Shown here: one piece after another, positions 1 through 64,000 of the stretch
Position numbering within the stretch: the stretch's first letter is position 1
Layout: every line of letters begins with the position of its first letter
Made by a program: the position numbers and the translations under genes
Notes under the pieces: generated by a model
Told to the model about the DNA's origin: nothing
What the model saw: the letters and a program-made list of their open reading frames with translations, nothing else
The model's database searches: none
Origin: Aspergillus flavus
Taxonomy: Eukaryota > Ascomycota > Eurotiomycetes > Eurotiales > Aspergillaceae
Direction: 5' to 3'
Length of the DNA stretch: 64,000 nt
NCBI RefSeq assembly: GCF_009017415.1
Contig: NC_092410.1
Coordinates: forward strand, 3,782,001-3,846,000

Positions 1-3000
1 CCTTTCGCTCTCCAGTGGGGTTTAATTAGAGTGAGGATTTCCACACAAGACGTAGTAAGAGGGGAGGATGACAACGCTTAAGCTTCCAACTACAGTAGCC
101 CTAACTTTATAGTATAACGTTGATCGTAACGGTCTGAAGAATCGATCAGCGAATCATGGGTGCCAGTGTATCTAGATCGAATGTTCCCAGGGTAAAATCC
201 AGGGGAGCGGGAAGAACTTCGGGGTTTGGTCAAAACCCGCGAGCCATTTTCTGAATGGTTAGAGGAACGCAGGGGCTTGGCCAACAAGACTAGTACCATG
301 GTATGAGAAACTAAACCGTTTAGAAGTACACTACAACTGCTCTCGAGAGTTGACTCGTATCCAGAAACATGAGGTAGCTGTTCAGTGTGGCTATGTATCT
401 CTCATGTAGGAAGAAGAAAGACTGATAGAGCAAGGCAGTACCATAAAGTGTACTTCCAGGGCATCAGTCGAAGGTATGATATTCATGATGAACCACATTT
501 TCAATCATTATAGCCGGTTCTATCGCGCTATTGCCGCTCATCGAGGAGCTATGGAAAATGGACCATGGGCCGGCAAGAAAGTATTTGCAGACTAAAGGAT
601 GACTAAAATAGGTGTTACCTGCCTGTCCTCCGTAATTTACAGTCACGTCAATAAATTCTGAACTTAGCCAAGAGGTCTCAGTCTCCCTAGGTAGGTTCCG
701 ATGTGATTACCTGGTTATCCCTGATGATGACAATTTAATACGCAAACCTGGCAATGGCCTACAAAAAACTAGTATTTATGGAATACAGTTCATCCATGAA
801 GCTGAGTTCTTATACGCAAAGGGATGTCTTACTTGACATTCACGAACGATAAAGCCGCAATTCTCTCATCAGATGTCAGCGATGCTACACCGGTCCTCAT
901 AGCGCCTGATATTATCACGAAGCCTCTCAGACGATAACTTCATTATATTTATGTTTGCTTAACCAATTCTGTAGCTATGATTCTGATTTTAAAATTCTCA
1001 ATTCTTTCTGTATTTGACCAGATCATCCAAGTCTCAGCGTCCGACTATGCTTTCCCGGATCAATCATTATGCAGGGGATGGAGAGCACCGAAGCCTTCAC
1101 ACCAGCGATCCGATCCTTGACCACCCCGGTCCGCTCCAACACCCGAAGATGATACTCCGCGAGGAGGTTATGGTAGTGTCGAAGCTTCAAAAAGCAGGTT
1201 GGTTGGTTTTCGTAAAGGCCTGGTTTGTCTGCATGACTTGATCCATGAAATGCCATCGAAGCACTGAATCTACTGGTCTAAATTCGTATCTCTAAGTTAG
1301 TTGGGAGGAAATTTGAAGAAAAGGTAGGGAGGTGGGTAGACAGTTGCTCCTTTGATATATTTCCGTACCTCGCGTGTCGCAGGACCGCTATACATGGTGG
1401 TCATCCCTAGCATTATCGGTTTATTATGAGCCGTTAGTAGGGTTAACGATGTGCATAGGTCAAGCCCGTTAGACAATGCGCACACTTATACAATCCAACA
1501 TGGACTCTCCTTTATGCGTTCTCTTTATAACCCTCAGACGCAACTATTGTCCTGACGTCACTTCATCTGAGAATCAAGCGTATATCGCCAACAGACAAAA
1601 ACAGGATCCGTAGAATGTGCCAGCTCAATCGAGGATAACATGACCCGATTTGAAATATTCTACGGGCACGCTGCATAATAGCGAAATTATGAACCACTCC
1701 AAATCAAGTTAGTGAGTACCGAGGCTTAGATAGACTCATTACGTGATTATAATCACCATTGGTTAACTAACACAATTGACCCAGACGTGTGCGGGCGATT
1801 GATGGCCATGGGCTCTTCCTTTTAGCTTGTAGGGACTATTGAGAAAGCCAGTGTTCATGCGAGATATACAAGACATACGACTTAGATGTTGCAGCAATAG
1901 GTATAGTTCTAGATGCCATTCTGGATCCTAGTTCATGTGCTATGCGATTATACTCGGCAACACTATATGCCCGGCCGTAATGTACTAGTTATGTGCCTTG
2001 CAGCCGTAAAACCTGGATTGCCATGCCCAACCTTTCGGCTTTTGAGGGTGCAATGATCGATTTTAACCGCCACGGCATCACCTCCTCTCCACCCTGTCCA
2101 ATTATAACATAACTAATATCTATGTATGCCCAAATTAGCAAAGCCTTTCATGAATATGATACGGTCTAGATTGAACGATCTGTGATATATTATTACCGCT
2201 AAGACTACTGGAACAAGTACCCACTGAATGTTTAGCCTGTGTAAATGCCATGCAACGTGAGAGGATTCAATTTCATCTGCCAATCGCGGAACAAGTCTCC
2301 ATAAATTAACGGCATAGCCTGTCCTCAATTTGGATACCCGACCAGCATGCAGAACATTTCCCGAGAAAGGAAAAAAAGACTGATTAGTGCCCTGTGTATT
2401 GCAGACTAGAGGGCAATAGTGGAGTTCAAGGCCAGACCCGAGTCTTTCATACCCATCATGAGACATAGCCAATTAACAAGACGTTGGGCTACTGTATCCG
2501 GCAAGCCATTTCGGAGAAGGTAGCCCAAGTGTTATCTCAATCCCACTCGACCAAAATGCCATGGATCTCAAGGTCGCGCCTTGACGACCTTATCGCCAGC
2601 ATGTTATCAATATCATTGTGTACTCTAGGACCAACTATAGACCCGACGAGGATGTTGATGATGCAGTACAAGCTGACCACGCTGTTTCTGTAGATTAGCA
2701 ATTAACACATTATCAAGGCTGATATTTAACGTCGATATATTTCCAGGAATTCCGGACACGGGAGCGTCCCGGGATCTGGTCAAGCCCGAGATACTCTTTC
2801 AGGATTAGATCTGCATTAACTAGTCGTGAGGCACGCATAAGCCTAGGGAGTTACAAGTAATTTGCGGTAGGGATGAAGACTAGTAAGAATACCTTTCGTT
2901 ATAATACAGTAAGGCGAGCAGCTCGTCCTATATCCATGCTATGGTGTCACAACGCATCTACGTACATATCTGTCTCATTCTATCATCCTGGACGAGGTTA

Positions 3001-3200
3001 GTCACTGCGTTGTTCATTCAAATGCTCCACTTCTCTTTTCTTGTCTCGGTATCTGCAGAACTACTAATCTGCAGGCGTTCCTACCAGTGCTGCCCTCATA
3101 CTCCACTTGCCTTGGATAGCAGGAATCACGTACCATGCTGGTGGGCACTACCTGGATCGACGGTCCTGATGTAGACAAGCGAACATAGGGTAGTGGAAAT
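1..3200. other. Gene-free stretch, no recognisable feature
   Basis: I find no reading frame with protein-like composition, no splice-consistent exon chain and no RNA gene in this stretch. Open frames exist on both strands (the longest about 120 codons at 2113-2472, minus), but their amino-acid content looks random and they are not flanked by usable splice sites. The composition is mixed and moderately A+T-rich, as in old intergenic or decayed repeat DNA. No terminal repeats or telomere-like arrays are visible. Confidence 0.6.
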
Positions 3201-3520
3201 TGACTGAGAACAAATCGAAGAAGGATGAAATCCCTAGCATGCTGCACACTACCATTCTGGTTACGCAGAAGGTTCCGGTGGCGTGTCAGCCTATTGTTAG
3301 TATTCAGACAGAAGCTAATCGGGACTACGCGCTCAAAGAGGAGGCTCGGAGCTTTGGAGGGAAGAAAGTCGATATTGTGAACCCTGCCGACTTTGTCGCT
3401 GGGGAAGCGCGTCAGTCGGTAGAGCCTGGGCTTCTGGGCGTGAAGTTGGATCATTTGGTTGATTGCGACTTGCATAAGCTCCAGGTGGCTATTCAAGGGG
3501 AAGACGTTACTAGGCGCTGA
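3200..3520 (+). other. Possible 3'-terminal coding relic, unidentified
   Basis: From about 3236 the plus strand becomes richer in G+C and reads as a plausible soluble, charged polypeptide of about 95 residues ending with TGA at 3518-3520. Segments such as ARSFGGKKVDIVNPADF and LDHLVDCDLHKLQVAIQGED look like real protein. The frame is closed by stops upstream and I see no donor/acceptor pair joining it to an earlier exon, so if genuine it is the last part of a decayed or truncated gene. I do not recognise the family. A real short gene and a chance frame are both possible. Confidence 0.3.
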
Positions 3521-3590
3521 ACAAGACTCTGCATTCTCGGTAGAGGAGGGTTCTATTATCTTGACTGTACGGTCGTACCTTGTATTCCTC

Positions 3591-3613
3591 TTTTTTTTTT
3601 TTTTTTTTTTTTT
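3591..3613. repeat. Poly-T tract, 23 bp
   Basis: An uninterrupted run of 23 T lies about 70 bp downstream of the coding relic, within a T-rich context. It is one of three long poly-T runs in the window. A poly-A tail relic of a minus-strand retroposed copy, or simple slippage, are both possible. No target-site duplication is visible. Confidence 0.9.
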
Positions 3614-4470
3614 ATCTATTTATTTTCTTCTACTAATATTGATTCACAATTATACTCTGCTGGAAGGACTGGATTCCTTGAAAGAACATATTTCATGTCG
3701 AATCTATAGTAATAAGGCTGGGTTCTTCTCTGTAGCCACGCAACTGGAAAGGAATGCAGTCTTGGGTGCAGCGACTGAATGATAAATTACTGGTAATCTG
3801 CGATAGAATGGTCACAGGTTGTCAGATTTTACTTAATAAGATACAAGATAGTTTCTGGTTGTATTTCTAGCTTCCAATAATCATCGCTACCTATCGATGC
3901 ACATATGTACGTACCTTACAGTGCTGTTCTCTCTTAAACGCAACAATACCATGATAACTCTCTATATAACAGCTTATTCAGCAAGAGACGTAGTTATCCT
4001 CCCCAGCATTAATATGCAATAGCCGCTCCGTAACTGCTTTCTACATCCAGGGGTGGCACCATCTATGACTTGGGGCTTTCATCTGTTCATCTACTTAGCC
4101 GCCAGGTGTGTCGGGGAATAAAGCACAAGCGTTTTACAGTGTGACAAATCTGATATTCTCAAGAATAACCGAGAAAATAGATCACCGGTCCTAGCGCTTA
4201 GAAGAATCAACAGAAATACATGCATCTTTATACTCCACTTGCATAGCACGGCCTTCCAGTACCTTGATGCCTCATCCCTCAGGCAACAAAAGACACCCCA
4301 CCAAGCAAACCTCCAACCCGGGAACATTTTTTGCACCCCTCACTCACTCACCACATTAAATCAATTCCATACCAACCAAACCTCAGCACCACAATCGCAA
4401 CCACCAACCCAACCCAGCCCAACAAACAAACAACGGGACCAATTCAATTCAACTCAATCAAACACCCGAA
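3614..4470. other. Intergenic, upstream of bud32; no gene seen
   Basis: The first 700 bp are A+T-rich and show no coding signal. The last 150 bp before the bud32 start are strongly C+A-rich (many CCAA, CACC and CAAC runs), a pyrimidine/purine strand bias common in mould 5' leaders. No clear TATA box is visible. Confidence 0.6.
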
Positions 4471-5289
4471 ATGTCCCAAGATCCCTACACGCCACCCCCC
4501 CTCCCCAAACCCTTCACAAACACAACCCCACCACCAACCCTCCTCACCCAAGGCGCCGAAGCCCACCTCTACAAAACAATCCACCTATATACCAACACGC
4601 CCGCAGCACTGAAAATCCGACCCTCGAAACCCTACCGCCACCCCATCCTCGACCGCCGATTGACCCGCCAGCGCATCCTCCAGGAAGCGCGGTGTCTGGT
4701 GAAGCTCGTTCGGGAGGGGGTTAATGTGCCCGCGGTGCTGGCGTTGGATTGGGAAGGACAAGGTGGGGAGAATGGGAATGGGGGCGCGTGGTTGCTTATG
4801 GAGTGGATCGAGGGGTTGGTTGTGAGGGTTGTTTTTGAGAGGTGGGAGGCTTTTATCAAGGCTTCTGGGGGTTCGTTGGGCGAGAAGGAGCTACGGAGGG
4901 AGGAGGAGAAGGTTAGGGGGTTGATGAGGGGGATTGGGGGTGTTGTTGGGGGGTTGCATAAGGCTGGGGTTATTCATGGGGATCTGACGACGAGTAATTT
5001 AATTCTGAGGACGGGGGATGTTGATATCAAAGATGGGGAGAGTCCGGCTATGGTGGGGGATGTGGTTTTGATTGATTTTGGGTTGGCAGGGCAGAGTTCT
5101 TCTGAGGAGGATCGGGCGGTGGATTTGTATGTGCTTGAGAGGGCTTTTGGGAGTACGCATCCCCAGGCGGAGAAGTTCTTTGAGGAGGTGCTGGAGGGGT
5201 ATAAGGATAGTTATAAGGGGGCTGCGGTTACGTTAAAGAGGTTGCAGGATGTTAGGATGAGAGGGCGCAAGAGGAGCATGATTGGGTGA
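4471..5289 (+). CDS. bud32: EKC/KEOPS complex kinase Bud32 (PRPK family)
   Basis: This is an intronless 272-residue protein kinase-like ATPase of the EKC/KEOPS complex, which makes the universal t6A37 modification on ANN-decoding tRNAs together with Kae1. Visible features: ATP-binding lysine in ALKIR near residue 48; the small-kinase catalytic loop HGDLTTSN (Asp171, Asn176); metal-binding DFG at 202-204; and the family tail RMRGRKRSMIG at the C-terminus, which in Bud32 contacts Kae1. The absence of the large C-lobe of normal kinases and the short length fit Bud32/p53-related kinase. The reading frame is A/C-rich over its first 60 codons and G/T-rich afterwards, a clear internal composition switch. 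It converges on the glutamate-cysteine ligase modifier gene, 205 bp apart. The start is the first ATG with a Bud32-like N-terminus. Confidence 0.95.
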   Translation: MSQDPYTPPPLPKPFTNTTPPPTLLTQGAEAHLYKTIHLYTNTPAALKIRPSKPYRHPILDRRLTRQRILQEARCLVKLVREGVNVPAVLALDWEGQGGENGNGGAWLLMEWIEGLVVRVVFERWEAFIKASGGSLGEKELRREEEKVRGLMRGIGGVVGGLHKAGVIHGDLTTSNLILRTGDVDIKDGESPAMVGDVVLIDFGLAGQSSSEEDRAVDLYVLERAFGSTHPQAEKFFEEVLEGYKDSYKGAAVTLKRLQDVRMRGRKRSMIG

Positions 5290-5494
5290 ATTTCATTTAC
5301 TTTCGTCTCTGTGAGTTTTATGTGTTACGGGATTATGGGTTATGGTTTGGAGTTGGGATTATGATCTAGGAGTTTTGTGGGAGGAATCATGCTTTCATTC
5401 ATCGTCAATGACAAACGCCACGCTTTATCGTCACAATGCTGGAGATGAGGGAATCTGGGAATAGACAGACGGGGGAGGGAGAAAGAAGGATCGA

Positions 5495-6541
5495 TCAATC
5501 TTCACGAGCCTGGACGCAGGTTCCCATATCAGCGAGTGCGAAATAACCCTTGTTTTCGACAACGCCGCGATCCTTGACAACAGCCGTATACTTGACCACC
5601 CACTGTGGCTCGACATCACCCTGAATACCGTCGTCCGCATCCGGGGTGGAAGCAAGAATGCCAGCACCCTTCTCGCCCGGACCAAGAAGTTCCCGCGTGG
5701 TACCAATGGGCAGGATGTCCATGCAGTCGTTGTGGGTGAGGAGTTGGATATTCTCAGATTTCGCATAGAGAATCAACGATTTCGGCACGACACAGCAGTC
5801 CTTGAGGTTGATCTGGTCGACAGAGGGCTTGACCTTCGTATGCGGCAGGAACCGGGCGAGTCTCTCACTGCCAAACTCCGCCACTCCCAGCTGAGAAATC
5901 ATACCCTTCTCCTGCAGATCCTCGAGCACCCTCCACGTGCGAATCATGCTGTCAAAGTCATCTGGCTCCTCACTCCCGGTATCCGACTCCACCTCCTCTT
6001 CACTATCATCCTCCGCATCGAACAAAATCCCGGGGAAAGAAACAATCAATAGATCAATAGAATCTACATGTAGCTCCTTCAAGACTAGATCAATTGCCTC
6101 CCTCGTATGCGCACATCGTCGCGACGCCGGAATCCCCGGCAAATAGAACAATTTGACCGTAATATCATACTGCGCCTTCTCCTCTGCCAGTCCACGCTGC
6201 GCGAAATCAATCGCTGGAATGTAGAGGCCGTCTTCGGTCTCCCGGGTCCAGGCCCGATACCGCGGGGTCGTTGTCGTCTCGGCCGAAGATAATTGTTGCG
6301 CCGTCTGGAAATTTGACCGCAGCGAGTTAATCAGCTCAACGTTGGATTTTTCCGTCGAGGCTTGCCGGATCACAGTGTGACCTCCGGATGTCATAAGATT
6401 TCTGCTCAGTATTGTGTTAGTATCTATGTAGAGTCGGGGTTTGCGCGCCTGCGGGGTTCATTCTTTTCGCGGAGGGGTAATGTAATCTCTGTTGCCGGAG
6501 AGGGTTATCGCCACTTACGAGGTGGAGAGGATTAGCTTCAT
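5495..6541 (-). CDS. Glutamate-cysteine ligase modifier subunit (GCLM-like)
   Basis: Two exons, 6541-6519 and 6401-5495, give 309 residues. Exon 1 encodes only MKLILSTS. The GTAAGT donor and CTGAGCAG acceptor restore the frame exactly into NLMTSGGHTV. The protein has the aldo-keto-reductase-like fold of the GCL regulatory subunit, with segments such as KELHVDSIDLLIVSFPG, MISQLGVAEFG and KPSVDQINLKDCCVVP. An acidic insert (DAEDDSEEEVESDTGSEEPDDFD) lies near the middle. In the cell it would bind the catalytic ligase and tune glutathione synthesis. It has no catalytic AKR tetrad, which agrees with a regulatory role. About 330 bp of non-coding DNA separates its start from the next minus-strand gene, with no other gene seen there. 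Confidence 0.88.
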
Positions 6542-6868
6542 GGTCGCTGTTGAATGGCTGACAGACTATGACAGGGATAGAGTATAGTCCAGTTGCAAAA
6601 TGGGAGTTTTGGGGAGGAGGTGAATAGTTTGTCGCGAGGAGGGAAACTTTTCGGGGAGTGAGAGCCGTTGAATTGCTAAGCAGATCTAAGCAGCCCCGCG
6701 GGTGCCCTTGCCTTTCCGTTTACGGTAATCTATCACATCTGCCCTGATAACCAATCTCAACTATAACAAGCCATATACCACATACGAATTAGGCATATAA
6801 ATCTACCAAAATAGTATGAATTCATCCTCTTTATAGTTCTACTCTACCCCCACATCCCCAAAGCCCAT

Positions 6869-8072
6869 CTAATCAAAATCAAGCGTAGGGTCCCAATCCG
6901 TAGGCTCATACTCTCCTGTAAAAAGCCTTTTCACATCCTCCTCATCCAACTTAAAATCAAACACTTCCGCATTCTCCCTGATGCGACTGGGCGTCGCAGA
7001 CTTCGGTAAAGGCACAAGACCCTACCGACCAAGAAACCCAATTAGCCCAACCCAACACCACCAAAGAACAGAACAGAACAGAACACCAGAGAGAAAAGAA
7101 AAGAAGAGAAAACTCACCCTCTGCAAACACCACCGAATCATAATCTGCGCCGGCGACTTATTATACTTCTTCCCCAACTCCCTCAGTACAGCTTCACCCA
7201 TGCGAGTCCCATGCGCAAGCGGCGAATAAGCCTCGACAACGATATTCCGCTTCTGAAGCCACTCGACGATATCCTCGCGCGCGCACCACGGATGGATCTC
7301 ATATTGGCCGACATCAATCCTCCCGCCGCCTCCTTGCTGGATGTACTCCTCGAGTTCGTCGAGATGGTGGATTCCGTAGTTGGAGACGCCGATTGATTTC
7401 GTTTTTCCCGCTTTCTGCGCTTCGACGAGTGCCTTCCAGGAGCCTAGACGGTCTTCTTTGCCGCCGTAGGGGGCATGGATTAGGATTCTGTTTTGCATTA
7501 GTTGTCATTCTATATCGTAGCAATTCCTTCAATACCACATGGTACATGGAGAGGAAAAATAAGATGGAAAACCTACAGATCGAAATACTCCACCCCCGCC
7601 TCCCGGAGACTACTCTCCACGGCCCGCTTAGTCCTCTCATACCCCATAGACCCGGGCGGGATTTTAGTAGTAAAGAAGATCTGGGAGCGGTCTAGGCCTG
7701 ACTTTGCAATTGCGCGACCGCAGGCCTTTTCATTTCGGTACATGATTGCTGAGTCAACCTGTCCTATTCTTAGTCTTCGATTTTATGTGTTATTTCTGGA
7801 AGAGGGGAAGTGTATACATGGCGGTAGCCGGTGCTCAAGGCTTCTAGGACGGGAATTTCGGTTTTTGATGGGGAGCTTTTGGTTTTTCCTTTGGTTAGTT
7901 TGTAGGATATCTTGGGGAGAGCGTTAGACGGACATTAGATAGACCTGGGGGTTTGGTTAGTGTCTGTCTTTGCGGGGTGTTCGCTTTGTTTACTTACGCC
8001 GTAGCCGAGGATGGGGATCTCGTGGCCTGAGTTTAGGCGGTAGGTTGATTGGAGGGTTTGGGGGGATGTCAT
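6869..8072 (-). CDS. Aldo-keto reductase (six exons incl. an 11-nt microexon)
   Basis: My model is join of 8072-7998, 7944-7934, 7875-7818, 7758-7577, 7487-7118 and 7021-6869, giving 282 residues. It is an NADPH-dependent aldo-keto reductase of the short D-xylose/2,5-diketogluconate-reductase-like type. The full catalytic tetrad is present: Asp50 and Tyr55 in YRHVDSAIMYRNE, Lys80 in FFTTK, His113 in ILIHAP. GVSNYG, QYEIHPW and VPLPKS cofactor-site motifs follow. All frames join cleanly. The second exon is only 11 nt (GTCTATCTAAT) and supplies VYLI, just where the family has GYGVYQ. The donor after it is GTCCGT, weaker than the others, so this junction is the least certain. The substrate cannot be told from sequence. 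Confidence 0.85.
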
Positions 8073-8518
8073 TTTGTTTACTGTGTTTGTGTAATTGTGT
8101 AGGTAGGGAGTAGTTAAGGTGAAGAGGTACAGATGGGGGTTGGGATGAATCTTAAAGGTACTACTGGTAGTATGAGATCATTGCGGTGGGCGGTGGGGCA
8201 TCTGTTAATATAACCTGATTCGGTAAGTGGTTCCCTGTTCTCGACAGTACTCCGGAGTACAGAGTACACTACAAAGTACTCCGTATAGAAGATCGAGTGT
8301 GAAATACATATCATCGTATGATTCATATGGTAACAATAACACGTAGTCAATAGTACAAGGATGGCGATCCCATCCATCACTACCTCAGTATCGCTAATGC
8401 GCAAAACATCATGAACAGCCAAAAAGACAGATGCACACTGATATATCCAACGCCCGTGTGATGCACTCTTAGAAGTAGCAAACTGCCAAACCTATTAGCA
8501 CTTTTGAATCATATATTC
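8073..8518. other. Intergenic between aldo-keto reductase start and RPC1 end
   Basis: This holds the promoter of the minus-strand aldo-keto reductase and the 3' flank of the RNA polymerase III gene. It includes a short run of repeated GTACTCCGxA-type words near 8248-8285. No gene is seen. Confidence 0.6.
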
Positions 8519-11500
8519 TCACGTCCGAGCTCTCTTCTTCGACTTGAGAGGCGCTTCGCAGACGTTATTCCAAGTGTCTTCAAATGTGGTCTTCCTGGCT
8601 CCAATCTGGCCTTCGAAGAAATTCATCCGACGGACCACTTCCATGGCACCGGTTCCTAGAGACACCGTTTTGCCCATAATAATACACTCCGAGACACCCT
8701 CGACAAGGTCGGTACGGCCTGCTCCACCAGCGTCGAACAGATGATCGGCGGTCTTCTCGAACGAGGCCAGCTGAAGAACAGAGTCACGCATCTTGGCAAG
8801 ACCGAATCGCGTAATACCCAGAACCTCACCCTTGTAGGTCATGACATCAGCAAGAAGCTGCATGTGTCGAGGATCAATGTCCATGTCCTTCATCACCTCG
8901 CTGATTTCACGAACAATGGTCGTCCGGGCGGCTTCAATACCAAGAACTTCGCGCATCTCCATCACGTTATTGGTAGACGTGCGAAGGCCGTCAACACCAA
9001 TCGTGTTCATACATGCCCGAAGACCGTAACCTTCCACAAGGAGCGTGTTAGTAGTCGACGTGTCATCCGTCCGAATAATCGCACGGTAGGCTTGAGGGTG
9101 ACCGAGAACCTGGATGTCGGGAAGTAGGCGTTTGAGATGCTTCAAACGCAGGAAAGGATCAGCACTCGTCGCGGCAATTTCCGTCTTCGAAAGGCCGAGC
9201 TTGCTAGCAGGATCCACATCCATATAGATATGAATATGTGACCGCTGGCAGCGGAACTTCAAGTCATCGGACTTGAAGCGTCTATGGTTCTTGATGGCAG
9301 CAAGGATATCCTGGATTTTCAATTCGAGTGCCAAGTCTTGGATGGTCTTCCAGTTAATCTTAACGGTGATGTATGCCTCTTTGCCAGTCCAGGTCTCTCG
9401 GACGTAGTGGGTGATATCCCTGAGATACGTCTTCTCAATACGTCCCTTTACAATCCGAGCCGCAATGACATTGTCCTTGGTTACCAGTTCGCAAGACACG
9501 ACGGGTGTACTGATTTCCTTGGAAGCGTTGATAATTTCCTTAATACGAGGAACACCCTGAGTGATACTCATACCAGCGACACCAGCAAAATGGAAAGTCT
9601 TCAAGGTCATCTGAGTACCGGGTTCACCAATAGACTGGGCACCAACAGCACCAACCGCATGACCGGGCTCCACCTGAGCCTTCTTGTATTTCATCAAACA
9701 GGCAGAGATAAAGGTCCTGAGCGTCTTCTCGGTCAACTTGCCTGTATGGTTCAAGCCCTGCTGACTCCTCTCATCGGAGGGATCAATGTCACCGCCTCGG
9801 GAGATCAATTTGTCTGCCTTGGTGGAAACGTATTGCTGGATAGACTCGAGGAAGTCGCGTGCACTTTCAAACTGGTCAACACCGTGGTTAGACCGGTCCA
9901 TGTAGCCGAGTTCAACGTCGAGCAGATCTTTCCGGACCAATTTAGCGCGTTCCTTTGAGAGCATCTCTTCACACACTTCCATGATCTCTGCGGGCTGCAA
10001 GCTGCGCTCGTCGTTATCATAGGTGGTCGCTTCGGAGTGAATGAACGTCCGATCGAAATGAACAGGCTTAGCCTTGCCCTCCATATCTACGGGATCCAGC
10101 TTGTCATCACCGTACTGGAACTGAACGATATGGCCGGAAGAGTTCCGCACAGTATCATCGTACCGCGAAGAGAGATCTTCCAAGGACTTCATCAAGCGAC
10201 GCGACATGTAACCAGTTTCGGCGGTTTTGACGGCTGTATCGACCAGACCTTCACGACCGGACATGGCGTGGAAAATAAACTCATAGGGCTCCAAGCCAGA
10301 AAAGAAACTGTTGCGAACGAAACCCTTCGAAGGGGGTTGACGAGCATTCTTTGGAAAATGAGGCAGTGTTCTATCTTGGAAACCGTCCTGCACACGTTGA
10401 CCACCAATAATTTGCTGACCGACGAGGGCAACCATCTGGGACACGTTGATACTTGAACCCTTGGATCCAGACGTAGCCATGATCAAAGGAGAGTTGTACT
10501 TGCTGAGCTGGGCGATACATTCGTCACCAGCCTGCTGTCGGACCTTACTGAGAATACCAGAGAGCTTATTCTCCATAGTTTGCAACTCGTCACATCCAGG
10601 GAACGTCTCCAGGGTACCCGCCTTGTATTGGGCAATGACTTCGTCACACTGTGCATATGCCGTTTCGACCAGGTCATGCTTCGACTGTAGTAGCTTCTCG
10701 CTAGGGTATACGTCTGTGATACCGATGGAGAAACCCATGTTTGTAAACCAACGCGCGGATAGCCTCGACAAGCGATTCATGCCCTCTGCTGCTGCTGGAG
10801 GACCGAAATCTCTCAGCATAACATAAAAGACATTGTCCTTCTTTCCTGAACCAATAGTAGCTTTGTCCATCACACCACACATGACCTCCGAATTACGAAT
10901 GACGAGCCACCCGTCTTTCGGGTCCAGATCTTTCGGGCGGCCATCCTTGGGGGGCTTGTATTCTCTGCATGCAGCATCCAAGTTGACCATTACAGGATCG
11001 TCCTTGTTGGGACGCATGAGAATATTGAAAACTTGCTTTCCGGTCCACAGCATCTGTGGCTTGAGCACTGCGGGTGGAGGAAGGTCGAAACGAGTTTCCG
11101 GGCCAAGCATGTAAAGGCATATCTGCGTGAACGAGCGCCGATCGAAGAAATTATCCTTACTACTCAAGATGTACGCAGCACTGATGAAATCTTGGATGGC
11201 GGAAATGATGGGTTCACCGTTCTTAGGCGTTGCCAGATTGTTTTTCACGCCCATCAACTCCATGGCTTCGGCTCTTGCTTCTTCAGTCTGGGGTACGTGC
11301 AAATTCATCTCGTCTCCGTCGAAATCGGCATTGTATGGGTTACAGACACACTCGTTCAAACGAAAAGTTCTGTGAGGGCGGACTTTGGCAAAGTGGGAAA
11401 GAATACTGAGCTTGTGAAGAGAGGGCTGACGGTTGAAAAGTACAATGTCACCGTCCTCGATATGGCGCTCGACGACGTCTCCCTCCTGCAGCTGATCGGC

Positions 11501-12938
11501 AATCATGTTGAGACTACCGTACTTGAGGAAGGTTTTGAAGGTTGAGCCTTTCTTGACAAGGTAGTTCGCTCCTGGCCACTTTTTGGTTCCGTTCCGAACT
11601 CTCTGCTGCAGCTTCTCCTTGTTGTACCGTGTGACCACCTCAGGATAAGTCATGTTCTTCGCCACTAGCTCGGGAACCGCGACTTCATCGACTCGCAAAT
11701 TCGGATCGGGTGAAATGACAGTTCGACCAGAGAAATCAACACGCTTTCCTGACAAATTACCACGAAATCGTCCCTGCTTTCCTTTCAGTCGTTGTACAAA
11801 ACCTCGTATGGGCTTGCCCAAGTCTGCCTTGTTCAAACCAGGAACGTCACTGTTGATATAGACCGCAATCTGAAGCTGCATGTAGTCCCAGCATTCCATG
11901 ATGGTCTGGACGGGGGCACCCTTGAGTAGTGCGTTCTTAAGATTGATGTTACTCTGGACAATATCACCCAACTTGGCAGTCAGGTCATCCTCGGTGGAGG
12001 AAGCGTCTTGGCCTACGGAAGGACGGATACACACAGGGGGTGCAGGGATATACTGCCAGAGAAACATTTCGGGCCTGGCTTCCTTCGGATCCAATCCCAA
12101 CAGTTCGCAGTCCGTATCGGAAATTCTCTTGAAGAGGTTTAGAACACGCAAGGCATTCATATCATCCTGCGCTTTTTTGTGATGTTTTTCAACTTCCGGA
12201 TTATGGCTCCTGGCTTCCTCGAACGATCGATCGAAAACAATCTTGCTGGGAGGGGGGATCTTCTTCATAGAGGTAGAGGCATTGAAGGCACGGAATTTAT
12301 CGTGCGTGATTTTGAGTGCGCTTGTTCCAGCCTTCTTGACTACACCGTTGGTGGCACCGCACCTGTCACAATTCCGAGTCTTACGGCAACGTTCGTTGAT
12401 GCGCTTCGCTATTTGCAACCTTCTCAAATTATCCAAGCCCGGGCGTCGCATTTCACGAAGAAAAGCACGGCGTTCTCCTTCCGGGAGCAAAATGTGCGAA
12501 CATTCTTTGCAGATCTCCTGCAAGATGGTGATGACACGCTTGAAGTACCCTACATGAAAAGAGGGCAGGACGAGTTTCACGTGGCCGAAATGGCCATTAC
12601 AGACTTGAAGGGCACCTCCACAAGTTTGACAGGATGCGGTTTTGCTCGATACACCCATGCGCGAATCGAGGGGGCCATGGGCAACAACCGATCTATCACG
12701 ATCAAGGTCAAAGAACTTCCGGTCGGAGACCTCGACTACGCCTTGGCTGACAATATCATCGTTCGACCTATATGAGTCACGCGCGAACGGGTCAGCCACG
12801 GCCATCAGACAACCGACAAGCGATACCAGGCCAGAGTTCTTACAGAACACCAAATTTCAGTTCCTTAATAACTTTAGGAGCACGGTCAATGACCTGGGCC
12901 TTGCCCAGGTCGACCTGCACACCTTCCGGAGGCTGCAT
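8519..12938 (-). CDS. DNA-directed RNA polymerase III largest subunit (RPC1/C160)
   Basis: Two exons, 12938-12844 and 12767-8519, give 1447 residues, the usual length for fungal RPC1. Exon 1 encodes MQPPEGVQVDLGKAQ through KFGVL. The GTAAGA donor and CATATAG acceptor continue as SNDDIVSQGVVEVSDRK. Landmarks: N-terminal zinc site (CQTCGGALQVCNGHFGH), bridge and switch regions, and the catalytic magnesium loop NADFDGDEM near residues 511-519. The trigger/bridge helix region GxPGTQMTLKTFHFAGVA follows, and a short C-terminal end KSKKRART with no heptad repeat excludes Pol II. It forms the active site of Pol III with RPC2 and transcribes tRNA, 5S and U6 genes. Long antisense open frames across it are composition shadows. 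Confidence 0.97.
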
Positions 12939-13385
12939 CACGCTTGTCAAGAGCTGATCATGGCAGGGAGGCAATAACTCCAAGAGATGTTTTGTAGAGC
13001 GCTGCGGTCAGCGCACAACCGAAAAAGGGGCTTGTCAAGGTATAAGTAGGACAGTAGCACCCAGCTAATCCGTGTGAATCACAGTTGCACAATCCAAAAG
13101 GCCGGGGACACGGATGAAAGAGAATCTGCAAGACATCACCGCGGCGGGGTCGGCGACGAACTTTTCTGCGGCCAAAATCAAAGCTTCCGCGGGCCCCTCA
13201 GCTGCGCCGTCCAATCAAGATCAATTAATGTTGTGATACACCGCTTACATAAACATTCAATACTCAAGGGTTCCAAAACGGGTAATCATATTAAATCCCG
13301 GTCTGTCAGTATCCAGATGGAAGTAAAATAATTCAAAAAAGGTATAATACAATAGATCTTAATGTACAGTCTTTCCAGAAACAGT
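12939..13385. other. RPC1 5' region with a 4-codon upstream ORF
   Basis: On the minus strand, directly ahead of the RPC1 start, a short frame ATG ATC AGC TCT TGA (12961-12947) ends 8 nt before the RPC1 ATG. It could reduce initiation at RPC1 if transcription starts upstream of it. The rest is non-coding and also carries the 3' flank of GUF1; a polyadenylation-like A/T-rich patch is seen near 13320-13360. No gene. Confidence 0.5.
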
Positions 13386-15436
13386 TTATTTCGCCAAGAA
13401 GTTTTGGAATGCCTTCTGTTCAATCACCACGTTTCCGACAGCCCTGAGCCTCTTCCGGCCTTCTTTCTGTTTCTCCAGGAGCTTCCTCCGTCGACTGACA
13501 TCACTTGCATGGAGCTTGGCCAGGACATCTTTCCGATACGGCTTCACAGTCTCTCTTGCAATGACTTTGCGTCCGACAGCAGCTTGGATGACCACCTCAA
13601 AGAGCTGTCGGTCGACATGCTGCTTGAACTTTGTCACCCATTTCCTTCCCAGTCGTTCTATTTGGCTATAGTGGACGACTCGCGCGACAGCATCCACGGG
13701 GGCTTTATTAACCAACAGTTGCAGTTTCACGATGTTGCTCGGCTGCCAAGCAGACTCCTCGTAATCCAGCGTAGCGTAACCTTTGGTGGATCCTTTAAGC
13801 TTTCCGAAGAAATCGTCGACCAGTTGTGCCAGAGGCAGTTCATACTTGAGAATTACTTGAGTCGACGTAAAGTATTCAAGGGTTTGCTGTACGCCACGGT
13901 TCGCTTCACACAGTTCGATCACCTTTCCAAGGTACTCATCGGGGAAAGTTAAGGTGGCAAGCACGTAAGGCTCATGGATCTCTGCTACCTTAGATCGCAG
14001 ATCATCCTCCTCGGGGAAGCGAGCGGGGCTAGTAACAATCTCTTCGCGGCCATCTTTCCACATTACCTTTACCGGCACGGAAGGGGGCGTGATGATGATG
14101 CTGGCGCCGTGCTCCTGGCGCAAACGATCCTCAAAGACGGAACAGTGGAGAGTTCCTAAGAATCCAAGTCTGAAACCTGCACCCAAAGCTTCGGAAGATT
14201 CCTTCTGCACTGTGATACTTCTGTCATTGAGCATAAGCTGATTGATGCTATCCTCCAGGTGCTCGAAATGGTCTGCATCCACGGGATACGCGGCTACGAA
14301 AACCATCGCCTTGGGTTCTTCGAACCCCGGAAGAGGCTCCACAGCTTTCTCTGAACCAACCTTGGTGTAGGTATCGCCAATCTTAGCTTCCTGACTCCGT
14401 TTCATACCGGGATTGAAGAAGATATAACCGACTTGGCCAGCTCGCAGAACGGTCTGTGAGGTCTCTGTGGGGTACATGATACCAACCTCACCGACGTAAT
14501 ACTTGATGCCCGTTGCGAACGAGACGAGCTGGTCTCCTGCCCGGACTTCGCCATCGAAGATTCGAACTAAACAGATAACACCTTTGTAGGAATCGTACCA
14601 GGAGTCGACGAGTAACATACGTAGGGGCTTCTGAGTATCTCCCACAGGCCTGTTGTACAGTCAGCACTGAGTTACTGTAGTCATTGCGAATGGTATACAT
14701 ACGCTGGGATCTTCTCCACCACAGTAGGAAGCAATTGCTCAACATTCAGACCCGTTTTAGCAGAAACCATCACCGCATTTTCCGTGTCCAATTCAAACGA
14801 CGTTTTCATTTGTTGGAGAGCCTTCTCCGGTTCGGCCGATGGCAAGTCTACTTTGTTGATGACGGGGATCAACTCTAAGCCCTGCGCGAAAGCCAGATAG
14901 AAGTTTGCGACGGTCTGTGCCTGGATACCCTGGCTGGCATCGACCAAAAGCAATGCTCCTCCGCAACTGGCATAACTGCGCGAAACCTCTGCACGAAAAT
15001 CCACGTGTCCTGGTGTATCGACAAGATGCAACAGATAATCCTCTCCGTTATGATTATATATCATAGTACATGTTTGTGCCTTCACTGTGATACCTCGTTC
15101 CCGTTCGACATCGAGTTTGTCTAACACTTGCTTATTGGATCCCGGCTGGATGGTGCCCGTGAGTTCGAGCAGTCGGTCGGAGAGGGTACTCTTTCCATGG
15201 TCAACGTGAGCGACGATACAGAAGTTGCGGTATCGGTCGATCGGGATTTGCGCGATTCTCGTTTCAAGATCGGAGGCGGGTTTGCTCGCCGCGGCTCTGG
15301 CTCGCGATGCCAGCTGGGCGGAACTAGTGAAAGACCGGATGGTGTTATAGAGGCCGGATGGCGCCTTGGGAAGGCTTGCCGCCGGGCATTTCGGCCCTGC
15401 GCTCAGCCATCTGGCTAACTGCAGGCATCCTCGCAT
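13386..15436 (-). CDS. guf1: Mitochondrial translation GTPase GUF1 (EF4/LepA)
   Basis: Exons 15436-14703 and 14649-13386 encode 665 residues. The 53-bp intron (GTATGT...CAACAG) restores [14 protein letters not shown]. The N-terminus is Arg/Ser/Ala-rich without acids, a likely mitochondrial presequence of about 55 residues. Then follow the G-domain motifs AHVDHGKST (P-loop, ~76-84), [15 protein letters not shown] and NKVDLP. EF4-specific domains come next, and the C-terminal domain ends with [16 protein letters not shown]. The family binds mitochondrial ribosomes and promotes accurate translation, possibly by back-translocation. Its 5' end faces mad2, with 290 bp of shared upstream DNA. Confidence 0.95.
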
Positions 15437-15726
15437 CGGGAGGTCTGCAATGGCATGGGAGTTGTCTCTTGTCGAATTAAATGTCTCGCACGCTGTCAGT
15501 AGGAATCAATTGAAAGTTCTGGTTTTGCGGGCAAAAAAAGTGCGGCTCTGCGGAGAAAACGATTGGCAGGCGGTCGATTCGACGTATCGAATTAAATTTA
15601 ATTGCTGCGGCGACTATCGGAGTAAACAAACGCTCCCTCTCTTTTCCCACCACCAGTCTCTCACTCACTAGGAACAACGACACATTCAACTCACGAATAT
15701 ACCTATAACCGTCAAAATCATTCGCT
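15437..15726. promoter_or_regulatory. Bidirectional promoter of guf1 and mad2
   Basis: The 290 bp between two divergent start codons must hold both promoters. A perfect repeat of ATTAAAT-type words (AATTAAATGTC near 15475 and GAATTAAATTTAATTGC near 15589-15605) is present, the latter palindromic (AATTAAATTTAATT). No TATA box is obvious. Co-regulation is inference only. Confidence 0.5.
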
Positions 15727-16769
15727 ATGTCAGCCACGAAGGACAAGTCTAAGGTTCATAAATTGTCCCTGAAAGGTGAGGATCAAACACGAGCAGTTTA
15801 GAAGGAAGATCAGGAGCTCATCCCTACGTAGGGTCGTCCAAGCTTGTGGCAGAATTCGTAAGGATCTCCCCTACTTTTCGTCATCCAGACATACTAATTT
15901 ATCTAGTTTGAATATTCTATCAATTCCATCCTGTAAGCCTGCGTTTTCGGTGAACTACTTAGGGCCATTTCCACTAACCCGACCTCCAGTTTCCAGCGGG
16001 GCGTCTATCCTCCAGAAGACTTTACGACGTAAGTTTCTCGATAAAGTGCGATTGAGCTATTATGTCTAACTCTCCACAGTGTCAAGAAATATGGCCTCAA
16101 CATGCTTAGTTAGTTAATACGCCGTTTCTAATTCCGTGCATCCGCTGACGGACCCAGTTACTTCGGATGACCAGGTCAAGGCCTACATCAAAAAGATCAT
16201 GTCGCAGTTGAATAAGTGGATGATGGGGGGCAAGATCTCTAAACTTGTTGTGGTCATCACAGACAAGGAAACCGGGGAGCACGTGGAGAGGTGGCAATTC
16301 GATGTAAGAGATTCGTCCATGTGAGGCGTACGGATTTAGGAGACTAACGGGGTATTGTAGGTCCAGATATTCGGGAAACACAGCAAGAGCACAAAGTCTC
16401 GGGCTTCCGGTGATAAAGAAAACGCTGGCCCAGAGTATGCCAACCTTATCCATAACATACATACATCAGCTAATTGCTTGTAGGAACGCCGACACTCAAG
16501 CCTCGGTTGAGAAAACAGAGAAAGAGATTCAAGAAGAAATTCAAGCAATTTTCCGGCAGATTACCGCTTCAGTCACCTTTCTCCCTGTCCTCGACGGAGA
16601 CTGCACATTTAACGTCCTCGTGTACGCCGACGCCGACTCAGAGGTACCAGTCGAATGGGGTGACAGCGACGCCAAGGAGATCAAGAACGCAGAGAAGGTC
16701 CAGCTCAGGAGTTTCAGCACGAACAACCATCGTGTAGAGACATTGGTCAGCTATCGCCTCGCTGACTAG
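15727..16769 (+). CDS. mad2: Mitotic spindle assembly checkpoint protein Mad2 (HORMA)
   Basis: Eight exons reconstruct a 224-residue HORMA protein: 15727-15775, 15832-15857, 15907-15932, 15990-16028, 16080-16108, 16158-16303, 16361-16434, 16484-16769. The product reads MSATKDKSKVHKLSLKG, then SSKLVAEFFEYSINSILFQRGVYP in pieces across four very short exons (26, 26, 39, 29 nt). MMGGKISKLVVVITDKETGE follows, and the seat-belt C-terminus closes with FSTNNHRVETLVSYRLAD. Every junction keeps frame. Mad2 binds Mad1 and Cdc20 at unattached kinetochores and inhibits the anaphase-promoting complex. A linker (KSTKSRASGDKENAGPENADTQ) near residues 112-133 is longer than in yeast and contains a KEN-like KEN triplet. 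Confidence 0.93.
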
Positions 16770-16978
16770 ATTACGCTACTATCGATTGCGGTGTTTTCGG
16801 AAGGCGTTCAGGATGGAAGACGATAGGCTCAATTCTGCATATTTCGGTGCTACTCGTGTTTGTGTTTTGTCATTGGCAGCATATCAGTAATGACTAATGA
16901 ATATGCATCACTACCACGGTTTCAACTTCTATAAGTTCTGCCTTTTCTAAACCAACACGTTATAATTACCCCGTTAAT

Positions 16979-18110
16979 CTACAATATATCACCACTACTA
17001 TACCAAGGCAAATCCTCCATCCTCGAAAACCACTCATTCCCACTAATCCCCCCATCCCACCTTACCAACTTCTCGACCACCTCCTCCAACCCCACATTAA
17101 CGAAAAGTCCCTCCTCCATACCTTCCACCCAGCCCCTCTTAACCCTCTTTTCCTTCAACTCACGTAAAACCCCGTACCGATCTCTCATCCACAACCCAAT
17201 CCCCCTCTTCTCCTCCCCTTCAATCAACGAAGCCTCAGGCGTCACCTCCTCGGGCGGATTAATCCCAATAACAGCGGCTCGGCCCTCATCTCCGGATCCT
17301 CGTACAATTGGCACCAACCCAATAGCGGGGAAATGATACTCCATAACCCGTCTCCGCTTGAACTCGTGCGTCACGACCGTCACCCGCGACGGGTAGACGC
17401 CCGTATAGAGTTTGAACCGGAGTAAAGAGAATAGCACATTCTGGTAGGAATCAGTAGCATGTGTCTCGGGTATAATTTGGGCGGGCGGGACGGTGTAGGA
17501 GAAGTAGTTGTTTTCTTGGGCGAGGGCCTGGGATTGGGTTTAGATATTGTTTATCGCGGGGTTTTTTTTTTTTTTTTTTTTTTTTTTGGTATTTGATGGA
17601 GGTTAGCTTACCAAGTAAGATTCCCCTTCTGTTAAACTCGTACGATCTTTCTTTGTTGCGCCTCTAATATAATAAATCGTTAGTGGTGTCCTATACCTCA
17701 ACCCGAATATGTATTAAATCCGGGTAACTCAAGTAGGTGGAAGAGTATATATACCCCGAAAAAATAAGCAACGCAGCCGGATCATGTGCCAAGGCTTGTA
17801 AACCAGCTTTTACATGAGCTGTAAACGTAGGTGTTTCTCCCTTTTGGAAGGGTTCTAAGAGCCTATTGTGTTTCGTTTGTTAGGTATGTCTATAGGTTGT
17901 AGGCTGTATATATACATTTGTACTCGGGAGTATAAGGGGGCATGGCAATAACGACATAATTTAGTCACCCTTGCAGTACGAGATAGAAGCCGTAGAATAT
18001 TGGAAGACTTACCATTCATCCTCAGAGAGGCCGTGTGTTGGTCCACCGAGGTATATGGCGTGACAACAGACGATGATGAGATGGTTACATTGGGATGGTT
18101 TACTATGCAT
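16979..18110 (-). CDS. DUF218 (YdcF/SanA-like) family protein
   Basis: Four exons, 18110-18013, 17862-17755, 17663-17612 and 17527-16979, give 268 residues. The start is chosen at MHSKPSQCNHLIIVCCHAIYLGG; an in-frame ATG lies further upstream at 18191. Joined motifs are LIIVCCHAIYLGG, LLIFSGGATK (the SGG of DUF218) and the conserved YPSRVTVVTHEFKRRR segment, followed by GINPP. The family in fungi is widespread and of unknown biochemical role; bacterial relatives act at the envelope. It is predicted soluble and cytosolic, with no signal peptide with this start. The third intron carries a 26-bp poly-T run. The gene converges on mad2. Confidence 0.85.
17562..17587. repeat. Poly-T tract, 26 bp, inside an intron
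   Basis: Twenty-six uninterrupted T on the plus strand, that is poly-A in the transcript of the DUF218 gene, inside its third intron. Length is likely to vary among strains. Confidence 0.9.
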
Positions 18111-19379
18111 GATTGCTTTATCTAGCTGATAATTGAGAGAGACAAAGATTAATGCAAAGAAGGGTATTTCACAGAATTCTAATGGGGACAACTTTTGGAA
18201 AGATTTATGAGACTGTATGTAAATATGTTGTTATGGGATATGTTTTAGGTTTAATTTGGCTCGGGTTTATTTACAAGGTGTACTACCTAATATCCGAGAC
18301 TTACCTGGATTAACCCTTATCCGGTTCCTGCTGCGGCCAGGAAGTGTTTTATTCAATACATACTCCGTACTACCTCTCTACCTTATCCAGCACAAGCTAG
18401 ATTGTCTTCCTCGCATCTTCTCCATGATTGGGGTCTTTCATCACACTTATTGCGTTGTTGTCAACATATCCAGCAGCTTTACGAAGATTAGATTGAGGCT
18501 CCAGGGAAAGGGGGTGTACCAACATTGCCCGCTAGAGGGATGCATTGTAATGCTTGTGTGCACGAGCCTGGGCCAATGATTACACCAAAGGTGGAGAGAT
18601 GAGGCTAAATCAGCCAGGGAGGCCTCCATATTTGTGGGGAAAGCGCTCAAACACCCCGTGAATGATTTCTATCAGAACAGCTAGCACTGTGCTGGCCCTC
18701 TTATGATTTATTCCGCAATGTGAGGCAGCGGTAATCAGCATGACCCCCGGCCTGGGATTCAACCGGGATGTTATAAAATGAAGGTGGTGGCGGCGGTGTT
18801 TCAGGGGAACACTGACCAGCCTCGACGGACGATGAAGTCTCTCCTTAGTCTGGCTCTCGCTGGCTCTCGCTGGCGCTCTGCCTGCCTTCCTGCTGATTAC
18901 TACAAGTATATGTTACTGTATGCTATCTCTGGCTTTCGAAAATACGTAATGCTTATAGTATTGATGGGACACAGATTCTTCTACTATTACTGGATCAAAG
19001 AAAGACCTTTGTTAGACTACGGCTCGATAATAGGTATCTCTAGTTTAAGACTATCAGCTGGGAGGAGTATATGAGGCGGTGACTCTTGGAGCAGCTGATT
19101 AATTCTTATTTAGCGCTTAATAGTTGAACGTCTACTGCCACTCTTGTATATCGGTGTAAGTAGATGGACATTTTCTGGGCATCGGGTAAGCTATCATGGC
19201 CACCTTTACGTATGGCGAAGATCATTCTTAAGAAGGCTTCATCTGCACAACATCAAGTAAATATACGCAAACTAGGGATGGAGCATATTCATAATCTTGC
19301 AGCTGTGCCAGCTGAGGAAAGCAGAATACCCTTTATCTCAGATTGATAAAACATATACATCAATCCAGCGCAAGGAAAC
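18111..19379. other. Gene-poor stretch
   Basis: No supported gene. It contains the promoter of the DUF218 gene and, at 18851-18874, a 10-bp unit TGGCTCTCGC in 2.4 tandem copies. The remainder is A+T-rich with many stops on all frames and resembles decayed repeat DNA, but no recognisable transposase segment could be read. Confidence 0.55.
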
Positions 19380-20407
19380 TTAACTCACTTCGAGTTCTTG
19401 AGGCGGTAGATTTGGGTTAGCCACTTCGGGTTTCCTCATTGGCATCATGCCATATTGCCCTAGAGTGGTCACAGTGTCTCTGGGCATAGACTTCAGTGAA
19501 AGCCGTCTATTTCTTTCAAACAAGGCCCAACCCAGGCTAGATGCGAATAGCACACCGAGAGACACACCGACCCCAGCACCTACAGCCACCACCTTGTGGC
19601 TATCATGATCCTCATCCTGAATTGGGGTACAACCTGTGCTGGAGGTTCCTGTAGGAGTATCAAGGGGTACATGAGTCGCGGTTGGAGAAACCGAAGGAAT
19701 CGGACAGGATACATTCGCTAGGATGGCTTTGTTGGTGATCACGCTGGCATCTGGAAGGGAGAAAGGAGGAGCATTGCCAGCGCATGCAAGGTCTGTGCCG
19801 TTCGGCACAATCGAGTTTGCACAATAAAGGGCCTCTTTCCCGTCAAATCGAAGGAGTGGTAGCGAACAACCTTGATTCCGCACACTTGTCACTGGCGGGA
19901 GAGGTTAAACACAGTCTGGGCATCTATTCAACGGACGAACTTACCCGACGAGCATACGTCCCTACAGCCAGATGCAGATCCCCATCGGCTATCGGTGCAG
20001 CTTCCTCGACTGAGAACGAAGGGTTGGGAAATACTCATACAATAGCCGTTATTTAGACAGATGGGGTTTTCCGAACAACATGGAGACCCTGAGTTGCTTG
20101 AAAAGCAGGGTACATCTGACGAGGCGACTGTGACACGGTCTGGATAGTAGCAAGGTTCCTCTCCAAGGACGAGAGTTCTATGTAGAACCAGGAAGCAGAA
20201 GTACAAGAAAGACAGCCTTGACAACACTGTATTCCTAACGTGCCCCAGGGGGAGACCGTTAGACGACGAGAGGCAGAGAAAGGGGGGAAAGGGTCTCTTG
20301 GAGGGTTAAGGGGAAGATCAACGAACGTGTACCCTACGCCCAGTGTAACCATATATTATCCAGTATTGAGTAATCAAAGAAAGAACTTACCTCCACCGGT
20401 ACGCCAT
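19380..20407 (-). CDS. Secreted/single-pass membrane protein with Cys-rich ectodomain
   Basis: Three exons, 20407-20391, 20234-19945 and 19891-19380, give 272 residues. Exon 1 encodes only MAYRW plus a split Arg codon. Joining it to NTVLSRLSFLYFCFLVLHRTLVLG produces a convincing signal peptide that no single exon provides, and this decided the start. The ectodomain is Cys-rich (CYYPD, CFSSNSGSPCC, CLNNGYC, CTDSRW, CRDVC), then a Thr/Ser/Pro stretch. One membrane segment VVAVGAGVGVSLGVLFASSLGWALF and a basic cytosolic tail (ERNRRLSLKS) follow. This layout is common among fungal wall-sensing or surface proteins of unknown function. It is divergent from the DUF3431 gene, with under 100 bp between start codons. 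Confidence 0.75.
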
Positions 20408-20500
20408 GAATTCTCACAGCTTGTGTGCGAGATATAAGTGCCCAAAATCGCGAGACCATCATCAGGTTTGGGTCAGAAAGAGCGATCACCATCTCTCAAA

Positions 20501-21512
20501 ATGCCAGAACAACTTTCATGGCCGTCAAGAATGGCATATTTCTACAGGACCCGAACATCAACAATACACAAAGCCCTTTTTCCATCATTCATCATATTCG
20601 TGCTTTTCTCACTCTATCATGTGGAATTCTTCCAACCTCGACCTTCGCCAGATATATCAGCTATGAATCCGACGCCAACACCAGCTGAAGCCAACGGTAT
20701 ATTACGTTGAAAGGCTTTATTTCAATAAAAGAAGCGACAGCAAGATCTAACCGTGACCTAACCACTGCACTAGATGGAAAAGAGTCTCCTCTGCTTCGAG
20801 GCAGCAATGACGTCGCGCTTGTGGCGCCAAAGACACGATACGAGAATGTGCGATGGATGTTCACATTTTGCAAATAGTTGTATGTGTCTTTCTCCATTCC
20901 AAGCGTTTGATCTCTACTAATATAATCACCATTTATCAGTGGCTGCACTACATACATCTACACTACGGACGAGAACCCTGAAAAGGGCTATATTCATCCT
21001 CGAACGGTGAAAGGCCATGAAGCCGCCGCGTATCTCACATACATTGTCAATCATTACGACCGTCTGTCTCCCTTTACCATCTTTCTTCGCGGCAAGGACG
21101 AGCATTGGCATAATGAAGCCGCGGGGCCTAAAAGTAGCAATGTGCTTCTGAATCTGCGCTTTGAAGCTGTGAGGGCATATGGGTACGTGAATCTACGGTG
21201 TCTGGCGGTGCCCGGATGTCCTGACTCCATCCTTCAATCATTCAATACACCGACCTAAAGTATCACTACTTGATTAATAATTTCTCTCTAATCTATTCCG
21301 AGCTTTTTGGCGAATCCGCAGTTCCTCAACAGCTTGGGCATCAATGTTGCGGCCAATTCGTCGTCACCCGGGATAGAATCCAACAGAGACCACGGTCAGA
21401 ATATGAACGACTTCTACACTGGGCCGCCAATACCACGCGAACTGATGGCTACGGAATAGGTTAGGTGTTGGAAAAACTATGGCATATCATCTTTGGCATG
21501 GATGCTGTCTAG
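20501..21512 (+). pseudogene. DUF3431 family gene, frameshifted and with a premature TAG
   Basis: The plus strand encodes a type II membrane protein of the fungal DUF3431 family. It has an N-terminal anchor (ATG at 20501 or 20531; FPSFIIFVLFSLYHVEFF), then KTRYENVRW, an intron ending at CAG about 20938, TTYIYTTDENPEKG and GHEAAAYLTYIVNHYDRL. The diagnostic GYVNLRC...PGCPD follows. After CPDSILQSFNTPT the frame runs into TAA near 21256-21258, and the homology (IYSELFG, CCGQFVVTRDRIQQRP) continues one frame over. A TAG at 21462-21464 then cuts VLEKLWHIIFGMDAV off the C-terminus. I see no intron that fixes the shift without removing the conserved CPD. Two lesions in a well-preserved gene suggest a young pseudogene. 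Confidence 0.7.
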
Positions 21513-22685
21513 TACGATTTCCTGTGTAAACCCGAATAATTGACTTGGAAACTGATGTTGTCTAACTGCCCCTTGGTTGAGCAATGCTACTGTGATGTAT
21601 ACGGGTGGTGTGGCCCTAACCCATCCACCTCTAATCAGGTTCTGATACCCATAGACTGACGGTGCTTGACCTCTTCGAATACAAAGGATAATGGATGATG
21701 TGCTATAAACTGACAGCAGGTACAAGAGTGTAGGGTGCGGTGCCTGTGGGTGTGTTGGTATATCGTTTCCTTCATTGAGTTTTGCTAGCTGGATACAGAA
21801 TACAATAGGACCTGAACAATCGCATCTTGGTGTAGGGGGCATCACGCAATGGTATTTCACATCCTCATAGATTTCACAAGTGCTTCCTAGCAAGCCTTAG
21901 CTTGAACTATTTGTCAGAGTCTATATTAGCTATAGGGGTTCATCGGGGCACATAGGGCAACCTTTCTAACTAGGTTTAGGACTTCAGTATAGAGTAGAGT
22001 ATAGTTACAAGTATAGTAGCTCTCATTCCTATAGGATACTAGTCTCTATGTTTAGTGGTGCCGCCGCCTAACTCTAGAGGTCCCAGTGCTTAGCTTAATA
22101 AGCAACCTCCCTAGAGGTAGGACTAGGGCTTTCTATAGCCTTGGATAGGTGGGCGGTAGAGCTGCCCATTGTCGCTAGGCAAGTGCCCTGTGCCCCGATG
22201 AGAGAGGAGAGTGCCTGTGTTACAAGAAAGCAGGGAAAACTCATCCTAAATTTAGCCAAGCGAATTGCCCCAAGGTCGTATATTACTACTTGTATCTCCA
22301 AAGCAACCCGAAGATGGTTGTCACATAACCTATCCCAAGGGAGATCCCGGTCTTGGATAGGCCCCAAATAGGCCCGTATAATACACTTGTTCTAGTGAAT
22401 AAGGCCATTGAGCGCCCCAAGATTATATGCCTGAAGGTCTAGCTAGTAAATGTGAATTTAAGAATAGATGATCTGGAAAAATTTGTATTAACAGTATCAC
22501 TAAGTAAATAGCCATACATGTGAGCAAAGCGAGAGAAATTCTATATCCGTGAAAAGAGAAGATATATTAACAGCATAAAGTTGCCTCGTAGTTTAGAACC
22601 CGCCGCCATCCTTCTGCGCGGCGAACCCCTTTCGATATATATTAATAGCGTGTATATAATTATAGGGTGCGAAATATGCACAGCA
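21513..22685. other. TA-rich degenerate DNA, possible RIP-affected repeat relic
   Basis: From about 21900 to 22480 the sequence is crowded with TATAG, CTATAGG, CTAG and TTAG words and broken frames. That is the TpA enrichment expected where repeat-induced point mutation acted on a transposon copy. A 76-codon open frame at 22141-22371 shows no family features I can recognise. No terminal inverted repeats or LTR boundaries were found by eye, so the element class is unknown. Confidence 0.4.
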
Positions 22686-24497
22686 TCACTGTCTGTCCAG
22701 TGTGGCCCGAAATGCTGGGGGAGTCACTGCCGTAGCCCGTCCATCCTGGTCAACGTCAAACACAAGCAGTGACAGACTCTGACCACCGTATAGTGTACTA
22801 TCGAGTAGATAGAGGTCGTTGACATCGTACAGTCGCGATACGAGTCTTTGCGGCGATCCAACTGCTGTTTCCGTCGTCGGGGTGTAAGGGCGGAACGCCA
22901 CCTTTCCAGTGGTCCCAGCGGCAGAAATGGTAGGTACCAGTCTCGTGTCCTTGCCACCGAGAATTGACGCCAAATATGGCATGATATCGGTGCCGTTGCT
23001 GATCCAGGAGGTGACTACCAGACCGGGTGAGGGCCGCGTCGGCGGACTCAAGGCCAAAGTCAAGGACGAGTTTAGTCCGGCATTGGAGGAACGGTACGTT
23101 CCAACATAGTTGCGCTGGGCTTCCAGAGCGGCTTGATCCATCAAGGCTGGAAGAACGGCGTCAATGACTAAGTCCATCAGGTATGCAGCCGATGCGGACC
23201 GGGTAGTAAGGGAACTTGCGTCGAGGACGCTGAATCCCGCGTCAAAGTCCGGGAAGAATGCCAGAAGACCCCCGTAGTCGCCTGAGTCACCCATTTTAGT
23301 GTAGATATCCGTGACAATTCCTGAGGCCGGATGGACGTAGCGGTAGATCTCCCAGGGCTTCCCCACAGAGTATCGCAGATCTGCGGTATGGGTACCGGGC
23401 TTCATCCACTTGCGGGTCTGATCCGCGGGAAGGAGGGTGGAGTTCAGGATGGCCACGCCGAGCTTTGCGAGATCGTTGGTAGTCGATAACAGGCCACCGG
23501 AGGCTTTAGTAACGCCGGCATCGATCGCAAATCCTTCGATAGGTCCTGCAATGACCGAGCGCGCACGGTTCGGGTCGTTCTCAGCCGGAGGGTCACTGAG
23601 AGAGGAGGTCATTCCCAGAGGCTCGAAGACGATCTCCTGATAGACTTGATCGATGGACTTGCCGGTGAGGTTCGCGATTGCCATGCCTAGTAAAATATAC
23701 CCGTTATTGGCATATTGTGGGCTTCCCCAGGGGAGGAAGACGGGAGAGTTATCAGCCTCCGCTTCCGTATAGGGGACCTCAGCGCAGACAGGTCGGTTAC
23801 CTCCCCAGCAAGCTGGCCAGAGGGATGGGTCGCTTTCATTTAGAGGGGGTAGACCCAAGAAGGTGGGATCAGTTTCGGCCGGGTCAGTTATGTTCAACGC
23901 CCTGGAGACAACGTAGCTGGCTAATAGCTCCACATTTCCCCCACGGGGGATGCCTCCCATCTGTGACGCGATTGCGCTGAGGGTGATCTTATCCCACTGA
24001 GTGTCATACACAGGTTGAAAGTCACTGGACTTCTCCCGGACGAAATCCGCCATCTCCGGGAAGATGTCGGTGAGTGGCCGGTCCCAGTCTCTGCTGTCTA
24101 GTTCTAGAAGACCCGCAAAGACAGTAATAAGTTTCGAGACACTAGCCATCCGATAGATGCTATCTCCATCTACTTTGTTTATCCCCACTGAGGAATTCGC
24201 GACTTCGGCGCTAGTGTGGTGAATTTGGAGATGCTGCTGGGCTACTGGGTCATGGGTCGAGAACATGCCAACGGAGAAGGTCACATCTCTCAATTGGGAT
24301 AATTCGCTGTTATCACTTGCATTGCGACGACTAAGACTCGCTTTCAGGGTTGAGTCTAGCTTCTTCCAGCTGGCGGCGACACGGCTGGAATCGCTGGTGA
24401 GGTCTCGAGGGGCTGGGTAGCTTGGACCCAGAAATTGAGCCAGTACTCCAGGAGCGCAGAGAGAAGCGAGGGGAAGAGCACAATGTAGTAGACGCAT
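22686..24497 (-). CDS. Secreted serine beta-lactamase-fold protein
   Basis: A single exon from the ATG at 24497 encodes 603 residues; an in-frame upstream ATG at 24533 would only add a non-hydrophobic leader. A signal peptide (MRLLHCALPLASLCAPGVLA) precedes a beta-lactamase/transpeptidase-like domain. The nucleophile motif Ser119-Val-Ser-Lys122 sits in YRMASVSKLIT, and a YAN triad lies in PQYANNGYIL. A C-terminal beta-rich region starts near residue 460, as in fungal LACTB-like and esterase-type members. Several NxS/T sites suggest glycosylation. Such proteins hydrolyse esters, peptides or lactam-like rings; the natural substrate is unknown. No biosynthetic genes lie next to it, so a role in a metabolite cluster is not supported. 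Confidence 0.85.
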   Translation of the reverse strand: MRLLHCALPLASLCAPGVLAQFLGPSYPAPRDLTSDSSRVAASWKKLDSTLKASLSRRNASDNSELSQLRDVTFSVGMFSTHDPVAQQHLQIHHTSAEVANSSVGINKVDGDSIYRMASVSKLITVFAGLLELDSRDWDRPLTDIFPEMADFVREKSSDFQPVYDTQWDKITLSAIASQMGGIPRGGNVELLASYVVSRALNITDPAETDPTFLGLPPLNESDPSLWPACWGGNRPVCAEVPYTEAEADNSPVFLPWGSPQYANNGYILLGMAIANLTGKSIDQVYQEIVFEPLGMTSSLSDPPAENDPNRARSVIAGPIEGFAIDAGVTKASGGLLSTTNDLAKLGVAILNSTLLPADQTRKWMKPGTHTADLRYSVGKPWEIYRYVHPASGIVTDIYTKMGDSGDYGGLLAFFPDFDAGFSVLDASSLTTRSASAAYLMDLVIDAVLPALMDQAALEAQRNYVGTYRSSNAGLNSSLTLALSPPTRPSPGLVVTSWISNGTDIMPYLASILGGKDTRLVPTISAAGTTGKVAFRPYTPTTETAVGSPQRLVSRLYDVNDLYLLDSTLYGGQSLSLLVFDVDQDGRATAVTPPAFRATLDRQ

Positions 24498-25264
24498 ATT
24501 GATCTCCAATATGTGAGTGTTGGTCCCGATCAAGTTGAAGTTGTTCGGTCTAGATGCATATCGGATGAATAGTCTTCAGCCCTCTACTTATAGCTAGGGA
24601 TGAAAGAGTCTCATATTTACATGACGTATGCAGACTGCCAGCATTGCCTCGCTATCGGAGGATTTAAAAGGTTGCATTGTCGGATTGCCCTTTCCTACAG
24701 GGCTGTGCGTCGACGATACAATTGGGAGGAAATGAGCAGGAGGTCTCCTGATTGGTGCCCGGTGGCACGCTGAAAAGGGAACGGTACAATATCACGTGTA
24801 GCGCTAGTCCCAAAGCAGATTGATGTGTCGCTTGGCGGATTGCCTTATAAACCTGAGGCACCGACACTAACCCGTCTTGGCCCAACGCAGCGCTCGTGTT
24901 TTGAACCTGATGAAGGTGGCTGTGAGGACCGACAGCTCATCTTGCGTAAGCTCGTCCGTGCGACTAAGCCTTAGTCTTGACATGTTAGAATCCAAGTTGG
25001 TCCCGGTTGTGCCGTGTCCCCAACGAGACTTCCTTCGTCCAGAACGAGTAGTAACATTCAAGGGCCTCTGAGGAACCGATGAACAAGACTAGTACTAATG
25101 TGCTGGTGGATGCACAAGGCTGAGTTGAAGCACAATGAAAAGAATTGGTATTTGTTACGGTTGTCACATGACTGTCTTCTCTGCTGTATGGGTCTACTCT
25201 TAGTATTTGCCAACTATTTTTTCTGATGCGAATTGAAGCCCTCCATATCCTCCGGCCTTCATTA
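24498..25264. other. Intergenic between the lactamase-fold gene and the BCS1-like gene
   Basis: This contains the lactamase-fold gene's promoter and the 3' flank of the BCS1-like gene. Short frames on both strands do not look like protein. Nothing else is seen. Confidence 0.6.
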
Positions 25265-26950
25265 TTATTCTATCCCATTGGGCTGCTTGTTCTCCTCGTC
25301 TGATGATTCTTCGTCCGACTCACTCTCCGAGCTAGAGGATCCCTCCTCCTTCTCTTCGCCGGACTCATCCTTGCTCTCCTTTTCTTCCTTGTCCTTCTTG
25401 CCCTTCTTCCCCTTCCTGTCCTTCTTATCCTTCTTGTCCTCCTCCTTTGACTCTGTTTCGGCATCCTTCTTCTTCTTCTCTTCCAGTGTTTTCTCCCCCC
25501 ACGATTCTACATGTGCGATGGCATCCAATGGGGAGCTTTTGTGACACAGCAGATAGCCTTGGATCTCCGCAGGCGAAAATGTGAGTTCTGGGATTTTCTC
25601 GGCAAAGGTGGCCGCCAGCTGCTCCATGTCCACTTCCGGACTTTCAGGACGGCTCAGGGCGTGGTCAGCAGCTGGGAGCAGAGGGACCTTTTCGGCTGTC
25701 GAAGTTAGCAACAGCGCATCAGTCTCACTGTCCTCCAGGTGTGAGTCAATGCTCGGAAGGACGTCTCGGAATAGGTTCTGAAACATCTGCATCATCAGAT
25801 TGCGATTGGCCAGCTTGAACTCGATCTGGTAATCCACCCGACCCGGCCGAATGAGGGCTGGATCGAGATTCTCTTGGTGATTGGTGGTCATGACAAGCAC
25901 GCGGCCTTCCTGCGCGGCTACGCCATCGATCGTATTAAGCAAGGCCGAGAGTGAGATCTTGTTGTTCCCCTTTCGCTTCTTTTTTGACTCATCACCGCGT
26001 CGACTAGTCACTTCGTTCGTGTCGATATCTTCTAGGAGCACCAGACATCGGCGGGGCAACTCTTGGAAGAGCTGTGCCAACGCGTCTTCGGTGAGCTGGG
26101 TGGCATTCAGGTCCAGGATATACACGTTCAATCCGAGGAACCCTGCCGCTGCGAAGGCGAGACTCGACTTGCCCGTGCCGGGTGGGCCGTAAAACAGGTA
26201 GCCGCGGCGGTATGGGATGCCTCGATCGCTGTACCATCGCATAGTGCTGGGGTGGAGATACTGCTGAACGTCTTGGATAAAGGCGGTCTTCTCTTCATGG
26301 TCCAGGATGACGGTGGATAATGGTCTGGCAGGACGCGCTGTCGAACGAGCCCAATAGAAGTCGTTGTCATAGGATCTCTTCGCGCCGCGATAAATCACGG
26401 TCTTACCCTTTTCTTTCTGTGAGTATTCCACGCGAGCTTCCAGCAGCAACTGCTTCAGAATGGATGCATTCCATCCGAGACATGAAATGCGGAGTTTGTC
26501 GGTGCGCGTATAGAGCATGGTCCCACGTTCCTCGATCTGCCGGGTGAGTGCCAGGCATCGACCACCATACCTGAAATAGTGGATGCCTTCGGAAGGCGAC
26601 CACAGCAGTTGACGCGTATTCGACAACGAGGCCTTCCATTCGGTGTCGGAGGCTTCCGCGTCCAGCATGTCGTCAAACTCGCCATCGTCGGAGTCCTCGC
26701 TGAAGTAATCCAGGCCACTACTGAGGGAGGTGCTCGCGATGAGGCGATTCTTGCTTTCATTAAACCGCTGCTTTGTTAACCAAAACAGGAGATAGTTGTA
26801 GGCATCGTCGTGTGATTGTACTTCGACGGTGGAATACAAGAGATGTAGCGGTAAGCTGCCCACCTGGTCCAGAAGACTTTTCGCGAGATATGATCCGACG
26901 GCAAAATACGAGAAGTAGAAGAACTTCCCGAAGGATGAAGAAGGCTCCAT
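25265..26950 (-). CDS. BCS1-like AAA ATPase
   Basis: A single exon from the ATG at 26950 (context CCCACCATGG) encodes 561 residues. The open frame extends further upstream without an ATG. An N-terminal hydrophobic segment (FFYFSYFAVGSYLAKSLL) is followed by the BCS1_N region (YYGGRCLALTR-like GIHYFRYGG). The AAA module has Walker A GPPGTGKSS, Walker B LVLLEDID, the SGLLNTIDG-like LSALLNTIDGV, sensor-1 MTTNH and arginine-finger RPGRVD. Canonical Bcs1 inserts the Rieske protein of complex III in the inner mitochondrial membrane. This is one of the expanded fungal paralogues rather than clearly the orthologue. The last ~85 residues are an extreme Lys/Glu/Asp/Ser tail (KKKKDAETESKEEDKKDKKD...), absent from canonical Bcs1. 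Confidence 0.87.
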   Translation of the reverse strand: MEPSSSFGKFFYFSYFAVGSYLAKSLLDQVGSLPLHLLYSTVEVQSHDDAYNYLLFWLTKQRFNESKNRLIASTSLSSGLDYFSEDSDDGEFDDMLDAEASDTEWKASLSNTRQLLWSPSEGIHYFRYGGRCLALTRQIEERGTMLYTRTDKLRISCLGWNASILKQLLLEARVEYSQKEKGKTVIYRGAKRSYDNDFYWARSTARPARPLSTVILDHEEKTAFIQDVQQYLHPSTMRWYSDRGIPYRRGYLFYGPPGTGKSSLAFAAAGFLGLNVYILDLNATQLTEDALAQLFQELPRRCLVLLEDIDTNEVTSRRGDESKKKRKGNNKISLSALLNTIDGVAAQEGRVLVMTTNHQENLDPALIRPGRVDYQIEFKLANRNLMMQMFQNLFRDVLPSIDSHLEDSETDALLLTSTAEKVPLLPAADHALSRPESPEVDMEQLAATFAEKIPELTFSPAEIQGYLLCHKSSPLDAIAHVESWGEKTLEEKKKKDAETESKEEDKKDKKDRKGKKGKKDKEEKESKDESGEEKEEGSSSSESESDEESSDEENKQPNGIE

Positions 26951-27811
26951 GGTGGGAAAGACGAGGGAGAGGAAGAATTTCCCACGGCCACCCACGGCGT
27001 GTAGGAGCTGAGAAAGTAGGTGATACAAAAACCCGAGGAGGAGAGTGAAGACAAATGAAGTCGTATTTAAACATGTCCAGCCTCGTCTGCTGCCTCAGGC
27101 TAACCTGAGTCACTTCTGAGGCTGAGGTTTGGCTGCCTAACCTCACATGACTTTTGTGTTACCTTTTTTTAAATCAAGTCTTGATTCTTGCGTTAAGTCA
27201 TTGCGGTGTTGATCTCACCAGTTCAGGTGTCCAACTGTTTCTTTACGTAGTATTCATGATAGTATCCGAGACGAGCAATTTTGAACAGGACTAAATCACA
27301 CGGAGCCACGTGAACTGTCAGTCCCAAATAGTGCTTCAACGCATGGAGGTTGGCCCGATAAGCAATAACGGGACCCACGGAAGCTACAGTCTAGTCTTTA
27401 TTCGGTTTATGCTTGCCAGGTGGCTGCCTACGTGTGACGTCATTTCAGCTCCAGATATCCCGTCCGGCGTCCGGGCTCATTCTGATATCTAGAGTGAGGC
27501 TCCTCGTGTGAGGGTGGCGTGGGAAGAATGGAACTCAATATTAAGCTTATCTAAGTTGAAAGTAAATCGAGGATATCCGCTTCAGAGCAACGTGGAAGTA
27601 CTACTAATTTATCTGTTGCAGCCACGAAAGATAATAGCAAAGCTTCCACATGAATTGGCCAAGAAATACACGCTCATCGAACGAACATATCAAGCAACAA
27701 TGTTAGATTTTCCATAATTCCTTATTAGCAGGATCCGCATTTTCCCAGCGCGGACATGTTTAGCGACGAGTCCACCTTCGACCAGAAACAACAAGCATCA
27801 AGGGTTGATCA
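26951..27811. other. Promoter of the BCS1-like gene and unannotated DNA
   Basis: No gene is supported. Frames at 27310-27492 and 27508-27717 have unremarkable composition and no introns that extend them. The BCS1-like promoter lies at the left edge. Confidence 0.55.
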
Positions 27812-28202
27812 CTAGGAGATCATCCAGCTCGAATTCCACCTCCCTCCCTTGGCCTCCAGCCCCAGATATCCGGGCGCACTCTGCTCGATGATGCGGACCC
27901 ACAGGTCCCGAGATCCATAGCCCGGATAGAGGAACTTGTTGGCCCGTCGGGTTGACTCCAAGAGCTCGAGGTTGGGAAGATCCATATCCAAGCTATATCT
28001 CTTGTTAGAAGAAGAAAAAAGCGAGCCAGGATTGCTGGGGAAAGAGAGACAACGTACAGTTCATTATACTGCGGTGGGCCCCCGATGCCCGACGATTTCG
28101 CTGAGATACCGACCGTACGAACAGCAACCACCCCTTGGCCTGTTCCGCGACCTCTTCCCGGTCCAAATCCGTCGGATGCAGGCGGATCTTGGGAATGCCC
28201 AT
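27812..28202 (-). CDS. Small conserved-looking protein, middle exon uncertain
   Basis: The minus strand reads MGIPKIRLHPTDLDREEVAEQAKGWLLFVRS from the ATG at 28202. Its end reads LDMDLPNLELLESTRRANKFLYPGYGSRDLWVRIIEQ and stops at TAG 27814-27812. Both parts look strongly protein-like. A clear intron (GTACGT...ATATAG, about 28054-27986) joins QYNEL to LDMDLP. Upstream of QYNEL the frames disagree: either a 41-nt intron starting GTATCT and ending CCGCAG joins RS to YNEL, or there is a 1-nt frameshift and the protein contained GGPPQYNEL. I do not recognise the family; it would be about 100-115 residues, soluble, without signal peptide. Confidence 0.5.
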
Positions 28203-28637
28203 TGGTCAAGACGCTTGTGATGTCAGCTGTAACATTTCGTTTTGGTATTTAGGACTGGTGAATAGATATATTCCACTTGATACCCGGGAACGAATATATA
28301 CGTGAGGTTCTCTTGTATATGCCGTTGCTCTATTTGAAACAGAGACACCTCGAGCCGAAGACCAACTGCTTTGAGATATTGGTAGAGTCTGTATCTAATA
28401 ACAGGTCCACGTCTACAATGATTGCCTTTTCTGGACAGGTGAATATACATCATGCCTGAGGCCAACTACCCACGTGCCAAGGTCGACCGAAAAGGGGATA
28501 GTCTGGGGATCTGCGACCTGACGCAATCACGCAATCGGCAATTAGCTCAAGACATAGTGATTGATATAATTCTTGGGACATTCTTTCCACCTTCAACCTC
28601 AATTGACCCTCTCAACTCTTAATTACCACCCTTCACA
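28203..28637. other. Divergent intergenic region before the peroxiredoxin gene
   Basis: No gene seen. The last 80 bp before the peroxiredoxin start are a pyrimidine-rich C/T tract (TTCTTTCCACCTTCAACC...), a common core-promoter feature in Aspergillus. Confidence 0.55.
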
Positions 28638-29560
28638 ATGGCATCTATCCTTCCTCGTGCCGGCTTCCGAGCATTCACTGCCCTTCCCCGGGCTGTTGCC
28701 CTCCCCAGGGTCTCCCTCGCCTCCAAGCTTCCCCGCGCACAGCCTCTGGCGCAGCCCATCGCTCGCCGTTTCGTCTCCAACATCCCCCAAGAGCAGCCCC
28801 GACTGCGTCTCGGATCCACTGGTACGGATGGCTAGATTGCATGAAGTTTCGTAGCTGACCATTGACATAGCTCCGAACTTCAAGGCCCAAACCACCCATG
28901 GAGAGATCGATTTCCACGAGTTCATCGGCGACAGCTGGGCTATCCTCTTCTCCCACCCCGCCGACTTCACCCCCGTCTGCACAACTGAGCTTGGCGCCTT
29001 TGCCAGATTGAAGGGTGAATTTGACCAGCGCGGTGTCAAGATGATCGGACTGGTGAGCTAGTCGTGAATGCCATACAATGCTAAACGTCTTCCGACTAAC
29101 CAATGCGAACCTTTGGCTACAGAGTGCCGACAAACTTGACTCCCACGGTGAGTGGGTGAAAGACATCAACGAGGTCGGCAACACCAACGTTCAATTCCCC
29201 ATCATCGCCGATCCCGACCGTAAAGTCGCTTTCCTCTATGACATGATCGACCAGCGGGACCTTGACAACATCGCCGAGAAGGGCATTCCTTTCACCATCC
29301 GTGCCGTTTTCATCATCGACCCCGCCAAGAAGATCCGTCTGACTATGCTCTACCCGGCCTCGACTGGCAGAAACTCCGCCGAGGTGTTGCGTGTTATTGA
29401 CGCTCTGCAGACCGCGGATAAGAAGGGCATCGCGACCCCTATCGACTGGACGGTCGGGGAGGACGTGATCGTGCCCCCCTCCGTGTCGACTGAGGATGCG
29501 AAGAAGAAGTTCGGCGAGGTCCGCGAGCTGAAGCCCTACCTGCGTTACACCAAGGCCTAG
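28638..29560 (+). CDS. Mitochondrial 1-Cys peroxiredoxin (Prx1/Prdx6 type)
   Basis: Exons 28638-28821, 28871-29052 and 29123-29560 encode 267 residues. The first ~47 residues are rich in Arg/Ala/Pro and lack acids ([20 protein letters not shown]...ARRFVSN), a typical mitochondrial presequence. The catalytic motif [13 protein letters not shown] places the peroxidatic Cys at 98. It is the only cysteine in the entire protein, so this is a strict 1-Cys enzyme needing an external thiol (glutathione/thioredoxin system). The C-terminal dimer domain ends YLRYTKA. It reduces H2O2 and organic hydroperoxides in mitochondria. All introns are short with canonical borders. Confidence 0.95.
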
Positions 29561-30170
29561 ACGCAGTGTCCCTGTATTAAAAGCTGTACGATAAAACGTA
29601 TAATAGAATGGAATGACTTGACATCATGATTTGGTGGTACTTTCGTTGCGCCTCTGGAATCTACGCGAAAATGAATGAAATTGACGAGTACTAAACTGTC
29701 CAACACTGATGTTGACAAACAACATCGAGGAAGATCAGCTCACTTATTCAATAAGGAGGTAGGGTTTCATATCGCGCTGTTAGCGCTGTCAAGGCGAGTA
29801 GTCGCCAATCCGAGTCTCTGGGCGAAGGCTTTGCTTTGCTTCATCGGGCCGGAAGGGTCCGTTTCTATGCGCAGTGAAACTGTGAAAGACCATTAGGCAT
29901 ACACTAACCGAGTAAAGGATCAGCGGGAGAAATTAAAGTCAGATAGAACAGCTCATAAGTTCTCCATTTCCCCCACGACCCCGCAGGTCCCAAGCTGGAG
30001 ATGTGAGACCGGAACCGAAGTGTGGTTGTTCCGCCGGAACCGTGATGCCGATGAACATACTACTTATTTCAATAGGCCCTTCAGCGATTATAAGGATGCA
30101 GTTTAAATCTTCCTTTTTTCATTTCTCCAGATTCACCCCTGAATACCTTGTTTAGAGTTTAGGGAGCAAA
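29561..30170 (+). promoter_or_regulatory. Promoter of the polyol dehydrogenase with 13-bp inverted repeat and CreA-type sites
   Basis: Upstream of the 30171 start codon lies GTTCCGCCGGAAC at 30028-30040 (143-131 bp before ATG), an everted repeat GTTCCG-C-CGGAAC. A half-like CCGGAACC lies at 30009-30016. Two hexamers matching the CreA consensus SYGGRG on the minus strand sit at 29971-29976 (CCCCAC) and 29979-29984 (CCCCGC). The exact 13-mer recurs in the transporter promoter. Zn2Cys6 regulators typically bind paired CGG triplets, so this is the likely target of the neighbouring regulator (inference), under carbon repression. The first part of the interval is the peroxiredoxin 3' flank, with no gene. 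Confidence 0.6.
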
Positions 30171-31390
30171 ATGGCTACAGATACTCATCCCGTATGTTGA
30201 TCGATCCTGATCTTCTTCCATCCGCTGACCAGTCTCACAGACGATCAACAAAGCTTCCGTACTCCGCCCCGGCGGCTCATTTTACTATGAAGATAGAGAG
30301 AAACCTTCATTAGAATCTGATCGAGATGTGATAGTACGAGTTGTCGCCACCGGTCTCTGTGGCTCCGATGTAAGTAGCCTACCCACGCAGCCTGCATCTC
30401 AAATTCCCACAATAGCTAACAAAGGAACAGGTCCATTACTGGCAACACGGTCGCATCGGTCGCTATGTTGTTGAAAACCCCATAGTTCTCGGCCACGAGT
30501 CCTCCGGCATAGTTGTATCCCGCGGTGCCAAAGCATCCGGCATTGAAGTTGGCGACCGCGTCGCGATCGAGCCCGGAATCGCCTGCAACACCTGCAACCC
30601 ATGTCGCAGTGGTCGGTATAACCTATGCAAGGACATGCGTTTTGCCGCGACTCCCCCATATGACGGAACGCTGTCCACATACTACCGCGTGCCCGTTGAA
30701 TGCTGCTACAAGTTGCCGGAGCATATCTCGCTGCGTGATGGCGCGCTGGTCGAACCGCTCGGAGTTGCGGTGCATGGATGCCGACTGGCAGGGGATCTGC
30801 AGGATAAGTCGGTCATTGTTTTCGGCGCGGGGCCAGTCGGACTGCTTTGCTGCGCTGTTGCGAGTGCGTTCGGTGCGTCGACGGTCGTCGCCGTGGATAT
30901 CGTGGCTGCTCGACTCGAGTCCGCAAGGAAGTACGGGGCTACACATACATACCAGATGAGCGCGGAGAAGTCTCCCGCGCTCAACGCCGATGCCCTAGCA
31001 GCTACAGCGGGACTCATGGATGGCGCTGATGTTGTCCTCGATGCTTCAGGTGCTGAGCCCTGTATCAACTGTGGAATTCATGCGCTGGCGCATGGTGGAA
31101 CCTTCGTGCAAGTCGGACTTGGAAGACCGAATCTGTCCTTACCCGTTGGACAAATCTGCGACAAAGAGGCTGTGTTCAAGGGTAGCTTCCGATACGGGCC
31201 AGGAGATTTCAAACTGGCTGTTGGCTTGCTGAACTCGCGGCGGGTCCGGGTCGATGGGTTGGTCACTCATGAATTCTCTTTCTCGCAGGTCGAGGAAGCG
31301 TTCAAGCATGTTGCTGGCAAGGGGGGTATCAAGAGTGTGATTTACGGACCGGACGTCGATGTCGAAGCTGCAAAGCAAGCTTCAGTATAG
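30171..31390 (+). CDS. Zinc-dependent sorbitol/xylitol-type dehydrogenase
   Basis: Exons 30171-30191, 30241-30369 and 30431-31390 give 369 residues. This is a medium-chain zinc polyol dehydrogenase. Catalytic zinc ligands are in GLCGSDVHYW and GHESSG, with the structural zinc cysteines in CNTCNPCRSGRYNLC. The NAD site is GAGPVGLLC, followed by VAVDIV, whose acidic residue favours NAD over NADP. The family oxidises sorbitol, xylitol or related polyols to ketoses in the cytosol; which polyol cannot be told. The C-terminal FRYGPGDFKLAV fits the sorbitol/xylitol branch. A close paralogue lies at 54502-55702. The converging gene is the Zn2Cys6 regulator, only 86 bp away. This pairing and the shared promoter motif suggest a sorbitol/fructose pathway gene of the local cluster. 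Confidence 0.92.
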
Positions 31391-31476
31391 TATCTCTCCG
31401 TTGGTTTTGCCATACAGTGGATATAGATCTATAGAACTGTACATTAAAAAAAGAAATCAGAAGTACTGCTCATGTC

Positions 31477-34149
31477 TTAACTGCCCATCCCGTCCCATGT
31501 CATATCCCATAACCAATACATCCCACTTTCACCATTTCCTAAATAAGGGTCTTCGACCCCCATTGGGACAGCGCCAGCACCGTCCCAACCATAGTCCATC
31601 GGGACCTGTACGGGGAATTGCGACTCGGTATTTTGATTGGGCGGCTGATGCGTCTGATGATGTTCGCTGGAGAGAATATTGACCGAGCGGTCATTCCCAG
31701 GTGGTAGAACTAACCAGGAATCGCATTAGCATTGGACTATCTAAGTTTGCGAAAAAAAAAAGAAAAAACAAATAATTACCATGGTGAACAGTAGTCAAAC
31801 TCTCATTCAGCCGAACAGCCCGTCCAGGATCAGGCCGGATATGATTACCCAGTACTGGATCGGACAGACCCATCGTTCCATCTAGGGGTAGTCGCAACGT
31901 ATCCTCAACTGACATACGGCCCAGGCTGGTCGGATCCTGCGTGACATGATGTCCAAGTCTCGGGGGGTATCCGGTGATAGGTCCGAATATGACCTCCGAC
32001 TCGCGACGGAGGAGCATTGTAACCACGTTCTTTAGAACCGTGGTACTCTGCTTTGAAAGGGCGGATCGGGTCCCGATTAGGTCTTGTAAACGGAGGATGC
32101 GTGTGATGGTCCGTTTGACGACCTGTGCTGTGTCGGAGAGGGGTTCGGAGAGGGCCATCACGACCAGCACGATGGCGGCGTTGAAGAGGTTGATTGCTAG
32201 GAAGGCGACGAGGTGGCTGTCTGTTGCTAGCTGGGCTAGAACGGGCATTTCTGTGACGCGAGCTGTGCGCACGGCTGCGTTCATCCATAGATCTGAGCTG
32301 GCGGCTTGTGCGGTAGGGAATGGGGTTTCGAATGATAGGCCTGGGGTGGAGTGGCCGGAGGATGCAGCTGGATGGGATGCGGGTGAGCCGCCGTCGCTGC
32401 TGCCATGTGGTGGTCGTGTAGCTGAGGTGAGATGGTCGACTTGTCGTGCGAGTAGTGGTCGATGGAGGACGATGAGGACGTTGTCGTATGTGAGTTGCAA
32501 TGAGAGGGACTGCAACGCGTGTGCCCTCGACCCGGGTTCTCCGTCCGGGTGGTAGTCTCGCTCGAGATCTAATGCTAAATGGGCTGGGAGAGAGACTCGC
32601 CATCTTTGCAGCTCCTGGGTGGCATGTTTGACTAGAGAAGCATATGTGTTTCCGGCCAGCTGTTGCGATGTACGAAAGGTCCGTGAACCGAATACTGCTT
32701 CTAGTGCTGGGGAGGCGATCAGGTAGAGACGGTTTAGCTCGCGCTGGTATGCGGAGTAGCAGATCATGTTATTGTCGCTGGATCCTGGTGTGGTAAAGGA
32801 TGGGTTCTCTAGTATGTCGGCGGGCATGCTGAGATTGCAGTCCTTGTCGTTGATTCCCAACGGCCGACCGTAGGTGATGGAGGCAAACCGGTCCCAGGTG
32901 TAGATCGTCCACCACACTCGCTTTCTTTCTTCAATGTCTCCGAATTCGCCCTGGACGGGTTCCCGGTGCATGCCCAGTGCTTGGGACATTTTGATTGTGG
33001 CGCCTAATAAGGCGAAGGAGAGGTTTGGTCGACCATGGTAGACGTGGTGGGATCCGAGGAGGATGCAGGTCTGCACGGCAGTCACTGAAGGCTGGTCCAT
33101 CAATTCTACCAGGTTTGCTTCGACGATCTTTATTAGATCGGCACTCCATTGTCGCCAATGATCCCTGGTGTCTTCGGTGTCGCGATTCCGTTGTGATCGG
33201 TACCAAGCTGCCATTCCGAGCATGACCGCCAGCAGCAAGAGAAACGGCTTCTGTGATGGATAGGCAGAGCCATCTTCAATGGAGCGCAGTCTTCTGCGGA
33301 ATTTGGGTTCATACACCACCAGCGAGAACCAATGGATCGCATCGAAATACTCCTCCAACAGCTCATACATCAAATCCCCAATGGGTAGCGGCTGGCCCAA
33401 GATGGAGGATATGGGGAGCCGTTGGCCAGCTACAGCCGACTGCGCGACGGGCGCACTGGTACTTGCACGATAACCTGGAATAGCAAAGGTCGTTCGCTCG
33501 TCAATGTGTTGACTCCCTAGTTCACAGATCTTGCGCGCCAGCCCCATGGCCGACTCGGCCTCGCCGCAGTCGATGGCAGAGCGGGCGCTGTGCTCATCCG
33601 CCGGAAGGAAGTCAGCACCGGGCGCATTAGCGTCCGGCACTTCCACCTCATGGCGAGGACTGTCCTCACGATCCGGCGGCTGTTCGGCCGGGGGCATGCG
33701 TGGGGGTTTCGATTGACGCCGAGAATTCCTCAATGTACGTCGGGATGCCACTCGGCTGCACCCGCAACGTTGCATCCATATCAGCCACCTGACGCCGAGA
33801 GGAAATTCTACCCACTAACTCACTTTCGAGCAGCATCTTTCTGCTGCAACGGCAGAGCCTGGCAATCCACATTGGCTCTTACACAAAGCGTGCACGGTCG
33901 GAAAGGATCGCACTGTAATAATATCAATATCCCCATCGTCATTAATAGGACCCTTAATGCCGAGGAAAAGTAGGAAAATCGGCTTACCCGAGATTTATGT
34001 AGACGGCATCGTTCACACGCACTGCTCACCCGAGTCGGTAATGACGACCGTAAATGTCTTCTACTTCTTGTTGATCGTGGGCTGTCGGTTGAGACTGTTC
34101 TTGTCCGACGATCCATTAGATCATCAACTGGGGGGTGATCCGAGGCCAT
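31477..34149 (-). CDS. Zn2Cys6 transcription factor, likely local pathway regulator
   Basis: Four exons, 34149-33988, 33912-33824, 33755-31780 and 31709-31477, give 819 residues. The zinc cluster CERCRLHKSR|CDPFRPCTLCVRANVDC (about residues 45-71) is split by the first intron exactly before its third cysteine. The basic SRRTLRNSRRQS region follows. The central part is a fungal_trans domain (RVWWTIYTWDRFASITYGRPLGI). The last intron has a GCTAATG branch point and restores a Gln/Pro and acidic/aromatic C-terminus (DYGWDGAGAVP...WDMTWDGMGS), a plausible activation domain. Reading straight through that intron would give an artefactual end. It lies tail to tail with the dehydrogenase and 1.6 kb from the transporter. 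The ligand is unknown. Confidence 0.88.
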
Positions 34150-34764
34150 GGTGGGTTTATGCCAGAGTCGGATGATGCTTGGAGTTTGAGTGATTTTTGT
34201 CCCGATTTTTGGGTTGTTTTCCCCACACTTTCTTTCCATCCTCCACGGCCGAGACGCTGCTCCGATGGGTCGTTTTACGAGATACTCTCGTATTCCGGGT
34301 CAATGGATATCCCTTTTTTTTTTTTTTTTTTTTTTTTTTATATTTTTTAGTCTTCTTATTCTGTCTTTCCTCTAGTTAAAGCGAACTTGTGTATGTCTAT
34401 CTTGCACTGACCCTTTCGCTAACTCCAGACAATTCACTTTTCATTGGTAGTTCCAATTCTGGGAGGATGGAAGTTGCCCTAATCAGTTGCCTTTGCCTTT
34501 CCCGCAGAGAAACGGTACACTCACAAACAACGAGGAGTGGTAGAGCTTCACAAATGATGGCGTAATTGGAGATATGGTATGGAGGGACTACCAGTACTGC
34601 AACGAACGCGCAGCAAATTAGGGAATCTAGAAACAGGGTTTTGTTTCTCCAAGATCCGTTCATCTTGGGTAGGACAAAACTTCAAGACCCAGTAGGAAAC
34701 AGTCGCTCACGGGGCCTCAGCTCCCATAAGTAGCATCAGTTATCTTCGATGGACAATCATTATA
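34150..34764. other. Regulator promoter and poly-T tract
   Basis: This carries the promoter of the minus-strand regulator and a 26-bp T run at 34314-34339. I see no copy of the GTTCCGCCGGAAC motif here, so autoregulation through that site is not supported. No gene. Confidence 0.55.
34314..34339. repeat. Poly-T tract, 26 bp
   Basis: Uninterrupted 26-bp T run about 165 bp upstream of the regulator start, on the strand that is A-rich in the regulator's orientation. Poly(dA:dT) tracts of this size exclude nucleosomes, so it may set promoter accessibility. Confidence 0.9.
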
Positions 34765-35484
34765 ATGGCCGAGTCGCACTCTACCCCCTGTACCAACGAC
34801 TCTTCAACTACGCCGAATGGCTGTATTGCCCTGACCTTTGAAAGAGGATACTACCGTCATGACAACTTCTTCATCAAAAGAAGTTTACGACCCAGTGAGT
34901 ATCAAACCGGATACAAAGGTCTCCACATCCCCAGACTAGGCAAAGAAAGACTCTAGAACGAAGCCAAGGTCTTACAGTTCATCCGTCGCGTCAGCAATAT
35001 CCCCGTTCCGAAGTTATGCGCTGCATTCGAGATCGATGACTCTTACCTCTTGTTCATGGAATACATCGACGGCATATCCATGTCGCAATTAACAGACGAA
35101 CAAAAGGAGGTGGTCAATGTTGAACTCCAGCAACATCTGGATGTTCTGCATGGAATCAAATCCAAAAGTATCGCTAGTCCTTCCGGGATCGTTATCCCGC
35201 CGTATCGAGTGATGCGTCAATCGAGTAAGGATGCCTGGTCTCGTCTATCATCTGAAACTTGCGATTATGTGTTTTGTCATAATGATCTTTCTCAGGAGAA
35301 TGTTATTGTGGATCCCGAAACACTGAAGATAAAGGCGATTATCGACTGGGAATATGCGGAGTTTTTTGCGGCTTACTTCGATTACCCTTTTTATAAGAGG
35401 CTGGGCCCTTCTATGGCATTGGAGGGGGAGAGAGATGATGTACCGGAACTGCTTCAACTTTTGAATTCGGAGTCAACGAACTAG
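34765..35484 (+). pseudogene. APH-family phosphotransferase gene with one in-frame TAG
   Basis: One frame from ATG 34765 to TAG 35482-35484 encodes an aminoglycoside-phosphotransferase-fold (fungal APH/choline-kinase-like) protein of 240 codons. It is interrupted only by TAG at 34954-34956. The parts read GYKGLHIPRLGKERL, stop, NEAKVLQFIRRVSNIPVPKLC, LLFMEYIDGISM, the catalytic CHNDLSQENVIVD and metal-binding IIDWEYAEFF. Family members have an ordinary residue (often Arg) where the stop lies. No GT-AG intron removes the stop in frame. The rest is intact, so this is a very recent loss, a readthrough gene, or a sequence error. It lies inside the polyol/fructan locus between regulator and transporter, but the family is ubiquitous and its role unknown. 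Confidence 0.7.
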
Positions 35485-35712
35485 GCTGCGACCATCCTGG
35501 TATATACTATAGTATGCTTTACCGAGGCCTAGGGGAAGCTTTACTACGCAACGTTTTCTGTTATAACAATGCAGTTGATACATGCGAGCATCCAAAAGAG
35601 GCAACTTGAAAAATCGTGAACTCCATAAATTCGTTGACCAACTCTCTCTGGCTAGCTAAAAAAAGTACATGGGAAAACGTATAACACAAATATACACCAC
35701 AGGAAAATAAAT

Positions 35713-37390
35713 CTAAACAGTCTCATGATACTCAATCTGTCCCTCATCCTGACTTAGCATCTGCTTCGCCTTTGAAATGGACGTACTCTGATCTGTAAGA
35801 GCCTGCTCCATCTCAATATACCGTGCCGGTCGTGCAACGCTGATAGCCTCCGGGTTCCCATTGACGAAGATACTATGATTCTCACGGAAGAAAACATCGA
35901 TATCTTCCAGCGCACGATTGGCAGTCTCAGGGTAGAAGAAGTAAACAACGGGAATGAAAGAAAAGTTGAACACAGTCCAGATAATATAAAACTTCCATCC
36001 CAAATTTTGAATACCGACTGGAGTAACCTCAACCACCATGAAATTCATCGCCCAGTTTGTCGCTGTACCGAGCGCGGCTCCCTTCGTCCGCATGCTAAGT
36101 GAGTTGAGTTCCACTGGGAGAAGCCATCCGATACCCTGGTAACTGCAGCCAAAGAACAGGTAGTAGCAGAAGAAGAAGGCGACTGCTGCAGCTGCTACTT
36201 GAGTCTGGTGGGGGTAGTCTGGTTTTTCGCTGAATCGGAGTAGGACTGTGATCATTAGGTAGCAGACTCCCTGTCCTAAGGCGCACCAGATCATGAGTTT
36301 GCGTCGACCCCAGCCGTCGATCTTGGGAATGGCTAGCGTGCTGGCAATTAGGTATGAGACGGAATTGCAGGCTGCAAGCAGTCGCGATAGTGTTTCGGAT
36401 AGTTTGACGGATTCCATCAAGACAGTGGGCAGGTAGTATGAGGTGACGTTGATACCAGCCAGCTGTTGCATGGCCTGTGCCCCGGCTCCCAGTATTAGAC
36501 GACGAATCACGCAGGTACCACCCTGGTCCCCGGTCTGGCCGCGTAGGAGCTGTCCCCAGGAGATGGCGTGTTCGCGTTCATATTGTACCGCGGTGATGAT
36601 CTCGGTATAAGCTGCGATGACATGGGGATCGTGGACATCTTTGTTCTCCAGATCGCCGATGATCTGTTGTGCATTCTCCGTTTTATCGTGTCCAATCAAC
36701 CAACGAGGCGACTCTGGAAGCCATGGGACGGTGGCATAGAGGACGAAAATGAAGACAAATTGGAAAGCAAGTGGGAACCGCCATGAAGCCGGTCCAGGCA
36801 CAAAGGAGAATCCGAACGTCATCCAGTTCGAAAGCGAATAGCCAGCCACGTTGAGAATCATTTCGATGATTACGAGCTTGCCTCTCCATTTAATCTGTGA
36901 AGTTTCGCCCTGCCATACGGGAGCCGTGGCCGTGTTAATGCCGTTTCCTATGCCGGCGACTACTCGACCGACGATCATTTGAGGCACACCATAGGCTGCA
37001 GTCTGTAGAACAGCCCCGATGGCCATGATCGTCGTTCCAAGTAAGATCGTCTTTTTGCGACCCCATTTTTCTCCGACATACATGGCTGCTATGGCTCCGA
37101 GTAGACAGCCGACATCGTAGATGGCCGTAATTGTTCCTATAAGACTCGCGTTGTTGTGAAGATGCAGTACATCAAGAAAGTCTTTTGTCACGATGACGCC
37201 TCCTGAAACGAGAACGAATGGCCGTTAGTGAATCACTGGACACATTAGGGAGAGGACAGAGAGGCATACCAAAAACACCCTGATCATAACCGAACAGCAT
37301 CATATCCGTTGCACAAGCAACGGTTACCCAGAAGGTCAGCCATCCTCCTTTCAAGCCAAAGTACGGCTGACTGAATCTACCCTTAGCCAT
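35713..37390 (-). CDS. MFS sugar porter family transporter
   Basis: Exons 37390-37270 and 35713-37202 encode 536 residues with about twelve membrane segments. Sugar-porter signatures are GYDQGVFGG, GEKWGRKKTIL, GRVVAGIGNGINTATAPVWQGE, LPESPRWLIGHD, QQLAGINVTSYYLP and GCSYQGIGWLLPVE. YFFYPETANRALEDIDVFF closes the domain. A cytosolic tail follows. The plasma-membrane substrate is a hexose, polyol or disaccharide and cannot be resolved from sequence. Its promoter carries the same 13-bp motif as the polyol dehydrogenase and three CreA-type hexamers. With a GH32 enzyme next door, uptake of sucrose/fructan products or of sorbitol is a reasonable inference. Confidence 0.92.
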
Positions 37391-38272
37391 TTCGGTGCAC
37401 TAATAGTATGACACAAGTGAACAATATGAGCACACTTAGGGATACCTACCATACACGTGGGGATCCGTGTGTGGTTTTATACTAATCTACAATACCCCAG
37501 GATATACATCCCCACTCTCCAACCAACTGTAACCCAAGACTACATAGTCACTGTAGCCCCACAATTGCGAACCATTGAGTGGATTATCACTAGACACTAG
37601 TCTAGAATGATAGTCATAATCCGGAGTCGAAACCTGGAGTAGTCTGCCCATGGGGTTGAGTGTGTTCGGTTCCGCCGGAACCTGACCTTTCGATGATCGG
37701 TTCCGGTCAACATACAGTTCCGCCGGCGTTCAGGCAACAGGACAGGGACAAAATAAACGCAATGATCGGCCCGTCCGGTTATGGGGTAATCGTTATATCT
37801 ATGAGCGATTTTTATCGTAGTTCATGTGCGCGTCATAGTCACCGTCGTGGAAGATGACGCTTGTGGAGGGACGGCTCGGCTTAACCATATTGATTAGGTG
37901 AACGAGGTGATCATGAGTTTATTTCCAGGGAGTTTCCCTTCAGGTATCAAACCTGGTCATGGATACGAAGTTTTCTTTAATAGACTTTGGAAGTGACGTT
38001 TGGGCACACTTTCACATCGATAACCTGGTCTCCGGCGGCCGGCGAGGTGGTTTGCCGGGCTCGCCTGTTCTCGGCTTCCCGAGTCGATCGCCAGCCCAGA
38101 GGTCCAGCGGTGGTATGCCGTTTTGAAGAATTCACGAAATGTACAACCAGGTGAATTACTCTGAACTAACTAGGTTTTATAATTATTAACTCGACCACAG
38201 ATTTTACTTTCCATGACATCGAGCTCATATATACAAAGCAACCCTTTCCCGACCCTATCACAATATCTTACA
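37391..38272 (-). promoter_or_regulatory. Transporter promoter with clustered GTTCCGCCGGAAC sites
   Basis: On the upstream side of the transporter start (37390), an exact GTTCCGCCGGAAC lies at 37669-37681. A related CGGTTCCGG is at 37698-37706 and GTTCCGCCGG at 37717-37726: three copies within 60 bp. CreA-type hexamers occur at 37457-37462 (GTGGGG), 37510-37515 and 37557-37562 (both CCCCAC). The remaining DNA up to the GH32 stop holds a G+C-rich stretch near 38030-38110 and no gene. Confidence 0.65.
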
Positions 38273-40185
38273 TTAGACACGCTCCGGCCAGGCTTCAAAC
38301 AGGCCCTCGGAGACAGTAACATTGCTGAATGTCACTTCACCCGCACCGTTGTGGTAGAACTTGATGTCAGTCGAGTTCTTGTACCAGGAACTGCGAAAGA
38401 TTGTTAGCCAATGCCTTGTTGTCGACCATCACAGAATACATACCGAGCCCAAGTACTCAGGGCAAAGCGTCCATTGGCATAGATCTCGAGGACAGAGTTA
38501 TCCACAACGACCGTGAGGTCCAGAGTCTCAATTTCCTGGGCATCGCCCTGCAAATCGAACAACCGGAGACGTCCAGACTCATTGGTGCTGACGATTCCAT
38601 TGGTGGTCTTCGCGGCAGCACTGGTGTTGCTGCGGTCGACGATGATTGACTCATTGGAGAACTGGTAGTAGATAGTGGTGCTTTCGAGGTCAGACGACAG
38701 CACTTGGAATCCGGCCTGGAGATCAGAATTACGGGCAGAGCGAGGGAAAGACAGCTGGGCGGTCAGGACGTGGAACTTGGTGGTCGGGGAGACCTGGAAA
38801 GGCACGAGGCCAGCCTCCTTCGATGTGCGCTCGGGCTCGGTGATCTTCGGTCCAGACATGAGAGCTTCACGCGTCTCCCGAGCAATATCAATTCCCAGGG
38901 TCTTCAGCTCAATGCCAGACTGGCCACGCTCTACGCGCCAAGATGATCCCTCTTCCCGGGCAAGCTCATTATCAACCACGTTGGAGATGGTCTTGATGTG
39001 CAGCTCGCGAGGAAGCAGAAGGGTGCCAACCCAGTTTTGTTGCGAAGTGGGGTAACCCTTGGCCTGCTCGAACAAGTCTCCGGTCAACCAGACAAACGAG
39101 ATGAAACGGTCGGGGGCGCCACTCTTTGTGGACACCTGAGAAGTTGCGGGCAGAATATGACCAGCGGCAGCATAGCCAGAAGCACCCCAGTCGAAGACAC
39201 CGGCCATAGTTGGGGTGAAAGTGACATTTCCGTTGTTAGAGACGTTGCCAGCAGCCCACAGCATATCGTGAATGGATGACACCTGGGACACAATAGGAGT
39301 TCCGGATCCCTCAGTACCCAAGGTCATGAACATCTCACCATCGACGCTGTACCCTTCCTCGTTCAGACCGAAGACGTTACCGGTCTCGAAGTTGAAGCCC
39401 CATCCTCCGGCCCAGTCGCCGTTACCCCAGGTCGTGTTGACCTTCTCCTGCCACCACAAGCCAAGATACTCCCAGCTCTCGAGGCTCATTTCCTTCTGGT
39501 CCTGACGATAGAGGAACTGACCAGGGCCATCTTCGTGGACACCACCAGAGATGGCTGTGTACCAGGTCCCCGGGGCGCTGTCCGCGGCAGCGTCCAGCTC
39601 CGGGCTTTGGAAAGCGTAGGGGTCACGGAAAGCGGTCACATCGCTGTCGGACGGAGGGAGGGGAATGACCGGTGGACGATCGAGCTTGGTAAAATTGCGA
39701 CCGCCGTTGGATGTGACGGCCAAGGATTGCGTTTCGGCTCCTGGGTTGTAGGGGATTGACCAATGGATAGGGAGTGATGTGACGGAGGTGTAGAGTAGGG
39801 TGGGCTTGCCGTCAATTCCCTTAGGGATTACAGAGCCATCAAAGACCGCTACAGGATCATTCTTGCCACCAGGCGTGATGAATTGACTTCCGTTGGGATT
39901 CAGATCACGGAATCTGACCATATCATCGGTCGTAGCGCCTGCGATACCACTGCCATTGTACAGGAAGCCAACGTGGAACAGACCGGTGTCAGGATCAGTG
40001 TAATGACCACACGGGTCGCCAATTCGGCCGTTTGGTGGGAGGATATGAGCTCTAGGTCTCCACGTGTCATACAGAGAGCCATTGGCCAAAGTCGAAAGGT
40101 TTGGGGGAGCTGCGTTGTAATCGATGGCGGAGGCAGCGTAGGCCGCCTGGCTGGTGACCAAGGCACTCGCGGTTGAGAGCTTCAT
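38273..40185 (-). CDS. GH32 beta-fructofuranosidase / fructosyltransferase, SucB/1-SST type
   Basis: Exons 40185-38444 and 38390-38273 give 619 residues. GH32 catalytic elements: nucleophile Asp57 in RIGDPCGHY (replacing the WMNDPNG of yeast invertase), transition-state stabiliser Asp188 in FRDPYAF, and acid/base Glu267 in NFETGNVF. The GDPC and ETG variants are typical of the Aspergillus SucB / sucrose 1-fructosyltransferase branch, which makes kestose from sucrose and hydrolyses weakly. The N-terminus (MKLSTASALVTSQAAYAASA) is only weakly hydrophobic, so secretion is doubtful. Many N-glycosylation sequons are present. A weak copy of the locus motif (TCCGCCGGAAC) lies at 40710-40720, about 525 bp upstream. 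Confidence 0.93.
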
Positions 40186-42100
40186 GGTGACGTGCTAGAG
40201 GAGCGAACGAACGGATAGCAAAGCTCCAAAAGCGCTGTCGGGGAGAAGATTTAGCGTTTAAGTAGTATTTTCAATTCATACTACATCTCGTTTGCTCTCG
40301 GTTATTGGCCGAGGTAATAAATGAGGTATGGGCCGCATGCGGGTTGGGGCCCCTGGAGAAGGTACATAATGTCGGCGAAACACCCCATTCCACTATATCC
40401 ACGGGGTAGACTATGCACTGTGTTCTATTTACTCTGTACACCGTTCATCAATGGAAAGAGCACGTTGGACGCACTGCGCGCAATTCTCCGAGGATCCTCC
40501 ATTTCCCCGAGAGCTGGAGATCCAAGCAAACAACTTTTCCCGTCGTAGTAACTGAGGAGGGGCAAAAACTGCATCATGGGTCCGCCAAGTGGTTTTCTTC
40601 CTTCCTGTTCCTGAAGAATGGTGGATCAAAGATCTTGGTAGGCTCCTCAACAAATCTTGGAGCGAACTAGTAACACATCTAGCTGTTTCTCCAAGAGGAA
40701 AGCTTCTCGTCCGCCGGAACGAGAACCATGCGATTGTCTCATCGTTGCGGGGGATTGATGGTCAGATTCCGCGGGGTTGTCTGATCAGGAACGATTGGAT
40801 CAACTGCTGTGGCGTCTAGTGTATGTATCAAACCATACCTGCATGTCATCCATAGGGATACATGCAACTAAATGTCATTCGGATGATCGTGTTCGGGGCA
40901 TCTGCCGAAAACCCCGGCACGTGAGACCTGTTTGCGCTGTTTGATCTGCCTTCCCTTTTAGGAAACTTCGGGCATCAACGCCGTCTTTCCACTCTTGGAA
41001 ATCCTGATCGATATCCACTTCGTCTGAAGACGGAAAAATCCGAAAGTATATCCATCCAGTGTACGGTTATCCTAATTTCTGATACTGTAATACTTTAGAT
41101 GCTATTGTCATATCCTTTATCGTATAACCGTTGACCCTTAGCAAATAGATGATAGATCTTACCCTATTTAAAAGCATACATGTTGGTGATCTTCCCTTTC
41201 CTAGGCTCATCAGGATCGTTTGAAGATCGTCATTGTTGATACATAACGAGACGCATTCGGAGAAACTAGCCTTATGCTTGGGTCTCCACAATTTGCCCGA
41301 CTTGTGGGGATTATCATTTTGAGCTGACCTTCGTTTATTGCCAAAGGGAGGGCCAAGGGGAAACCACGCAAACTATCAAATCCCATGACTGCCTCATAGA
41401 GAAGAAACCTTAATACCTCCATTTCTGGAAGGACAGCCAAGATGTACGGAGTATAATCGTGAGACACAAGGGAGCTTCTGAAGGTATTTCCATACCTCGG
41501 GGATGAAGTATACAATTAACATCGGTTAGTTTTTACAGGCTACAAGAAGACAGCAGCCCTTTTTTCTCTTTATTACTGCTACCACCCATTCTTTATTCAC
41601 TACGATGTTTAATGGTGCTGCGTAAATAGCCGGCCAACTTTCTGTCACATTGATTATATTATATAAAGCAGCTATTGTTCCCCCCGTCTCCGGGCGAGGG
41701 ACATGGCGGAAGAGTTACGCAATAAGATCAATAATGAACATATATGGTACTTTGGCACGCAGGAGAGGATCCGTAATAGCATCTCTAAAGTTCTCCTAAG
41801 GTATGTCGACCGATGCTAGCTCAAATGTTTACTCTCTGGACCCAATGATCAAACAATAGCTTGAAACCAGATTACGAATCTCTTGCGGGCTGCAATTGCA
41901 ATAGCTTGGCAGTTATCTGATTACCAGTAGAGACGTAGTCAGTTCTAATAACGGGCTTCGACTCGATTTGTTTCTGACCTCCGAGCTAGCTCTCTTAAGT
42001 ACAACCTTGGCCATCCGCTACTTGTTCCGAAAACCCCATATACAATTTCCACCGAATGCTCACAGCTCAACTAAAGCTTGCCCTCATCAACTGTACTTTG
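40186..42100. other. Long intergenic stretch, no gene
   Basis: This contains the GH32 promoter, with a partial locus motif TCCGCCGGAAC at 40710-40720, and then about 1.3 kb of A+T-rich sequence with broken frames. A 101-codon minus-strand frame at 41210-41515 has a plausible hydrophobic section but begins and ends without consensus and matches nothing I know. Confidence 0.55.
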
Positions 42101-43598
42101 TTATGTGAGAAATGGCCGACTTGTCTCTATGATAGCGATCTTGAGTAGAGGAATAATATCCCCTAGCTCACTACCCATCACCGTATAAAGTGGACATACC
42201 AGAATATGATCGACTTGGTATTTTCCTGTGTGCCCCAAGTTTCCAAGGATGTTCAACGCCATATCCAGACTTTTCTTGACAACTTGGGAGCAGAACTTGA
42301 CTTGTCCAGGGAAAAGTGTCTTCGCCTTCTTGTTAAGTACAAACTCGACTGCCCAAAATAGACCTCGGCCTCGAATGTTGCCTACCAATGGAAGAGGTCC
42401 GATTTCCTTTCTCAGAAGAGTCTCCAGCTTCTGTCCTATATACGCACAGCGCTCAATGAGATTATCACGCTTGATTATCTTCTGTGCTGCGATAGCGGCA
42501 GCGTATGCTAGAGGATGAGCCTGTCATAAACAGAATTAGACTTTTTCTTCCAGCCTTAAGTGTTTCATGAACAAGAATACCTGGAAGGTATGACCATGTG
42601 CTAATCCACCGGACCCAGAAGATAGCGCCTGGAAGATCTTCTCATGCAGTAAGACTCCAGATAGAGGCACAAATCCTGCCCCGAGAGCCTTTCCAATGGT
42701 CTGGATATCGGGACCTCGGATTCCCTCTTGTTCCCATGCATGCATAGTGCCAGTCTTGCCCATTCCGCAAATGATCTGATAACACTTAAGATGATCCACA
42801 GCCAAGTATAACCTTTCAATCGGGTTCACGAAAGTCACTAACCTCATCCAAGATCAGTAGAACATCATATCGATCACGTATCCCCCTGATAGCTTTGAAA
42901 TACCCATGCACAGCAGGCAAGCAGCCCAAGGTTGCTCCACTAACTGTTTCAGCAATGAATCCAGCCACACGATCTGGTCCAACTCGTAGGATCTCATCTT
43001 CAAATTGCCGGGAAAGTCGTTGAACAAATGCCTCGTCTGATTCGTCTTGGTCTTTCATGCGATAGGCATAACAAGGATCAACAAAAGAGACATTGGGAGA
43101 CATGAAGTCCTGATAAAACTCCCTGCGCGATTCATGACCGGAAACACAGAGGGCTCCGATTGTATTCCCATGGTAGCTCTGTTTTCGCGCGATGAAGTGC
43201 GTCCGGCGTGGCTGGCCTCTCTCATGTCAATATTGAACGGCTAGCTTCAAAGCAGCATCGGTGGCTTCACTACCGAAATTGACAAAGATCGCTTTGGAAA
43301 GACCACCTGGCTTATGTGCCAGCAGCATATCTGCTAGTCGCTCTGTTGCATCATTTGTATATGGAGAACCGGAGTATGCATAGGCTATGTCGTTGCGGAG
43401 ATGCGCGTTAATCGCATTGAATATCTCTGGCTGGGAGTGTCCGAGGCATGAGACTGAGGGGCCGAAGCTTGCATCGATCACTGTTTTGCCATTTTTGAGG
43501 ATCAATCTGATTCCATCTCCGGCGACAATCTTTGAAGGTCTCTCGGAGAAAGACCGGTGGAGAATGTGGGATGAAGAAATGAACTCGTCGATAGTCAT
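42101..43598 (-). pseudogene. Class III aminotransferase with one in-frame TGA
   Basis: Exons 43598-42843, 42775-42581 and 42520-42101 join to 457 codons of a PLP-dependent omega-amino acid:pyruvate/4-aminobutyrate-type aminotransferase. The start is set at MTIDEFISSSHILHRSF. Visible parts: SVSCLGH, FVNFGSEATDAALKLA, SYHGNTIGAL, the aspartate motif LILDE(II) and MHAWEQEGIRGPDIQTIGKALGAG (PLP Lys in GKALG). The end reads VDHILVCPLYT. Between AVQY and HERGQPRRTHF the frame holds TGA at 43229-43227, where relatives usually have an aromatic residue, so TGG to TGA is likely. Both introns are canonical and everything else is intact. It is divergent from a cupin dioxygenase, 144 bp apart. Confidence 0.8.
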
Positions 43599-43742
43599 CT
43601 CCTCGTAGTCGGAGGTGGGTAACGACAAAATCGCAGGGTAACCGCACAAAGTATTCGTCACGACTCTTTTTCTTTAACTCTCGTACCTAAGTCCCAAACG
43701 GTATAGCTCCAAAGTATACTGACAAATTAAATCCATGAGCTA

Positions 43743-44294
43743 ATGCACGAAACAGACCTACCGAGCGAAATGGAGAAAGGTGATCAATCTACCCTTGCCT
43801 ACCGCGGTCCCAAGCTTCCAAACGTCGCAGAAGACCTGGTTGTCTCGAATGTGCTAGACCTTGACTGCGACGAGCGCCTATGGGTACCCCAAGCCCCAGA
43901 TGTCTGGTTCCAGCCTTTATGTTTCAATGTGTCTCAGGGATATTTTGTCAATATTCTGCGCGTGGGAAAGAGCGGCATACTTTCTCGTCATCGGTACGCT
44001 GGCCCCGTACATGCTACCATCCTACGTGGCCGCTGGCATTATCTCGAGCATGACTGGTGGGCCGAGGAGGGTGGTTATGCCTATGAGCCTACGGAGGATA
44101 TTTATACCCTGGAAGTCCCGGATGGAGTGAAGGAGATGGTTACGCTGTTCCATGTTACCGGTGCATGTATTTATGTCGACCCCGATGGAGTTGCCTTGAG
44201 TATTGAGGATGTATTCAGTAAGCTGCAGGCTGCCAGGAAGTATTATGAAGAGGTTGGGTTGGGAGCCAATTTTGCCGATCAGTTTGTGAGATAG
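43743..44294 (+). CDS. Cupin protein, 2,4'-dihydroxyacetophenone dioxygenase-like
   Basis: An intronless 183-residue single-domain cupin. The metal-binding core shows SRHRYAGPVHATILRGRWHYLEHDW and later TLFHVTG, giving the His/His/His facial triad of ChrR-like cupins such as 2,4'-dihydroxyacetophenone dioxygenase, which cleaves an aromatic ketone with O2. The start could also be the second Met (MEKGDQS, ten residues in). It is cytosolic. Divergent from the disabled aminotransferase, it may be the only intact survivor of a small catabolic cluster. Cupin substrate prediction from sequence is weak. Confidence 0.78.
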   Translation: MHETDLPSEMEKGDQSTLAYRGPKLPNVAEDLVVSNVLDLDCDERLWVPQAPDVWFQPLCFNVSQGYFVNILRVGKSGILSRHRYAGPVHATILRGRWHYLEHDWWAEEGGYAYEPTEDIYTLEVPDGVKEMVTLFHVTGACIYVDPDGVALSIEDVFSKLQAARKYYEEVGLGANFADQFVR

Positions 44295-44664
44295 AACTGC
44301 TTTTGAATTAAGGTTGTTTGATCAAGCCAAAATAAATGTTTATAGCATCGAAGAACGCGCACTTAGTCAAAGTAACACCTCCAGTCTCTCAGTTCCGATA
44401 CATCAAAGCCCCAGTATTCCATGATTTGACTTCATTTGATTTCTCATATGGCCATTTTAGACACCTTTCTGACAATTCTTGTAGATATAACTAGTGTACT
44501 TGACATTCTAGCGTAGTGTTCCTATGATATCATCCAAAACTCTCCAACGAGCTTTGTCAAGTGGGTCAAACTTCGAGGTCTCACCCGTAATAAAGTCCAA
44601 TAGATTGTATCCTATACTGTGTCCTAATTCTAAGCTTCATAAAGTTCGAATTCTCGAAACGTTC
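44295..44664. other. Intergenic between cupin gene and transporter relic
   Basis: A+T-rich, with short frames only. No gene seen. Confidence 0.5.
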
Positions 44665-44957
44665 TCAATCCTTCTTGTTCCCCGAAAGCCGATCAATCTC
44701 ACTATGTGTCAGCCTCTCCTCGAAAATTTCTTCTTCACTGACTTGAATCGAGTCGAGCACGCGAAGAGCTTCCCCAGGGATCCTAGGTCCCCGATACTTT
44801 CCCCTCTTCGAGAAGATATGAACAGCAAACACGATACCATCAAACCAACCGACACGACAGAGACATAGTTCATATTCTCTTTCGTGACAGGCCTCACCGA
44901 AGGCAGAAAAAAGACAATATACAATAAGGCGACCCACGCTACCGAGATAGCCGGCAT
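44665..44957 (-). pseudogene. C-terminal relic of an APC-type amino acid permease
   Basis: On the minus strand, SVAWVALLYIVFFLPSVRPV and TKENMNYVSVVSVGLMV in one frame continue in the next frame as VFAVHIFSKRGKYRGPRIPG. The segment ends EERLTHSEIDRLSGNKKD with a stop at 44667-44665. This is the last two membrane helices and cytosolic tail of a fungal amino acid/GABA/choline permease. A single-base frameshift falls near 44850. Upstream of 44957 all transporter homology ends abruptly, where the divergent fragment at 44961 begins. Confidence 0.7.
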
Positions 44958-44960
44958 CGA

Positions 44961-45128
44961 ATGCTCGATATTATCGAATCACGAGGGTTCAAGAATGTAG
45001 AAGTGGCGCTTTCGGTCTTGGAGAAGTTATGGAGTCTGCAAATTGCCAGGAGGACGACTATGGAATCTGTACAGGTTGTCTGGCTTGATATTGTGCGACA
45101 GAATGGTATTGAGCTTTCTTTAACATGA
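44961..45128 (+). pseudogene. C-terminal relic, possibly of a fungal transcription factor
   Basis: A 55-residue plus-strand frame (MLDIIESRGFKNVEVALSVL, then EKLWSLQIARRTTMESVQVV, then WLDIVRQNGIELSLT) ends at TGA 45126-45128. It is strongly protein-like and resembles the last helices of some fungal Zn2Cys6 regulators, though that assignment is tentative. It begins within a few bases of the truncated end of the permease relic on the other strand. Confidence 0.5.
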
Positions 45129-46807
45129 GATCCGTACAGCTTTCACTCCGTTTTGATAATTTTGAAATATCCTTGTATGTTGTAACTCGAATTCTGCTGC
45201 TTTCGAGAAGATTTTATGTTTCTATTCTTTACAAGCCTTGAATCTCTGAGGACATATTATTGCCTATCTCACGATGGCAGAGGACGTTGTGTGATGAAAT
45301 GAACAGTATCTTAATGTTTTGATTGATGAAAGCTTTTGTACGTAATGTAGCCACCTAGAAATTGCTCTCATTTCCCTTCAGGCGCGACAGTTTGGTTACT
45401 CCACTCCAAGACCCTTTCTCCTACCTTTTACACGCTCCTGCGAGCTATCTTGTGTTTCCTCTCTCGAGCCTCGACCTGTCTCTCTACCAGATTGCCTATC
45501 GGGCATTACCCCCATTGCGACTTGGCTACTTAACGTAATCCCAGAGCGAGTGGCCCATGCCACTCATAAGCGTAGATAGAAATGTATGGCAAGCCGTCCT
45601 ATTAGATGACTATATTCTCCATTACTAGCCGGATATTTAAGTACCACACTAACCTCATAGAATCGTATATGCCGCCTTATTAATAGGGCCGAGAAGTTAT
45701 ATACATAATATCCCAAAAATGGCAATAGGAATTGGGAAGCATGTAGGTAGTCGCCCATAATTATTGATTAATGTCCAAGATGTTCATGGAAGCTCAGCTC
45801 AGTCCACGGTTCTGCGCTGGTTTACCCGATCGGGTATGGTCGGGTGTAGCCCAATTGGTGTTTGAGGGGATTTTGCCCTAGCTGCTGATGGGTAGTAATC
45901 CCTACGTGACTACTGCAAGAGATGGAAGGTATCTAGTACAGTTTAGTAGCTCCAGACTACCGTTTGGTTGAACTACCGCAGTAATTATGGATTCTCGAGC
46001 CAATTGATCGTCGATCGGAAGGTTACGATGCACACGTGAGATTAGCAGTAGAGTTAGCATGAGGAAGAGCGAAGCTCAAAGAAACGGCACTTCGTTAGTG
46101 GGGACACTGCAAGATGTTCCTCTCAGCGGGATCCAATTCCCTGTTCCAGCTGAAAGAGGCGCGGTTTCAAGCTAAAGCCATTAGGCTTGCCAATAAAGTT
46201 TGAGGCCAACAGCACCGCCGCCACAAGTGTCACCGAACCCTGACCATGAGATGAGTCAAAACAGAACCAAGAGGCTCTAGAACAGATAAAATTACGAAAT
46301 GATCGCCAGTGAACGGTGTATCCGCCCATTAGGACTAGAGATCCAATTGTGCTAGTTCATATGGGGACCAACGAGCACGGAACGAAGGCAACAAAATTGT
46401 CTAGACCCACTCCTTGCCATGGTCTTTAGGCAGTTGGGTTCCACCGGATGGAGGCGAGACCCTGGCAAGACAAGGGTCCCCGTCAAGCCACAAGAAATTC
46501 TCACCTGCGAAGCTGAATGCCATATGTAGTATCCTTCTTCTCTGCCCCTTTTGCTCCGCCCAGGAACGTGTTGAAGCTGGTCAATACTATCCTCTGGTCG
46601 AGCGGTAAATCAAAGATTAGGGGCCACTGGAAACGTTTCACATATCACTCTGGAAACGCGAGTATCCCGCTGCGATTCATGACAGGTTGTTGCAGGCGAT
46701 GTTCCCTATACCTATACCTAAGGCGTTCCACTGCGATTCATTCGGCTCTCTCCGACAGCATCCATAATGCGACTCGTTGATCAATTAATAAGGACACAAC
46801 AAAACTA
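45129..46807. other. Gene-poor, partly TA-rich DNA
   Basis: No supported gene. The segment 45560-45780 is A+T-rich with many TATAT/TAATA words and may be a decayed repeat. The last 300 bp hold the DUF3433 gene's promoter. Confidence 0.5.
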
Positions 46808-49800
46808 ATGCGACAATGGAAGGATCTTATCGGGATGCCACACAGGGATCGAGCGCCGGGATGGCGTCCTGCTACGCTTCGTGGCATTTACTTGGGCTCG
46901 CTGGCCGGGCTCATGTTAACAATGTTGATCACGATAGGAGGAATCTACCTGGGTAGTGCAGCGAGAGGCGGACTCGCGATCTTTAGCTCGACCGAAGACA
47001 TAGCTACGGCACAACAAGTGGCATATACCTTCGTGCCCATGGTGATGGGTGTTATAATCGGTGTCATGTGGTCCTTCACTGAGTATGATGCTCTTCGACT
47101 TGAGCCGTACTTCCTACTCTCAAACCCCAAAGGCGCTTCAGCTGATGTACTGCTTCTCAACTATGTTTTCGGCCATTTCACCACTACTCCATTTAGGGCA
47201 GCCCGCAACCGACATTGGGTCGCGTTCTGTGTGTCGATTCTGAGTATTTCATTGCAGTTGATACTCCCAGCAGTCCTGGGTAACCTTGTCAGCGCAGAGG
47301 TAGTCTCTTTGCATTTCCCGCAAACGCTAAAAACTTGGCCCAGGTTTATCAATCTAGATACGCATGCATACTGGACATTTCATAATATCGCGAATCAAGC
47401 ACTCTCTATCAACCTTGCCCATTCGACTAACGATGTAATTGGGTCCAGAAGATATGCGATGCCCCCCGTTCAGACATATTGGAATAGTGGATCTGAGGAG
47501 GACATGTGGAGGCTGAACCAATCAGTATATTGGGCAGATGTATCGTGTGCTTACATCGACGGCGATGGTTTACTTGCGGAGCTGTCACGTATAGAGGGGG
47601 ATCATGAAGCACTGCCTGTATCTGAGCTTCTCCTGTCAGATCAAGGCGGTACTCGACTAGCAAATGTTGCGGGGGCTTTCGACACTTGTACCGCGCGGTC
47701 CGATCAAGAGGAAGACATGGACATTCCTCAAATACAGTATTGGAAGCTGTTGCAATGGAATGAAAACCCAAAGTTCTGTGGACAATTCGACCTCGTCGGG
47801 GTTGCAGTGCATGCGAATCAAGTGGTAGACGCTCAGCATGGTTCGAACAAGTCTTCAGACCAATTCAGTCCATTTGGGTGCAGCGTCGATTATATGACGG
47901 CTGAGGCAGAGGTCACATTATATGCGAATGGCTCGGTCGCTTTGGTCGATGTTCAATCGGATGCAGCCACAAATCTGTCAGAGACTGGCTTTGATACAGT
48001 AATGTTTAGCAGCTCACTGCTGCGCATGGCAGTCGCTACCAATCATATGGATGACCAGTACGGGATGCTGTCCCAAGGTGATGTATGGTCTGAAGTTGAT
48101 GCAGCTATCAGTCAGTCCTTCGTCCCTCTAATGAGCCGTACCTTTGACCTTCGGCAAACTGTTCATGTCAAGAGTATCCGTATTGTTCAGCGGGTCGCAT
48201 TACTTGTCCAAAAGAGTAGTGTCCTTGTATCGGCAACGATCCTAACGTTTGGAGTGGTACTTGTTGCGACCCTCCTCTATCTGTACCCACGTCGTCCGAA
48301 CTTTCTGAGCGGCAACCCTGCGTCGATTGCATCAATGTGTTGCATAGCTACAGATGTCATCGATGCTACAAGCCTGGAGAAGCTGTCCCAGATGGAACTT
48401 GAAGTTTTATCGACCCGGCAGCTTCGATGCTTCCTGCGCAAGGGCAGCTGTAGCTGGAGGGAAACTACTCAAGGACAGCGTCTGGCTATCTCCTTTCCTG
48501 ATAGTAAGTCAAGCTGAACTGGGGTAACTGCGAGGCGATGGTATTGATATTGATGCATTACAGACGCCACTCCTCGAAGCCAAAAGAAGCCTCGGCGAAG
48601 GGCCGACCCTCCGCCCCCTTTCCTCATGATCCCTATCTTTATCCTGGAAATCTCAGCCTTTCTTGCCGCACTAGGAGGCATGCTCATTATCATTTCGAAG
48701 TCCTTCCAGTACGGATACTTCCCACCTTTGACTGATGTTAAAGCGGACGACCCAAGAATTATATGGATGTTGCTCCCTCCCGCCAGCGCTGCTCTCATAC
48801 GGGGATTGTATATATCAGTTTACCAGAACTTCACTATTTTGGAGCCTTGGTTCATACTTCAAAAGGGCAACGCAACTGCTCGGTCCTCCTTTCTGCTAGA
48901 CTATGGGTCCCAGAGCCCATTTGCCGTGGCGCTAAGGTGTTTCAATCGTCGTTATCTACTCCTTGGTCTTGTATCTTTGACGTGTATTCTCAACACGATT
49001 CTGACTATCCTTGCAAGCGCTCTATTCGCCCTGGAGTACACTCCGATGGCTACCGGCAACATTGTCCAATCGGAATATGACCATCAATCCTACAATGTCG
49101 GCAATCACACTTCGATCTTGTCCGAGGCCGATCTTTTCCAGAGTAGCATCTACACTGGCATATCTATACTTCCCTGGACTACTACAGCTCACTCCTTGCT
49201 TCCCGTGCAGTCGAACATGACTGAAGACCAATGGGCTACCAGTCCGTTAGTCGGCATCGGCGCCAGCCTAACATGTCAACCACTTTCTGTGGCAAACAGC
49301 CATTCTGAAGACATTCTTTCAGGTCCGACCTATTGGCAATACTCCCCATCCGGGCATCCGAATACAACTTGTCGTATCAGTGCGCAGGAATCAGCCCTCA
49401 GTGGCTCGAAAGCAACGTTTAACGTCGACTTCATTGCCCCCACCGAATCAGACCAGAAGCATCCCCTATGCCGAAGGCCTGGCATTCTGGTTGTTGCCCG
49501 ATCGAACGAGGCAGGTCTTGCTGAAGTTCCACCAGAGAACATTGCTGCACTGTACTGCGAATCCAGTGCTACAATTCAAACCTTCCTTGCCACCTTCGAC
49601 CTTCGCGGATATGTCGAGATCTATGATACTATGAACGGAACCGCCATCACGGAGGGTCCCATGCTAGCCAACGTCACTGCAAGCCTGGCTAATTACAATA
49701 GAGCATTTGCGAACCCACTTCAGGCTAATATCACTCAATACCCCGCGAAAGACCGTCACAAAATACTGCAGAACTGGTTCGGACTCTTGGCAGCCCATGT

Positions 49801-50371
49801 ATACAAGCAGAAGAACACGAGCGATTCAACTACAATCGATATTGACCTTTTGATCGAGGCGGCAACCCTAGTCTATCAGACAGTGTTTGCGACTGATCTC
49901 ACGCTCCATCGTGACTTTCACTTCAATCGCCTCTCTACACCCGTGTCGGTTCCCGATGCTACTATCTTCGATACCTTCATGTCCTTTATTCCGGTTCGGC
50001 CGGCTTTCATCGTGGTCTTCCTGATTATAGCCTTCGACACATTCGTCCTAATGTACGTGTTCATTACAAGAAAGAGAAGGTTTGACTTCCCCCGGAGCCC
50101 CCGATCAATTGGGTCAATGCTCCCCTGGATCGCTAAGAGTAAGATGCTGGACGATTTCAGAGATACTTCTTCGTGGAGCGCATCTGAACGGGCGGCACAT
50201 CTGATGAAGTTAAATAAGAGATACGCTCTGATCAGGACGGATCTGGGCGATGGGAAGGGGACGTACGCACTGGATGAGGAGCCTAGTGTTGTAGGAGAGT
50301 GTGATGTTCGTGATATACCCGCCAAGGACCCTGTTGTTCAGAGTACGCCTGTACATAGTGATAGATCATAA
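46808..50371 (+). CDS. Large DUF3433 multi-pass membrane protein (two repeats)
   Basis: Exons 46808-48503 and 48564-50371 form one gene of 1167 residues. The 60-nt intron (GTAAGT...TTACAG) restores PDN|ATPRSQKKPRR, fusing two halves that would otherwise look like two genes. Each half repeats the same plan: hydrophobic segments, a WSF/YxNFT...LxPYFLL or LEPWFIL motif, a run of small helices, a ~300-residue extracytoplasmic Cys- and N-glycosylation-site-rich domain, then a C-terminal helix with a basic R-R-x-x-F tail. The signature sequences are EYDALRLEPYFLLSNPKG and YQNFTILEPWFILQKG. DUF3433 proteins are specific to filamentous ascomycetes, plasma-membrane or wall-associated, and of unknown function. 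Confidence 0.88.
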
Positions 50372-50531
50372 TGCATCAGAATCCACAGTCTCGAATCTCA
50401 CTTGACGCTACAGCATAGGCTGCCTCACCCTGCTAGATACGGTGTAGGACAAAAGCCAGAGGCTGAGAATAACAATATGAGCGACATAGCAAGAGAAGGA
50501 ATGAGTTGAGTAACTGCGTAACTGAGCAATA

Positions 50532-51041
50532 TCATTCCCCTCTCTCCCCAGGACTACAGACAACAACCCCACACGGCTTCACTTCACCACTTTCCCTTTT
50601 CCTAATATTCTCCTGAATAACTTCCTTGTTCTCCTCAATCTCCTTTTTAAAACATGCTTTTTCCTCCTCTGCGAATGGTGGTGGTAATAACGAGGAGCCT
50701 GGCTTCCAGCACTGCTCCTGGGGCACTTTAGTTCCATCCACTCCACGATACATATCTTCCATCTGCGGGTCAAATGTATCCCGATCGAGAAAGGCTTTGA
50801 TCAATCGGGGTGGAAGGCCGATGGCGTCTAGTATGTCGTGGTCAATTGTCGAAGCTTGGAGGACGCCATCGCAGCCCAGGACAAAGGCAGCCTCTGGGCC
50901 GGACTTCAGGTTGCGGAAGATATTGGATAATTCTTTTGAGTCAGGGTGGTTGCCGGGGTCAGGGCCGTAGTACCTGATGACAACCATTGTTTCGTTTTGA
51001 TTTGGAGGATTGGGAAATATTTTTTTGGAGATGAGCATCAT
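50532..51041 (-). CDS. Hypothetical protein, 169 residues
   Basis: A single minus-strand frame from ATG 51041 encodes a soluble, mixed-charge protein without signal peptide or membrane segment. Segments such as VVIRYYGPDPGNHPDSKELSN, AAFVLGCDGVLQASTIDHD and a Lys/Glu-rich helix (FAEEEKACFKKEIEENKEVIQENIRKRESGE) look genuine. I do not recognise a family. It could also start at the internal METMVV-like Met 18. It lies just downstream of the DUF3433 gene, converging with it. Confidence 0.6.
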   Translation of the reverse strand: MMLISKKIFPNPPNQNETMVVIRYYGPDPGNHPDSKELSNIFRNLKSGPEAAFVLGCDGVLQASTIDHDILDAIGLPPRLIKAFLDRDTFDPQMEDMYRGVDGTKVPQEQCWKPGSSLLPPPFAEEEKACFKKEIEENKEVIQENIRKRESGEVKPCGVVVCSPGERGE

Positions 51042-51282
51042 TGATCATCCAATGGGTGAGTTGACTCTTTATATAGAAAGATGATGAATGAGCCACATGA
51101 CATCCCACCGCTTTGCAAAACAGCGATACTGTACTAGGTATCCTTGTAACAATACTTAGAGAAGAGTGAATCTACAACAGAGATATACTTGCAAGCTCTA
51201 GGGTAGCTTTACGATAGTATATTATTTTGCAATATAGAGCAAAATAACCAAAAACACTATATCAAGAGCCAATAGCTCGGCG

Positions 51283-51353
51283 GCATCATTGGTCTAGTGG
51301 TAGAATTCATCGTTGCCATCGATGAGGCCCGTGTTCGATTCACGGATGATGCA
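51283..51353 (+). tRNA. tRNA-Gly, anticodon GCC
   Basis: A 71-nt cloverleaf: acceptor stem GCATCAT paired with ATGATGC, discriminator A, A box TGGTCTAGTGG, anticodon stem-loop CATCG-TTGCCAT-CGATG giving GCC, short variable loop, and B box GTTCGATTC. No intron. A T-rich stop (CTTTTGCTTTTTC) follows within 6-15 nt, fitting Pol III termination. The upstream 50 bp contain TATATC-like words. Confidence 0.97.
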
Positions 51354-52065
51354 CTAATCTTTTGCTTTTTCTTTTTCCTTTTCACTTTACATTCTTACCA
51401 CCCTTGTTTTTATCTTTCTTATTCCCCTACATTTTTCCTTTCGAAAATAGAAACTGACAAGGAAAGCTTCGGGAAATGTCTTTTATCCCTGAGTATGTTT
51501 TGTTATAGGCGCAAACCCGTGCGAAACTCAAGCGGGTATCATGCGTATTATGCGTATAGGATTCAACCCCACACATTCTTGTATGTCCAATTGCCATATA
51601 ACACGATGGATCTCAATGTATCGATAATTGGAGTTTTTTTACTACTTCGCCTTCTATTACAATCGAGGGGTGGATCATGGTGGCAAGGTCTGTGGATTCA
51701 TTTCAACTGAAGGGTAATCCTCTTTATATATAAATTTACGGAAACCACATAAAATAGACGTTATCATTATATTCCATTTTTCTTGCCTATATATGATTTG
51801 TTAACAAATAGAGATTAGCTGATCTTACTCAAAAAGATATATTTAAACTGGCCGTTCGTAAGTAGTTATTCATGCCATTGGAGGACCTGAAGGGGTCCTG
51901 GCAGACGGGTAAAGCGCCGTGATCTGCCGTTGATGCGTACCCTCAATACCCCAACGCCAGTGATGCCAACGCCGTACTGAATTTGTTAGTCTTTGAATTC
52001 AATCTCCACTGAGCTGCTAGTGCCGTATAACCTCCACTTTGCTGGTGTCACATGGCCCGCATGGC
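51354..52065. other. Intergenic after the tRNA gene
   Basis: The first 60 bp are T-rich Pol III terminator. The rest is A+T-rich with no gene. An inverted-repeat-like GGACCTGAAGGGGTCC is seen at 51882-51897. Confidence 0.6.
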
Positions 52066-53946
52066 TCACTTTGCCAGCGTCTGGTCAACCAACGCCCGAT
52101 ACTCTCTTTGTTTTTGACATTGGTCGAGAAAGACATGGTATTTTGCCTGCAATAAACTCTTTTCTCTCTGATCCTCAGTCGGGAAGAAACATTTCCCAGG
52201 CTTGCTCATCTTCTCCATAATCTCCTGGAGATCAGCTGTGTTTCCTTTCGCATCCGCGGTAGCAGCCTTAGCACCCAGCATTGCGGCTCCGTGACACACG
52301 GCCGCATTCACATAGAACGGAACCACAACAGTCATGTCACAAGCAGAGGCAATCAAGTTGACTAGAATGTCATTTTGGCATTGAGACCCCGACATGAAGA
52401 TGGAGGTAATGTGATGACCGGACCGATTCATGCTCTTAATGATTTGTCGGGTCTGCAACGCGATGAATTCCAAGGTACTGTAGTAGAGGATGGCGAGGCT
52501 GTTGATTGATGTATCGCTTGTCAAACCGACGATTGAACCCGTCATCTTCGGATCAGCCATGGGGGATCGATTACCCCAAAGGTCCCCGTAGTAGAAGAAA
52601 TGGCGTGCAAGGTATGCAACACAGGGGGCGTTGTTTTTATCAGCCATCTCCCGTAGATGCTCGTTTAGAAATGTGAAAATGTTGGTTTTCTGCACGTCTG
52701 CCAGGTCCTTCGCCTGATTATACGCCGGGTGAGTTTCAATAACATGCTTGAGTAGCTGGCCCGTTGCAGATTGCCCTCCTTCGGCCATCCAGCAATCGGG
52801 AAGTAAGACATCTCGATACGGTCCCCAAACACCAGGAACGAAAACGGGATTCGGCGACATAACGAGGTGACATGTGGAGGTTCCTGCTACCGCTGCGAGT
52901 CTAGTGAAGAGTTCTTGTCTCTTGTCGCTGGGGTTGCTGGGGAGATCAACCTTGGCTCCGACCGTGCCTATCCAGCCGGCATAGGCGTCGATAACACCAC
53001 TACCAATGGGAATACCCACTGGTAAACCTAGCTCCTTGGCTGCTTTCTCGGATAGATAGCCGGCGAGCTCTCCTGCATGGAGATGTTGACCATTCTGTTT
53101 AACTATGGATTAGACACTTGTGACATCGCAAAGCCTACCTAACATTGGGTACGCTTCTGAAAGGTTTAACTCACCAGCCCATGTTTTCCCCCTATTGTGG
53201 AGAAAGCATTCTCCTTGAATTCACCAAGTCCAATGGTCTCGAAGAAGTCCTCGGCCCATCCACCAGGCACGCTACACTCAGGATCATTCGGCAGATATCC
53301 CTGCTTGCAAACGAGACTGCATAAGCTCCTCGTCTCACTACCGGTCGCAATATGAGTGAGAGCATCCGCCAAGTCATAGAACTTGTACTTTGCGAATGTC
53401 TCAGTGGGCATATTATTTTTCAGCCACAGGATCTTGGGGATCTCCATCTCAATCGACATTTTCCCTCCCACATAACTCAGCACCTTGTGTCCAGTGGCAT
53501 TAATCTTATCTGTTTCACTTCCTGCTCTGTGATCCAGCCACAGGATCACGTTCCGGTCATTGTTGAATTCAGGCCCAGTAACGGAGACTGGCTCATCGGT
53601 ATCGGTGGAGAAGGCAGCGAGAGAGCAAGTCGCGTCAAAGCCAATGCCACGGACGTGCGATGGGTCGATCTTGTTCTCGGCGAGTGCGCGACGTACTGCT
53701 AAGCTGATGCAGCGCCATATATCTGTGGTAGATTGTTCCTTTTACCAGATACACCGGGTCAATCACCGACCGTCACCAGATAAACGGAATTTGAGTAGAA
53801 CTCACATAGTACACCTGTCCATAATGCCAAAGAGCAATATCTTCGGAGGCTAATCCGACTATCTCGCCGGTATGGTCAATGACACAAGCGCGTGCACTTC
53901 CCGTGCCTACGTCAACGCCGATGTAGTAGCTGTGTTGAAGTTGCAT
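52066..53946 (-). CDS. FGGY-family carbohydrate kinase (ribulokinase-like)
   Basis: Exons 53946-53806, 53738-53175 and 53094-52066 give 577 residues, the usual size. The N-terminal phosphate motif is YIGVDVGTGSARACV. FDATCSLAAF, ILWLDHRA, PKILWLKNNMP and the C-terminal ATPase signature FMSGSQCQNDILVNLIASACDM follow, with GAAMLGAKAA near the end. This layout matches the eukaryotic D-ribulokinase (YDR109C/FGGY) branch, which phosphorylates D-ribulose. It shares a 555-bp promoter with a xylitol-type dehydrogenase read the other way. Together they could carry a pentitol through the ketose to ketose-5-phosphate. D-xylulose as substrate is an alternative. Confidence 0.92.
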
Positions 53947-54501
53947 GATGGATTGCTTTCTAGGAGAATGATTGCTCTAGGATGATACGAGAGCTACGGA
54001 GTACGATGGTACTTAATACTTGAGACTACAGTCGGGCCACTTCAGAATGTTACCGCTGTTAATGTGTTGTTCTTTGGAACTGGACCCCAGAAATAACCGG
54101 TGAACATACCAGACGGAGCAGACGGCGTCTTTTGCCGTTGGATTTCCAACCGACCCAAGTTCTTCGGTGGCCGGATGCATCGTGGATCCACATTCTTTCC
54201 CCAGAGATCCACAAAGATCCACTTCCCTTTCGGCTAAAACGCCGTCTATTCCGTTCAATGTTATTTTCCTATACTGTCAACTAGAGAGAGGGGACGAGTT
54301 TCCTCACTCCACAAATCGGACATCATGATTCAGGAAAAGATATCATACTAAATTGCTCATAGTTTTGCCCCAGTATGAAGACTTTAAAAGGGGGTGAAAT
54401 TCCCTGTGTGACAGGTCGAAATTAAGAATTGTGTGTTTGTGTGTTCTTGTTTATTTCTGAGCACCTATCGCTGCATATCTTGATCTGGTAAACCAGAAAA
54501 T
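53947..54501. promoter_or_regulatory. Bidirectional promoter of FGGY kinase and xylitol dehydrogenase
   Basis: Three copies of GATCCAC lie within 38 bp (54185, 54206, 54216), the first inside the palindrome GTGGATCCAC (54182-54191). CCCCAG, which matches CreA's SYGGRG on the other strand (CTGGGG), occurs at 54085-54090, 54199-54204 and 54368-54373. There is no copy of the GTTCCGCCGGAAC motif from the other locus, so a different specific regulator is likely. Confidence 0.55.
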
Positions 54502-55702
54502 ATGATCAACAAACAGAATGTGAGACACTTCAAAGCTCGACTTTGACTATAAGTCCTTACCTGACATTCCCATTCCAGAACCCATCATTGGTGCTCAAAG
54601 CTGTCCAACAGCTCGAGTTCGAGGACCGCCCGGTACCAGACTTGTTGGAGCCCTACGATGTTTCCGTGCGGATTGAATATACAGGGATATGCGGCAGCGA
54701 TGTAAGTTCTCTATCATTGTTGTTTTTGGAAATGACAAACACAAAGGGTTTAAGGATTGACTCCTATTTTAGGTCCACTACTGGCAGCGCGGCCGAATTG
54801 GCCAATTCATCCTCGAAAAGCCGATGGTGCTAGGCCACGAGTCAGCCGGAGTAGTAGAGAAGGTCGGCTCCAAAGTGAAATCACTAGCAGTGGGCGATCA
54901 TGTTGCCCTAGAACCCGGAGTGCCCTGTCGGCGATGCACGTTTTGCAAAGCGGGGAACTACAACCTGTGCAGCGAGATGGCATTTGCTGCTACTCCCCCC
55001 TTTGATGGCACCTTGGCCAAGTATTATGTTTTGCCAGAGGACTTTTGCTACAAGCTCCCTACGAATGTTAGCTTGCAAGAAGGCGCCGTTGTGGAACCCC
55101 TTAGTGTTGCAGTGCATCTCGTTCGACAGGCCGCGCTGCAGCCAGGGCAGTCGGTAGTGGTATTTGGTGCAGGACCCGTTGGCCTTTTGTGCTGTGCGGT
55201 GGCTCGAGCTTTTGGGGCTTCCAAGGTAATTGTCGTTGATGTGCAGCCTAAGCGATTGGAATTTGCCCGTGCCTATGCGGCAACTGCTCATTTTCTCCCG
55301 GGCGTGGAGACCTCTCCGGCGGATAACGCTGTTCGGCTTCGAGAAGAGAACGAACTCGAAATGGGCGCGGATGTTGTCATCGAGGCCTCCGGTGCAGAGC
55401 CATCGGTCTACACAGGTATCCATATCTTGAGACCTGGTGGAACGTATGTTCAAGGAGGAATGGGAAAGGAGGAAGTTAAGTTTCCAATCACGGCGGCATG
55501 CACGAAGGAGCTCAATATTCGGGGAAGTTTTCGATATTCGAGTGGCGATTATAAGCTCGCTATTGAGCTAATCGCGGCTGGGAAAATCAACGTTAAGGCC
55601 CTGATCACACAAGTTTTCAAGTTTGGGGATGCACCGCGGGCGTTTGAGGAGGTGAAGTCAGGGAAAGGGATTAAGACACTCATTGCAGGCCCAGGAGTCT
55701 GA
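54502..55702 (+). CDS. Xylitol dehydrogenase-like (NAD, zinc)
   Basis: Exons 54502-54519, 54579-54701 and 54773-55702 encode 356 residues. Exon 1 gives only MINKQN; the frame-correct junction is [19 protein letters not shown]. Zinc residues are in GICGSDVHYWQRG and GHESAG, with structural cysteines in [15 protein letters not shown]. The NAD fold is GAGPVGLLC, with the acidic VVDVQPKR selecting NAD. The closing [19 protein letters not shown] and GIKTLIAG are near-identical in layout to fungal XdhA. It oxidises xylitol, and possibly D-arabinitol or sorbitol, to the 2-ketose. The first intron position matches that of the paralogue at 30171, as does the intron at GSD|VHYW. Confidence 0.93.
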
Positions 55703-56740
55703 TTTGCTATAATTCTTCTTGTATATGTGCTGTTGGTGGTGGCATTGCTCCAGAGTCAGCGATGAGCGCTCAAGACCGAGATGATTTGTATGAGATTTAT
55801 ATAGAGATTTAGATTGGGTGCTGGAAAGATACCATCCAAAGAGCTTTGTATCGTGCTTGTGTCATCGGTCCACTACATAATGGAAGCCCTAATATCCCGG
55901 ACAAGCCAACCACATACTGGATAGACTGTTTATCATCATAGCTCGGGATAGGGACCTGATCACTATCGACGGATACCTATGCTCCTTCACTAGGCTAAAC
56001 CTAGTATCTCTAGTAGACACACAAGATACGAAGTAGATAAGGTCCATTACGGAACAATGTTGCACTTCTATTCGTCCTTCCCCAGGCGCCATACACTAGA
56101 TAGCGAGACGATTAGGCTAAATCAGATCCATTCTTATCTACGCAGGCCAACAAATGAGAAGAATGCCACCGGTGGGGCTTGCGAATCATTGTACAGCTAA
56201 AAATGCCGATCCATGTTGAAATTAGACTTTTGAGGCTATGCAGGGAAAGCAAGATAGTCGATCGTATTCTAGATCATCTGAGCAACCTCCTCGAACCTGT
56301 CATATCTCGCAATCTAGCATGACGTGTTTCCAGGAAACATCACCATACAGCCACGCAAGCAATCGGACTTGTCGCATGCACGTTAGACGTAATTATGTTA
56401 CACCGCAACTGCTAATAAGCCTAGGAAGCAGCTCTTATCGTTCGCTTCAATATTTATCTCGTTTGTCCCGAATACTCGGTAGCGGGCAGTAACTCTAGCA
56501 TTTGGGTTTTGGGCGTCTCTATCGGAGATAATCTGGTGAGCAGATCGCTATTCTTTTGGTCAGAGGGGAGTGATATCTCCTGGCGCATCCTGGTGACCAT
56601 GCAATAAACAATGCAAGTCTCACCGCTGCAAAGGTTATAATATGACAAGATGGAACTGCAATTCTTGAAATGGATGGAGAAATGACCTTCGCTCGATCCT
56701 GCCTCTGCGACCCGAACGTGCACAGTCTAGCCTTATCGCA
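55703..56740. other. Intergenic between dehydrogenase and arrestin-like gene
   Basis: About 1 kb without a gene. CTAG- and TATCT-rich segments at 55900-56060 resemble decayed repeat DNA. Part of the stretch (56519-56740) is antisense-open but unremarkable. Confidence 0.5.
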
Positions 56741-58195
56741 ATGACTATTACTCTGGACATATCCTTCCCCAGCACGACACCATGGAACCCCGGACATCGC
56801 AAACACGGGCAGCTTCCCATCTTCGAGAGCGGTCGAGCCGTCCAAGGGACAGTTGTTGTGTCGCCGAAAAACCTGAGGACTCCAATCTCTGGCATAGTGA
56901 GAGTAACCCTAGAAGGTAGATATCTACCCTATAGCAGAGAGAGCGCGAGAGCATTTTGTGTGATTCTCGATCTGACTGGCTTTACGTACCATAGGAACAT
57001 TATCTAATCATGTCGATCTGGCGGGGGAGTCCTCGTCAATGCTCTACCACACATTCGTTCATCAAAAGGCATGGTGTCTATTCAATACGGGATTGAATGA
57101 CATCTATGGCTGACCAGCACCGAGGGCACTCGGCAAACTAGATTATCAACTTGAACGTGACCTATCCAGAGCAACAGTTTATCAGCAACGTAGATCAATG
57201 CTACCGCTTCCGATTTCTGGTACCTAATAGCATAACAGGCCCCGTGTCGAACAAATACGGTCAGGATATGCCCTCATCGCTCAATATCAATTTCTCGCCA
57301 GCGAGTCATCGGGCTGCGATCTTGTCCTCTAAGGGAACCTGCAGTATTGACTACCGAATACGCGCCCAATTCTTAGCGGAAGGGCGCTGTGTAGTGGACA
57401 CGAGTCGGCCGTTCACACTGTTGGCTTCACAGGCACGGCAACCACCTGTCTGTATCGAAGACTTCCCTGGAGAATACAAACTTTCTGCCTTGAAGACTCT
57501 TCGCAACCCGTTACTTCGACCGACTGGGAGACTCCACGTCTATAGCCACGAGCCATACCCTCTTGAATTTTCGCCGGAGAAAGAGGGCGCCGCGACATCA
57601 GTACGTTTGCGGCTTCGATATGAATCGCTGAAGAACGGCGACGCCAAGCGAAAACATCCGCCACGGCTGCATGGAATATTTCGCTCGAATCTGAAGGCCA
57701 GCACGTTTATCTCTATTGAACCCCAACGAAGATCACCGGCAATGTGTGATGCTTCCGCCTTTCCGTTCACCTTCGAAACGCGCAAGTCCTACCCGAGCCA
57801 GCTAAGGAGGCTTTGCTTTCCCCGTTGGACACCATTAGAAATGGGTTAGTATCTACTCTGAGAGCTGTTTGTCTGGGTGTTCTGTACTTCACAGTCCGGT
57901 AAAGTATGGAGTTACTAACGGACACATAGGCACTGAAACCATCTGGGAAACCGAGGCAGAGTTGATATTCAAATGCCACAATACCTCATACCTTACACCG
58001 TCATTTTCTTCCATGCTTGTTTCTAGACGATACAGCTTGAAATTATATATGGTTATTTCCGGGCACGGCCACGCCGCGTTGAAGCTGGAGTTGCCCATCC
58101 AGGTCGGCTATACAGGCAGGAGGTTCCTACCGTCGGAAGAAATCATATATACGAGTGGCCCTGCAGAGGATATGCCACCAGCATATAGTTCATAG
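56741..58195 (+). pseudogene. Arrestin-like (alpha-arrestin) gene with broken middle
   Basis: The start codon at 56741 opens MTITLDISFPSTTPWNPG and AVQGTVVVSP, with an intron at about 56914-56992 (GTAGAT...CATAG). TLSNHVDLAG...MLYHTFVHQKAWCLFNTGLNDIYG follows, then TGA at 57111-57113. Arrestin homology resumes in another frame, which itself has TAG at 57138-57140, as NVTYPEQQFISNVDQCYRFRF, CSIDYRIRAQFLAEG...FPRWTPLEM. An intron 57845-57929 then leads to TETIWETEAELIFK to the end. No GT donor between 57080 and 57140 gives the right phase, so a frameshift plus stop is the simplest reading. Alpha-arrestins link ubiquitin ligases to membrane transporters. Confidence 0.6.
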
Positions 58196-59390
58196 TATTC
58201 GTGGACACTCTGCTCACTTCTTGTTATCCACTTTACCTGTACGATTAATGATATTCTTAATAGATTTAATTGTATTTATGTATATCAAACAAACCAAATT
58301 TAACCAGATGATTCGCTATACATGAACGACAGGGATAGTGTCGAGTCATTCCCTGGTGTATGATGCGCTGTCTTTGCATTATGGGTTGGGCAAACACTAT
58401 CTTATGTTTGCTTCTTTACCCTTTTATTATCTACTGATAATGTATGAATAGCACATTGTTGTAGGTCTATAATTTCACTTCGATCAGCCGCTCGATCAGC
58501 CGCTCGGAGGTCCAGGAACCAAAAGAATACAGATCAACGATAGTTAACAAGTCCATCAGCGAAACCTTCTCCAACTGAATCATAAACTACTAAAATTCTG
58601 CTCGGGCAGCATTCTGACTGACCCACCCAGGCCAATAAATATCGAGATTGCGGTCAGTTTTGCTTGGCGTCATCCCCACCTCGGGAGGCAAGAAATGAAA
58701 CTGCGGGTCCTTTTAAGGATATCATTTTGCTCAGAAGCTGGCAGGGATTTTTATGAAGCTCTTTGGATTGTTTCGATAGACTTGTTTCCCTCTCTTAGCT
58801 CGCTGCTAAATGTGCTCTAGAGGTGGTCTGTATTATAACTAGTAAAAGTATTATCACTTGCTTCTGTCACCCTCCTCTCAAGGGCTACGAGAGGCACGGG
58901 ATCTCGCGAAAACTTTTCCGACTTCATTCTGAATCTTTAACCCCGACGCCAGGACCCCAGGCATATTAAGGTCAGCCACCAATAGTTCTCTTGCTTTCCT
59001 GACGATCCGAGTTTTAGTTCAACATCCACTTTGCCAGTGACCAACTAAAGCGCGCCTCCACCTGTCGTTATTCTGGCTCATGCGGCAAGAAGAAAAGGAT
59101 GCTCCCGAGGGTTAAAAAAAGGGAAAAACTCTCCAACTAGTCATATAGAAGTCTTACACCTCACCAACTGCGCTTGTTTATTTTTCTAATAGTAATAATT
59201 GTTGATTTGCCTTTCCACTGGGAGTATTTTTGACCATCCGCTTCCCCAACCGGAACTCCCTCTCCGACCTATAATCTCCTGCCCTTTGAATACCGAGTGG
59301 AGTCTATATAAGATCATCGCCATTGTTCACTCATCCAAGCGCTGAGGCATCGCCGTCACGCTGCACAACGGTCTCGGTGGCCATAGCAAA
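58196..59390. other. Intergenic, BOR1-like promoter region
   Basis: No gene. A perfect 12-bp tandem duplication CGATCAGCCGCT occupies 58481-58504. The 59300s are C/T-rich ahead of the transporter start. Confidence 0.55.
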
Positions 59391-61562
59391 ATGGACGATC
59401 CAAGCACTTTACAAGACCCCGAGCGCTTGTCGCGACACGCCACTCGTCGGTCTGCCGCAACGTCGGCTACGAAATCAAGATGGTGGCGTATACATTTCTT
59501 CCGCGGCATGATCCACGACATCAAGAGGAGAGCTCCGTTCTTCATAAGCGATTGGACCGATGCATGGGACTATCGAGTGGTTCCGGCGACGGTTTATATG
59601 TTCTTCGCTAAGTAGGTCCATTGACGAAGAACTCCCAATGATTTCATTAGCACACCGATAATTTGATGAGGCTGTATATTGATTAATACATGCTAACAAT
59701 GTCGTAGCATCCTGCCGGCCCTGGCCTTCTCGCTGGATATGTTTGAGAAAACTCACCAGAACTATGGCGTGAACGAAGTCCTGCTTGCATCAGTGCTTGG
59801 AGCAGTTGTTTTCTCATTGTTCGCTGCACAGCCGCTTGTCATTGTCGGTGTCACCGGTCAGTGCCCTTCCTACTCTGCATATAGGCCAATTTCGCATCGC
59901 TAGAATATCGTGAACTTGGTGACTAACCATGTAGATAGGTCCGATCACGGTCTTCAATTACACGGTCTATGATATCATAGCACCGCGAGGCACCAATTAC
60001 TTGGGCTTCATGGCATGGATAGGAATGTAAGTACGACCTCGGCCCTCGAATGGGGTGTATGACTCGTTGACACTGTGGTTCTTTCGTCGCGCTGCAGATG
60101 GTCACTGATTATGCACTGGATCATCGCCATCACCAACATGTGCAATGGGTTGACATACGTCACCCGTTTCTCATGCGACATTTTCGGGTTCTATGTAGCC
60201 TTTGTCTATCTCCAGAAGGGGATCCAGGTTCTCACGCGACAATGGGGATCAGATGGAGAGACATCAGCATATCTCAGCATCATGGTCGCATTGCTGGTTC
60301 TCATGAGTGGCTGGGTCTGCGGTGAAATCGGCAAAAGCAGTCTCTTCCATCGTTGGGTTCGAAAGTTCATCGAAGATTACGGCACCGTACTGACCATTGT
60401 GTTCTTCACGGGTTTTGTTCACTTCGGACATATGCGTGATGTGAGCGTCTCGACTCTCCCGATCAGTAAATCCTTCTTTCCCACGGCGGACCGTGGTTGG
60501 CTGGTGCGCTTCTGGGATCTTAGTGTTGGTGATATCTTCCTCGCTGTGCCGTTCGCTTTGCTGTTGACCATACTGTTTTATTTTGACCACAATGGTAAGC
60601 GTCTTCTACTTTATGTCCCCCCTTTATCCTTGCAACAATTGCGCTGATCATCTACCCCGGATCCAGTCTCCTCGCTCATCGCACAAGGAAGCGAATTCCC
60701 CTTACGGAAACCCGCCGGCTTCCACTGGGACATGTTCCTCCTAGGAATCACAACGGGAGTAGCAGGAATCCTAGGCCTCCCAGCCCCGAACGGCCTGATC
60801 CCCCAAGCACCCTTCCACACAGCCTCGCTCTGCGTAACCCGACAAGTAGCAGACGAGAACGAAGAAAACAAAGGCAAAGTGGTCCGAGTCGTAGATCACG
60901 TCGTCGAACAGCGCTTCAGCAACCTAGCTCAGGGAATAATGACGCTAGGCACCATGTCCGGGCCACTACTGATCGTCATCCATCTGATCCCCCAGGGCGT
61001 CTTAGCCGGACTCTTCTTCGTCATGGGTGTCCAAGCACTTGAAGGAAATGGTATTACCCAGAAGCTGATTTTCCTGGCCCAAGAACACGGGTTGACTGCT
61101 TCATCGCATCCTCTGAAGCGTTTGGAACGACGCTGGTCCATTTGGTTGTTTGTCATTATTGAGCTGATTGGGTTTGGTGCCACCTTTGCTATCACCCAGA
61201 CTATTGCTGCTATTGGTTTTCCGGTTATTATCTTGTTGCTTATTCCTGTTCGGGCGTTTTTGTTTCCTTGGGTTTTCACCCCGGTGGAACTGAGTGCCCT
61301 GGACGCTCCGACGGCTAGTCCCTTTACTATGGAAAGTGTCGGAGGTGTGCATGGCTACGACGAGGAATTGCCTGCTGCGTACGATCAGCCAAACATGACG
61401 GATGAGAGAGGTCCCACCGGAGGCACTGACAACAGTAGTAGTGGGAGACCAGAGGAGTCATCCCAGGCGCTGGGCGAAAGCGACCTCGAACGAGGCGACT
61501 TTCTTGAGCTACAAGACGATTCCACCGCTACTCGAAGACGAAAGAACGATTCCTCTATTTAG
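59391..61562 (+). CDS. BOR1-type borate/bicarbonate anion transporter (SLC4-like)
   Basis: Five exons, 59391-59611, 59708-59856, 59939-60026, 60098-60594 and 60667-61562, give 616 residues. Signatures: YRVVPATVYMFFANILPALAFSLDM, FAAQPLVIVGVTGPITVFNYTVY, QAPFHTASLCV and the typical LLGITTGVAGILGLPAPNGLIPQAPFH. About 10-13 membrane segments and a long acidic/Ser-rich C-terminal tail follow. Fungal members export borate or carry bicarbonate-like anions across plasma or vacuolar membranes. All five junctions keep frame. Confidence 0.92.
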
Positions 61563-62262
61563 GGGCATTGGAAGCACCGATTTAAAAGCAATATTACCCC
61601 AATCCGCGCGGAATACACTAGATATCGCTTCCGGACAAGACACATAGAACACTCCTACACGATCTCGACTGATCATCATCTGTTCATAGATAATGCATAT
61701 ACTTAATCGAATCTGCCTATTTGTTTGACAACCTCGGTTCAAGTGATATCAGTGATCCCAGTAACCCCTTGTTGGGTCCCGCTAGATCTGATGCCATGAT
61801 CCACTAAGATTGCTTAGCAATGCTAGTCACTTATATACGGACATTATGCCTATTAGAGAAGGGTTCATGCATAGAAGGGCCGTAGTTTAACCTTATCGCA
61901 CCCGTGGCTTCGACGCCAGAGCTTATACGGTAACCACTGCCGCTTTGGTTGGTCATCATGTTGTTCTCATATTTTGGGATGTATGGGCTGGGCCCAGATG
62001 CCGGAGATTCGTGGCGAAAGGACATGTGCTGCCCTATAGTGTTTTTGTCCCTCTATATGTTCGCTCACTCGTCCTGTACGTATGTCTACTATGTAGGATA
62101 GGCACGAATTGGAGACCTGCTGAATTGCAGCAAGATATATTCATTAATTCTCATAGAGTATTAGAAGATAAACTTTTTATCACCAGGTATCAAAGAACGA
62201 TCGCAACCGTCTATCAGTCTATGTAATATACATGAAAACCAACGCCAGAACGCAATTACCAA
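61563..62262. other. Convergent intergenic region, no gene
   Basis: Lies between two convergent genes. Short frames only. The centre is T/A-rich. Confidence 0.55.
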
Positions 62263-64000
62263 CTAAGACCGACACATACGGCCCGACTCGGAAACCGTCC
62301 AGGCATCACTGCCTACACCCTTAAGGACGTAGAAGAAGTTATTAGGATCCCACTTCGACTTGACCGAGAGCAAGGGCGAGTAGTTTCTGCCGAAGAAAGT
62401 CTCCTTCCAGTTAGGCTGGCGGAAGTTGCCCTCGTTTTGGTAGCAGCCGCTCCCCGGGGTGACGGCCTCGAGCTGAGGCACGTATTCGTTCGTGATCTTG
62501 TATTGATCGGCGACCATCTGGGACCAGGGGGCGGTTTCGTTCCAGTTTGTGCCGATTTGCATGGTCACTGCGGCGTTGCGCAGGGCTGGGAAGATGGCGT
62601 TGGAGACGTTGCCGGGCTGGGAGACGTTCATGCCGACTCCGACGGCGATGACGCCGTGGCTGGTTAGGTTGCGGAGCACGGAGGCCATGCCCGTTGGGTT
62701 GTTCTCGAGGACGTTACGGGGGATCAGACGGCCGCCGTATTGGTAGGTGGCGACTGCGAGGTTGCCGTAGGGCAGGGGGCCCATGTACTTGTTGTAGTGG
62801 TCGTAGTAAGAGTCGTACTCGGTGTAGGAGACCTTATAGGCGATGCCGAGGTCCGTGAGGGCCGTGGTGAAGGGGGCCAGGATGGCCTTGACGTCGTCGG
62901 TGGTCTTGTTGTACGCGGTCAGGGGGTTGATGGCAAAGACGCCCGAAACCATCTGGTAGATAACGGTCACGCCCTGATCGGTCATGTTGGGCAGAAGGGT
63001 GTGGAACTTCGCGACGGCTTTCCAGAAGGCCTCGGTGGTGTTGGCAGTGGCCGCGAACTGGAGGCCAGCGCCGGAGATCTTGGCGTCTGGGTGAGCCTTG
63101 ACGGTGACAGACATGACCACACCGTAGTTACCAGCACCACCACCGCTCAGAGCCCAGTAAAGATCGGAGTTCTGGGAGCGAGAGGCAGTGACCAGCTGGC
63201 CGTCGGCGGTGACAACCTCGAAGGCCAAGGTGTTGTCTGCTCCCAGGCCGAACTTGGTGCTCAGGGCAGAGTGACCGCCGCCCTGAATATAACCACCAGC
63301 GAGGCCGACAGTCGGGCACTCACCAGTCACAACGGCGAGTCCCTTTGCATGGGCAGCGTTGAGGATCTGGTATCCCATGACACCGGCGGAAACCTTGAAT
63401 GCGGGACCTTGGTAGTATGAATCCGACCAATCCTTGTATTCAATATCATTCAAATGGTGCGTCCACACGGAGAGAGCGCCAGCGCCGGTCGAACGGCCCA
63501 TATAGCTGGAGGTATCTTGTCAGCGTTGTCGAGAAATAGCGCAATTCCGCAGAGGACTCACTCATGACCAGTGTTCTTAATAACGAAACGAATGTTGTTG
63601 TCCTTGGCAAAGTTAATCGCAGCAATGACATCGTCGCTGGACGAGACGTTGACTGCGTAGCTGACAAAGTTGCCCAACAGACACGGCCGCGACTCCGCGG
63701 TGAAGGGGTCGCAACTCTGGTTGGCAAAGTAGGTCTGCATGATCGAGGACGACGACTCGAGACTATTCCATGACTACGGTTAGTATCCTCTCCTTATCGA
63801 ATCGCAGGCCATAATTGGCAATAATTAAGCAAGAATAACAGGCAGCACATACTGAGGCAGTGGGGTAGTCCAGTTGGACTTCAACGCCGCACAAGCAGCG
63901 GCATCGTAATTGGGATCATGGCAGGGGCTTCCAATGGGCACGGTTGCGACCAAACGACCACCGACCGTGGAGTTGAGCGATTCCCAGGATGACGTGGAGG
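62263..64000 (-). CDS. BBE/GOOX-type FAD oxidoreductase, N-terminus beyond window
   Basis: Partial gene; the 5' end lies past 64000. Visible exons are 64000-63849 (partial), 63773-63562 and 63505-62263. The FAD-binding PCMH domain carries the likely 8-alpha-N1 histidine in KNTGHD(Y) and the likely 6-S-cysteinyl cysteine in GECPTVGLAGGYIQGGGHS, so a bicovalent flavin as in chito-/gluco-oligosaccharide oxidases and berberine-bridge-type enzymes. The BBE domain closes with SKWDPNNFF. Many Asn-X-Ser/Thr sites suggest secretion. The donor before exon 63773 is GTGCTG, chosen over GTATGT because only it keeps frame. The substrate (oligosaccharide or secondary-metabolite intermediate) is unknown. Confidence 0.85.

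Follow-up and report, generated by a model that had tools for sequence, protein, structure and literature searches.

Does the zinc-cluster gene that lies between a polyol dehydrogenase gene and a sugar transporter gene in Aspergillus flavus govern its neighbours, and if so through which sites and how far afield? A first-pass annotation of the window (the whole 64-kb stretch of DNA analysed, which is part of the 4.0 Mb contig C6) had proposed that a shared 13-bp inverted repeat marks a ‘polyol/fructan’ regulon, with the zinc-cluster protein controlling the dehydrogenase, the transporter and a nearby GH32 gene. The proposal is followed up here in the window and in the genome as a whole (37,736,778 bases in 8 contigs).

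Splicing yields stop-free proteins for all four genes (Table 1). The dehydrogenase, with Pfam matches to ADH_N and ADH_zinc_N, is a medium-chain zinc polyol dehydrogenase whose PDB relatives are xylitol dehydrogenase, ketose reductase and sorbitol dehydrogenase; by pairwise identity this putative SdhA ortholog is at 71% to an A. niger protein of unnamed locus, and its closest paralogs within its own genome, among 40 matches listed, reach 53%. Three paralogs are at 54773-55702 (+) of the window, C6:2092606-2093538 and C6:3900671-3901603 (53%, 53% and 42% identity); one is ~23 kb away in the window and another ~55 kb past it. The regulator gene model, reading from 34149 to 31477, agrees with the earlier placement, and its product has both a six-cysteine cluster (CERCRLHKSRCDPFRPCTLCVRANVDC; Pfam Zn_clus, 4.4e-07) and the middle homology domain (Fungal_trans, PF04082, 1.9e-28). 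With an A. parasiticus protein it shares 98% identity; of its 120 listed relatives, 40 have the six-cysteine pattern in their first 200 aa and 80 do not. To the left of the dehydrogenase is a gene of 1-Cys-peroxiredoxin type. The interval between regulator and transporter has a short APH/choline-kinase-like frame (34957-35484, +), possibly a worn gene, that matches just the late part of the profile, and at 42816-44294 a class-III aminotransferase gene (-) is divergent from a ChrR-cupin-like gene (+).

Table 1. Genes and promoter elements of the locus, by position in the window
Feature	Position	Strand	Remarks
Distal element GACCGGAACCGA	30007..30018	+	8-mer CGGAACCG at 30010-30017, 161 bp upstream of dehydrogenase ATG
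Palindromic element GTTCCGCCGGAACCG	30028..30042	+	Core 142 bp upstream of dehydrogenase ATG
Sorbitol/xylitol-type dehydrogenase, sdhA-like	30171..31390	+	Exons 30171-30191, 30241-30369, 30431-31390; 369 aa
Zn2Cys6 transcription factor	31477..34149	-	4 exons, 819 aa
MFS sugar/polyol-type transporter	35713..37390	-	2 exons, 536 aa; Pfam Sugar_tr
Palindromic element, GGTTCCGGCGGAACCG in gene orientation	37667..37682	-	Core 290 bp upstream of MFS ATG
Distal element, GACCGGAACCGA in gene orientation, forward-strand TCGGTTCCGGTC	37697..37708	-	8-mer at -315
Degenerate third copy, GTTCCGCCGGCG; CGCCGGCGGAAC in gene orientation	37717..37728	-	
GH32 gene	38273..40185	-	619 aa; Pfam Glyco_hydro_32N/C
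Imperfect single copy	40709..40720	+	535 bp upstream of GH32 ATG; judged chance, outside regulon

Two copies of the 13-mer GTTCCGCCGGAAC, and no more, are present in the window, at their first-described positions 30028-30040 and 37669-37681; none of 100 dinucleotide shuffles contained two. The two degenerate copies that had been noted beyond the second 13-mer are also there, TCGGTTCCGGTC at 37697-37708 and GTTCCGCCGGCG at 37717-37728, and the former is the exact reverse complement of 30007-30018, giving a second element that the first-pass annotation lacked. Read in gene orientation, the dehydrogenase promoter has GACCGGAACCGA-N9-GTTCCGCCGGAACCG and the transporter promoter GACCGGAACCGA-N15-GTTCCGGCGGAACCG, so that the order and orientation of 12-mer and palindrome relative to the gene are the same in both; further copies of the 8-mer are at -136 (dehydrogenase) and -284 (transporter). 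Is this merely a promoter that was copied not long ago? Apart from the elements, nothing but words of 9-10 bases with E > 1 is common to both promoters, so a recent duplication was rejected. CGGAAC words are enriched by a shuffle test over 1 kb in the dehydrogenase (p 0.0275) and transporter (p 0.0025) promoters; p is 0.26-0.38 for the reductase (considered below), GH32, regulator and peroxiredoxin promoters.

Genome-wide the 13-mer is uncommon, with 3 copies in 37.7 Mb: those of the two local promoters and one in a coding frame, where it encodes part of FFTGSAGTGKSVL, the P-loop (TGSAGTGK) of what is, to go by the sequence, a PIF1-like helicase, on which account that copy was rejected as a regulon member. 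Patterns with their letters reversed served as controls, and the counts were 3 against 4 for the 13-mer, 12 against 19 for the core TTCCGSCGGAA and 27 against 66 for GTTCCGSCGGAAC with at most one mismatch; the only counts above their controls were those of the 12-mer (7 against 4) and of the pair CCGGAACCG-N5-35-TTCCGSCGG (2 against 0). The motif is thus rare and not over-represented, and since reversed patterns mostly match as often or more, the weight is in placement and not in counts. Stop-to-stop ORFs of at least 110 aa cover 4 of the 12 core sites; the 8 uncovered ones are divided between the local promoters (two), the promoter of a reductase gene (two) and other places (four). The 8-mer is within 60 bp of a core at 4 of the 12: those before the dehydrogenase and transporter genes, the distal one of the reductase promoter and the one within the helicase coding frame, which it overlaps. 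Lone cores have been seen elsewhere, in surroundings named by eye: TTCCGCCGGAA at C3:4341928-4341938 is ~95 bp before a zinc-cluster-like regulator frame (CDRCRRFKRRC), with a deaminase-like frame on the opposite side, and C5:1642359-1642369 is between O-methyltransferase-like and oxidoreductase-like frames.

Both genome-wide matches to the pair just mentioned are at the local promoters. Taken alone, the distal 12-mer, two of whose 7 matches are local, was rejected as a marker with four of the five others inside ORFs of at least 110 aa, and so were direct CGGAACC repeats (16 matches, 2 of them local, against 40 for the control), 13 of whose 14 non-local matches are inside ORFs of that size. 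A looser composite gave 9 matches against 12 for its reversed control, and all 7 non-local ones are inside ORFs of at least 220 aa. The promoter of the regulator gene itself has neither core nor 8-mer, and one CGGAAC, at -861; with core and 8-mer absent, autoregulation was rejected.

Do any other genes belong? The core pattern was fixed before the gene in question came to light, and the search with it led to two sites 235 bp apart, C8:2460490 and C8:2460725, both upstream of a short-chain reductase gene on a different chromosome from the window. This reductase matches an A. flavus AF70 protein at 100% identity. Its relatives bear the names L-xylulose reductase, sorbose reductase sou1 and NADP-dependent mannitol dehydrogenase, and in the PDB it is related to carbonyl reductase and mannitol dehydrogenase. 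In its promoter the cores are at -446 and -211 and CGGAACCG is at -423, the order of core and 8-mer being opposite to that in both local promoters, and CGGAAC is not enriched (p 0.26 in the shuffle test); in the 1.8 kb past the upstream stretch there is no frame of more than 142 aa. Composites were then defined as CGGAACCG in either orientation, non-overlapping and 0-30 bp from TTCCGNCGG or CCGNCGGAA, four patterns that on both strands account for all eight orders. They gave 2, 2, 2 and 1 matches (reversed controls 4, 2, 5 and 1), and the seven matches come down to three loci, the two local promoters and C8:2460705-2460735. As these composites were written after the C8 locus had been seen, the three-locus result is descriptive and no independent test. 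Going by sequence, this sorbose-/L-xylulose-reductase-like gene may be regarded as a better third candidate for the regulon than the GH32 gene.

The imperfect copy attributed to the GH32 gene is where it was said to be (40709-40720). It has 2 mismatches to the 13-mer, and the 11-mer palindrome with at most 2 mismatches has 20 sites in the window against 16.6 expected, a number that 28 of 100 shuffles reach; with mismatched palindromes at chance level, the copy by itself carries no statistical weight. CGGAACCG is absent within 1 kb of the GH32 ATG. The InuR consensus site is CGGN8CGG, and the 1,965 bp upstream of GH32 have none. With a single two-mismatch site at chance level and the second element absent, GH32 was rejected as a regulon member, and its proposed control by the regulator is not supported. 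The first-pass proposal is thus supported in part: the dehydrogenase and MFS promoters do share a two-part element, but the fructan half of the ‘polyol/fructan’ title finds no support.

Is the regulator a settled companion of the dehydrogenase? Comparison was made of 120 listed relatives of the regulator (of 274), 66 of the dehydrogenase and 120 listed ones of the reductase, with exact size match of the longest contig given for each relative as the measure of co-occurrence. Regulator and dehydrogenase relatives share 27 identical longest-contig sizes; 7 of these contigs are below 100 kb (the shortest 6,573, 30,358 and 40,533 bases) and 10 exceed 1 Mb, where linkage is weak. Every match beyond Eurotiales (Zopfia, Lentithecium, Coniochaeta) involves a contig above 1 Mb. 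No size among the listed reductase relatives matched either of the other lists (one control value was mistyped). Gene numbers of regulator and dehydrogenase relatives adjoin in A. multicolor (BDW74DRAFT_183973/183974) and Talaromyces rugulosus (TRUGW13939_00055/00054). For A. nidulans the NapA/conidia section of one report lists AN2665 (MFS), AN2666 (sdhA) and AN2667 (C6 factor), with consecutive numbers (PMC5371717), and AN2667 is presumably the ortholog of the local regulator. The A. niger sdhA appears as NRRL3_04328 in the accessible part of PMC7982397 and as An07g01290 in that of PMC4651341, and according to an excerpt of PMC12744346 the pentose/glycerol-type transporter NRRL_4329 is specifically co-induced with it where a mutation blocks glycolysis or the use of galactose.

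The reading that we consider probable is a small regulon for polyol/ketose use, in which the element is an upstream activating site, most likely operated by the local Zn2Cys6 protein. From the position of its gene between the dehydrogenase and MFS genes, this protein would be the natural candidate binder of the two-part element. Binding, activation, inducer and substrates may be pictured as follows. Member promoters would be those with an everted CCG-N-CGG palindrome (TTCCGSCGGAA) and CGGAACCG nearby, and a Zn2Cys6 activator, probably a dimer and most likely the one encoded locally, would occupy them. The zinc-cluster protein may be activated by D-sorbitol, or by some polyol or ketose that arises from galactose or fructose, and on the palindrome and its neighbouring CGGAACCG it would then increase uptake, the oxidation that gives fructose, and the step catalysed by the reductase; the putative targets are sorbitol dehydrogenase (sorbitol to fructose), the uptake transporter and the sorbose-/xylulose-type reductase on another chromosome. 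That sdhA and the transporter are strongly induced when hexose phosphorylation is blocked would fit accumulation of the inducer.

The main rival to the local protein is GalX, which on this alternative would itself act through the element. In A. nidulans AN2665 and AN2666 are down in a galX deletion on D-galactose (PMC9151342, from the part available), A. niger An07g01310 is D-galactose-induced and, in the text available, the only transporter gene reported as affected by GalX (PMC5968117), and the A. niger reductase gene red1 is described in the accessible portion of PMC4651341 as dropping >30-fold without GalX. This dependence of sdhA, the transporter and a reductase gene is the strongest counter-argument to local control. 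If GalX bound directly, other GalX targets should carry the element, yet none of the 12 exact cores is near any other dehydrogenase match (40 listed), this locus aside, and the upstream stretches checked for five paralogs, of which one may be ladB and whose start codons are provisional, are without a core and have at most one CGGAAC. Moreover loss of GalX could act indirectly, by ending the formation of sorbitol from galactose. On balance we think GalX unlikely to be the factor that acts through the element.

CGG triplets are bound by many zinc-cluster proteins, and some other member of the family, or a general factor, might own the element with the regulator's co-location incidental, which seems to us quite improbable. 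XlnR has the consensus GGCTAR and AraR-type sites have their own form, and neither kind is present in the 610 bp before the dehydrogenase or the 870 bp before the MFS gene, even if A. nidulans sdhA is reported, in the portion of PMC4651341 available, to depend on XlnR and AraR too; the frequency with which relatives of regulator and dehydrogenase are on one contig also speaks against incidental co-location. Least credible is that a GC-rich palindrome has turned up as two 13-mers by accident: this would suit the 13-mer, core and one-mismatch counts, which do not exceed those of reversed patterns, and the chance level of mismatched copies in the window, and it is made very improbable by the presence of both non-coding exact copies in promoters, 7.6 kb from each other and accompanied in each case by the second common 12-mer in the same order and orientation, and by the two further cores, 235 bp apart before a ketose-reductase-like gene, that the pre-fixed search produced.

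Returning to control by the local zinc-cluster protein, a broader claim can be put forward tentatively, belief and doubt being almost in balance: that this unnamed protein is a dedicated fungal regulator of D-sorbitol (polyol/ketose) use, retained alongside sorbitol dehydrogenase across Eurotiales and perhaps more widely, that its two-part everted element marks just three promoters, one of them on another chromosome, and that the GalX effects on sdhA and the transporter in other Aspergilli are indirect. Searches of the open-licence literature found no paper tying the regulator to these genes or describing the element, and no sorbitol/mannitol Zn2Cys6 regulator of Aspergillus; SdrA was rejected as such, being listed as a sorbic-acid regulator. 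Among the papers listed for the motif strings, none was, by its title and the start of its abstract, evidently on the predicted regulon, and the accessible parts of PMC13323096 and PMC5106034 have nothing on the transporter and the regulator, respectively. The role assigned to SdhA is itself questioned in the available text of PMC12744346 and by a study cited there. Expression of sdhA has so far been credited to several sugar regulators, and a dedicated regulator with a rare site would, if real, allow direct control by sorbitol to be told apart from control by galactose. Those who work on Aspergillus would also gain a polyol-responsive promoter element and a readout of three genes.

How does all this sit with systems already described? 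The sdhA gene is said, in work by Koivistoinen of 2012, to be needed for D-sorbitol use. In A. niger and A. nidulans sdhA and the transporter (An07g01290/An07g01310; AN2666/AN2665) are of the same gene types, with close locus numbers and reported co-induction, but in the available text of those reports the credit goes to GalX, GalR, XlnR or AraR, and neither the C6 neighbour as regulator nor the element is named. Pathway-specific zinc-cluster regulators of clustered catabolic genes are familiar from the proline, quinate and maltose clusters, which like the present locus have a Zn2Cys6 gene beside an enzyme and a transporter and CGG-triplet sites in promoters; unlike them, the locus here has the palindrome CCG-N-CGG together with CGGAACCG, and one likely target is on another chromosome. 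Nearest in form of site are the yeast everted ones, TCCRNYGGA of Lys14 and the PDRE TCCGCGGA, in which as here CCG and CGG are everted with TCC/GGA edges, and TCCGCCGGA fits the Lys14 consensus; the likeness of their proteins to the local regulator is known at the zinc-cluster level only, and the locus here has polyol-type genes. What would be new is the unusual site and the predicted three-gene scope, and what is already classic is a zinc-cluster gene beside its targets.
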